From positions 1 to 37,237 of the forward strand of contig CAJWRJ010000015.1 of the NCBI GenBank assembly GCA_913046215.1: a stretch of 37,237 nucleotides of DNA. Direction: 5' to 3'. Shown here one piece after another: positions 1 through 37,237 of the stretch; the stretch's first letter is position 1; every line of letters starts with the position of its first letter. The position numbers and the translations under genes are program-made. The notes beneath the pieces are model-generated. The model did not search any database, was not told the DNA's origin, and was given only the letters and a program-made list of their open reading frames with translations. This DNA comes from an uncultured Legionellales bacterium. Its GTDB lineage: Bacteria; Pseudomonadota; Gammaproteobacteria; Eutrophobiales; Eutrophobiaceae.

Positions 1-52
1 TACCGGCCTGTCACGCCGGGGGTCGCGGGTTCGAGTCCCGTCCACTCCGCCA
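1..52 (+). tRNA. tRNA-Asp (GTC), 3' part
   Basis: The 3' part of a tRNA gene cut by the window edge. The anticodon stem pairs 3-7 with 15-19 around the loop CTGTCAC, which puts anticodon GTC (Asp) at 10-12. The T arm pairs 25-29 with 37-41 around TTCGAGT. The gene encodes its own CCA end at 50-52. The acceptor 5' strand and the D arm lie outside the window. Confidence 0.93.
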
Positions 53-67
53 ATTAGATTAAAAAAT

Positions 68-103
68 TTCGGGCGTATCACTTAAAATGATACGCCCGAA
101 TTA
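68..103 (+). terminator. Intrinsic terminator after tRNA-Asp
   Basis: A perfect 13-bp inverted repeat (68-80 with 88-100) surrounds a 7-nt loop and is followed by a short T-rich stretch. It lies 15 bp after the CCA end of the tRNA and 30 bp before the next gene, so it most likely ends the tRNA transcript. The T tract is weak but the stem is strong and GC-rich for this AT-rich DNA. Confidence 0.75.
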
Positions 104-133
104 ATTTAGATTAAAAAAAATAAGAGTTAAATT

Positions 134-2035
134 ATGTTAGCGACTATAAGAGATAAAGCAACGGGTTGGATAGCCGGTGTTATTGTTGGACTACTTATTA
201 TTTCGTTTGCCTTTTGGGGAGTTAGTTTTTATAGCGGGCAATCGGCTGAACTTAATGTTGCACAGGTCAATGGAAATGATATTTCGTTTCAGTCCTTTCA
301 GAGATCATATTCTCAGTTAAGGAAGCAAATGCAGTCAGTTATGGGCGATGTGCTTTCATTAGAAGAAGAATCATTAATCAAAGATCAAACAATCAATAAG
401 CTAATTGACTCAGAATTGGTAAATCAGCTTGTTATCGATAGTGACTTGAATATTACAAACTCAAAACTTGTTGAATCAATAAAAAACATTGAATATTTTA
501 GCAATGAGGGGAGTTTTGATAGAGAAAAATATGAGCGCAGCATAACCAGTATTGGTATGGCTCCAACGATTTTTGAAGCGCAGTTACGAATGGATTTATT
601 ATCTGAACAATTGCAAGCAGGCTTTGCGGAAACAGTTTTTGTTTTGGAGCCAGAATTGAAGAATATTCTAAGATTGGAAGCTCAGTCACGTGATATATCA
701 TATACAATTTTAAGTCACGCATCATTTATTGAAGATGGTGAAATTGATGAAGGTACTGTTGAAAATTTTTACAAGGAAAATTCAAATTATTTCTCTGATC
801 CAGAGCAAGTGAAGATTTCATATATAGAGCTTAATGTTAAAGATATAGCTGAAAATGTTGAAACTGATGAGGAGAGTTTAAGAATCTATTATGACAATAA
901 TAAGGATGATTATGATGTGGCAGAGCAACGATCTGTTCGGAAATTATTTATAAGAACCGGAAAAGATGTTTCAGCGGAATATAAAGAAAAAGCAAAAGTA
1001 GTTATTAATTCTGCGCTTTCATTAGTTAATGACGGGATAAGTTTTGAGACTATTGTTGAAAAAGCTGATGAAAAAGAGGCAATTCTCGAATTTAGCGAAC
1101 ATCTTTTTATGAGTAAAGGAATTATGGGTAAAGAGATTGATGAATTTTTATTTAGTGCGGATGAGGGGGCTACAAGCGAAATTATAGAAACAAAAGATGG
1201 TTATAACATTGTTAAGATTTTAGAAGTAAGAGGTGGTCCCAAAAATAAATATGAAAATTCGGCGGAGAAAGTCATGGAAGACTATAAAATAAGTAAGGCT
1301 GAAGAAGAATTTTTTGAACTAGCAGATCAACTAACTACTTTAGCTTATGAAAATCCAGAAACACTTCAAATTGCAGCTGATGCTATTGGTCGAGAAATAC
1401 AAACGTCTGATTATTTCGCTCGCGATAATAAAGATGAGGTATTAACTTCTGATCCTCGTGTTATTTCAAAAAGTTTCGATCCAGATTTAATTAATTCTGA
1501 AAATAATAGTGATGTCATAGAGTTATCAGATGACCATATTATAGTGTTGCGGGTCGATGAGCATAAAGAGTCAACGATAAAACCACTAGATGAAGTAGCT
1601 GATGAAGTAATTGCGAGAATACGAATAGATCTGGCTAAAAATAAAGTTAAAACAGTAGGTAGTCTTATAGCCGATGAGCTTAAATCTGGGGTGGATCCTG
1701 ATATGTTAAATAGTTATTCGGACATTGAATGGATTAGTATTGAAAAGGTAAAACGCGATGATGTTTCTGTTAATAGGGCTGTATTAAGAGCAATCTTTGA
1801 GTCAGAAAAACCGATTGATAATAAACCTGTCATTGCGACTAAATTACTAGGTAGTGGTGATTATGCAGTAATTATAATTTCAAATTCACACGAAGAGATA
1901 TCCGAGATTGACGAAGAATTGGAAGCATCAACAGATCTCAAGCTTAGACGTGTCTACGGTACAAATGAGTGGCAATATTTGTTAAGAGACACCAGAGAAA
2001 ACGCGAAAATTAATATATTCAAAGATAATATTTAA
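134..2035 (+). CDS. ppiD: Periplasmic folding chaperone / parvulin-like PpiD
   Basis: Inner-membrane-anchored, SurA-related chaperone facing the periplasm, which helps newly exported proteins at the Sec translocon. One N-terminal membrane segment (about residues 13-35) precedes a SurA-N-like helical region (about 40-190), a parvulin (PpiC-type) region (about 260-365) and a long C-terminal part. At 633 residues it is close to the usual PpiD length. The first residues, MLATIRDKATGWIAG, are typical of the family. Proximity to fabI and a peptide ABC transporter matches pseudomonad gene order, although a dicarboxylate symporter has been inserted between ppiD and fabI. Whether the parvulin region is catalytically active cannot be told; in E. 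coli PpiD isomerase activity is weak or absent. Confidence 0.88.
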   Translation: MLATIRDKATGWIAGVIVGLLIISFAFWGVSFYSGQSAELNVAQVNGNDISFQSFQRSYSQLRKQMQSVMGDVLSLEEESLIKDQTINKLIDSELVNQLVIDSDLNITNSKLVESIKNIEYFSNEGSFDREKYERSITSIGMAPTIFEAQLRMDLLSEQLQAGFAETVFVLEPELKNILRLEAQSRDISYTILSHASFIEDGEIDEGTVENFYKENSNYFSDPEQVKISYIELNVKDIAENVETDEESLRIYYDNNKDDYDVAEQRSVRKLFIRTGKDVSAEYKEKAKVVINSALSLVNDGISFETIVEKADEKEAILEFSEHLFMSKGIMGKEIDEFLFSADEGATSEIIETKDGYNIVKILEVRGGPKNKYENSAEKVMEDYKISKAEEEFFELADQLTTLAYENPETLQIAADAIGREIQTSDYFARDNKDEVLTSDPRVISKSFDPDLINSENNSDVIELSDDHIIVLRVDEHKESTIKPLDEVADEVIARIRIDLAKNKVKTVGSLIADELKSGVDPDMLNSYSDIEWISIEKVKRDDVSVNRAVLRAIFESEKPIDNKPVIATKLLGSGDYAVIIISNSHEEISEIDEELEASTDLKLRRVYGTNEWQYLLRDTRENAKINIFKDNI

Positions 2036-2044
2036 TCATTTTTG

Positions 2045-2064
2045 AAGCTAAATTTAGCTTTTTA
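2045..2064. terminator. Bidirectional terminator between ppiD and the symporter
   Basis: A perfect 16-bp palindrome (2045-2060, AAGCTAAATTTAGCTT) lies between the convergent ppiD and symporter genes and overlaps the symporter stop codon. It is followed by T residues on the plus strand and has an A-rich flank that reads as T residues on the minus strand. The short AT-rich stem makes it a weak candidate. Confidence 0.45.
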
Positions 2065-3262
2065 ATAGGTGTGGTTCAATTACCGCAGCCCCGACTGAGT
2101 CACCCCAAACATTAACAGCAGTCCTAAATCTATCTAACAACCAATCGATTGCTAGAATCATACCTATCCCCTCTGCTGGTAAATTCACAGCGTTCAGTAC
2201 TATTAACATTGTTACTAATCCAGCTTGAGGTATTCCAGCTGCACCAATTGCTGCAAGCGTAGCAGTAATAAATATAATTACTTGTTCAGTTGCTCCCATA
2301 TTGATTCCATATGCTTGTGCTATAAACATTACCGCAATGGCTTCATACAGCGCAGTTCCATCCATATTAATTGTTGCACCAATAGGCAACACAAATTTTA
2401 CAGATTTTTTGTCAATACCAGCTTCAATAGCACAACTCATAGTTAGTGGTAATGTGGCAGAGGAGCTTGCTGTCCCAAATGCAGTCAGAATAGCTCGCAA
2501 TAATTTAAGTAAGTATTGTTTTCCATGAGTACTAAAAATAATTAAGATAAGAAATAACAGTAGAAAGTGGCAGAGTAATCCTAAAATTACTGTAAAAAAA
2601 TAGCTACCTACTGCTATTAGTTCAGCTTTTATATTTTCACCACCTCCAACTCTAGCAAATTGACTTGCTACTAGAGAAAATACTCCTATTGGCGCAAAGA
2701 GCATAATCCACATCACAAGTTTCATCATAACTTCGTTTAATTCATCAAAAAAATTAATGATCGATTTTTTATTTTTACCAATAGTTGTTAATGCTGCACC
2801 AAATAAGAGACAAAATACAATTATTGGGAGTAGCTGTGTGTTTGAAGCTGCATGGATTATGTTTGGCGATATAAGAGATTTAATTAATTCCGATAGACCA
2901 ACATTTTCTCTTTCGAGTATTGGTTCTGTTGTTATTTCTGTTTCTAGATTAGCACTAACACCAGGCTGAATAATATTAACTAAAATTAATCCAATTAAAA
3001 CAGCACAAGCCGTCGTCATAGCATAATAGAGTAGAGTATAGCCTCCAACTTTACCTAATCTGCGGACATCTCCTAGAGACGTAACACCACTAATTATTGC
3101 TCCAACAATGAGAGGCACAATCATCATTTTTAAAGCATCAAGAAATAAATCTCCCAGCCAAGATAACGAAAGCATGCTCTCGCCAAATGACCATCCACAA
3201 AATATTCCAAGCAAAGCACCAAGAATGATGCCTATGACTAATTTATTTTCACCTATGGACAT
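2054..3262 (-). CDS. Dicarboxylate/amino acid:cation symporter (DAACS family)
   Basis: Inner-membrane secondary transporter of the GltP/DctA/glutamate transporter fold, importing dicarboxylates or acidic amino acids with Na+ or H+. The serine-rich hairpin motif SSSATLPLTM and the NMDGTALYEA segment, both hallmarks of the substrate and cation sites, are clear in the C-terminal half, with about eight hydrophobic segments along 402 residues. The length is normal. It is convergent with ppiD and follows fabI on the same strand with 17 bp between, so it may be read from the fabI transcript. The substrate cannot be settled from sequence alone. Confidence 0.87.
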   Translation of the reverse strand: MSIGENKLVIGIILGALLGIFCGWSFGESMLSLSWLGDLFLDALKMMIVPLIVGAIISGVTSLGDVRRLGKVGGYTLLYYAMTTACAVLIGLILVNIIQPGVSANLETEITTEPILERENVGLSELIKSLISPNIIHAASNTQLLPIIVFCLLFGAALTTIGKNKKSIINFFDELNEVMMKLVMWIMLFAPIGVFSLVASQFARVGGGENIKAELIAVGSYFFTVILGLLCHFLLLFLILIIFSTHGKQYLLKLLRAILTAFGTASSSATLPLTMSCAIEAGIDKKSVKFVLPIGATINMDGTALYEAIAVMFIAQAYGINMGATEQVIIFITATLAAIGAAGIPQAGLVTMLIVLNAVNLPAEGIGMILAIDWLLDRFRTAVNVWGDSVGAAVIEPHLLKS

Positions 3263-3279
3263 GTTGAATTATTTTTTGT

Positions 3280-4056
3280 CTAGGACATACCGATTGTATT
3301 AAATCCACAATCAACATAAGTAATTTCACCTGTAATTGCCGATGCAGAGTCTGAACATAAAAATGTCGCAGCATTTCCAACTTCCTCGATAGTTACATTT
3401 CGTCTCAGTGGCGACGTACTTTCCACATGAGTTAAAAAATCGCGCATTCCCGCTATACCCGAGGCAGCGAGAGTACGTATTGGACCCGCTGATATTGCAT
3501 TAACCCTTATCCCCTCTGGGCCGAGACTAGAGGCCATATAACGGACATTAGCCTCTAGACTAGCTTTTGCGAGACCCATTACATTGTAATTCGGCATAGA
3601 GCGAACTGCGCCTAAATAACTAAGTGTTAGCATCGCGCCTTTTCTTCCTTTCATCATTTCTCTTGATGCTTCAGCTAGAGCCGAAAAGCTATATGAGCTA
3701 ATTTCATGAGCTATTCTAAAACCCTCTCTGGTAACATTTTTCAGATATTCTCCATCAAGTAGTTCTCTTGGAGCAAAGGCTATAGAATGGACAAGAATAT
3801 CGAAACTATCCCAGTATTTTGATAGATCACCAAAAACAGATTGAATTTGCGTGTCACTGCTCACATCACAAGGTAGGGTTATTTTTGAATCAAGTTCAGA
3901 GGCAAATTTTTCGACTCTCTTCTGTAATTTTTCATTTTGATATGTCAATGCAATCTGCGCACCCTCTCGGTGCATTGCTTGAGCTATCCCCCAAGCTATT
4001 GAGCGGTTGCTTGCCACACCAACCACTAAAGCACGTTTATTATCGAGTAATCCCAT
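3280..4056 (-). CDS. fabI: Enoyl-[acyl-carrier-protein] reductase FabI
   Basis: Reduces the enoyl-ACP double bond with NAD(P)H in the last step of each fatty-acid elongation cycle; cytosolic. The short-chain dehydrogenase fold starts with the FabI-type nucleotide loop [13 protein letters not shown] (about 13-25). Tyr147, Tyr157 and Lys164 (SYLGA and YNVMGLAK) match the catalytic set of FabI. The length of 258 residues is standard. A good ribosome-binding site (AAGGGA) precedes the ATG. It diverges from the peptide transporter operon, with 90 bp between the two start codons that must hold both promoters. Confidence 0.96.
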
Positions 4057-4112
4057 TTATCTATCCCTTTTTGTTCGGTTATTTGAATTTTTTTTACTAT
4101 TAAGTATCAAAG

Positions 4113-4140
4113 TGTACAGAAAAACTATCGCGTTTATAAT
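4113..4140 (+). promoter_or_regulatory. Promoter of the peptide transporter operon, possibly leaderless
   Basis: A perfect -10 box TATAAT (4135-4140) lies 16 bp after TGTACA (4113-4118), a 4/6 match to the -35 consensus. Six bases separate the -10 box from the GTG start at 4147, so transcription would begin at or next to the start codon. No Shine-Dalgarno sequence fits in that space. The ATG inside the -10 region at 4139 opens only a three-codon frame ending at TGA. Confidence 0.5.
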
Positions 4141-4146
4141 GGAACA

Positions 4147-6345
4147 GTGACTAGAATATCTCTAAAAATAGCAAATAAGTCTCAATTTGGCATCGCACTT
4201 TTTCAGTGCCTTTTCATGTCTTTATTCTTATTTTGTATTGGATGTGACCAATCAAGCTGGAATAACCCTTATCCACACGAAGAATCTGATGAATTAATCT
4301 ATTATGACTCATTCTCTGAGAGACCCAAACATCTAGATCCTGTTAGTTCGTATAGCTCAAACGAATATATATTTTTGGGGCAAATTTACGAGCCGCTTTT
4401 ACAGTATCATTTTCTTAAACGACCTTATGAGCTTGTTCCGCTTACTGCCAATAATATTCCAAAGCCTATCTATTCTGATAAAAATGGGGGAATATTGCCG
4501 GAAACTGCTCCAGAAGAGAATATTGACACTATTAAATACAGGATATCAATAAAACCTGGTATTTTATTCCAACCGCATCCTGCATTTGCTAAAGATAAAA
4601 ATGGCAGCTTTCTCTATCATGATCTTGATGAAAACGATTTAAATAAAATATACACACTAGCAGATTTCAATGTTTTAGGATCAAGGGAGTTACAAGCTAG
4701 TGATTATATTTATCAAATAAAAAGAATGTCTCACCCACGCGTGCATTCACCGATTTCAGGCCTAATGAAAAAGTATATTCTTGGACTTGATGAGCTATCC
4801 AAAGAATTAAATAGTTTGTATAGCAGCGATTCATCTTCAGGTTATTTAAATTTACATGATTATTCATTATCAGGTGTGAATTTAATTGATAAGTATACTT
4901 TTGAAATAACTCTTAAAGAAAAATATCCGCAATTTTTGTATTGGTTATCAATGTCATTTTTTGCTCCAATGCCATGGGAAGCTGATTTTTTCTATTCACA
5001 AAAAGGTTTTGAAGAAAAAAATATTTCACTTGATTGGTATCCTGTAGGTACAGGACCATTTATGCTGACTGAAAATAACCCTAATCGAAGAATGGTTCTT
5101 GAGAAAAATCCGAATTTTCGCGGAGAAATATATCCGACAGAGGGAGAAGAATTTGACGAAGATTTAGGTTTATTAGCAGATGCCGGAAAAAAAATGCCTT
5201 TCATTGATAAGGCTATATATAGTCTAGAAAAAGAATCAATCCCAGCATGGAATAAATTTCTTCAGGGTTATTATGATACTTCAGGTATTGTCTCTGATAG
5301 TTTTGATCAGGCTGTTCAATTCGATTCACAAGGTGATGCAGAATTAACAGATGAGATGAGAGAAAAAGGAATTCAATTATTAACTACGACAACTACGTCA
5401 ACATATTATATGGGTTTTAATATGTCAGATGATTTGGTTGGCGGAGACAGCGAACGCGCAAGATTGTTGAGGCATGCTATTTCTGTTGTCGTTGATTATG
5501 AAGAATACATTTCCATTTTTGCTAATGGTAGAGGGCTTCCAGCTCAAAGTCCGATTCCTCCAGGTATTTTTGGCTATACCATGGGCAAAGAAGGTGTAAA
5601 CAAGTATGTTTATCAATGGCAAAATAATAAAGTAAAACGCCGTCCCGTTGAGTATGCTAAAGAGTTAATGAATAAGGCTGGATATAAAAATGGTCGCGAT
5701 GAATTGTCCGGTAAACCTTTGGTATTAAATTTAGATACTCCGGCAGCTGGTCCTGGCAGTAAAGCTAGATTTGATTGGCTTAGAAAACAATTTGCAAAAA
5801 TAGGTATTAATCTTGTTGTAAGAGCAACTGACTATAATCGTTTTCAAGAAAAAATGAGAAAAGGGACAGCACAGATATTTCAATGGGGTTGGAATGCTGA
5901 TTATCCAGATCCAGAGAATTTCTTTTTTCTATTGTATGGGCCAAATGCCAAGATTGATCATAATGGAGAAAACGCTGCTAATTATAAAAATAAACAATTT
6001 GATTTATTATTTGATCAAATGAAAAGCATGAAAAATAGTTCAGATAGAAAAATAATAATAGATCAAATGGTTGAGCTTGTGAGGTATGATGCGCCCTGGT
6101 TATGGGGCTACCATCCAGTAGGATTCTCACTGCACCATGACTGGTATAGGAATGCAAAACCAAATCTAATGGCAAATAACACACTCAAATATAAACGCAT
6201 TGATCCCGATTTGAGGTCAGAAAAAAGAAGTATCTGGAATCAACCAATCTGGTGGCCGATAGTATTGATAATTTTCATTGGTACTATTATTCTGCTGCCC
6301 GCTTTTTTCTTATATCGTCGCAAAGAGAATGAGCAAATCATATGA
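4147..6345 (+). CDS. Oligopeptide ABC transporter substrate-binding protein, membrane-tethered
   Basis: Family 5 solute-binding protein (OppA/DppA/YejA type) that captures peptides for the permeases encoded just downstream. The 732-residue protein starts with a signal peptide ending in a possible lipobox (C30-I-G-C33, with Asp34 at +2, which in enterics favours inner-membrane retention). The body (about 45-690) has the usual family features, including the GTGPF turn and a C-terminal WGWNADYPDPENFF segment. Unusually, it ends in a transmembrane helix (about 702-725, WWPIVLIIFIG onward) followed by a basic tail. The start is GTG; no in-frame ATG precedes it. It overlaps the next gene by 4 bp (ATGA). 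Confidence 0.87.
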   Translation: MTRISLKIANKSQFGIALFQCLFMSLFLFCIGCDQSSWNNPYPHEESDELIYYDSFSERPKHLDPVSSYSSNEYIFLGQIYEPLLQYHFLKRPYELVPLTANNIPKPIYSDKNGGILPETAPEENIDTIKYRISIKPGILFQPHPAFAKDKNGSFLYHDLDENDLNKIYTLADFNVLGSRELQASDYIYQIKRMSHPRVHSPISGLMKKYILGLDELSKELNSLYSSDSSSGYLNLHDYSLSGVNLIDKYTFEITLKEKYPQFLYWLSMSFFAPMPWEADFFYSQKGFEEKNISLDWYPVGTGPFMLTENNPNRRMVLEKNPNFRGEIYPTEGEEFDEDLGLLADAGKKMPFIDKAIYSLEKESIPAWNKFLQGYYDTSGIVSDSFDQAVQFDSQGDAELTDEMREKGIQLLTTTTTSTYYMGFNMSDDLVGGDSERARLLRHAISVVVDYEEYISIFANGRGLPAQSPIPPGIFGYTMGKEGVNKYVYQWQNNKVKRRPVEYAKELMNKAGYKNGRDELSGKPLVLNLDTPAAGPGSKARFDWLRKQFAKIGINLVVRATDYNRFQEKMRKGTAQIFQWGWNADYPDPENFFFLLYGPNAKIDHNGENAANYKNKQFDLLFDQMKSMKNSSDRKIIIDQMVELVRYDAPWLWGYHPVGFSLHHDWYRNAKPNLMANNTLKYKRIDPDLRSEKRSIWNQPIWWPIVLIIFIGTIILLPAFFLYRRKENEQII

Positions 6346-7319
6346 TAAGTTATATTTTAAGACGGGCGATGTATGCAATTCCAATTTTAATCGGCGTTAA
6401 TATAATTACATTTGTTCTATTTTTTGTTGTTAATACTCCTGATGATATGGCTCGCATGCATCTTGGTATGAAGCGTGTTAGTGAGGCAGCAATTGTTAAG
6501 TGGAAAGATGAGAGAGGATATAATAAGCCAGTATTATTCAATCATAGTGCTAATGGTGCGAAAAAAATAACTGAAACTATATTTTTTCAGAATTCAGTTA
6601 AATTATTTATTTTTGATTTTGGTCGTTCTGATAGTGGACGAGATATTGGTTATGATATTAGTCAGCGAATGTGGCCTAGTTTAGCAATCACTATTCCTAG
6701 TTTGATAGTTGGCCTGCTATCTTATATTTCTTTTGGTTTAATTTTAGCTTTTTTTCGAGGTACTTATGTCGATATTAGTGGCGTTATCTTATGTGTCATT
6801 ATGATGTCAATATCAGGATTATTTTATATAATCGGTGGTCAGTACCTTATTGGTAAGTTTCTTCATCTTGTTCCAATCTCTGGTTATGACACAGGTTTAA
6901 ATGCAGTCAAATTCGTTTTTCTGCCAGTATTGGTTGGTTTAATTGGAGGAATAGGTGCGAGCACACGTTGGTATAGAACAATTTTTCTTGAGGAAATGAA
7001 TAAGGATTATGTTCGAACAGCCAGGGCAAAAGGACTTTCCGAATTACGAATATTATATCGTCACGTCTTAACAAATGGGCTTATTCCAATTTTAACAGGT
7101 GTTGTTGTTATACTGCCGTCACTTTTTATTGGAAGTCTTATTGTAGAGTCTTTTTTCGCTATTCCTGGTTTAGGAAGTTATACGATTGATGCAATTAATC
7201 GTCAAGATTTTGCTATTGTACGTTCAATGGTTTTTTTGGGATCTGTTTTGTATATTATTGGGTTAATACTTACAGATATTTCCTACACACTCGTTGATCC
7301 AAGGGTCAGGTTAAACTAA
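6342..7319 (+). CDS. Peptide ABC transporter permease (DppB/YejB type)
   Basis: First inner-membrane channel subunit of the oligopeptide importer. It has an N-terminal membrane segment (MISYILRRAMYAIPILIGVNI), a periplasmic stretch, then the BPD transporter core with about five more membrane helices. The EAA loop that contacts the ATPase is visible around residues 220-250 (DYVRTARAKGLSELRILYRHVL). Its start overlaps the stop of the binding-protein gene, so the two are probably translationally coupled. The length of 325 residues is normal for the family. Confidence 0.9.
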   Translation: MISYILRRAMYAIPILIGVNIITFVLFFVVNTPDDMARMHLGMKRVSEAAIVKWKDERGYNKPVLFNHSANGAKKITETIFFQNSVKLFIFDFGRSDSGRDIGYDISQRMWPSLAITIPSLIVGLLSYISFGLILAFFRGTYVDISGVILCVIMMSISGLFYIIGGQYLIGKFLHLVPISGYDTGLNAVKFVFLPVLVGLIGGIGASTRWYRTIFLEEMNKDYVRTARAKGLSELRILYRHVLTNGLIPILTGVVVILPSLFIGSLIVESFFAIPGLGSYTIDAINRQDFAIVRSMVFLGSVLYIIGLILTDISYTLVDPRVRLN

Positions 7320-7327
7320 CAAAGATC

Positions 7328-8728
7328 ATGCCTGTAATATTTATAACTGATTTCTTAATTTTTTTACTTCTATTCGGATCAATTGCATTTTTCTTATATG
7401 CAAGAAAACAAGAACATTTGACTGCGCCATGGAAGGAAATAAAAAAACAACCACTTGCAATGTCATCTGCTGTAATTTTATCTTTCTTTATTATTTTTGG
7501 ATTACTGGATTCGGCGCATTTTCATCCAAGAATAGAAACAGATGAGAAATCTGAAAATGTGTATTCAAATGAAATTTTGAGTGTTCTTGATCTATTATTA
7601 AAAGATTTGAGACTAAAAACAGAAAAGACATATTCTGCTCCACTTGCTAGTTATTCTTTTTCAAAAGAATTAATCGAATTAGAAGATGGTAAAAAGATTA
7701 GAGATTACCCTAGGCTTTTATATGGCGGAGCAAATCTCGATAATCCGAAAACAGATAGTACAAGCGATATCATTAAACGAATTTCACTCGGTTTTCTTTA
7801 TGGGCTATTAATTAGTTCAGTTATTATACTATTGATAATTTTTTCTTTATCAAAAGTAAGAAATGAAAAATTTATAATAACATTAAAAAAATGTTTATCT
7901 AAAAATCTAGAGACCAACTGGATGTCAATTTTCATTACAATGTCTATTTTATTTATAGTTATCGCTGTTATTTATCACTTGTCACAAAATTATCATGTCT
8001 TTGGAACTGATAAAGTAGGTCAGGATGTTTTGTACCAGGCATTAAAGAGTATACGAACTGGCCTTGTTATCGGCACTCTTACAACACTTGTTATGCTACC
8101 GTTTGCGATTGCAATGGGACTGATGGCGGGCTATTTTCGTGGTTGGGTTGATGATGTAATTCAGTATCTATATACAACTTTAAATTCTATACCAGGTGTA
8201 TTATTAATTGCTGCCTCGATCTTACTGCTACAAGTTTATATTAGTAACCATGCAAATGATTTTAATAGTATAGAACAGCGAGCAGATTTAAGACTTCTAT
8301 TTCTATGTATTATTTTGGGTATAACAAGTTGGACTGGTTTATGTCGCTTACTAAGAGCAGAGACACTTAAATTAAGAGAAATTGATTATGTTCAAGCAGC
8401 AAAAGCTTTTGGTGTTAGTAACTACAAAGTGATGTTACAGCATTTGCTTCCCAATGTGATGCATATCGTCATGATTTCTATCGTTCTTGATTTTAGTGGT
8501 CTTGTATTAGCTGAAGCAGTTTTGTCCTATATAAATATTGGTGTAGATCCTAGTATGTATAGCTGGGGAAACATGATTAATAGTGCTCGATTAGAGATGG
8601 CGCGTGAACCAATTGTTTGGTGGTCACTCACCGCAGCATTTATTTTTATGTTTATTTTAGTCCTTGCCGCTAATCTTTTTTCAGATGCTGTAAGGGATGC
8701 TTTTGACCCTAGATTAAGAGAATTTTGA
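7328..8728 (+). CDS. Peptide ABC transporter permease (DppC/YejE type), extended
   Basis: Second channel subunit, at 466 residues longer than the usual 300-340. Extra length lies in the N-terminal half: a first membrane segment, then a second near 40-55, a charged non-membrane loop (about 60-140) and another hydrophobic segment (about 150-175) before the core. The core (about 230-460) carries the EAA loop DYVQAAKAFGVSNYKVMLQHLLPN and ends with DAVRDAFDPRLREF, typical of the family. It lies 8 bp after the first permease gene, inside the same operon. Confidence 0.88.
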   Translation: MPVIFITDFLIFLLLFGSIAFFLYARKQEHLTAPWKEIKKQPLAMSSAVILSFFIIFGLLDSAHFHPRIETDEKSENVYSNEILSVLDLLLKDLRLKTEKTYSAPLASYSFSKELIELEDGKKIRDYPRLLYGGANLDNPKTDSTSDIIKRISLGFLYGLLISSVIILLIIFSLSKVRNEKFIITLKKCLSKNLETNWMSIFITMSILFIVIAVIYHLSQNYHVFGTDKVGQDVLYQALKSIRTGLVIGTLTTLVMLPFAIAMGLMAGYFRGWVDDVIQYLYTTLNSIPGVLLIAASILLLQVYISNHANDFNSIEQRADLRLLFLCIILGITSWTGLCRLLRAETLKLREIDYVQAAKAFGVSNYKVMLQHLLPNVMHIVMISIVLDFSGLVLAEAVLSYINIGVDPSMYSWGNMINSARLEMAREPIVWWSLTAAFIFMFILVLAANLFSDAVRDAFDPRLREF

Positions 8729-8744
8729 TTTTAAGGAAATAATT

Positions 8745-9146
8745 ATGAATGAAAAAAATATAACACTACCAGACAAACAAGCAACAATAAGAGTTGCAGC
8801 ATATCCAAAAGAATTAAATACAGGTGGTTGTATTTTTGGTGGATGGATAATGTCTCAAGTTGATGTAGCAGGCTCCATTATTTCATCCGAGAGAGCAAAA
8901 GGACGTACTGCTACTGTTGGAGTCAAATCATTTGAATTTCATGAACCAGTTTTCGTAGGTGATGTAATAAGCTGTTATACGGATATTATTAGGACGGGAA
9001 AAACCTCAATTACAGTTAAGATTGAAGTTTTTGCTGAGCGTAATCCTGCAAAGAAAGAAATTGTGAGAGTAACAGAAGCTGAATTAACATACGTAGCTCT
9101 CGATGAAAACAGAAGACCGCGTGAAATCCCCAAGGTAAGTGATTAA
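8745..9146 (+). CDS. Acyl-CoA thioesterase, hotdog fold (YciA-like)
   Basis: Likely hydrolyses acyl-CoA to free acid and CoA in the cytosol. The 133-residue single hotdog domain has the N-terminal GGCIFGGWIMSQVDVAGS motif, with the active-site Asp in the VD pair, and the KSFEFHEPVFVGD segment of the YciA/BFIT family. A clear ribosome-binding site (AAGGAA) precedes the ATG. It sits between a permease gene and the ATPase gene of the peptide transporter, and its stop lies 4 bp before the ATPase ATG, so it is co-transcribed with the importer for no obvious biochemical reason. Confidence 0.88.
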   Translation: MNEKNITLPDKQATIRVAAYPKELNTGGCIFGGWIMSQVDVAGSIISSERAKGRTATVGVKSFEFHEPVFVGDVISCYTDIIRTGKTSITVKIEVFAERNPAKKEIVRVTEAELTYVALDENRRPREIPKVSD

Positions 9147-9150
9147 TTTC

Positions 9151-10785
9151 ATGAGTAAAAATTTAATTCAAATTAAGAATTTAACCACATCTGTCGGTTT
9201 AGCTGATAATAAAGTTAATATTGTCAATAATGTTTCTTTTGATATAAAGCATGGTGAAACTTTTGTGCTTCTTGGCGAATCTGGAAGCGGTAAATCAATT
9301 ACAGCACTTTCTATAATGCGCTTATTGCCTGCTGCAGTAAAAATTTCATCAGGCAAAGTAATCTTAGGTAGTAAAGATTTATTTGAACTACCTGAAAACA
9401 GAATGCGCAAAGTTCGCGGAGCTAACATTGGTATGATTTTTCAGGAACCTCAGACATCATTAAACCCTGTCCTGACTGCAGGCCAACAGATTAGTGAAAC
9501 ACTTCGCCAACATGAAAATTTGTCTAAAAATGAATGTATTACGCGATCTATTGAACTACTTACAGCAGTAGGAATACCGGAACCAACGAGACGTATTAAT
9601 GAGTATCCACATCAATTTTCTGGAGGAATGAAGCAGAGAATAATGATAGCGATAGCTCTTGCTGGTAAGCCAGACCTTCTTATTGCTGATGAACCAACAA
9701 CCGCACTGGATGTTACAATTCAAGCTCAAGTATTAGATCTTTTAAAAAAACTACAAAGTGAAACAGGTATGTCGATTCTTTTTATTACTCATGATCTTGG
9801 TGTTGCATCAAAGATGGCAGATCATATTGCAGTAATGAAAGATGGGGAAATTGTGGAGACAAAGAGTAAAAAAGATTTATTTAGAAAACCAGAACATCCA
9901 TATACATTGAAGCTTTTCTCAGCGATTCCAAGTTGGGAAAAACGCGTTAATGAAGGTGAAATTGAATCAACTCATCGTAGAGAATCTACGTTACTAGAAG
10001 TTAAAAATCTCAAAGTACACTATCCGATAAAAAAAGGAATTTTTAAGCGGACAATAGGGCAGGTTAGGGCTGTTGATGATGTCAGCATCAAATTACACGA
10101 GGGAGAAACAGTTGCTGTAGTAGGTGAATCTGGTTCAGGTAAAACAACAATGGGTAAAGGCATCTTACAATTATTAGACATAACATCCGGAGATGTGAGC
10201 TATCAAAAAACTAATTTAAATTCACTAGATAGTCATTCTCTTAGAAAAATGAGAACGGATATACAAATTATTTTTCAGGATCCATATTCCTCGATGAATC
10301 CAAGAATGATGATTAATGACATTATACAAGAAGGAATGATAGCCCAATCTATAGGAAACTCACAGAAAGAACGCGATCATTCAGTAATTACGCTATTAGA
10401 GCAGGTCGGGTTAGATCCTGAACATCGATTTCGATATCCACATGAATTTTCAGGCGGGCAAAGACAACGCATTTGTATCGCACGTGCATTAGCAGTTAAA
10501 CCTAAACTTATTATTTGTGATGAACCAACAAGCGCATTAGATGTGTCCGTACAGGCGCAGATATTATCTCTTTTAAAGGATTTACAAAAACAATATAAGC
10601 TTGCATTCTTGTTTATAACTCACAATATCAGTGTAGTTGAATATATTGCTCATTATGTTGCTGTAATGTATCAAGGGAAGATAGTCGAGCAAGGCGATGT
10701 TGAAGATGTGCTTAAAAGACCAAAAAATTCATACACTAAAAAATTACTATCAGCAGTTCCACATATAGAATTAAATATATCATAA
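9151..10785 (+). CDS. Peptide ABC transporter, fused double ATPase (YejF type)
   Basis: Cytosolic ATPase that drives the peptide importer. Two complete ABC domains are fused. The first has Walker A GESGSGKS, signature FSGGMKQR and Walker B LLIADEP; the second has GESGSGKT, FSGGQRQR and LIICDEP, each with a following switch His (ITH). Each domain ends in the oligopeptide/dipeptide-type C-terminal region (EHPYTLKLFSAIP; KNSYTKKLLSAVP). The ATG at 9151 is preferred over an in-frame GTG at 9139 that would overlap the thioesterase gene and has a ribosome-binding site only 3 nt away. Confidence 0.93.
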   Translation: MSKNLIQIKNLTTSVGLADNKVNIVNNVSFDIKHGETFVLLGESGSGKSITALSIMRLLPAAVKISSGKVILGSKDLFELPENRMRKVRGANIGMIFQEPQTSLNPVLTAGQQISETLRQHENLSKNECITRSIELLTAVGIPEPTRRINEYPHQFSGGMKQRIMIAIALAGKPDLLIADEPTTALDVTIQAQVLDLLKKLQSETGMSILFITHDLGVASKMADHIAVMKDGEIVETKSKKDLFRKPEHPYTLKLFSAIPSWEKRVNEGEIESTHRRESTLLEVKNLKVHYPIKKGIFKRTIGQVRAVDDVSIKLHEGETVAVVGESGSGKTTMGKGILQLLDITSGDVSYQKTNLNSLDSHSLRKMRTDIQIIFQDPYSSMNPRMMINDIIQEGMIAQSIGNSQKERDHSVITLLEQVGLDPEHRFRYPHEFSGGQRQRICIARALAVKPKLIICDEPTSALDVSVQAQILSLLKDLQKQYKLAFLFITHNISVVEYIAHYVAVMYQGKIVEQGDVEDVLKRPKNSYTKKLLSAVPHIELNIS

Positions 10786-10790
10786 TTATT

Positions 10791-12131
10791 TTATCGCATT
10801 GAAACAAACTCCTCAGCAATAGTGGGATGTATTCCAATTGTTTCGTCGAATATTTTTTTTGTTGCACCTGACTTTATAGCAATAGCAATTCCTTGTATTA
10901 TTTCACCTGCATTGTCAGATACCAAATGCGCGCCTATTACCAAATCAGTTTCTTTATCGATTATCAATTTTATGAAATTCTTTTCATCACTTTTAGTCAG
11001 AGTTAATTTCATAGGAGTAAATGATGATTTAAAAACTTTTATATCATTATATTTTTTTTTAGCTTCTTCTTCAGATAAACCAACTGTTGCTACATTTGGC
11101 TGGCTAAAAATACAAGTCGCTATGTTATTATAATTGAGAGTATCATTTTTTTTGTTAAATAAATTGTTCGCGAGAATTGAGCCTTCAGCTAGTGCTACTG
11201 GAGTTAAATTATGTCTATTACAAACATCACCAATTGCGTAAATAGAAGAGAGATTTGTTTGGTAAAATTTATTTACTTTTATCGCGTTATTTTTATCTAA
11301 CTTTACTCCAACTTGATCTAGATTCATATTTGTACTATTTGGCATACGTCCTGTTGCATACATTACATGAGATGCATTAAGAGATTCTCCACTAGTTAGT
11401 TTAATAGTTAAGTTATTATTTTTTTTAGAAATTTTTTCAATTTCAGTATTAAATTTTAAGTTTATACCTTTTTTTATCATTTCATTTTTTAGTTGTTCTC
11501 TTAGATCTTTATCAAATCCACGTAAAAAAAGTGAACCACGATATATTAAATGGGTTTCTACATTTAATTCATTGAAAATACTAGCGAATTCAACAGCTAT
11601 ATATCCACCGCCAACAATAATTATTTTTTTTGGTAAAGATTTAAGAAAGAAAGCTTCATTTGATGTGAAAACATGATCATTTCCAGTAATTTTAGGTATA
11701 AATGGATATCCACCTGTTGAAATTAGGATATTTTTTGATGTTATAAGTTTGTCACCTATTTTTATAGTATTTGAATCAACGAGGCTAGCATGTCCAGAGA
11801 AAATATCTACTGAGGCATCAAGAAGCATTTTCTTATAAATATTATTTAATCTTTCAATTTCTATATTCTTATTTTTTATTAATTTATTCCAATTAAATTT
11901 CTTATTATCAAAAGACCAACCATAATAATTTGAATTATTGAAATCTTCTGCAAAGTGTGAGGCATAAAATAGAAGTTTTTTTGGAACACAGCCGACATTT
12001 ACACAGGTCCCGCCTAAATTACTTTCTTCTGCTAAAGCAACACGCGCGCCTAGATTAGATGATATTCTTGCTGCACGTATACCGCCAGACCCTCCGCCAA
12101 TAATAAATAAATCATATTCATAATGTGGCAT
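10791..12131 (-). CDS. gor: Glutathione-disulfide reductase
   Basis: FAD flavoenzyme that uses NADPH to reduce oxidised glutathione in the cytosol. It has the N-terminal FAD loop GGGSGGIRAA, the redox disulfide Cys43/Cys48 (GGTCVNVGC), the second nucleotide loop GGGYIAVEFASIF followed by arginines that suit NADPH, and the C-terminal HPTIAEE motif with the catalytic His-Glu. The 446 residues match the family. It is convergent with the peptide ATPase gene, 5 bp away. It follows the peroxiredoxin gene by 86 bp, so the two may share a transcript. No Shine-Dalgarno sequence is evident before the ATG. Confidence 0.88.
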   Translation of the reverse strand: MPHYEYDLFIIGGGSGGIRAARISSNLGARVALAEESNLGGTCVNVGCVPKKLLFYASHFAEDFNNSNYYGWSFDNKKFNWNKLIKNKNIEIERLNNIYKKMLLDASVDIFSGHASLVDSNTIKIGDKLITSKNILISTGGYPFIPKITGNDHVFTSNEAFFLKSLPKKIIIVGGGYIAVEFASIFNELNVETHLIYRGSLFLRGFDKDLREQLKNEMIKKGINLKFNTEIEKISKKNNNLTIKLTSGESLNASHVMYATGRMPNSTNMNLDQVGVKLDKNNAIKVNKFYQTNLSSIYAIGDVCNRHNLTPVALAEGSILANNLFNKKNDTLNYNNIATCIFSQPNVATVGLSEEEAKKKYNDIKVFKSSFTPMKLTLTKSDEKNFIKLIIDKETDLVIGAHLVSDNAGEIIQGIAIAIKSGATKKIFDETIGIHPTIAEEFVSMR

Positions 12132-12217
12132 TTTTTTTAAAAATCCAAATGTAATGACAATCTTTTAATTATTCAATATTAAATAATTATAAGACTTTGT
12201 TACACAGATAGCGCTAT

Positions 12218-12739
12218 TTATTTTAGTGATTCTAAGATATTTTGAGGGGATGATTCACCGTATGGATCATCTTCACAATTATCTGAAAACCCAGGTTCTT
12301 CCATCCAAGCTTCTACAAGACCATTATTAATTATCGCTGCATATCTCCATGATCGCATTCCAAATCCTAAATTGTCTTTATTAACTAACATACCCATTTT
12401 TCTTGTAAATTCACCAGAACCATCTGGTATCAGCGTAATATTTTTAATGTTTTGAGACTTACCCCATGCGTTCATTACAAATGCGTCATTAACAGATATA
12501 CAATAGATATCATCTATTCCTTTTTTCTTAAACTCTTCGTAAAGTTTTTCAAAGTCAGGTAGTTGAAATGTGGAACATGTAGGAGTAAATGCTCCTGGCA
12601 ATGAAAATAAGATAATTTTTTTATCTTTAAAATAACTCTGACTCGAAATATTCTCCCAACGATATGGATTATCACCATCAATACTTTCATCACGAATACG
12701 TGTTTTAAATATTACATTAGGTACGTTTTTATTTAACAT
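12218..12739 (-). CDS. Peroxiredoxin (Prx5 type)
   Basis: Thiol peroxidase that reduces hydrogen peroxide and organic hydroperoxides. The 173-residue thioredoxin-fold protein has the Prx5 active-site motif PGAFTPTC with peroxidatic Cys55, and a further Cys near 155 (FSDNCEDDPYG) at the position seen in glutathione-coupled relatives. A strong ribosome-binding site (AGGAG) precedes the ATG. It lies 27 bp after the unrecognised 171-residue gene and upstream of glutathione reductase, which would supply its reductant. Confidence 0.9.
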   Translation of the reverse strand: MLNKNVPNVIFKTRIRDESIDGDNPYRWENISSQSYFKDKKIILFSLPGAFTPTCSTFQLPDFEKLYEEFKKKGIDDIYCISVNDAFVMNAWGKSQNIKNITLIPDGSGEFTRKMGMLVNKDNLGFGMRSWRYAAIINNGLVEAWMEEPGFSDNCEDDPYGESSPQNILESLK

Positions 12740-12766
12740 ATTTAATCTCCTACTATATATATGATA

Positions 12767-13282
12767 TTAGTGTATATTCAATTGATTGTAATAGGGCTGC
12801 CTTCGACTATTTAATATATAACTAATTGTATTTAGACACGTAATAGGCAGGTTTATTTTTAAACCAGACTTTTTTAATGAATAAGCAAGATCCTTTAAAT
12901 TTAATGAAATAAATCTTGCGGTAGCTTTAGGAATCCAAACATTCAATACTCTTTTTGCGAGTTCATTTTCATTTGATTGATATAATGCAATTATGATTAG
13001 CACTAATTCTTCAATTTGACCTATACATTTACATGAGCCGAAAAAATTAGAAGGATTATCATTTAATGAGACAATTAATGACGATAAAACATCATCTAAA
13101 ATTATTGGGGCCGCACTCTTTTCATCAAGTAAGTTTGCAGCTCTAAAACCCTCAATTAGACATGGAAAGGGATCTAAGTTTTTACTTGTTGCATTTGCCC
13201 AGTGGTGTATTGCGCAAACAAGAAAGGCCCCGCCAGTATCTAGCATGTCAATAGATGTATGATTTTTAACTGAAATAGACAA
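12767..13282 (-). CDS. Conserved-looking protein of unknown function in a putative Fur-controlled operon
   Basis: A 171-residue protein I do not recognise. It appears cytosolic: no signal peptide or convincing membrane helix, mainly helical, with a CKC pair near residue 95 (FFGSCKCIGQIEEL) and a hydrophobic LVLIIIALY stretch after it. The start is TTG with AGGA six nt upstream; there is no earlier ATG. The gene is first in a leftward run with peroxiredoxin and has a good promoter and an adjoining Fur-box-like site. By size and context it recalls the small orfX between fumC and sodA in Fur-regulated pseudomonad operons, but I cannot confirm that homology. Confidence 0.65.
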   Translation of the reverse strand: MSISVKNHTSIDMLDTGGAFLVCAIHHWANATSKNLDPFPCLIEGFRAANLLDEKSAAPIILDDVLSSLIVSLNDNPSNFFGSCKCIGQIEELVLIIIALYQSNENELAKRVLNVWIPKATARFISLNLKDLAYSLKKSGLKINLPITCLNTISYILNSRRQPYYNQLNIH

Positions 13283-13320
13283 AAAAATTCCTACGAATTA
13301 TTGAGATTTATAACCATTCA

Positions 13321-13349
13321 ATTTTACTTATTTCTGTAATAAATGTAAA
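13321..13349 (-). promoter_or_regulatory. Promoter of the 171-residue gene/peroxiredoxin operon
   Basis: On the minus strand, TTTACA (13349-13344, 5/6 to the -35 consensus) is followed after exactly 17 bp by TAAAAT (13326-13321, 5/6 to the -10 consensus). It reads towards the TTG start at 13282 and would give a leader of about 30 nt containing the AGGA ribosome-binding site. Confidence 0.65.
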
Positions 13350-13350
13350 T

Positions 13351-13369
13351 GATTATGATTATTATTATC
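13351..13369. promoter_or_regulatory. Fur-box-like operator
   Basis: The 19-mer GATTATGATTATTATTATC matches the classical Fur consensus GATAATGATAATCATTATC at 16 of 19 positions. It ends one base upstream of the -35 box of the leftward promoter, a position where bound Fur would block RNA polymerase. It also lies about 90 bp upstream of the rightward lyase gene. In AT-rich DNA, chance matches are commoner, which tempers the call. Confidence 0.6.
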
Positions 13370-13457
13370 ATTTAGATATTATGACGGGATATCTGTATAG
13401 GTAAGTGACCCTGATTTGATAGAATGTACATATTTAGATGAGCGGAATAATAAAAAA

Positions 13458-14330
13458 ATGAGCATGATAACTAATCCTACATCGCAACTTAAAGAATTAA
13501 TGGAGAAACCAGGTGTTATAAAAATTCTTGGCGCACACGATGTGCTAACTGCATTACTTGTTGAAAAATCAGGATTTGATTCGGTATTTATCGGTGGTTT
13601 TGGGACTAGCGCGAGTCTTTATGGTCTACCTGATTTAAATTTTTTAGGTATGACAGAAATGGTAGACGCAACACGTCGTATGACACATAGATTATCTATT
13701 CCTGTAATTGCTGATGCAGATACAGGGCACGGTGATTTACATAATGTAATGCGTTGTGTTTGTGAATTTGAAGGAGCAGGCGCCGCTGGTATTATTTTGG
13801 AAGATCAAGTGTTTCCGAAACGATGTGGTCATTTTGGCGGTAAAGAGGTTATTTTAGCTGAGGATATGATCAAAAAGTTTAAGGCAGCTAGTAACGCTCG
13901 TGAAAATCCTGATTTTTTATTTATTGCGCGAACAGATTCTAGAGAAACAGATGGATTAAGTACGGCAATTGATCGTGTTAATCGTTATTGTGATGCCGGT
14001 GCTGATATTGCATTTATTGAAGCACCTTTATCAGTAGATGAGTTAGAAGAAATCTGTAAACGTGTGCAATATCCAAAATTTGTGAATATGCTTGCTTTCG
14101 GTAAAACACCAATATTAAGTGCTGCAGAATTAGAAGAAATGGGATTTAAGATGATTGTAGCACCTATAGATTCAATTTTACTCACGACTCATGTTATGCG
14201 TGAAATGGCAGAAGTCTTTATGCGTGATGGGCATACAAAAGCTTTAGAAGATAAAATGGTTAGTTTCGAGGAAATCAAGAATATTCTTGGATTATCTGAC
14301 TATCTAGGATTAGATAATGATCTAAAATAG
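13458..14330 (+). CDS. Isocitrate lyase/PEP mutase superfamily enzyme (methylisocitrate lyase-like)
   Basis: Beta/alpha-barrel enzyme acting on 2-oxo acid-type substrates with Mg2+. Metal-binding region ADADTGHGD (Asp86, Asp88) and the active-site loop KRCGH with Cys123 are present; the Cys is the catalytic residue of carbon-carbon lyases and is absent from true PEP mutases. After KRCGH the sequence reads FGGKEV rather than the residues typical of PrpB, so the substrate may be methylisocitrate, dimethylmalate or a related compound. No prpC or prpD neighbour is present. The ATG at 13458 (290 residues) is chosen over an upstream TTG at 13416, whose added 14 residues do not look like the family. 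Confidence 0.82.
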   Translation: MSMITNPTSQLKELMEKPGVIKILGAHDVLTALLVEKSGFDSVFIGGFGTSASLYGLPDLNFLGMTEMVDATRRMTHRLSIPVIADADTGHGDLHNVMRCVCEFEGAGAAGIILEDQVFPKRCGHFGGKEVILAEDMIKKFKAASNARENPDFLFIARTDSRETDGLSTAIDRVNRYCDAGADIAFIEAPLSVDELEEICKRVQYPKFVNMLAFGKTPILSAAELEEMGFKMIVAPIDSILLTTHVMREMAEVFMRDGHTKALEDKMVSFEEIKNILGLSDYLGLDNDLK

Positions 14331-14343
14331 TATTGGTAATAAA

Positions 14344-15630
14344 CTAATCATTTTGATTTAATCGAAATACTTTTTTAATTATTTTATTTTTTTTATAAGT
14401 GCGAAAAATACTCTGTCTGTGACCATAAGGTTTCCATGCAGGGGCAATGACATTTGGCATATCCGATTTGCTTAATAAATTAGCAGACATTAATGTAAAT
14501 TCACCATAACGCTGATTTACACAGTCAATTATCTTATTTAATTGATCTTTGTCGTTATTTTCAAAGAATAAATCAATTTGTCCCTTTTCTTCTCGTGGAT
14601 CTAATGCAGTTACTTGTACTTGATATACACCTTCACCATGCCAATAACGATCTAATATAATTTTACAGAGCGCTGTAATTTGCTGTCCATCATTAGTAGG
14701 AAATATTGTTTTTATTTTTTTACTTCCTATCCAACCATGATTTGTTTTTAAACCTATAAAAAACTTTTGGGCAAGCAAGCTGTTTCTTCTTAATCTCTGG
14801 GCAACCTTTTCCGACATATGCACTAGATACATATATATGGTGCTCTTTGATTTTGTATTAGGCGGCATAACTTTTCCGTGACCAATAGATTTTGGCTTAT
14901 TAATGGTGTTCTTAATCTTTTCAGGGTCTTTTCCCTGACACATATACCATATTCTTCTTCCCGGATTACCAAAACGCTGTCCTAAAATTCCTATAGGTAT
15001 TTTCCCAACATCTCCACAAGTAAAAACACCTCTTTTAGCTAGGAATGTAGCAATTCCTTTATTAATTCCACAGAGCTCTGTGACAGGGACAGCTTTTAAT
15101 ACACTTTCTGCATCCCAGGGGTTAATAATAGTCAAGCCATCTGGTTTACGAAGTTTTGCAGCATACTTTGCTGTAGTTTTATCACCACTTATACCGACGG
15201 AACAACGCACTCCAGACACACTAAATACTCTTTCTTTTATTTTTTTTGCAATTGTTTCTGCATTATCCCAAATTTTCTTACAATTAGTCATATCAAGAAA
15301 TGCTTCATCAACAGAAAAAATTTCAATATCAGGAGTGATATCATGAAGAGTCTTCATAATATTTGTCGAAACTTTTGTATACAAAATAGGGTTAGAAGGT
15401 AACTGAATAAAATTAGGACAAAGTTTTTTTGCATCTTTTATGCGCATACCTGTATGTATCCCATATGCTCGCGCTTCATATGAACAAGTAATTATACAAG
15501 TTCCCCTGATCCCATTAGTAATTCCAATTGGCTTACCAATAAGATTAGGGTTACGTGCTTGTTCAATTGAAGCAAAGAAGGCATCCATATCGACTAGCGC
15601 AATAACACGGGGCCAGTTTTTTATTGTCAT
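14344..15630 (-). CDS. dinB: DNA polymerase IV (Y family), long form
   Basis: Error-prone translesion polymerase. Catalytic acidic residues are in place: Asp14 and Asp16 (VDMDAFFASIEQ) and Asp108-Glu109 (SVDEAFLD), with the family's CSYEARAYGI motif between them. Helix-hairpin-helix and little-finger regions follow. At 428 residues it is longer than the roughly 350 of E. coli DinB; the surplus is a basic C-terminal tail (WKPYGHRQSIFRTYKKNK onward), and no obvious beta-clamp motif is seen at the very end. Long DinB forms are frequent in alphaproteobacteria. It converges with the lyase gene, 13 bp apart. Confidence 0.9.
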   Translation of the reverse strand: MTIKNWPRVIALVDMDAFFASIEQARNPNLIGKPIGITNGIRGTCIITCSYEARAYGIHTGMRIKDAKKLCPNFIQLPSNPILYTKVSTNIMKTLHDITPDIEIFSVDEAFLDMTNCKKIWDNAETIAKKIKERVFSVSGVRCSVGISGDKTTAKYAAKLRKPDGLTIINPWDAESVLKAVPVTELCGINKGIATFLAKRGVFTCGDVGKIPIGILGQRFGNPGRRIWYMCQGKDPEKIKNTINKPKSIGHGKVMPPNTKSKSTIYMYLVHMSEKVAQRLRRNSLLAQKFFIGLKTNHGWIGSKKIKTIFPTNDGQQITALCKIILDRYWHGEGVYQVQVTALDPREEKGQIDLFFENNDKDQLNKIIDCVNQRYGEFTLMSANLLSKSDMPNVIAPAWKPYGHRQSIFRTYKKNKIIKKVFRLNQND

Positions 15631-15647
15631 TTTTTCTCCGTATATTA

Positions 15648-15683
15648 GTTCTTATTATAAGAGAACATTTAGAGAAAATTCAA
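15648..15683 (-). promoter_or_regulatory. dinB promoter with overlapping palindrome
   Basis: On the minus strand, TTGAAT (15683-15678) and a perfect TATAAT (15659-15654) are separated by 18 bp and point to dinB. A 19-bp inverted repeat, GTTCT-N9-AGAAC (15648-15666), is centred on the -10 box, as an operator would be. It does not match the enterobacterial LexA box (CTGT-N8-ACAG). Confidence 0.5.
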
Positions 15684-15765
15684 GACAAAATTTTTACTAA
15701 AATTTCTAGTAAGATGATGTAACTTTCTAATTCTTATATATAAAATAGATATATTAATGAATTAA

Positions 15766-16716
15766 CTAACGAGAGATAAACTCTCCGTAAGCTCGACATC
15801 CTTCACCTACTGCAATTTCAGCAATAACTTTCATGGAACGAATATCAATAACAGAAACAGCATTATCAAACCAGTTTGCAACATACAAATTGATTTTATT
15901 TGGATGCAAGTCGATTCCTTCTGGATATTCTCCGACACTAATAGTATCAATATTTTTCATCTTAATTAGATCGATAACCGAAACTGTACCCGAACGCTGG
16001 TTTGTTACAAATATACGATTATATTTATTATCAACCTCTATAGCATATGGATAACTACCAACCTGTATATTTTTTATATTTTTTGTATCGAGATTAATTA
16101 CGCTAACATTATTTGAGCGTACATTTGCACTATATAGTTCGTTTCTTTTTGTATTTAATGCTAAACCAAATGGTGCTATACCAACATCTATTGTTTCAAT
16201 AATTTTATTGTCAGATAATCGTATAATCATGATAGTATTTTCATCTCTATTGGCGACATATAAAAATTTACCATTAGGATGAATGACTAACCCAGAGGGG
16301 GAGTCTCCAACTTTAATTTTATTTATGATTTTTAACGAGCTTGTATCTATTGAGAAAATGGCATCTTCATACCAATCAGCGACATAAACAGTCCTATCAT
16401 CGGGATTAATGGCAATTGCTAGTGGCCCAGCGCCTATTTTTATTGTTTTTATATTATTAAATTTTTTTGTATCAATTACAGAGATGTCTTTGCTTTCCGG
16501 GTTAGTGATATAAACACGTTTTCCATTATTACTAACTACTACTCCAGCTGGACGGTAACCAACATCTATTGTTTTAATAACATTATTTGTTTCTGTATTA
16601 ATTACAGATACTGAGTTATCACCTTGATTTGTTATGTAAGCATATGGTTGCGCATATGATGAACATATAGATCCTAGTAAGTATAAAAAAACTAGTTTGC
16701 GAACAAAAAGTATCAA
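15766..16716 (-). CDS. Exported YVTN-repeat beta-propeller protein
   Basis: A seven-bladed-type beta-propeller built from repeats of about 42 residues, each with a core like Y-V/I-T/A-N...N-x-V-S-V-I-D and a following I-x-V-G-x-x-P-x-G/A turn, about seven in all. The protein is probably periplasmic: a signal peptide (ILFVRKLVFLYLLGSICSSYAQ) precedes the repeats. The frame stays open up to 16896, but that stretch overlaps the SRPBCC gene and codes for nothing sensible, so I choose the TTG at 16716, which directly precedes the signal peptide. Such propellers often accompany PQQ-dependent alcohol dehydrogenases; the function here is unproven. Confidence 0.8.
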   Translation of the reverse strand: MILFVRKLVFLYLLGSICSSYAQPYAYITNQGDNSVSVINTETNNVIKTIDVGYRPAGVVVSNNGKRVYITNPESKDISVIDTKKFNNIKTIKIGAGPLAIAINPDDRTVYVADWYEDAIFSIDTSSLKIINKIKVGDSPSGLVIHPNGKFLYVANRDENTIMIIRLSDNKIIETIDVGIAPFGLALNTKRNELYSANVRSNNVSVINLDTKNIKNIQVGSYPYAIEVDNKYNRIFVTNQRSGTVSVIDLIKMKNIDTISVGEYPEGIDLHPNKINLYVANWFDNAVSVIDIRSMKVIAEIAVGEGCRAYGEFISR

Positions 16717-16741
16717 CTGCTTCTTTTTTTTATTAAAAAGA

Positions 16742-17278
16742 TTATTTTTCAGCAATTTTTTTGATATTTTCCAAGCCTGTTTTATAAAGATTTGTAACAG
16801 CTTTAATGCAAGCCTCATCTGTAAGTTCTGGCGGGGGTTGTTGTCCAGGAAAAGAGCGATAGAAAGCACCTTTCCACTGCACCTTTGAGATCCCATTACT
16901 TTCAGTAATTGTAATCGTTGAACCGTGTGTTGCTATGGGCAAACCATCAATAACTCTTCCTTCTTCGAGTTCTTGCATTCCATACTGAATTCTTTTGTTA
17001 TCTTTATCATGCTTATATAACACTTCATTTATTTTTTCACCATTTTCTAATTCGATTGTACGAACAGACTTTACTGTCGTACCATTGTCTGCCGTGCAAC
17101 TTTTTATGCCAGGGTGCCAATCTTGTATTGAGCAAAATTCTCCAACAATTTTCCATATTGATTCTGCACTAGCATTAACTTCAATCTCTTGAGTGACTTT
17201 TTGCCTTGATGGGCCGTGTGCTAAAACTAGACTAGGTATTAAAAAAATGCTGATTAGAATTACTTGTGAATATTTCAT
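16742..17278 (-). CDS. Exported SRPBCC-family protein (MxaD-like)
   Basis: A 178-residue protein with a clear signal peptide (MKYSQVILISIFLIPSLVLA) and one START/polyketide-cyclase-like domain (about 30-175) beginning VTQEIEVNASAESIWKIVGEF, as in MxaD of methanol-oxidising bacteria. MxaD proteins are periplasmic and aid electron flow from methanol dehydrogenase to its cytochrome. It is followed 25 bp later by the YVTN propeller gene, which supports a link to a periplasmic PQQ dehydrogenase, although no dehydrogenase, cytochrome or pqq gene lies in this window. A different ligand-binding role is possible. Confidence 0.78.
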   Translation of the reverse strand: MKYSQVILISIFLIPSLVLAHGPSRQKVTQEIEVNASAESIWKIVGEFCSIQDWHPGIKSCTADNGTTVKSVRTIELENGEKINEVLYKHDKDNKRIQYGMQELEEGRVIDGLPIATHGSTITITESNGISKVQWKGAFYRSFPGQQPPPELTDEACIKAVTNLYKTGLENIKKIAEK

Positions 17279-17640
17279 CGTTTGCCATCTCCATTGTACA
17301 AATATGCATATTTTATATTTTTTTAGAATTAGTTTGCTAATGCTTCATCTTCATAGTAGATGTTATTAGTTTAATAGCTATACCCAAATATGGCTATTTT
17401 TTTAGTATTTTTGAGCAAATATTTAAGAAATTAAAATAGGGCAGGGAATCTAGACTTAGTATTTTCTGATAGTATCTAGCGTAAAATATTGTTGAATTCT
17501 ATCGAAATACTTTAAACTATAGACTCTATGATCATAGTTTTAGTGAAAAAATCGTTTTCTGACAACAGAGATGATCAATTTTAAATATTTTTGTCTAGGT
17601 TTTGTTCTAATAAACTTGAAGTTGTTTGGAGGACGCATAC
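17279..17640. other. 362-bp intergenic region between divergent genes
   Basis: The longest gene-free stretch in the window; no credible ORF. It must hold the promoters of the leftward MxaD-like/YVTN pair and of the rightward glycerate kinase gene. Visible elements are a hairpin near 17380-17405 (AATAGC with GCTATT, then T7), the inverted repeat at 17514-17540, and the GGAGG ribosome-binding site at 17628-17632. I could not settle a promoter here. Confidence 0.6.
17514..17540. promoter_or_regulatory. Nested palindrome upstream of glycerate kinase
   Basis: The arms AAACTAT (17514-17520) and ATAGTTT (17534-17540) form an inverted repeat, and the right arm also belongs to a perfect 12-bp palindrome CTATGATCATAG (17526-17537). 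It lies about 100 bp before the glycerate kinase ATG and could be a repressor or activator site; the regulator is unknown. Confidence 0.35.
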
Positions 17641-18792
17641 ATGAAAATTATTCTTGCTCCCGATTCCTTTAAAGGAAATCTTACTTCCTTAGAAGTAGCA
17701 ATTGCATTTGAAAAGGGAATTAAACGCGTTTTACCTAGGGCTAATTGCATCAAAATACCGATGGCTGATGGCGGAGAGGGAACGGTTCAGTCGCTTATTG
17801 ATGGTATAGGGGGGGAAATTATCCGTAAGCGTGTTATTGGCCCTATTGGTCAAAAAGTTTTTGCTAGATATGGGTTGTTGTCTAATGGAACTGCTGTTAT
17901 CGAAATGGCAGAAGCATCTGGTCTTCCTTTAGTAACTACCAGACAAAAAAATCCAACGAAGACAACAACATTTGGGACTGGAGAATTGATCATAGATGCT
18001 ATAAATAAAGGCGCTAAGAAAATTATTATTGGTATTGGCGGGTCTGCTACGAATGATGGCGGAGTTGGAATGGCTCAAGCTTTGGGTGTTAGATTTCTTG
18101 ATTCAAAAGATAAGGAAATCAAACAGCATGGTAGCGGAGGAATGTTAAAAAAAATTGTTAAGATTGACACAAGAGAAACAAATAAGGTGCTTAAAAATAT
18201 TAATATAATCGTCGCTTGTGATGTTGATAACCCACTTTGCGGCAGATTAGGAGCATCATATATCTTTGGCCCACAAAAAGGAGCAACACCAGCCATGGTG
18301 AGAGTGTTAGATGATAATCTTAAACATCTTGCAAAAATAATTAAGCAATCACTAAAGAAAGATATTTCTAAATTAAAAGGTGCGGGTGCTGCGGGTGGAC
18401 TAGGTGCCGGGTTAGTTGCTTTTGCAAAAGCTAAAATGAAAAGCGGTGTTGATATTGTAATTGATGCAACTAATTTAGAAAGACATATGAAGAATACTAA
18501 TTTAGTGATTACTGGAGAAGGTAGAGTCGACTCACAAACAGCATACGGTAAAACACCGTCAGGTGTAGCAAAATCAGCACGTAAACATGGTATACCAACT
18601 TTAGTAATTGGCGGCGGTATAACAGATGATGCTAAAGATATTTTTTCACATGGGATTGATGCACTAGAAAGTGCCTGCGCACGTGATATGTCCCTTGAAG
18701 ATGCAATAAAGCATTCGCGCGAGCATCTAGCAAATGCTGCAGAGCGTGCAATTCGTCTCGTATTAGTTGGAAAGAAAATTACTAAAAAATAA
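17641..18792 (+). CDS. Glycerate kinase (GarK/GlxK family)
   Basis: Phosphorylates D-glycerate with ATP, to 2-phosphoglycerate in the characterised family members, feeding glycolate/glyoxylate carbon into glycolysis. Family hallmarks are the N-terminal ILAPDSFKGNLTS, PMADGGEGT, the glycine-rich GIGGSATNDGGVGMAQALG and the C-terminal ITGEGRVDSQTAYGK. The length of 383 residues is normal. The ATG at 17641 has GGAGG eight nt upstream; an in-frame TTG at 17626 lies inside that ribosome-binding site and is rejected. The next gene, avtA, follows after 59 bp on the same strand. Confidence 0.93.
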   Translation: MKIILAPDSFKGNLTSLEVAIAFEKGIKRVLPRANCIKIPMADGGEGTVQSLIDGIGGEIIRKRVIGPIGQKVFARYGLLSNGTAVIEMAEASGLPLVTTRQKNPTKTTTFGTGELIIDAINKGAKKIIIGIGGSATNDGGVGMAQALGVRFLDSKDKEIKQHGSGGMLKKIVKIDTRETNKVLKNINIIVACDVDNPLCGRLGASYIFGPQKGATPAMVRVLDDNLKHLAKIIKQSLKKDISKLKGAGAAGGLGAGLVAFAKAKMKSGVDIVIDATNLERHMKNTNLVITGEGRVDSQTAYGKTPSGVAKSARKHGIPTLVIGGGITDDAKDIFSHGIDALESACARDMSLEDAIKHSREHLANAAERAIRLVLVGKKITKK

Positions 18793-18851
18793 TTCTCTAT
18801 TAGCTTGTTTATAGATTTATAAATATTCCAATGAGTGTTCTAACTTAAATA

Positions 18852-20108
18852 ATGAAATTTTCTAATTTTGCTTCTCGTTTTAACGATAGTTCTGGAATTG
18901 TCCAGCTTATGGATGATCTAGGAAATGCGATGAATAATGATAGCGATTTATTAATGCTAGGTGGTGGTAATCCAAGTCATATCCCAATAATTCAAGAGCA
19001 TATCAGAAAATCCTTTTTAAATTTACTTGATGATCCAGTGCTATTTTCTAATGCTATTGGTAATTATGAGTCACCTCAGGGCAATAGGATTTTTATTGAA
19101 ACTATCGTTAAAATGTTAAATAAGGAATATGACTGGGGTATTAAATATGAAAATGTAGCCTTGACTGTTGGAAGTCAATCAGGATTTTTCTTCTTATTTA
19201 ATATGTTTGGAGGAAAATATGCAGATGGGACTCATAAAAAAATATTGCTGCCAATTACTCCTGAATATATAGGATATAGAGATGTTGGCCTTGTATCTGA
19301 TTTATTTTATTCATATAAACCTAAAATCGAGAAATTAGATAATAATTTTTTCAAATATAGAATAGATTTTGAAGCGCTAGAGATTAGAAAAAATACTGCT
19401 GCAATATGTGTATCAAGACCAACCAATCCTACTGGTAATGTTTTGACAGATGAAGAAATGTCCAAACTTTTTTCTATCGCAGAACAAAATCAAATACCGC
19501 TAATTATTGATAATGCTTATGGCGAACCTTTTCCAGGTATTATTTTCACCAAAACAAGTCCATTTTGGAATAAAAATACAATTTTCTGCATGAGTCTATC
19601 AAAAGTTGGTATGCCAGGTGTGCGGACTGGAATAATTGTAGCAGATAGCCCCGTTATAAAGTCTATTCGCAATATGAATGCAGCCATTAATTTATCAACA
19701 CCTAATTTTGGGCCAATGATAGCTAATGAACTTATTGAGTCTGGTGATTTATTAGCCCTATCAAAAGCTGAAATTAAACCTTTTTATCAGAGAAAAATGG
19801 AGCATGCTATCTCAGTTATACGTAAAAATTTCTCTAATATAGACTATTACATCCATGTTCCTGAGGGGGCAATATTTCTATGGCTTTGGCTACCCAATCT
19901 TAACGTTTCATCTGATGATTTATATGAAAGATTAAAATCAAGAGGAACATTAGTTATATCTGGTTCACATTTCTTCCCTGGGTTAGATGATAATTGGGAA
20001 CATAAAGATGAGTGTTTAAGAATTACTTACTCAATGGATAAAGATGTGGTCGAAAAGGGCATCGAGATCATCGCAGAGGAAATAAGAGCAATAAATGCAT
20101 CTAGCTGA
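18852..20108 (+). CDS. avtA: Valine--pyruvate aminotransferase
   Basis: PLP-dependent transaminase (transaminase C) interconverting valine/2-oxoisovalerate with pyruvate/alanine; cytosolic. The 418-residue protein has the AvtA-type N-terminus (KFSNFASRFNDSSGIVQLMDDLG, shown here only in part: SRFNDSSGIVQLMDDLG), the SRPTNPTGN segment, DNAYGEPFP and the PLP lysine Lys251 in SLSKVGMPGVRTG. The length agrees with E. coli AvtA. No Shine-Dalgarno sequence is visible before the ATG. It ends just before a strong terminator shared with the convergent cold-shock gene. Confidence 0.9.
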   Translation: MKFSNFASRFNDSSGIVQLMDDLGNAMNNDSDLLMLGGGNPSHIPIIQEHIRKSFLNLLDDPVLFSNAIGNYESPQGNRIFIETIVKMLNKEYDWGIKYENVALTVGSQSGFFFLFNMFGGKYADGTHKKILLPITPEYIGYRDVGLVSDLFYSYKPKIEKLDNNFFKYRIDFEALEIRKNTAAICVSRPTNPTGNVLTDEEMSKLFSIAEQNQIPLIIDNAYGEPFPGIIFTKTSPFWNKNTIFCMSLSKVGMPGVRTGIIVADSPVIKSIRNMNAAINLSTPNFGPMIANELIESGDLLALSKAEIKPFYQRKMEHAISVIRKNFSNIDYYIHVPEGAIFLWLWLPNLNVSSDDLYERLKSRGTLVISGSHFFPGLDDNWEHKDECLRITYSMDKDVVEKGIEIIAEEIRAINASS

Positions 20109-20143
20109 ATCCAATGCGATCTAACTAACTTACAAAAAACAGA

Positions 20144-20178
20144 CTGTGACACCTTTTTTTTGGTGCCACAGCTATTTT
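20144..20178. terminator. Bidirectional terminator between avtA and the cold-shock gene
   Basis: CTGTGACACC (20144-20153) and GGTGCCACAG (20162-20171) form a 10-bp stem with one mismatch around a T8 loop. The stem is followed by T residues on the plus strand and by TTTTTT on the minus strand (from the A run at 20134-20139), so it can end both convergent transcripts. Confidence 0.8.
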
Positions 20179-20189
20179 TTTAGAATCAC

Positions 20190-20399
20190 TTATAAAGGAG
20201 TGACGTTCTCGGCTTGAGGGCCTTTTTCACCAGCAGTTACGCTAAACTGTACTTGCTGTCCCTCGGCTAGTGTTTTAAAACCAGAACCATTTATTGCACT
20301 AAAATGAACAAAAACATCTGGACCTTGCTCTTGTTCAATAAAACCAAAACCTTTTGAATCGTTAAAAAATTTAACCTTACCGGTAACTAAATCAGACAT
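20190..20399 (-). CDS. Cold-shock domain protein (CspA family)
   Basis: A 69-residue single cold-shock domain that binds single-stranded RNA or DNA and acts as an RNA chaperone. RNP1 (KGFGFIEQ) and RNP2 (VFVHFSAI) are intact and the N-terminus ([17 protein letters not shown]) is typical. AGGAAA precedes the ATG. Which paralogue it represents (cold-induced or constitutive) cannot be told from the protein. Confidence 0.96.
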
Positions 20400-20557
20400 A
20401 TCTATTTCCTATTCAAGTTTAAAATCGTGTCAACTAAGTGACTTTCCTGCTAGAAAAAAAACAGTTATTGCTTTTGGGATTGAACGACAAGAAACAGAAG
20501 AATGTCTACTTACGGCAATCATTAACAAAACCAATTTCTAAGCACACTAGGATTATA
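20400..20557 (-). promoter_or_regulatory. Cold-shock gene promoter and long leader
   Basis: On the minus strand a perfect TATAAT lies at 20557-20552 with only a weak -35 region. Transcription from there would give a 5' leader of roughly 145 nt, similar in length to the leaders of cold-induced csp genes in E. coli. No alternative -10 box of comparable quality was noticed nearer the gene. Confidence 0.4.
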
Positions 20558-20663
20558 CCCAGTATTTTTAGTAGTTAAAGTATATTTTTATGCTCTTTAT
20601 CGAAACTTGAAAATTATTATATTTTTCAGAAAATAACTAAGAGTATTTTAGAAAATACCTAGT

Positions 20664-21278
20664 TTATTTAACATTAGCTTGGCGCTGTTGTATAACTTCC
20701 AAAAAGGCATTAGCTACGCGTGGGACATGTTCAAAATAATGAGTCAAATTCAAATATGGAGCGCGAAGTAATTCGCTTTGTTTCGTGGTTTTTACTGAAG
20801 CAGTCCTTATCCCACCTTGAAAATATCCCATTTCTCCAATTGGCTCGACTGGATTTATATATGCAAGATGTATATTTTTCCCATTTTTGTCTTTTTTAAA
20901 AACTTCTAATTGACCTTCAATTAATATATATAAAGTTGGATCATTCTCACCCTCTCTAATAAATTCTTCCCCACTTGCATAACTAACCTCAGTAAAATGA
21001 TTGCCAATTGCATGTAATTCTGTATTGCTTAGGGAGTCAAACACGGGGCAAAGCCCAATCCTATCAGCACGTTGACGCCGTAATGCATTTTCAAGTTCAT
21101 CATTAGTGATTATTCCCAGTTCTACCAGAAACTCACCCAACCCTTTTTTATTGTTACCCCGTTCAAGCGCTTCTAATTTTTTTTTAATGGCCATAACAAT
21201 TGACCCAGGCGAACATGTTAGATATTCACCTAAGCGTCTCGGTTCGTTTTTTCCAGGTTTTTTATTTTCTTCAGCCAT
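20664..21278 (-). CDS. Cyclic-nucleotide-binding protein with MshEN-like N-terminus
   Basis: A 204-residue soluble protein. Residues about 78-195 form a CAP-type effector domain with the phosphate-binding cassette G148-E149 ... R158-T159, retaining the Glu and Arg that hold the cyclic nucleotide. There is no C-terminal DNA-binding helix-turn-helix. The N-terminal 75 residues contain two related motifs, RLGEYL (15-20) and LGEFLVELGIITNDELENAL (47-66, followed by RRQR), as in the MshEN/GspE N-terminal c-di-GMP-binding module. The first half is degenerate. No Shine-Dalgarno sequence is obvious. It is probably a signalling adaptor; ligand and partner are unknown. Confidence 0.72.
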   Translation of the reverse strand: MAEENKKPGKNEPRRLGEYLTCSPGSIVMAIKKKLEALERGNNKKGLGEFLVELGIITNDELENALRRQRADRIGLCPVFDSLSNTELHAIGNHFTEVSYASGEEFIREGENDPTLYILIEGQLEVFKKDKNGKNIHLAYINPVEPIGEMGYFQGGIRTASVKTTKQSELLRAPYLNLTHYFEHVPRVANAFLEVIQQRQANVK

Positions 21279-21477
21279 ATTTTTTTAGCAATGATGTATA
21301 GTTAAAAAATAGGGTGCATATAATTATTGTAAACTTTAACACCCTGTACAAAAGATTGACAATATACATTATTTTTTAAAATATTGATATATATAAGAAT
21401 TTTAAGAACTCTGATATCATATTGAAATATATTTAGAATTTTATTAATTAATTTTTTTAAAAAAAGGCCTCCAAAAT

Positions 21478-21849
21478 ATGATTAAGCACTGCCATTATCT
21501 ATTAATTTTGTCTCTATTTATTTGTAATAACGCTAATACGGAGGTCTTACCCGGACAACATAAATTAATAAAAAATGAATTAAACGAATATTACGTAATT
21601 AATAACAAGGATATTACTATGATTGAGGCATCAATTTTAAAATTTGGTTTTAGTGGCAGATGGATACTTGCTTGTATAAAGAATAAATCAGTAGATACAG
21701 ATTTAAAACGGTGGGTTTTTATTGATCTTAAAAATGGAGGAACATTTGATTCGCTTAATGAAGAAAATTGGCGTTATTTTCGAGACGAGGCATATCCAGA
21801 TTTAAAGAAAATTAAATTGAGAGATTTGAATAACGAAGATTGTCCATGA
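21478..21849 (+). CDS. Small exported protein of unknown function
   Basis: A 123-residue protein with an N-terminal hydrophobic stretch (HYLLILSLFICNNA) that looks like a signal peptide. The mature part has a conserved-looking centre (GRWILACIKN ... RWVFIDLKNGGTFDSLNEENW) and three cysteines or more, two of them possibly paired in the periplasm. I do not recognise the family. An AAAGG about 12 nt upstream may serve as ribosome-binding site. It stands alone between two leftward genes. Confidence 0.6.
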   Translation: MIKHCHYLLILSLFICNNANTEVLPGQHKLIKNELNEYYVINNKDITMIEASILKFGFSGRWILACIKNKSVDTDLKRWVFIDLKNGGTFDSLNEENWRYFRDEAYPDLKKIKLRDLNNEDCP

Positions 21850-21865
21850 CATCTGACTGCATATT

Positions 21866-22588
21866 TTAAAATGCTTTGAATAACAATAAGATTCCACAAA
21901 ATAACATCAATATGTGCATATATAGCTTAAAACGAACAGCATTTATACTTCGTAGATGTTTTTGGGCTATCATAATGCCAAATATGGCTCCAATTCCAAT
22001 AATAACTCCATAACTAGCTATCTCGAAAGTTAGTACTCCAAAAAAACCATAACTAAGTAGTTTAGTAAATTGCATGAAGAGAGAGTTCACTGCTTTAGTG
22101 CCAATAAGGTTTTCTTTGGAGAGACCGTAATTAAGCATAAATGGGTTTTGTATCGGACCTGTAGCACCAATTAATCCTGATAGAAACGAAACACAGAAAC
22201 CTAAGGAAAAAAACCACTTCAATCTCATTTTAAAAAAATATTTTGGTTTTTTCAGAGTGTTTCTAGCAACATAGCAAATAAGAAATATACCGAGAATTAT
22301 CTGTATTACCTGCGAGTTAGCTTGAGCAAATGACCACGCACCAAGAATAGATCCAAAAATAGTCCCTGGTAAAAGATAGCGAATTATTTGCCAATCTATA
22401 TTTTTTCTAAAGACGTAGACTCTTGACGGATTTGCAATTAAAGCAGCAACGGAAATAACTGGTGCTACGAGTTGAGCTCCAAGTAAAAAGGCAATCAGAG
22501 GAATTAAGATTGTTGCTGCACCACCAGCGGCAACTGTACTAAAAAACCACCCAAAAAAACCGAGAATAAAGAGGATAATTGACGTCAA
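21866..22588 (-). CDS. TauE/SafE (TSUP) family permease
   Basis: A 240-residue inner-membrane protein with about eight hydrophobic segments and the family's N-terminal GWFFSTVAAGGAATILIPLI and central GLIGATGPIQNPFML repeats-in-two-halves pattern. TSUP members export or import organosulfur compounds, sulfite or small organic anions; the substrate here is unknown. The start is TTG at 22588. It converges with the small exported protein gene, 16 bp apart. Confidence 0.85.
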   Translation of the reverse strand: MTSIILFILGFFGWFFSTVAAGGAATILIPLIAFLLGAQLVAPVISVAALIANPSRVYVFRKNIDWQIIRYLLPGTIFGSILGAWSFAQANSQVIQIILGIFLICYVARNTLKKPKYFFKMRLKWFFSLGFCVSFLSGLIGATGPIQNPFMLNYGLSKENLIGTKAVNSLFMQFTKLLSYGFFGVLTFEIASYGVIIGIGAIFGIMIAQKHLRSINAVRFKLYMHILMLFCGILLLFKAF

Positions 22589-22643
22589 ATTTACAAATCT
22601 TCGGTTTTTAGAAAATTACTACAAATTAAGCTTTTAATATTTT

Positions 22644-23159
22644 TTAACGCACTGGAAAACCACTTGCAAATCGATTAATCCATTCCTCAGTTAATTTCTC
22701 TCTACTCAAAAATGGACCTTCTTTATAGCGTTTATCACTTAAGTAAAGCTCTATATGACAGATTTGCTCGACAATTCTTAATCTGGGCCCGTCTTCCTCA
22801 TTCAATAGCATCATACCAATTTCAAACCCAGCATCATTTTCAATAACTAAAACCACTTTTCCAAGAAATGTACTGATTTCGTTATTCGATTGAATTGATA
22901 CTTCGATTATATCCCCCGGTTTTTGTCGTTTCTTATTTGTAAAGCTAAAACCAATATTAGAGCAATCTGCTAAATTAGTTTTAAGTCTTTCCCAGAGCCG
23001 TAAACGTTTTACATTGACTGGAAATCGCTCTGGATGTTTTATGAATCCTTCTAGAAAATCATTTTGAAATATTGCAGGAATATCAGGCAGTTCAGGTAAA
23101 AAAACAGGCCTTATGTGATGTTTTTTAGAGTCGTATGTTTTTTCAGTTTTATGAAACAT
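22644..23159 (-). CDS. PilZ-like domain protein
   Basis: A 171-residue soluble protein that resembles c-di-GMP-binding PilZ proteins. The canonical RxxxR ... (D/N)xSxxG signature appears as K41-HPE-R45 followed by FPVNV, and D65-CSNIG-70, with the spacing expected of PilZ. The first Arg is replaced by Lys, which may weaken ligand binding. The strands GKVVLVIE and FEIGMMLL and the tail LRIVEQICHIELYL also fit. AGGAG precedes the ATG. It could be a c-di-GMP effector or a non-binding relative; no pilus or flagellar genes are near. Confidence 0.6.
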   Translation of the reverse strand: MFHKTEKTYDSKKHHIRPVFLPELPDIPAIFQNDFLEGFIKHPERFPVNVKRLRLWERLKTNLADCSNIGFSFTNKKRQKPGDIIEVSIQSNNEISTFLGKVVLVIENDAGFEIGMMLLNEEDGPRLRIVEQICHIELYLSDKRYKEGPFLSREKLTEEWINRFASGFPVR

Positions 23160-23395
23160 AATGATCTCCTAATAATCAGATACTTAAAAACACCTTTTAG
23201 ATTAAAATAATGAAAAAATCAAGTAAATATTCATATATATCACTAACTTATATCTATAATTTAAAAAATATATTAGAATAATTTTCTTGCTTTTTCTATT
23301 AAGTAATTGAATATAATGGGATTTATTAATATATTATTGAAAAAAAGTAGTTCAGATAAGAAATCATCTTATGCTAATTAATATTGAGGACTGAC

Positions 23396-23863
23396 ATGCG
23401 ATTAGTTTTAGTTTTAGTTTTATTGACGCTTGCTCTGTTTAGCGTCATTTTGTTTTGGCCTAGTGACAAAGCGGGTGATCTAGAGGAAACCACGAACGGT
23501 CAAAGTATTCTTTTAGAAGATATGGAGGTTTCTGAAAAGAATTCAGAAAATATTAATAATGAGGAAAGACATGAATTAATGAAATCAGAATATGAAGTAC
23601 TAGAAAAGGAACGTAGGGTTTTAAAACAAAGATTAGGACGTTTAAAACATCATATGTGGGGCATGAAATTTGAGCAAGATGAAGCGAATGAAATGAGTGA
23701 TATTTTATTAGTTGCTCATAAATTAATTAAAAACCCAGATATGTTGGGAGCATTTTCTGATGTTGAAGGAATAAAGAATGAAATTGCAAAAATAAAATTT
23801 TCAAATAAATCACTTGATCGTGTTAGTGAAATAATTCAAGGAGCTCAATCAAACAAAAAATAA
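23396..23863 (+). CDS. Membrane-anchored coiled-coil protein of unknown function
   Basis: A 155-residue protein with one N-terminal membrane segment (LVLVLVLLTLALFSVILFW), an acidic linker, a charged coiled-coil-like helix (about 53-85) and a segment RLGRLKHHMWGMKFEQDEAN that looks conserved. The ATG at 23396 has GAGG six nt upstream, which rules out an in-frame TTG at 23384. Function unknown. It probably faces the periplasm as a bitopic protein. It converges with mtaB, 9 bp apart. Confidence 0.65.
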   Translation: MRLVLVLVLLTLALFSVILFWPSDKAGDLEETTNGQSILLEDMEVSEKNSENINNEERHELMKSEYEVLEKERRVLKQRLGRLKHHMWGMKFEQDEANEMSDILLVAHKLIKNPDMLGAFSDVEGIKNEIAKIKFSNKSLDRVSEIIQGAQSNKK

Positions 23864-23872
23864 GCTTTTTAG

Positions 23873-25147
23873 TTATACAGGCTTAACGATGCAGTTTTCA
23901 AAATTATGAGAAAAATCAATTATTTTTACTTTTGATATCTGATTTTCAAGATCTAGAGCACTATTTAACATTTCTGATCGCAAATAATTCTCCGTATACC
24001 CATACCATTTACCATTACTATCTCTAGATTCCCATAAAACCGAGTGTATATTACCCAATTCATTTTTTAGAATTTTCTCTCTCATATTTCTTGTGAGATC
24101 ATGTAGTTGTTTACTTCTTTCTTTTTTTATATTGTTACTGATTGGATTTGCATAAGATGCTGCGGCTGTTCCTTTTCGCTCTGAGTATGTAAATATATGG
24201 ATATGTGAAAAACCAGTTTCTTTAATAAATTTATATGATTTTTTCCATTCATCATTTGATTCACCTGGAAAGCCAACGATAATATCTGTTGTTATATTAA
24301 AATTCGGGATTTTAGTTCTTACTTCATCAGTAATTTTTTTAAAATCAAGTGTTTTACATCGTCGAGCCATGCGTTTTAAAACACTATCACAACCGCTTTG
24401 CAGTGGCAGATGAATGTGTGGCATTAACCTTTTATTGTTAAAAAGCGAAAAGAAATTGTCATTGAGGTCCCATGGCTCAACAGATGCTAGCCTAATTCTT
24501 GGAATTGATGTTTCCGTTAGTATATTTTTTATTAATTTAAAGAGACTAGATTTAATATCGCTACCATATCCACCAACATGCACTCCCGTTAGTATTATTT
24601 CTTTTATTCCCTGTTGATGGTATTTATTTATTTCATTGATAATTTCATTTTCATTACGACTACGCTCATTACCCCTTGCAACTGTAACAATACAAAATGC
24701 ACATTTATGCCTACATCCATCTTGGATTTTTATAAATGCTCTATTTCTTCCACGTTTGTATATGCTAGCCTCTCCAGGTTCTGTTGAAATACTAGGCATT
24801 ATTTTAAGATTTAGTTTACGTAGCGAAATATTAACTAGATCATCTTTTTCTGAATTATCAATTACTAAGTCAATTCCAGGTATTTCTTTTATATTTTTTT
24901 TATCTAGTGTTGAATAACAACCGCTCACAATAATTTTAGCCATAGGATTACTTCTATGGGCTCTTCTTATTATTTGTCGAGATTTTTTTACAGCTTCTTG
25001 TGTGACCGCACAAGTATTAATTATAAGAATATCTGCGTTTTCAGCGTTAGATATTATTTTATGTCCTTTTTCCTGAAATTTTTTCCCCCAGGATTCAATT
25101 TCTGCTTCATTAAGACGGCAGCCTAGTGTTTTAAGATGTATTTGCAT
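23873..25147 (-). CDS. mtaB: tRNA t6A37 methylthiotransferase MtaB
   Basis: Radical-SAM enzyme that converts t6A to ms2t6A at position 37 of ANN-decoding tRNAs. The N-terminal UPF0004 domain has Cys10, Cys46 and Cys77 for one [4Fe-4S] cluster, and the radical SAM motif C144-xxx-C148-xx-C151 (GCRHKCAFC) binds the second. A TRAM-like C-terminal region follows. The opening KTLGCRLNEAE, with N-E in place of the MiaB pattern, marks the MtaB branch rather than MiaB or RimO. It follows the aldehyde dehydrogenase gene by 12 bp with no ribosome-binding site, so translation may be coupled. Confidence 0.87.
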   Translation of the reverse strand: MQIHLKTLGCRLNEAEIESWGKKFQEKGHKIISNAENADILIINTCAVTQEAVKKSRQIIRRAHRSNPMAKIIVSGCYSTLDKKNIKEIPGIDLVIDNSEKDDLVNISLRKLNLKIMPSISTEPGEASIYKRGRNRAFIKIQDGCRHKCAFCIVTVARGNERSRNENEIINEINKYHQQGIKEIILTGVHVGGYGSDIKSSLFKLIKNILTETSIPRIRLASVEPWDLNDNFFSLFNNKRLMPHIHLPLQSGCDSVLKRMARRCKTLDFKKITDEVRTKIPNFNITTDIIVGFPGESNDEWKKSYKFIKETGFSHIHIFTYSERKGTAAASYANPISNNIKKERSKQLHDLTRNMREKILKNELGNIHSVLWESRDSNGKWYGYTENYLRSEMLNSALDLENQISKVKIIDFSHNFENCIVKPV

Positions 25148-25159
25148 GTAAAGATTAAA

Positions 25160-26599
25160 TTAAAGTTCTAGCGAACGGATCACGGTAAGTTTTTCTATTT
25201 GCATGTCTTCGAATGTATAAGGAATACCACCAACACCATAACCTGATTCTTTTAGTCCTGCGAAAGGCATCCAGTCGACACGATAGGCGGTATGATCGTT
25301 TACCATAATTGCAGCTGCATCGATTCTTCTATTACATTTCATAATAAAATCTAAATCACGAGACAAGATTGATGCCTGGAATGCATAAGGCAAAGAGTTT
25401 GCTATTTTTATAGCATCGTCAACATTATCATAACTGTATACACAAATAACTGGTCCGAATATTTCCTGTTCGCTTATACGTATATTTTGAGGCGGGTCAA
25501 GAAGCACAGTACAAGAATAGGTGGTATCTGAAATTTGATTACCTCCAATTATACAAGTTGCTCCGGCTTTTTTTGCCTCATCTACCCATTCTCCAACTCT
25601 TTTAACTTCTTTTAGACGAATTAGTGGACCAACCATAGTTTTTTCCAATGTTGGATCGCCAATTTTCATTGCTTTACCTAATTCAGCTATTTTGCATGCA
25701 ACATCTTCGGCAATTTCCCGGGGTGCAAATACACGTTGGACTGATACACATACTTGTCCAGCATGATAAAAACCACCTTTCGCAATGAGTGGTAAAGTGT
25801 CATTCAAGTCTGCTGTATCGTCTATGATTACAGGGGCCACTCCACCATGTTCAAGTGCGCACCTCGCACCCGGTGCCAATTTAGATCTAAGCATCCATCC
25901 AACTTTACCGCTACCTATAAACGTAAAAAAACCAACTCGTTTATCGCTAACAAGTTGTTCAGCAACTGAGAGATCATTAACGACTAAGGACTGACAATAC
26001 TCAGTTGGTAGACCAGCTTCATGTAAAATTTGTACAAAACGAAAACAAGATAGAGGGGTATCCTCAGCTGGTTTAACAATAACAGGACATCCGCTTGCAA
26101 TAGCAGGACCCACTTGGTGAACGATGAGGTTGAGAGGATGATTAAATGCGCTTACCGCAACAACCACACCGATTGGTTCTTTATGGGTAAACGCTACTCG
26201 GTTATTTGAGGCTAAATTCAAACCCATGGGTATTTCATGCCCTGAATTATTTCGAATGCATTCAATACAGTTTTTGACACCATCGATTGCTCTTGCAACT
26301 TCAATGCGTGAATCGATAAGAGGTTTTCCTCCTTCACGTGCCGCCTCAATAGCTAGGTCTTCAAAACGAGATTGCATTATTTCTGAAGCTTTATGTAAAA
26401 CTTCAATTCTTTTTTCTGGGTTTAACCATCGATCTTTATCTTTGAATATTTGATATGCATTAGTAAGAGCTATTTCAACAGCTTTAGCATCAGCTACTGC
26501 CACATCACAAATTTCCGATTGATTCCATGGGGCAGTTACTATTAATCTATCCTTGCCTGGTTTTGCATTTGCAACAAGAAATGGAAAATTGTAATTCAT
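25160..26599 (-). CDS. NAD(P)-dependent aldehyde dehydrogenase
   Basis: ALDH-superfamily enzyme oxidising an aldehyde to the acid. Catalytic Cys284 (AGQVCVS) and general-base Glu250 (LEHGG) are present, as are the cofactor-loop FTFIGSGKVG and the KPAEDTPLS segment. The 479-residue length is normal. The substrate is not evident; the sequence resembles the general branch near lactaldehyde/non-phosphorylating glyceraldehyde-3-phosphate dehydrogenases. It is followed on the same strand by mtaB, an unrelated function. An AGG eight nt before the ATG gives a weak ribosome-binding site. Confidence 0.9.
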   Translation of the reverse strand: MNYNFPFLVANAKPGKDRLIVTAPWNQSEICDVAVADAKAVEIALTNAYQIFKDKDRWLNPEKRIEVLHKASEIMQSRFEDLAIEAAREGGKPLIDSRIEVARAIDGVKNCIECIRNNSGHEIPMGLNLASNNRVAFTHKEPIGVVVAVSAFNHPLNLIVHQVGPAIASGCPVIVKPAEDTPLSCFRFVQILHEAGLPTEYCQSLVVNDLSVAEQLVSDKRVGFFTFIGSGKVGWMLRSKLAPGARCALEHGGVAPVIIDDTADLNDTLPLIAKGGFYHAGQVCVSVQRVFAPREIAEDVACKIAELGKAMKIGDPTLEKTMVGPLIRLKEVKRVGEWVDEAKKAGATCIIGGNQISDTTYSCTVLLDPPQNIRISEQEIFGPVICVYSYDNVDDAIKIANSLPYAFQASILSRDLDFIMKCNRRIDAAAIMVNDHTAYRVDWMPFAGLKESGYGVGGIPYTFEDMQIEKLTVIRSLEL

Positions 26600-26726
26600 G
26601 AAATCAACCTAGTTATAAAATGACGTAAAAAATTAATACATGAGTATCTTAATATATGAATAACTATAGTGAAAGATGTATTAGCTAGTATTGTTCTAAA
26701 AATCTACTAAATAGCTTCAAAATGTT

Positions 26727-27092
26727 TTAGTCAAACTTTACTTGTTCAGAGATAATTTTTGACATTCCCTGATAGGCGCCAATTGGTGATGTTAGTTTAA
26801 ATACACAATTCTCATATTTAACTCGTGCCTTTTCCAAAATAACCGGGATATCACTTTTTATATGAACACCAGAATTTAAAAAATAAGGAAAAACAATAAT
26901 TTCAGAGACATTTTTATCAATAAGATTTTCAATCGAATCCATTAATGAAGGTGTCGCCATTTCAAGAAAAGCGTATTCAACGAAATCGAATTTTTCCGAT
27001 ACAAGCATTTTAACTTTATTAGTTAAATCACTTATTTCGAGATTTGATTCATCTCTTCGACTTCCATGTGCTAATATTATTAACGCCTTCAT
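26727..27092 (-). CDS. Single-domain CbiX/SirB-like chelatase
   Basis: A 121-residue protein of the class II chelatase fold. His9 in the N-terminal LIILAHGSRRDESN motif and His77 (LNSGVHIKSDIP) are the metal-binding pair. The short single-domain form is like CbiX-S or SirB, inserting cobalt or iron into sirohydrochlorin for cobalamin or siroheme. The metal is not decided by sequence, and no other tetrapyrrole gene is nearby. It follows the isocitrate dehydrogenase gene by 7 bp and is the last gene of the leftward run. Confidence 0.82.
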   Translation of the reverse strand: MKALIILAHGSRRDESNLEISDLTNKVKMLVSEKFDFVEYAFLEMATPSLMDSIENLIDKNVSEIIVFPYFLNSGVHIKSDIPVILEKARVKYENCVFKLTSPIGAYQGMSKIISEQVKFD

Positions 27093-27099
27093 TAATATT

Positions 27100-28122
27100 T
27101 TAATTTAAATTATTAATAACTAGGCGCGTGTAATCTTTTGTGGTTGCATCTCCCCCTAAATCACACGTTCTATTTTTTTTGTTTTCAAGTGTTTTTCTTA
27201 CAGCATTTATCAAAGTATTTGCCATTTTATTTTCATTGATATGTTCTAGCATCATTGCAGATGCTAGATAAAGCGCTGTTGGATTTGCAATTCCCTTTCC
27301 AGCAATATCAGGAGCTGTTCCATGAACTGCTTCAAAAATTGCTACTTCATCACCAATATTCCCCCCAGGTGCAAGACCTAATCCACCAACTAATCCAGCA
27401 ATTTCATCAGAAAGGATATCTCCAAACATATTTGTTGTTAGTATAATATTAAATTGTGATGGATTAATTACTAACTGCATTGCTGTGTTATCAACAATTC
27501 GTTCTTCAATTTCTAATTTATTTCCATATTCTTTACCAACTTCCATGGCAGTTTCTAGGAAAAGTCCTGTAAGTGCCTTGAGGATATTAGCTTTATGAAC
27601 AATTGTAATTTTTTTTCTACCAGTCTTAATTGCATAATCAAAGGTAAATTTTGCTATGCGACGACAACCACTTCTTGTGATTATTCCGGACGCCTCGGCG
27701 ACTGCTTTTGGGTCATTATCAATCGGTATAAAATGTTCAACACCAACATACAATCCCTCAGTATTTTCTCGTATTAAAACTAAGTCTATTTTGTCAGTTT
27801 TTCTTCTGTTATGAAGAAATGATATTGCAGGCCTAACATTAGCATATAATTTAAATTCTTCTCTAAGTCTGACATTAGCCGAACGAAAACCTTCCCCAAT
27901 AGGTGTTTCAAGAGGAGCCTTGAGCGCAAGTTTTGTTTTACGAATATTGTCCAGTAAATCTTGAGGTAACGGGTCCTTGTTTTTATTATATGCAGACATT
28001 CCAGCTTCAAATCTGTGCCAATCAAAATTCGTGCCGAGTGCAGTTAGAACCTCTACTGCTGAGTCTAGGATTTCAGGACCTATTCCATCACCCTCAATGA
28101 GTGTTATAGGTGTTTTTTTAAT
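27100..28122 (-). CDS. NAD-type isocitrate dehydrogenase, probable ATT start
   Basis: Beta-decarboxylating dehydrogenase converting isocitrate to 2-oxoglutarate in the TCA cycle. The isocitrate motif SANVRLR (Ser81, Asn83, Arg87) followed by NVRP sets it apart from isopropylmalate dehydrogenase, and HGTAPDIAGKGIANP favours NAD over NADP. The first ATG in frame (28001-27999) would cut off the essential N-terminal strand. The frame is open further upstream and encodes KKTPITLIEGDGIGPEIL, the expected family start. No ATG, GTG or TTG exists there; an ATT at 28122 lies 8 nt after AAGGA. From ATT the protein has 340 residues, the normal size. The frame is the same as that of prc, separated by its TAA. 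Confidence 0.85.
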   Translation of the reverse strand: MKKTPITLIEGDGIGPEILDSAVEVLTALGTNFDWHRFEAGMSAYNKNKDPLPQDLLDNIRKTKLALKAPLETPIGEGFRSANVRLREEFKLYANVRPAISFLHNRRKTDKIDLVLIRENTEGLYVGVEHFIPIDNDPKAVAEASGIITRSGCRRIAKFTFDYAIKTGRKKITIVHKANILKALTGLFLETAMEVGKEYGNKLEIEERIVDNTAMQLVINPSQFNIILTTNMFGDILSDEIAGLVGGLGLAPGGNIGDEVAIFEAVHGTAPDIAGKGIANPTALYLASAMMLEHINENKMANTLINAVRKTLENKKNRTCDLGGDATTKDYTRLVINNLN

Positions 28123-28146
28123 AGTGATGTTCCTTATAAGGTTTGT

Positions 28147-30213
28147 TTATTTGTAGACCGTTCTAATTTCGGAAGGCACAATTAAATCATTTAATATTTC
28201 AGCAGCTTCATTGAGCAAAATATCAAGCGGCTCATCATCAGAAGTCTCGGAAATATTATCTAAGTCAGTTAAAGGGGCTAGTCCTTTTTCCTGTCGCATC
28301 ATATTTTCTAAATTTATCTTTGCCTCTTCATTTTTCTCTCTTTCGATAATTCGGTCTTTTTCTAACAAAGAAATTTCTTTTTTTAGATCATTTTTCTGAT
28401 TTTGGTTGATATTATCCAACATTGCTTGAAATAACCTATCTTCTTTAATTCTATTTAGATGTTTAATTTTTGCTGTTTCAAATATTTCAGTTGGCGCACT
28501 TGTTGGTTGATATTTTGCAGGCCTTACTTCATCCCATGGCAATGCATTTTCATATGAACGTTCACCTATATTGTTACTTTGATTTTCAATTTCAGGAATT
28601 TTAATATCCGGAACGACACCTTTGTATTGATTGCTACTACCACTTATACGAAAAAATTGTGCAATTGTTGTTTTTAATCTACCATAATCATCATCATTGC
28701 CTTCATCAATGAATCTATTTAAATCAATAACATTTTGAACTGTTCCTTTTCCGAATGTTGTTTCGCCAATAATTATTCCTCTACGATAATCTTGTATTGC
28801 TCCTGCAAAAATTTCTGAAGCCGACGCGCTCTCCCTATCGACTAAGACCGCAAGAGGGCCTGGATAGACAATTCCTGCATTTGGATCATAATTAATTTCA
28901 ACTTTACCAGTTGCATCTTTTGTTTGAACAATCGGCCCTTCGTCTATAAAGAATCCAGTAAGTTTAAGTGCTTCAGACAATGAACCACCACCATTACCTC
29001 TTAGATCAATGATTAACCCATTGATCTTTTCATCCATAAGCGACGCTATTAATTTTTTAACATCACGAGATGTGCTTTTATAATCAGCTTTGCCTTCGGC
29101 TTGTGCAGCAAAGTCTATATAAAAAGTTGGAAGTTCAATAACACCAATTCGCATCCCAGTGCCATTTATATCAATAATGCTTGAACTTGCTGCTTGTTCC
29201 TCTAATTTAATTTTATCACGCGTCAAGCTTATAAATTTTGATGGACCTTCTGGACCGACGCCTTTAGATAGTACCTCAAGCTTCAATACAGAGTTTTTTG
29301 GCCCCCGAATAAGATCTACAACATCATCTAGTCGCCACCCAATCACATCAACCATTTCTTCACTATCTTCTTGTTTTACACCTATAACACGATCATCTGG
29401 AGCCAATCTTCCATCGATATCAGCTGGACCACCTGTAATAATTCTTACGACCTGCGTATATTCGCCTTCTGAGCGTAACACTGCTCCGATTCCTTCAAGA
29501 GATAGCTTCATGCTTATATCAAAGTTTTCTGAAATTCTAGGAGAAAAATAAGAGGTATGAGGTTCAACTGCTGTTGTAAAAGCATTAATGAAGGTTTGAA
29601 AAATATCATTAGAGTCTAGTTGTAATGTAGTAGATAAGATTCGATTATAACGATTAGAGAGTGTCTCTTTTATATCATCATCACTTTTACCAGCTAATTT
29701 TAAGTTTAAAACATCATTCTTAACTCTTTTACGCCATAACTCATCTAGTATAATTTTGTCATCCATCCAATTATCATCTCGACGGTCAAAACGAAATGAT
29801 TCATCAATATTAAAATCAAAATCGTAATTAATCACTTCAAGTGCAAAATTGATTCGTTCTTCAACTCTTTGTCGATATATTTTAAAAATTTCAAACGCTA
29901 CAGATAAATCTAATTTTTTAATGGCATCATCTAGAGAATACTTAAAAGTATTAAATTCTTTTATATCAGAATTAATGAAATATGCTCTGTTTTGATCTAG
30001 ATTTTCTAGATAATTTTTTAATATGTCACTTGATAACTCATCATTTATATTGGTTTTTTTATAGTGGTATGTTGTTAAAATATGCGTAATTAACTCAGTT
30101 GCTCTAATATGTTTTTCTAATATCTCTAATTCTGCGACAGGCACATACCGCACAGTCGCATTTCCGCTGAAAAGCGTTAATAGTAAAAAAAGAAATACCG
30201 TTATATGTTTAAT
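28147..30213 (-). CDS. prc: Tail-specific protease Prc, probable ATT start
   Basis: Periplasmic S41-family protease that degrades proteins with non-polar C-termini and trims envelope enzymes. It has an N-terminal Tsp domain (about 25-220), a PDZ domain (about 230-320) and the protease domain with SASASE (about 462-467) and the catalytic Lys in TFGKGT (about 489), as in E. coli Prc. The first usual start, GTG at 30153, gives no signal peptide. The open frame upstream encodes KHITVFLFLLLTLFSGNA, a good signal peptide, beginning at ATT (30213), with AGGA 8 nt upstream and no ATG, GTG or TTG back to the TAA stop. From ATT the protein has 688 residues. Confidence 0.88.
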   Translation of the reverse strand: MKHITVFLFLLLTLFSGNATVRYVPVAELEILEKHIRATELITHILTTYHYKKTNINDELSSDILKNYLENLDQNRAYFINSDIKEFNTFKYSLDDAIKKLDLSVAFEIFKIYRQRVEERINFALEVINYDFDFNIDESFRFDRRDDNWMDDKIILDELWRKRVKNDVLNLKLAGKSDDDIKETLSNRYNRILSTTLQLDSNDIFQTFINAFTTAVEPHTSYFSPRISENFDISMKLSLEGIGAVLRSEGEYTQVVRIITGGPADIDGRLAPDDRVIGVKQEDSEEMVDVIGWRLDDVVDLIRGPKNSVLKLEVLSKGVGPEGPSKFISLTRDKIKLEEQAASSSIIDINGTGMRIGVIELPTFYIDFAAQAEGKADYKSTSRDVKKLIASLMDEKINGLIIDLRGNGGGSLSEALKLTGFFIDEGPIVQTKDATGKVEINYDPNAGIVYPGPLAVLVDRESASASEIFAGAIQDYRRGIIIGETTFGKGTVQNVIDLNRFIDEGNDDDYGRLKTTIAQFFRISGSSNQYKGVVPDIKIPEIENQSNNIGERSYENALPWDEVRPAKYQPTSAPTEIFETAKIKHLNRIKEDRLFQAMLDNINQNQKNDLKKEISLLEKDRIIEREKNEEAKINLENMMRQEKGLAPLTDLDNISETSDDEPLDILLNEAAEILNDLIVPSEIRTVYK

Positions 30214-30351
30214 TTTGACCTTCCTAAATTTTCTTTAAATATTTTCTTCTAAGTGTATGTTTTATATATCTATTAGTCCATTAAACTTCTAGTTTTTATA
30301 TATAAAAACCAATATTTTTTATAAAATTACTTTGATTATCAAAGAAACCCT

Positions 30352-30798
30352 TTAGTTCTTTGATTGTATAACCTTAATTTTAGTTTCAATTTTACTGGCT
30401 TTTTTACTACTGCCACCTAAGAACATTGGTGCGTCATTATAGTATTTCATAAGATCTTTTAGAATTTCTATGTTATTTACGTCTAATTTGGAGGCTAATT
30501 CAAGGTGATGTAATGTCTTTTTCGCATATCTAACTGCTTTTAGCCATCCCGATTTCTCAGCTTCTTTTCCATAACTTTTGGCTAGCAGATGATGATATTT
30601 AGCAACATTAGGTTCTTTTTCAATTGCACCCAATAATTTCTTGATTGAGTCTTCATATTTGAAAGCGTCATATGAATCTATACTAGATAAGTATAAAAGT
30701 TCAGATTCTGTCTCAGCATAAACGATATTACTTAACTGTAATAAAAAAAACATTACAGCAATAAATATATTTATTTTTTTATAGGCATAGAATCTCAT
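30352..30798 (-). CDS. Exported TPR-like protein
   Basis: A 148-residue protein with a signal peptide (about 1-28, NIFIAVMFFLLQLSNIVYA) followed by two or three TPR-like helical hairpins: SYDAFKYEDSIKKLLGAIEKEPNVAKYHHLLAKSYG is shown here only in part (LLGAIEKEPNVAKYHHLLA), then AKKTLHHLELASKLDVNNIEIL. Probably a periplasmic protein-protein interaction module. It lies between the FKBP gene and prc, both acting on periplasmic proteins, which hints at a shared envelope role; no specific function can be given. Confidence 0.7.
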   Translation of the reverse strand: MRFYAYKKINIFIAVMFFLLQLSNIVYAETESELLYLSSIDSYDAFKYEDSIKKLLGAIEKEPNVAKYHHLLAKSYGKEAEKSGWLKAVRYAKKTLHHLELASKLDVNNIEILKDLMKYYNDAPMFLGGSSKKASKIETKIKVIQSKN

Positions 30799-30893
30799 AA
30801 TAATTTTTATGAGTATTTATTTTAATCTTTTGCTGAAGAGAATATTTTTTTCATTTATATGTTTTTTTACTATTTCAAATATATCTCTAAAAT

Positions 30894-31565
30894 TTATTTA
30901 ATATCTAGTAATTCGATATCAAAAAGTAATGTTGAGTTTGGACCTATTGTACTACCGGCACCTCTTTCACCATATGCAAGATCAGATGGTATGGTTGCTT
31001 TCCATTTGGAACCAATAGGCATTAGTTGCAGGACTTCCTGCCATCCCTGTATAACTTGGTTTAATTTAAATTCAATTGGCTCACCTCTAGCATAGGAACT
31101 GTCGAATTCCGTTCCATCAATTAATGTGCCACGGTAATGTACCACTACAGTACTATCTAAATTTGGTTTTTCCCCTTCACCCATTTCAACGACTTCGTAT
31201 TGCAATCCACTTGCTAACGTAGTTACACCTTTTTTACTTTCATTTTCCATTAGATATTTTTCACCTTTAGTTTTATTACTATTATTTCTTAGAGCCTGCT
31301 CTTCTTGTTCTTTTTTTGTATATACATTTATAATCTCTTGCATTTCATCGTCAGTTAATTTTTTTTCTGATTTATTTAAAACATCTTCAACTGCTTGAAG
31401 AAAAGCTGGCACATCAATATCCAAATTTTGTCGGGTTACTGATTGTCCGAAAATTACTCCCATCGAGTAACTAAATTTTTCAAGATCTGTACTTATTTGT
31501 GCCGCTGTTACATTTACGACAAAAGAGGATAAAATCATTGTGAGTAATACTTTACATAAATTCAT
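30894..31565 (-). CDS. FKBP-type peptidyl-prolyl isomerase (FkpA/Mip-like)
   Basis: Periplasmic prolyl isomerase and chaperone. Signal peptide about 1-22 (MNLCKVLLTMILSSFVVNVTA), an N-terminal dimerisation helix region (about 25-100) and a C-terminal FKBP domain with VVVHYRGTLIDGTEFDSSY, VIQGWQEVLQLMPIGSK and the IPSDLAYGERG active-site loop. At 223 residues it is close to Mip/FkpA. AAGGAG precedes the ATG. It lies in the leftward run between dusA and the TPR gene. Confidence 0.92.
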   Translation of the reverse strand: MNLCKVLLTMILSSFVVNVTAAQISTDLEKFSYSMGVIFGQSVTRQNLDIDVPAFLQAVEDVLNKSEKKLTDDEMQEIINVYTKKEQEEQALRNNSNKTKGEKYLMENESKKGVTTLASGLQYEVVEMGEGEKPNLDSTVVVHYRGTLIDGTEFDSSYARGEPIEFKLNQVIQGWQEVLQLMPIGSKWKATIPSDLAYGERGAGSTIGPNSTLLFDIELLDIK

Positions 31566-31664
31566 ACTAACTCCTTCTAATGAATAAAATTCATCGATAT
31601 ATATTTAATAAAATTAATTTCACTTTAATATAATTAAAACCGCGTATTTCTATTGGATGCTATA

Positions 31665-32627
31665 TTAGGAAATTGATTCAATTATTTCCTCAAGAAATTG
31701 AATATTATTCTTATTCTCGGGTATCGCACAGGATAGCATTTGTCGATATTTACGAGAACCAGGTTGACCTTTATATAACCCAACAACATGACGTATTAAA
31801 TTTTTAAGATTGACACCATGCTTAATTTGCTCCTCCATGTATATTTTATACTTTTCTAGGACGCTACGACGCGTTATTGATGATTCCATGTCATTGAAAA
31901 TTAAATTATCAATTTCTACTAGCATAAACGGATTTTGATAGGCTGCTCTTCCTACCATAACTCCATCAACATGCGCTAATTGTGCTTTGATTTGCTTAAT
32001 CTCTGTAAAACCACCATTTATTATCACATTTAACCTTGGAAAGTTTCTTTTAATTTTATGAACTCTCTCGTAGTTAAGGGGCGGTATATTACGGTTTTCT
32101 TTTGGCGATAATCCTTCTAGAATTGCTTTCCTTGCGTGTATTATAAACGTATCACATCCAGAATTACTAACCGTTTCAATAAATTCCATCAAAAATTCAT
32201 ATGAATCGTTGTCATCAATACCAATTCTGGTTTTAACAGTAACCGGTATTTTAACATTGGCTGATATTTTACTTACACACTCAGCTACAAGATTTTTATT
32301 TGCCATTAATGAAACTCCAAACTTGCCATTTTGGACACGGTCGCTTGGACAACCAATATTTAAATTGATCTCATCATAACCCTCGTTTTCTGCCATACGA
32401 GCGCAATGAGCTAGATCATTTGGGTTATTTCCACCTAGTTGAATTGCAAGAGGGTGCTCATTTGGGTTGAAGTCTAGAAATTGTTTGGAGTTGCCATGAA
32501 TTAAGGCGCCTGTGGTAATCATTTCAGTGTATAAAACACTATGCTTTGTCAATAGTCGCATAAAATATCTAAAGTGCTTATCAGTATGATCCATCATAGG
32601 AGCGATTGAAAAACGACGATCTAGCAT
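31665..32627 (-). CDS. dusA: tRNA dihydrouridine(20/20a) synthase DusA
   Basis: FMN enzyme that reduces uridine 20/20a in the D loop of tRNAs with NADPH. The catalytic Cys93 lies in LNIGCPS, FMN contacts are seen in SIAPMMDHTD and in the C-terminal VDGVMVGRAAYQNP segment, and the 320-residue length fits DusA rather than DusB or DusC. It follows glnD by 21 bp in the map-glnD-dusA run. Confidence 0.93.
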   Translation of the reverse strand: MLDRRFSIAPMMDHTDKHFRYFMRLLTKHSVLYTEMITTGALIHGNSKQFLDFNPNEHPLAIQLGGNNPNDLAHCARMAENEGYDEINLNIGCPSDRVQNGKFGVSLMANKNLVAECVSKISANVKIPVTVKTRIGIDDNDSYEFLMEFIETVSNSGCDTFIIHARKAILEGLSPKENRNIPPLNYERVHKIKRNFPRLNVIINGGFTEIKQIKAQLAHVDGVMVGRAAYQNPFMLVEIDNLIFNDMESSITRRSVLEKYKIYMEEQIKHGVNLKNLIRHVVGLYKGQPGSRKYRQMLSCAIPENKNNIQFLEEIIESIS

Positions 32628-32648
32628 ACTGATTTTAGCCCCATAGTT

Positions 32649-35291
32649 TTAGGATAATGTTTTTATAATAGATTTTTCGAGGCATTCGAATTTGATAGGA
32701 TTAGAAATAACATTATCTTCAAAGTCCTGTATGTAAAAGATATCCTCAACTCTCTCACCAAAGGTTGTTATTTTAGCTCCTTGTAACTTAACTCCACACA
32801 TATCCATTGCTTCGCCAATACAAGATAAGACTCCAGGGCGATCATTAGTAATAACTTCCATTATTGTTCGATTATTCTTTTTATCATTTTCAAATATAAT
32901 TTTTGTTTCTATTAAAAAACTTTTTAATTTTCGTTTAGGGATTATTTTATTTTTATTTGAAGATATTTTAGAGAAATTAAGCTCATCCAATATTTTATTT
33001 TTTATTTCATTACATCTTTGATTAGATTTAATCAAATCACCATTTTTTTCAAGAACGACAAATGTGTCAAGTGTATAGTTTTGTCTATTAGTTATAATTC
33101 TTGCATCAAGTATAGTTAGTCCAAGCTTTGCTATTGCTCTTGTGATTATAGTAAATATATATCTTTTATCACGCATATATACAAAAATAAGACTTCCACC
33201 TTTACTGGATTCTTTATTTATTGAAACTAATGGATCATTAATATCTTCTATATTTATTATTTCTTCAGTGTGCCATGCAACTTCATCAGGGTTATGTCTT
33301 AAAAAATAGTCATCATCAATTTTTTTCCATATTTTATTGACCGCTTTCATTTCAATTTTATTTAGTAACTTTAATGCTTCATCTTTTATATTTTTTACTC
33401 TTGCACTTTTTAGTTGTGATTTATCACTTCCTTTTCGAAAATAATGCAGAGTTTTATGATAAAGATTTGCTAATAATGATTCTCTCCAACTATTCCATAG
33501 CTCTGGATTTGTTCCGCAAATATCAGCTACGGTTAAAACATATAAATAATTCAATCGATTTTGATCACCAATTTTTTTTGCAAAAGAAGTAATTGTTGAT
33601 GGATCATCGAGATCCTCGCGCTGTGATGTCTTACTCATTAAAAGGTGATTATCAACGAGCCAGGCAACAAGTTTTCTGTCATATTCACTAAAATCATGCC
33701 TTTGACAGAACTCGAGTGCATCTTTTGAGCCAAGTTTAGAGTGATCTCCATTCCTGCCTTTTGCAATATCATGAAAAAATCCAGCAAGATAAAGAAGCTC
33801 AAGTTTTGGAATGGTTTTAACTAATTCATAGCAAATAGGATATTTCATTTTATATTCATCTAAACCAAAAAGTCTCAAATTTCTTATTACTCTTAAGATA
33901 TGTTCGTCTACTGTAAAAATATGATAAAGATCAAATTGCATTAGTCCTTCAATTTTTGAAAATGCAGGCATATATGCACCTAAAATTCCATATTTATGCA
34001 TCAACCTTAATTTATGACCAACAAGATTTGGTTGTTTTAGAATTTCTATAAATAAACTTTTATTTATAACATCGTTTCGAAATTTTTTATCTATTAGATA
34101 AATATATTTTCTAATAGAGCGTATAGTAGTTGCTCTTACGCCTTTTATCTTTGGGTCTTGTTGAATAAGTAAAAAAATTTCAAATAATGAATACGGATAA
34201 CGCTCAAATATACTTTCATTAATTATTTCAATCAGATCGTTCCTTTTTTGGAAACGAGAATTTATCTTAACGATTTTATCTTTATTTTTTTTATATATAA
34301 TATCTTCTTGGAAATGTTGTAATAGTATTTCATTTAATCTACTGATTTCACGAACTGTTTTAAAATACATTTTCATAAAATCTTCAATTCCTTTATTTTT
34401 TTCATTATTTTTAAAGCCGAAAAGCTCAGCTATATTTTTTTGATAATCAAAAAGAAGACGATCTTCACGTCTTTTTGCAATCATGTGCAAACCAAAACGA
34501 ATTGCAAATAATAAGTTTCTACCATTCCTTAGAGTTTCATATTCTTCGTTAGATAGAAATTTATAACTAATAAGATTCTTAAGATTAATATTATCGAAGT
34601 GACGTTTAGCAACCCATGCAATCATTTGAATATCACGAAGTCCACCTGGCGATTCTTTAATATTTGGTTCAAGTTTATATTCGCTATGGTTATATTTTTT
34701 ATGACGATTTTTTTGTTCTAATAGTTTGCTCTCAAAAAATTTTTTTGCTGTCCAGATTTTTTTTGGAGATGTGATCTTAAGCATTTCATTGAAAAGTTTT
34801 TCATTTCCAATAATTAATCGTGACTCCATGATATTTGTCATTATTGTTATATCTTTTTTGGCTTGATTTCGACATTCTTTTAGCGTTCTTACGCTATGAC
34901 CCACTTCTAAACCGAAATCCCATAAGAATGCTACAAATGCTTCCAATTCCTTTTTATATTCATTTTTTAATCTGGATTTTTTCAATATCATCAAGTCTAT
35001 ATCGGATCCAAGTGATAATTCTGCTCGTCCATATCCACCGACTGCTATTAAACTTAATTCATCGCTATGTATATAATCTCTCCAGGCAAACATTAATAGT
35101 TGATCAATTAACCATGTTTGCTGTTTAACAAGAAATTCAATATTTTCTCCAGGTATAAAGTTTGATGTTAAATATTCGTACCCGTTATTCAAAGCTTCTT
35201 TAAATATTGATAAAGGGTTACTTGATTTTTTAAGTTTCTCTGAAAAGACTTTTTTATCAAACAGAAGTTTATCGGTAATTATATTTTCCAT
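32649..35291 (-). CDS. glnD: Bifunctional PII uridylyltransferase/uridylyl-removing enzyme
   Basis: Primary nitrogen sensor: uridylylates PII when glutamine is low and removes UMP when glutamine is high. The nucleotidyltransferase motif GGYGRAELSLGSDIDL (85-100), the HD-domain motif FHDIAKGRNGDHS (about 504-516) and two C-terminal ACT domains that bind glutamine (about 695-775 and 805-880) are all present. The length of 880 residues is normal, so the protein looks complete. It follows map by 7 bp with no ribosome-binding site and may depend on coupled translation. No glnB or glnK lies in this window. Confidence 0.96.
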   Translation of the reverse strand: MENIITDKLLFDKKVFSEKLKKSSNPLSIFKEALNNGYEYLTSNFIPGENIEFLVKQQTWLIDQLLMFAWRDYIHSDELSLIAVGGYGRAELSLGSDIDLMILKKSRLKNEYKKELEAFVAFLWDFGLEVGHSVRTLKECRNQAKKDITIMTNIMESRLIIGNEKLFNEMLKITSPKKIWTAKKFFESKLLEQKNRHKKYNHSEYKLEPNIKESPGGLRDIQMIAWVAKRHFDNINLKNLISYKFLSNEEYETLRNGRNLLFAIRFGLHMIAKRREDRLLFDYQKNIAELFGFKNNEKNKGIEDFMKMYFKTVREISRLNEILLQHFQEDIIYKKNKDKIVKINSRFQKRNDLIEIINESIFERYPYSLFEIFLLIQQDPKIKGVRATTIRSIRKYIYLIDKKFRNDVINKSLFIEILKQPNLVGHKLRLMHKYGILGAYMPAFSKIEGLMQFDLYHIFTVDEHILRVIRNLRLFGLDEYKMKYPICYELVKTIPKLELLYLAGFFHDIAKGRNGDHSKLGSKDALEFCQRHDFSEYDRKLVAWLVDNHLLMSKTSQREDLDDPSTITSFAKKIGDQNRLNYLYVLTVADICGTNPELWNSWRESLLANLYHKTLHYFRKGSDKSQLKSARVKNIKDEALKLLNKIEMKAVNKIWKKIDDDYFLRHNPDEVAWHTEEIINIEDINDPLVSINKESSKGGSLIFVYMRDKRYIFTIITRAIAKLGLTILDARIITNRQNYTLDTFVVLEKNGDLIKSNQRCNEIKNKILDELNFSKISSNKNKIIPKRKLKSFLIETKIIFENDKKNNRTIMEVITNDRPGVLSCIGEAMDMCGVKLQGAKITTFGERVEDIFYIQDFEDNVISNPIKFECLEKSIIKTLS

Positions 35292-35298
35292 GGGCTAG

Positions 35299-36069
35299 TT
35301 AGAAACTTTCATCTGGCCTTTTGGTTAAAACCTCAAAGCTATTTTTAGTTACAAGCACAGTATGCTCCCACTGAGCTGATATTTTTTTATCCTTTGTTTC
35401 AACAGTCCAATTATCATTTAGTAATTCAACAAAACGCTCACCCAGATTAATCATCGGCTCAATAGTGAAAGTCATTCCCTCTGCCAACTCCATACCCGTA
35501 TTTGGTTTTCCGTAGTGAAGGATTTGTGGTTCTTCGTGAAAAATTTTACCAATTCCATGACCACAGTATTCACGAACAACGGAATATCCATTTGCCTCTG
35601 CAATTTTCTGTATTGTGTAGCCTATATCACCCAATCGTGTACCTGGGCGAACTATTAGAATTGCCTCTTTCATGCATTCGTATGTAATTTCAACAAGCTT
35701 TTTAGTTTCTTTTTTTGGATGCCCAATAAAAAAAGTCTTACTTGTATCACCATGATAGCCATCTTTAATTACAGTAATATCAATATTTATAATATCGCCA
35801 TCATTTAGTTTTTCTTTATAGTTTGGAATCCCGTGACAAACAACATGATTGACGGAGGTGCATATAGATTTAGGAAATCCGTGATAGTTCAGTGGTGCAG
35901 GGATAGCGTTTTGCTTATTTACAATGTATTCGTGGCAGATCTTATTCAATTCGCCAGTTTTTTGTCCAGCAAATACCATTGGCTCAATCATTTCAAGAAC
36001 ATCAGCAGCTAGCTGGCTAGCAATCCTCATTTTTTCAATTTCATATGGTGTTTTTATGGTTACAGGCAT
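35299..36069 (-). CDS. map: Methionine aminopeptidase
   Basis: Removes the initiator methionine from nascent proteins. The five metal ligands are visible: two Asp in NIDITVIKDGYHGDTS, His in CGHGIGKIFHEEP, and Glu in FTIEPM and QWEHTV. The ATG at 36069 (256 residues, MPVTIKTPYEIEKMR) is chosen over an in-frame TTG at 36105, because that TTG is better read as part of a -35 box and the extra 12 residues are not family-like. No ribosome-binding site precedes the ATG. It diverges from rpsB, the usual gammaproteobacterial arrangement. Confidence 0.94.
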   Translation of the reverse strand: MPVTIKTPYEIEKMRIASQLAADVLEMIEPMVFAGQKTGELNKICHEYIVNKQNAIPAPLNYHGFPKSICTSVNHVVCHGIPNYKEKLNDGDIINIDITVIKDGYHGDTSKTFFIGHPKKETKKLVEITYECMKEAILIVRPGTRLGDIGYTIQKIAEANGYSVVREYCGHGIGKIFHEEPQILHYGKPNTGMELAEGMTFTIEPMINLGERFVELLNDNWTVETKDKKISAQWEHTVLVTKNSFEVLTKRPDESF

Positions 36070-36076
36070 AATAAAT

Positions 36077-36105
36077 TTATTAGTTTTATGGCGTTTTCTC
36101 GTCAA
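36077..36105 (-). promoter_or_regulatory. map promoter, predicted leaderless transcript
   Basis: On the minus strand TTGACG (36105-36100, 5/6) and TAATAA (36082-36077, 4/6) are 17 bp apart. Seven bases then separate the -10 box from the map ATG, so RNA would start at about the A of the start codon, in agreement with the lack of a Shine-Dalgarno sequence. Confidence 0.5.
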
Positions 36106-36109
36106 GTAT

Positions 36110-36138
36110 TTGTTGTAATGCTTATTCTATGGTATAAA
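36110..36138 (+). promoter_or_regulatory. rpsB promoter
   Basis: An extended -10 element TGG-TATAAA (hexamer 36133-36138) lies 17 bp after TTGTTG (36110-36115, a weak -35 box). The bases after it, GCGCCCGC, form a GC-rich discriminator, which in gammaproteobacteria is typical of stringently controlled ribosomal-protein promoters. Its -35 box is 4 bp from that of the divergent map promoter. Confidence 0.6.
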
Positions 36139-36144
36139 GCGCCC

Positions 36145-36263
36145 GCACTTTTCGCAAATTAACATTAAAACGTCACACGCACGCTTTAACCATATATGGG
36201 GTGCCTTAATTAGGTTGGTATATGGGGAGTGCGGAGGCTTAACCCTAAATAGGAGATATTAAC
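36145..36263 (+). ncRNA. S2 (rpsB) mRNA leader, autoregulatory-type
   Basis: About 120 nt of structured leader between the predicted start site and rpsB. CGCACT near 36144-36149 can pair with AGTGCG (36228-36233), enclosing an inner part with GGGGTGCC and GGGGAG elements. TTAGGTT (36210-36216) can pair with AACCCTAA (36241-36248, one bulged C) next to the AGGAGA ribosome-binding site, as in a pseudoknot. The position and motifs resemble the S2 leader described upstream of rpsB in gammaproteobacteria, through which S2 represses its own synthesis. Assignment is from memory of the family. Confidence 0.55.
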
Positions 36264-37237
36264 ATGTCAAAGGTCAGCATGCGTGAAATGCTGGAGGCCG
36301 GTGTTCATTTTGGACATCAAACGCGATACTGGAACCCTGGTATGGAGCAGTATTTATTCGGTCAGCGCAACAAAATCCATATAATAAATCTCGAAAAAAC
36401 ACTACCATTATTCAATGAAGCAGTAAATTTCATTGGCAAATTAGCATCAAAAAAAGCAACAATTTTATTTGTTGGCACTAAGCGTTCCGCTCAATCAATC
36501 ATCGCTGAGGAAGCAATAAGATGTGATATGCCTTATGTTAACCGTCGATGGCTTGGGGGTTTATTGACTAATTTTAAAACTGTTCGTGGCTCAATAAATC
36601 GATTGAAAGATATCGAGAAAATGCAGACTGATGGAAGTTTTGAAGGAATAAATAAAAAAGAGCAGTTGATGTATGCACGAGAGTTAGAAAAATTAGAAGC
36701 GAATCTATCTGGTATTAAGAATATGAAGGGAATACCAGATGCATTATTTGTTATTGATGTAGGGTATGAAAATATAGCTGTTAAGGAAGCGGTCAAATTA
36801 GGAATACCAATAATTGGAGTGGTTGACAGTAATAATAGCCCCGAAAATGTTGATTATGTAATACCAGGAAATGATGACGCTATTAGATCAATTTCACTTT
36901 ATGCAAAAGGTATGTCTGATGCAATAATTGAAGGTCGCGGTTCAGTTTCATACATTGAGGAGTCTAAAGACAAAGATGAATTAGTTGAAATTGATGAAAC
37001 CGGAGAACCAGTAGTTACAAGAAAAGGAGAGAAAGTAAAAGTTGTAACAAAGAAAGCTAAAAAGAAAACTATTAAAACGCCTATGCCGCCTGTTGCAGCA
37101 ATAGATGAAGTAATAGATACATCTGAGGCATCACAACAAGATACTTCTTCAGTTGATTCTGTAGCTAAAAAGAAAGTAGCTAAAAAGAAAGTAGCTAAAA
37201 AGAAAGTAGCTAAAAAGAAAGTAGCTAAAAAGAAAGT
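36264..37237 (+). CDS. rpsB: 30S ribosomal protein S2 with lysine-rich C-terminal extension (3' end outside window)
   Basis: Essential small-subunit protein. The start [19 protein letters not shown] and the [11 protein letters not shown] segment are diagnostic. AGGAGA lies before the ATG at 36264. The S2 core ends near residue 231; E. coli S2 has 241 residues. Here the frame continues for at least 324 codons to the edge: an acidic/basic linker ([20 protein letters not shown]), a Ser/Asp-rich stretch, then five perfect VAKKK repeats with a sixth begun. The stop codon is not seen. Confidence 0.96.
37161..37237 (+). repeat. 15-bp tandem repeat encoding VAKKK in rpsB
   Basis: Five perfect copies of GTAGCTAAAAAGAAA (37161-37235) and the first two bases of another at the window edge, in frame with rpsB. 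The copies are identical at the DNA level, which suggests recent expansion by slippage, so the copy number may vary among strains. Confidence 0.97.

Follow-up and report, generated by a model that had tools for sequence, protein, structure and literature searches.

IF3 discriminates against AUU, two positions of which pair with the anticodon of the initiator tRNA, and an ATT start is usual for infC. IF3-discriminated starts are already known in a handful of genes: infC, pcnB, sigR and ccpN. AUU starts were described for infC and pcnB (PMC9410913), and pcnB is translationally limited by its AUU according to work cited in the same paper. In Streptomyces, sigR begins with a GTC start that is repressed by IF3 (PMC5472188). 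In Staphylococcus aureus, conserved AUU and AUA starts are combined with strong Shine-Dalgarno (SD) sequences and yield about 10% of the AUG output (poor medium; PMC13009471). Weak third-position pairs with the initiator anticodon are excluded (PMC10158994).

Here, a window of 37,237 nt (contig CAJWRJ010000015.1 of assembly GCA_913046215.1) from an uncultured Legionellales bacterium of the family Eutrophobiaceae was analysed. It carries prc and, next to it at a distance of about 24 nt, icd (Table 1). The best reading of the prc locus, with a probability of roughly three in four, is that translation would initiate at ATT 30213. The original prediction had proposed this start upstream of GTG 30153 and behind AGGAAGG, and the coordinates of all three elements as well as the 8 nt spacer between AGGA and ATT proved to be right on the minus strand.

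Table 1. Features of the prc and icd loci; positions refer to the window.
Feature	Position	Strand	Description	Basis
prc	28147..30213	-	tail-specific protease Prc/Tsp, S41; 688 aa precursor from the proposed ATT	NCBIfam, Pfam
Predicted signal peptide	30157..30213	-	(M)KHITVFLFLLLTLFSGNA, cleavage predicted after GNA	by eye, shuffle test
Proposed prc start codon	30211..30213	-	ATT, non-canonical	codon reading; aligned to CTT of congeners
SD of prc	30219..30225	-	AGGAAGG; missing from prc of congeners	duplex energy -7.1 kcal/mol
GTC	30217..30219	-	place of the ATG of congeners	alignment with three congeners
GTG	30151..30153	-	first usual start in the prc frame; conserved Val, mature N terminus; probably no start	alignment with congeners
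icd	27100..28122	-	NAD-type isocitrate dehydrogenase; ATT start at 28122 under ATAAGGAA	NCBIfam PRK08997 (best match), Pfam Iso_dh

Downstream of an in-frame TAA, the prc frame on the minus strand reads AGA AAA TTT AGG AAG GTC AAA ATT(30213) AAA CAT ATA ACG GTA TTT CTT ... GGA AAT GCG ACT GTG(30153). Codon-by-codon reading agrees with the earlier statement that ATG, GTG and TTG are absent between this stop and GTG 30153. The SD upstream of ATT is among the stronger sites sampled in the genome: The median energy of 246 sampled genes with an ATG start is -2.4 kcal/mol, and 8.5% of them reach -7.1 kcal/mol. An energy of -7 is reached at about 1.3% of positions drawn at random from the window. Weak starts tend to be paired with stronger SD sequences (PMC5622118), and prc fits this tendency. 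ATT 30213 is the only near-cognate codon suitably spaced from the strong SD in the prc leader. Both ATA 30204 and ACG 30201 are too distant from it, and a start at ATA would remove the sole lysine from the signal peptide; GTC 30219 is too near. The proposal that ATT is the one well-placed codon therefore appears well supported. With about 138 nt between prc and the gene upstream of it, coupling of the two was rejected.

The protein itself has the full Prc/Tsp set. It matches the NCBIfam profile PRK11186 (1.3e-205) and, above the cut-off, TIGR00225, and the Pfam domains TSP_NTD, PDZ, Peptidase_S41 and the C-terminal DUF3340 all exceed the gathering score. The 20 codons ahead of GTG 30153 encode the signal peptide. 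Translation from ATT 30213 gives the N terminus (M)KHITVFLFLLLTLFSGNA-TVRYVP, in which a basic beginning is followed by a hydrophobic core and a cleavage site of small residues. The signal peptide was judged by eye and with a dinucleotide shuffle test. When the 60 nt stretch was shuffled, 34% of the shuffles remained open, 0.2% were equally hydrophobic, and only 0.015% additionally showed a basic residue close to the beginning and a small one at the cleavage position. Prc would carry this export signal only if translation began at or near ATT 30213. A start at GTG 30153 would mean a cytosolic Prc in this species, which we consider very unlikely. This GTG is the first usual start and has a weak SD-like CGGAA (-3.5) 8 nt upstream, but it corresponds to a conserved Val of mature Prc, for which the congeners have GTG or GTT inside ATG-started frames. 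Moreover, the upstream frame still holds an intact signal peptide homologous to that of the congeners, the strong SD at ATT would be left unexplained, and the E. coli Prc protease is periplasmic (PMC7481392).

Three congeners carry prc with 74-76% identity, and in all three the homologous signal peptide begins at ATG. This homology and the shuffle test, which places the peptide beyond chance, bear out the claim that the upstream open frame encodes a signal peptide. DNA alignment locates the ATG of the congeners on or beside GTC 30219, and ATT 30213 aligns with their CTT codon, which is codon 3 in two of them. This means that the ancestral prc start was lost and apparently moved two codons inward. 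The start sites of the congeners lack a clear SD (energies -2.8, -0.9 and +0.4). In 29 other prc loci of the family, congeners included, whose start codons were taken by reading codon lists, the start ahead of the signal peptide is ATG (25) or TTG (4). By these comparisons, the ATT switch in prc is private to one species. A comparison of the codon in related genomes had been proposed as a check, and its outcome is divided: The homologous signal peptide starting from ATG in congeners upholds the N terminus, but ATT itself is not conserved in the relatives. Such conservation, as seen in infC, sigR and ccpN, would be supportive only. Two marks of a rare start are found together in prc: a homologous N terminus without a usual start and a strong SD at a proper distance.

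Since GTC 30219 occupies the start position of the congeners, whose prc likewise has no clear SD, initiation might have stayed there, as at the GTC of Streptomyces sigR, which demonstrates that this codon is usable (PMC5472188). We regard this as quite unlikely. AGGA is only 2 nt away from GTC and the pairing available upstream is -1.8; in addition, GUC has two mismatches to the initiator anticodon and AUU has one, and a start at GTC would leave the new strong SD unexplained. A sequencing or assembly error that conceals a usual prc start is unlikely, too. ATT is one base away from ATG and well spaced from the SD, the assembly is a draft, and searches for another sequence of the species were unsuccessful: Genome contigs gave one distant match and viral contigs none. 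However, the ATG of the congeners is not at the position of ATT, so that the sequence is not accounted for by a plain reading error in an inherited start; an error would need to strike a start that had already moved. Furthermore, an SD this strong is expected in just the above 8.5% of ATG genes here, and the remainder of the prc frame is intact.

We propose that AUU 30213 is read by the ordinary initiator fMet-tRNA, guided by the strong SD AGGAAGG, and that the resulting Prc precursor would carry a normal Sec signal peptide. AUU, together with a newly formed SD, would have replaced the lost ancestral AUG, located two codons farther upstream. AUU starts are, as a rule, weak, and IF3 discriminates against them; synthesis of Prc is therefore probably slowed, an effect for which the strong SD may partly compensate. 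Initiation of the ribosome at this ATT, the lowered rate and the role of IF3 are what we infer from the sequence. What speaks against the ATT start is the following: It is unconserved in relatives, it is known from a single draft assembly, and its prior is low, as one AUG-to-AUU switch was found among 61,358 ancestral AUG starts surveyed (PMC5622118). A survey based on annotated starts would miss cases like prc.

To place prc in its genomic context, about 837 kb of the genome (40 stretches and the window) were set against some 800 kb from a congener, and gene pairs with an alignment of 100 aa or more were evaluated. Among 299 pairs, a few of which may be non-coding shadow frames, the usual start is missing at the homologous place only for prc, icd and recX; rare starts with a usual codon within about 5 codons downstream escape this test. 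With 3 exceptions in 299 pairs, a general loss of start rules was rejected: The genome follows normal start rules with few exceptions. An altered rule, e.g. a second initiator tRNA reading AUU, would account for several unusual starts within one lineage, but it is extremely improbable, as unusual starts are rare and the assembly yielded a single initiator-type anticodon stem-loop. It belongs to an ordinary initiator tRNA with anticodon CAT. A search of the assembly for an altered initiator tRNA found none, which largely refutes this reading. The IF3 gene matches its own family over the full length. As in E. coli, infC of this genome starts with ATT, here under GGAGGA (locus L194). In relatives, infC starts with ATT, ATC or ATA. 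The start of recX is CTG in 28 of 30 family loci; the other two have an ATG and a CTA with ATG nearby. The recX CTG often follows shortly after an AG-rich, SD-like stretch (recX at L151 1076-1516, plus strand; family loci L198-L227).

The "also" of the original prediction is right, too: The neighbouring icd likewise begins at ATT. Across the family, its start, unlike that of prc, stays with ATT (22), ATC (3) or ATA (3) in all 28 genomes that carry the orthologue. Among the 27 of 28 loci that were scored, the SD energies lie between -5.6 and -9.2; one locus, missed by the motif of the script, was read by eye. About half of the genomes have a stop in frame 4-8 codons upstream of the icd start, leaving little room for another start. 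A usual in-frame start lies farther upstream in 3 of 28 genomes, as an alternative. An unusual start together with a strong SD is, hence, conserved across the lineage. Outside the family, 20 icd orthologues from a class-wide search were read, and 19 begin with ATG. The other has ATC at the same place (G191:C3:54800-55060) and belongs to a lineage that forms a family of its own. This suggests that the rare start either has an earlier origin or appeared on two occasions. The rare icd start would, then, belong to the family and perhaps to one further lineage. Coupling between prc and icd was rejected as a cause of the icd ATT, since the short spacing found here is larger in relatives and, consequently, not general. 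Through its AUU, AUC or AUA start, icd probably keeps isocitrate dehydrogenase at a low level that is sensitive to IF3. By analogy with the S. aureus starts and sigR, synthesis of both Prc and isocitrate dehydrogenase in this species would be slowed and would respond to IF3. Of the two, the conserved icd start is the more substantial finding, and prc alone is a modest new example. Among open-licence papers, no report of such starts was found for bacterial icd or recX, nor for prc.

Starts of the AUU type are easily missed by gene finders: In the present case, Prc would be predicted without its export signal and isocitrate dehydrogenase without its first 41 residues. With prc, a fresh start-codon switch accompanied by an apparently compensating SD stands beside icd, a central metabolic gene and a case conserved throughout the family. 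With this pairing, it can be tested whether rare starts persist because IF3 regulates them or just because they keep expression low. Tentatively, and with more doubt than confidence, we suggest that the family runs infC, icd and recX, joined by prc in this species, on IF3-discriminated starts, so that the level of free IF3 might co-regulate central carbon flux, the control of recombination and a protease of the periplasm, and that the AUU-type start of icd may have been kept during the whole history of the family.

Among the known systems, E. coli infC and pcnB resemble prc in that an AUU start and a good SD are found in an otherwise ordinary gene. They differ in that the ATT of prc is private to one species and that E. 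coli infC is autoregulated by IF3. Streptomyces sigR is similar to icd and recX: A rare start is conserved within a lineage and was missed by annotation, and sigR has a strong ribosome binding site. However, codon and gene are different, and the IF3 dependence was measured for sigR, whereas for icd and recX it is deduced. For icd, a gene of the TCA cycle, the nearest parallel is the S. aureus set, which comprises ccpN (AUA), cvfC1 (AUU) and citZ (AUA), with rare starts, extended SD sequences and, in some cases, conservation (PMC13009471). Two of these genes act in central metabolism. The set differs from the present one in that it belongs to Firmicutes, concerns other genes and is backed by ribosome profiling and reporters.
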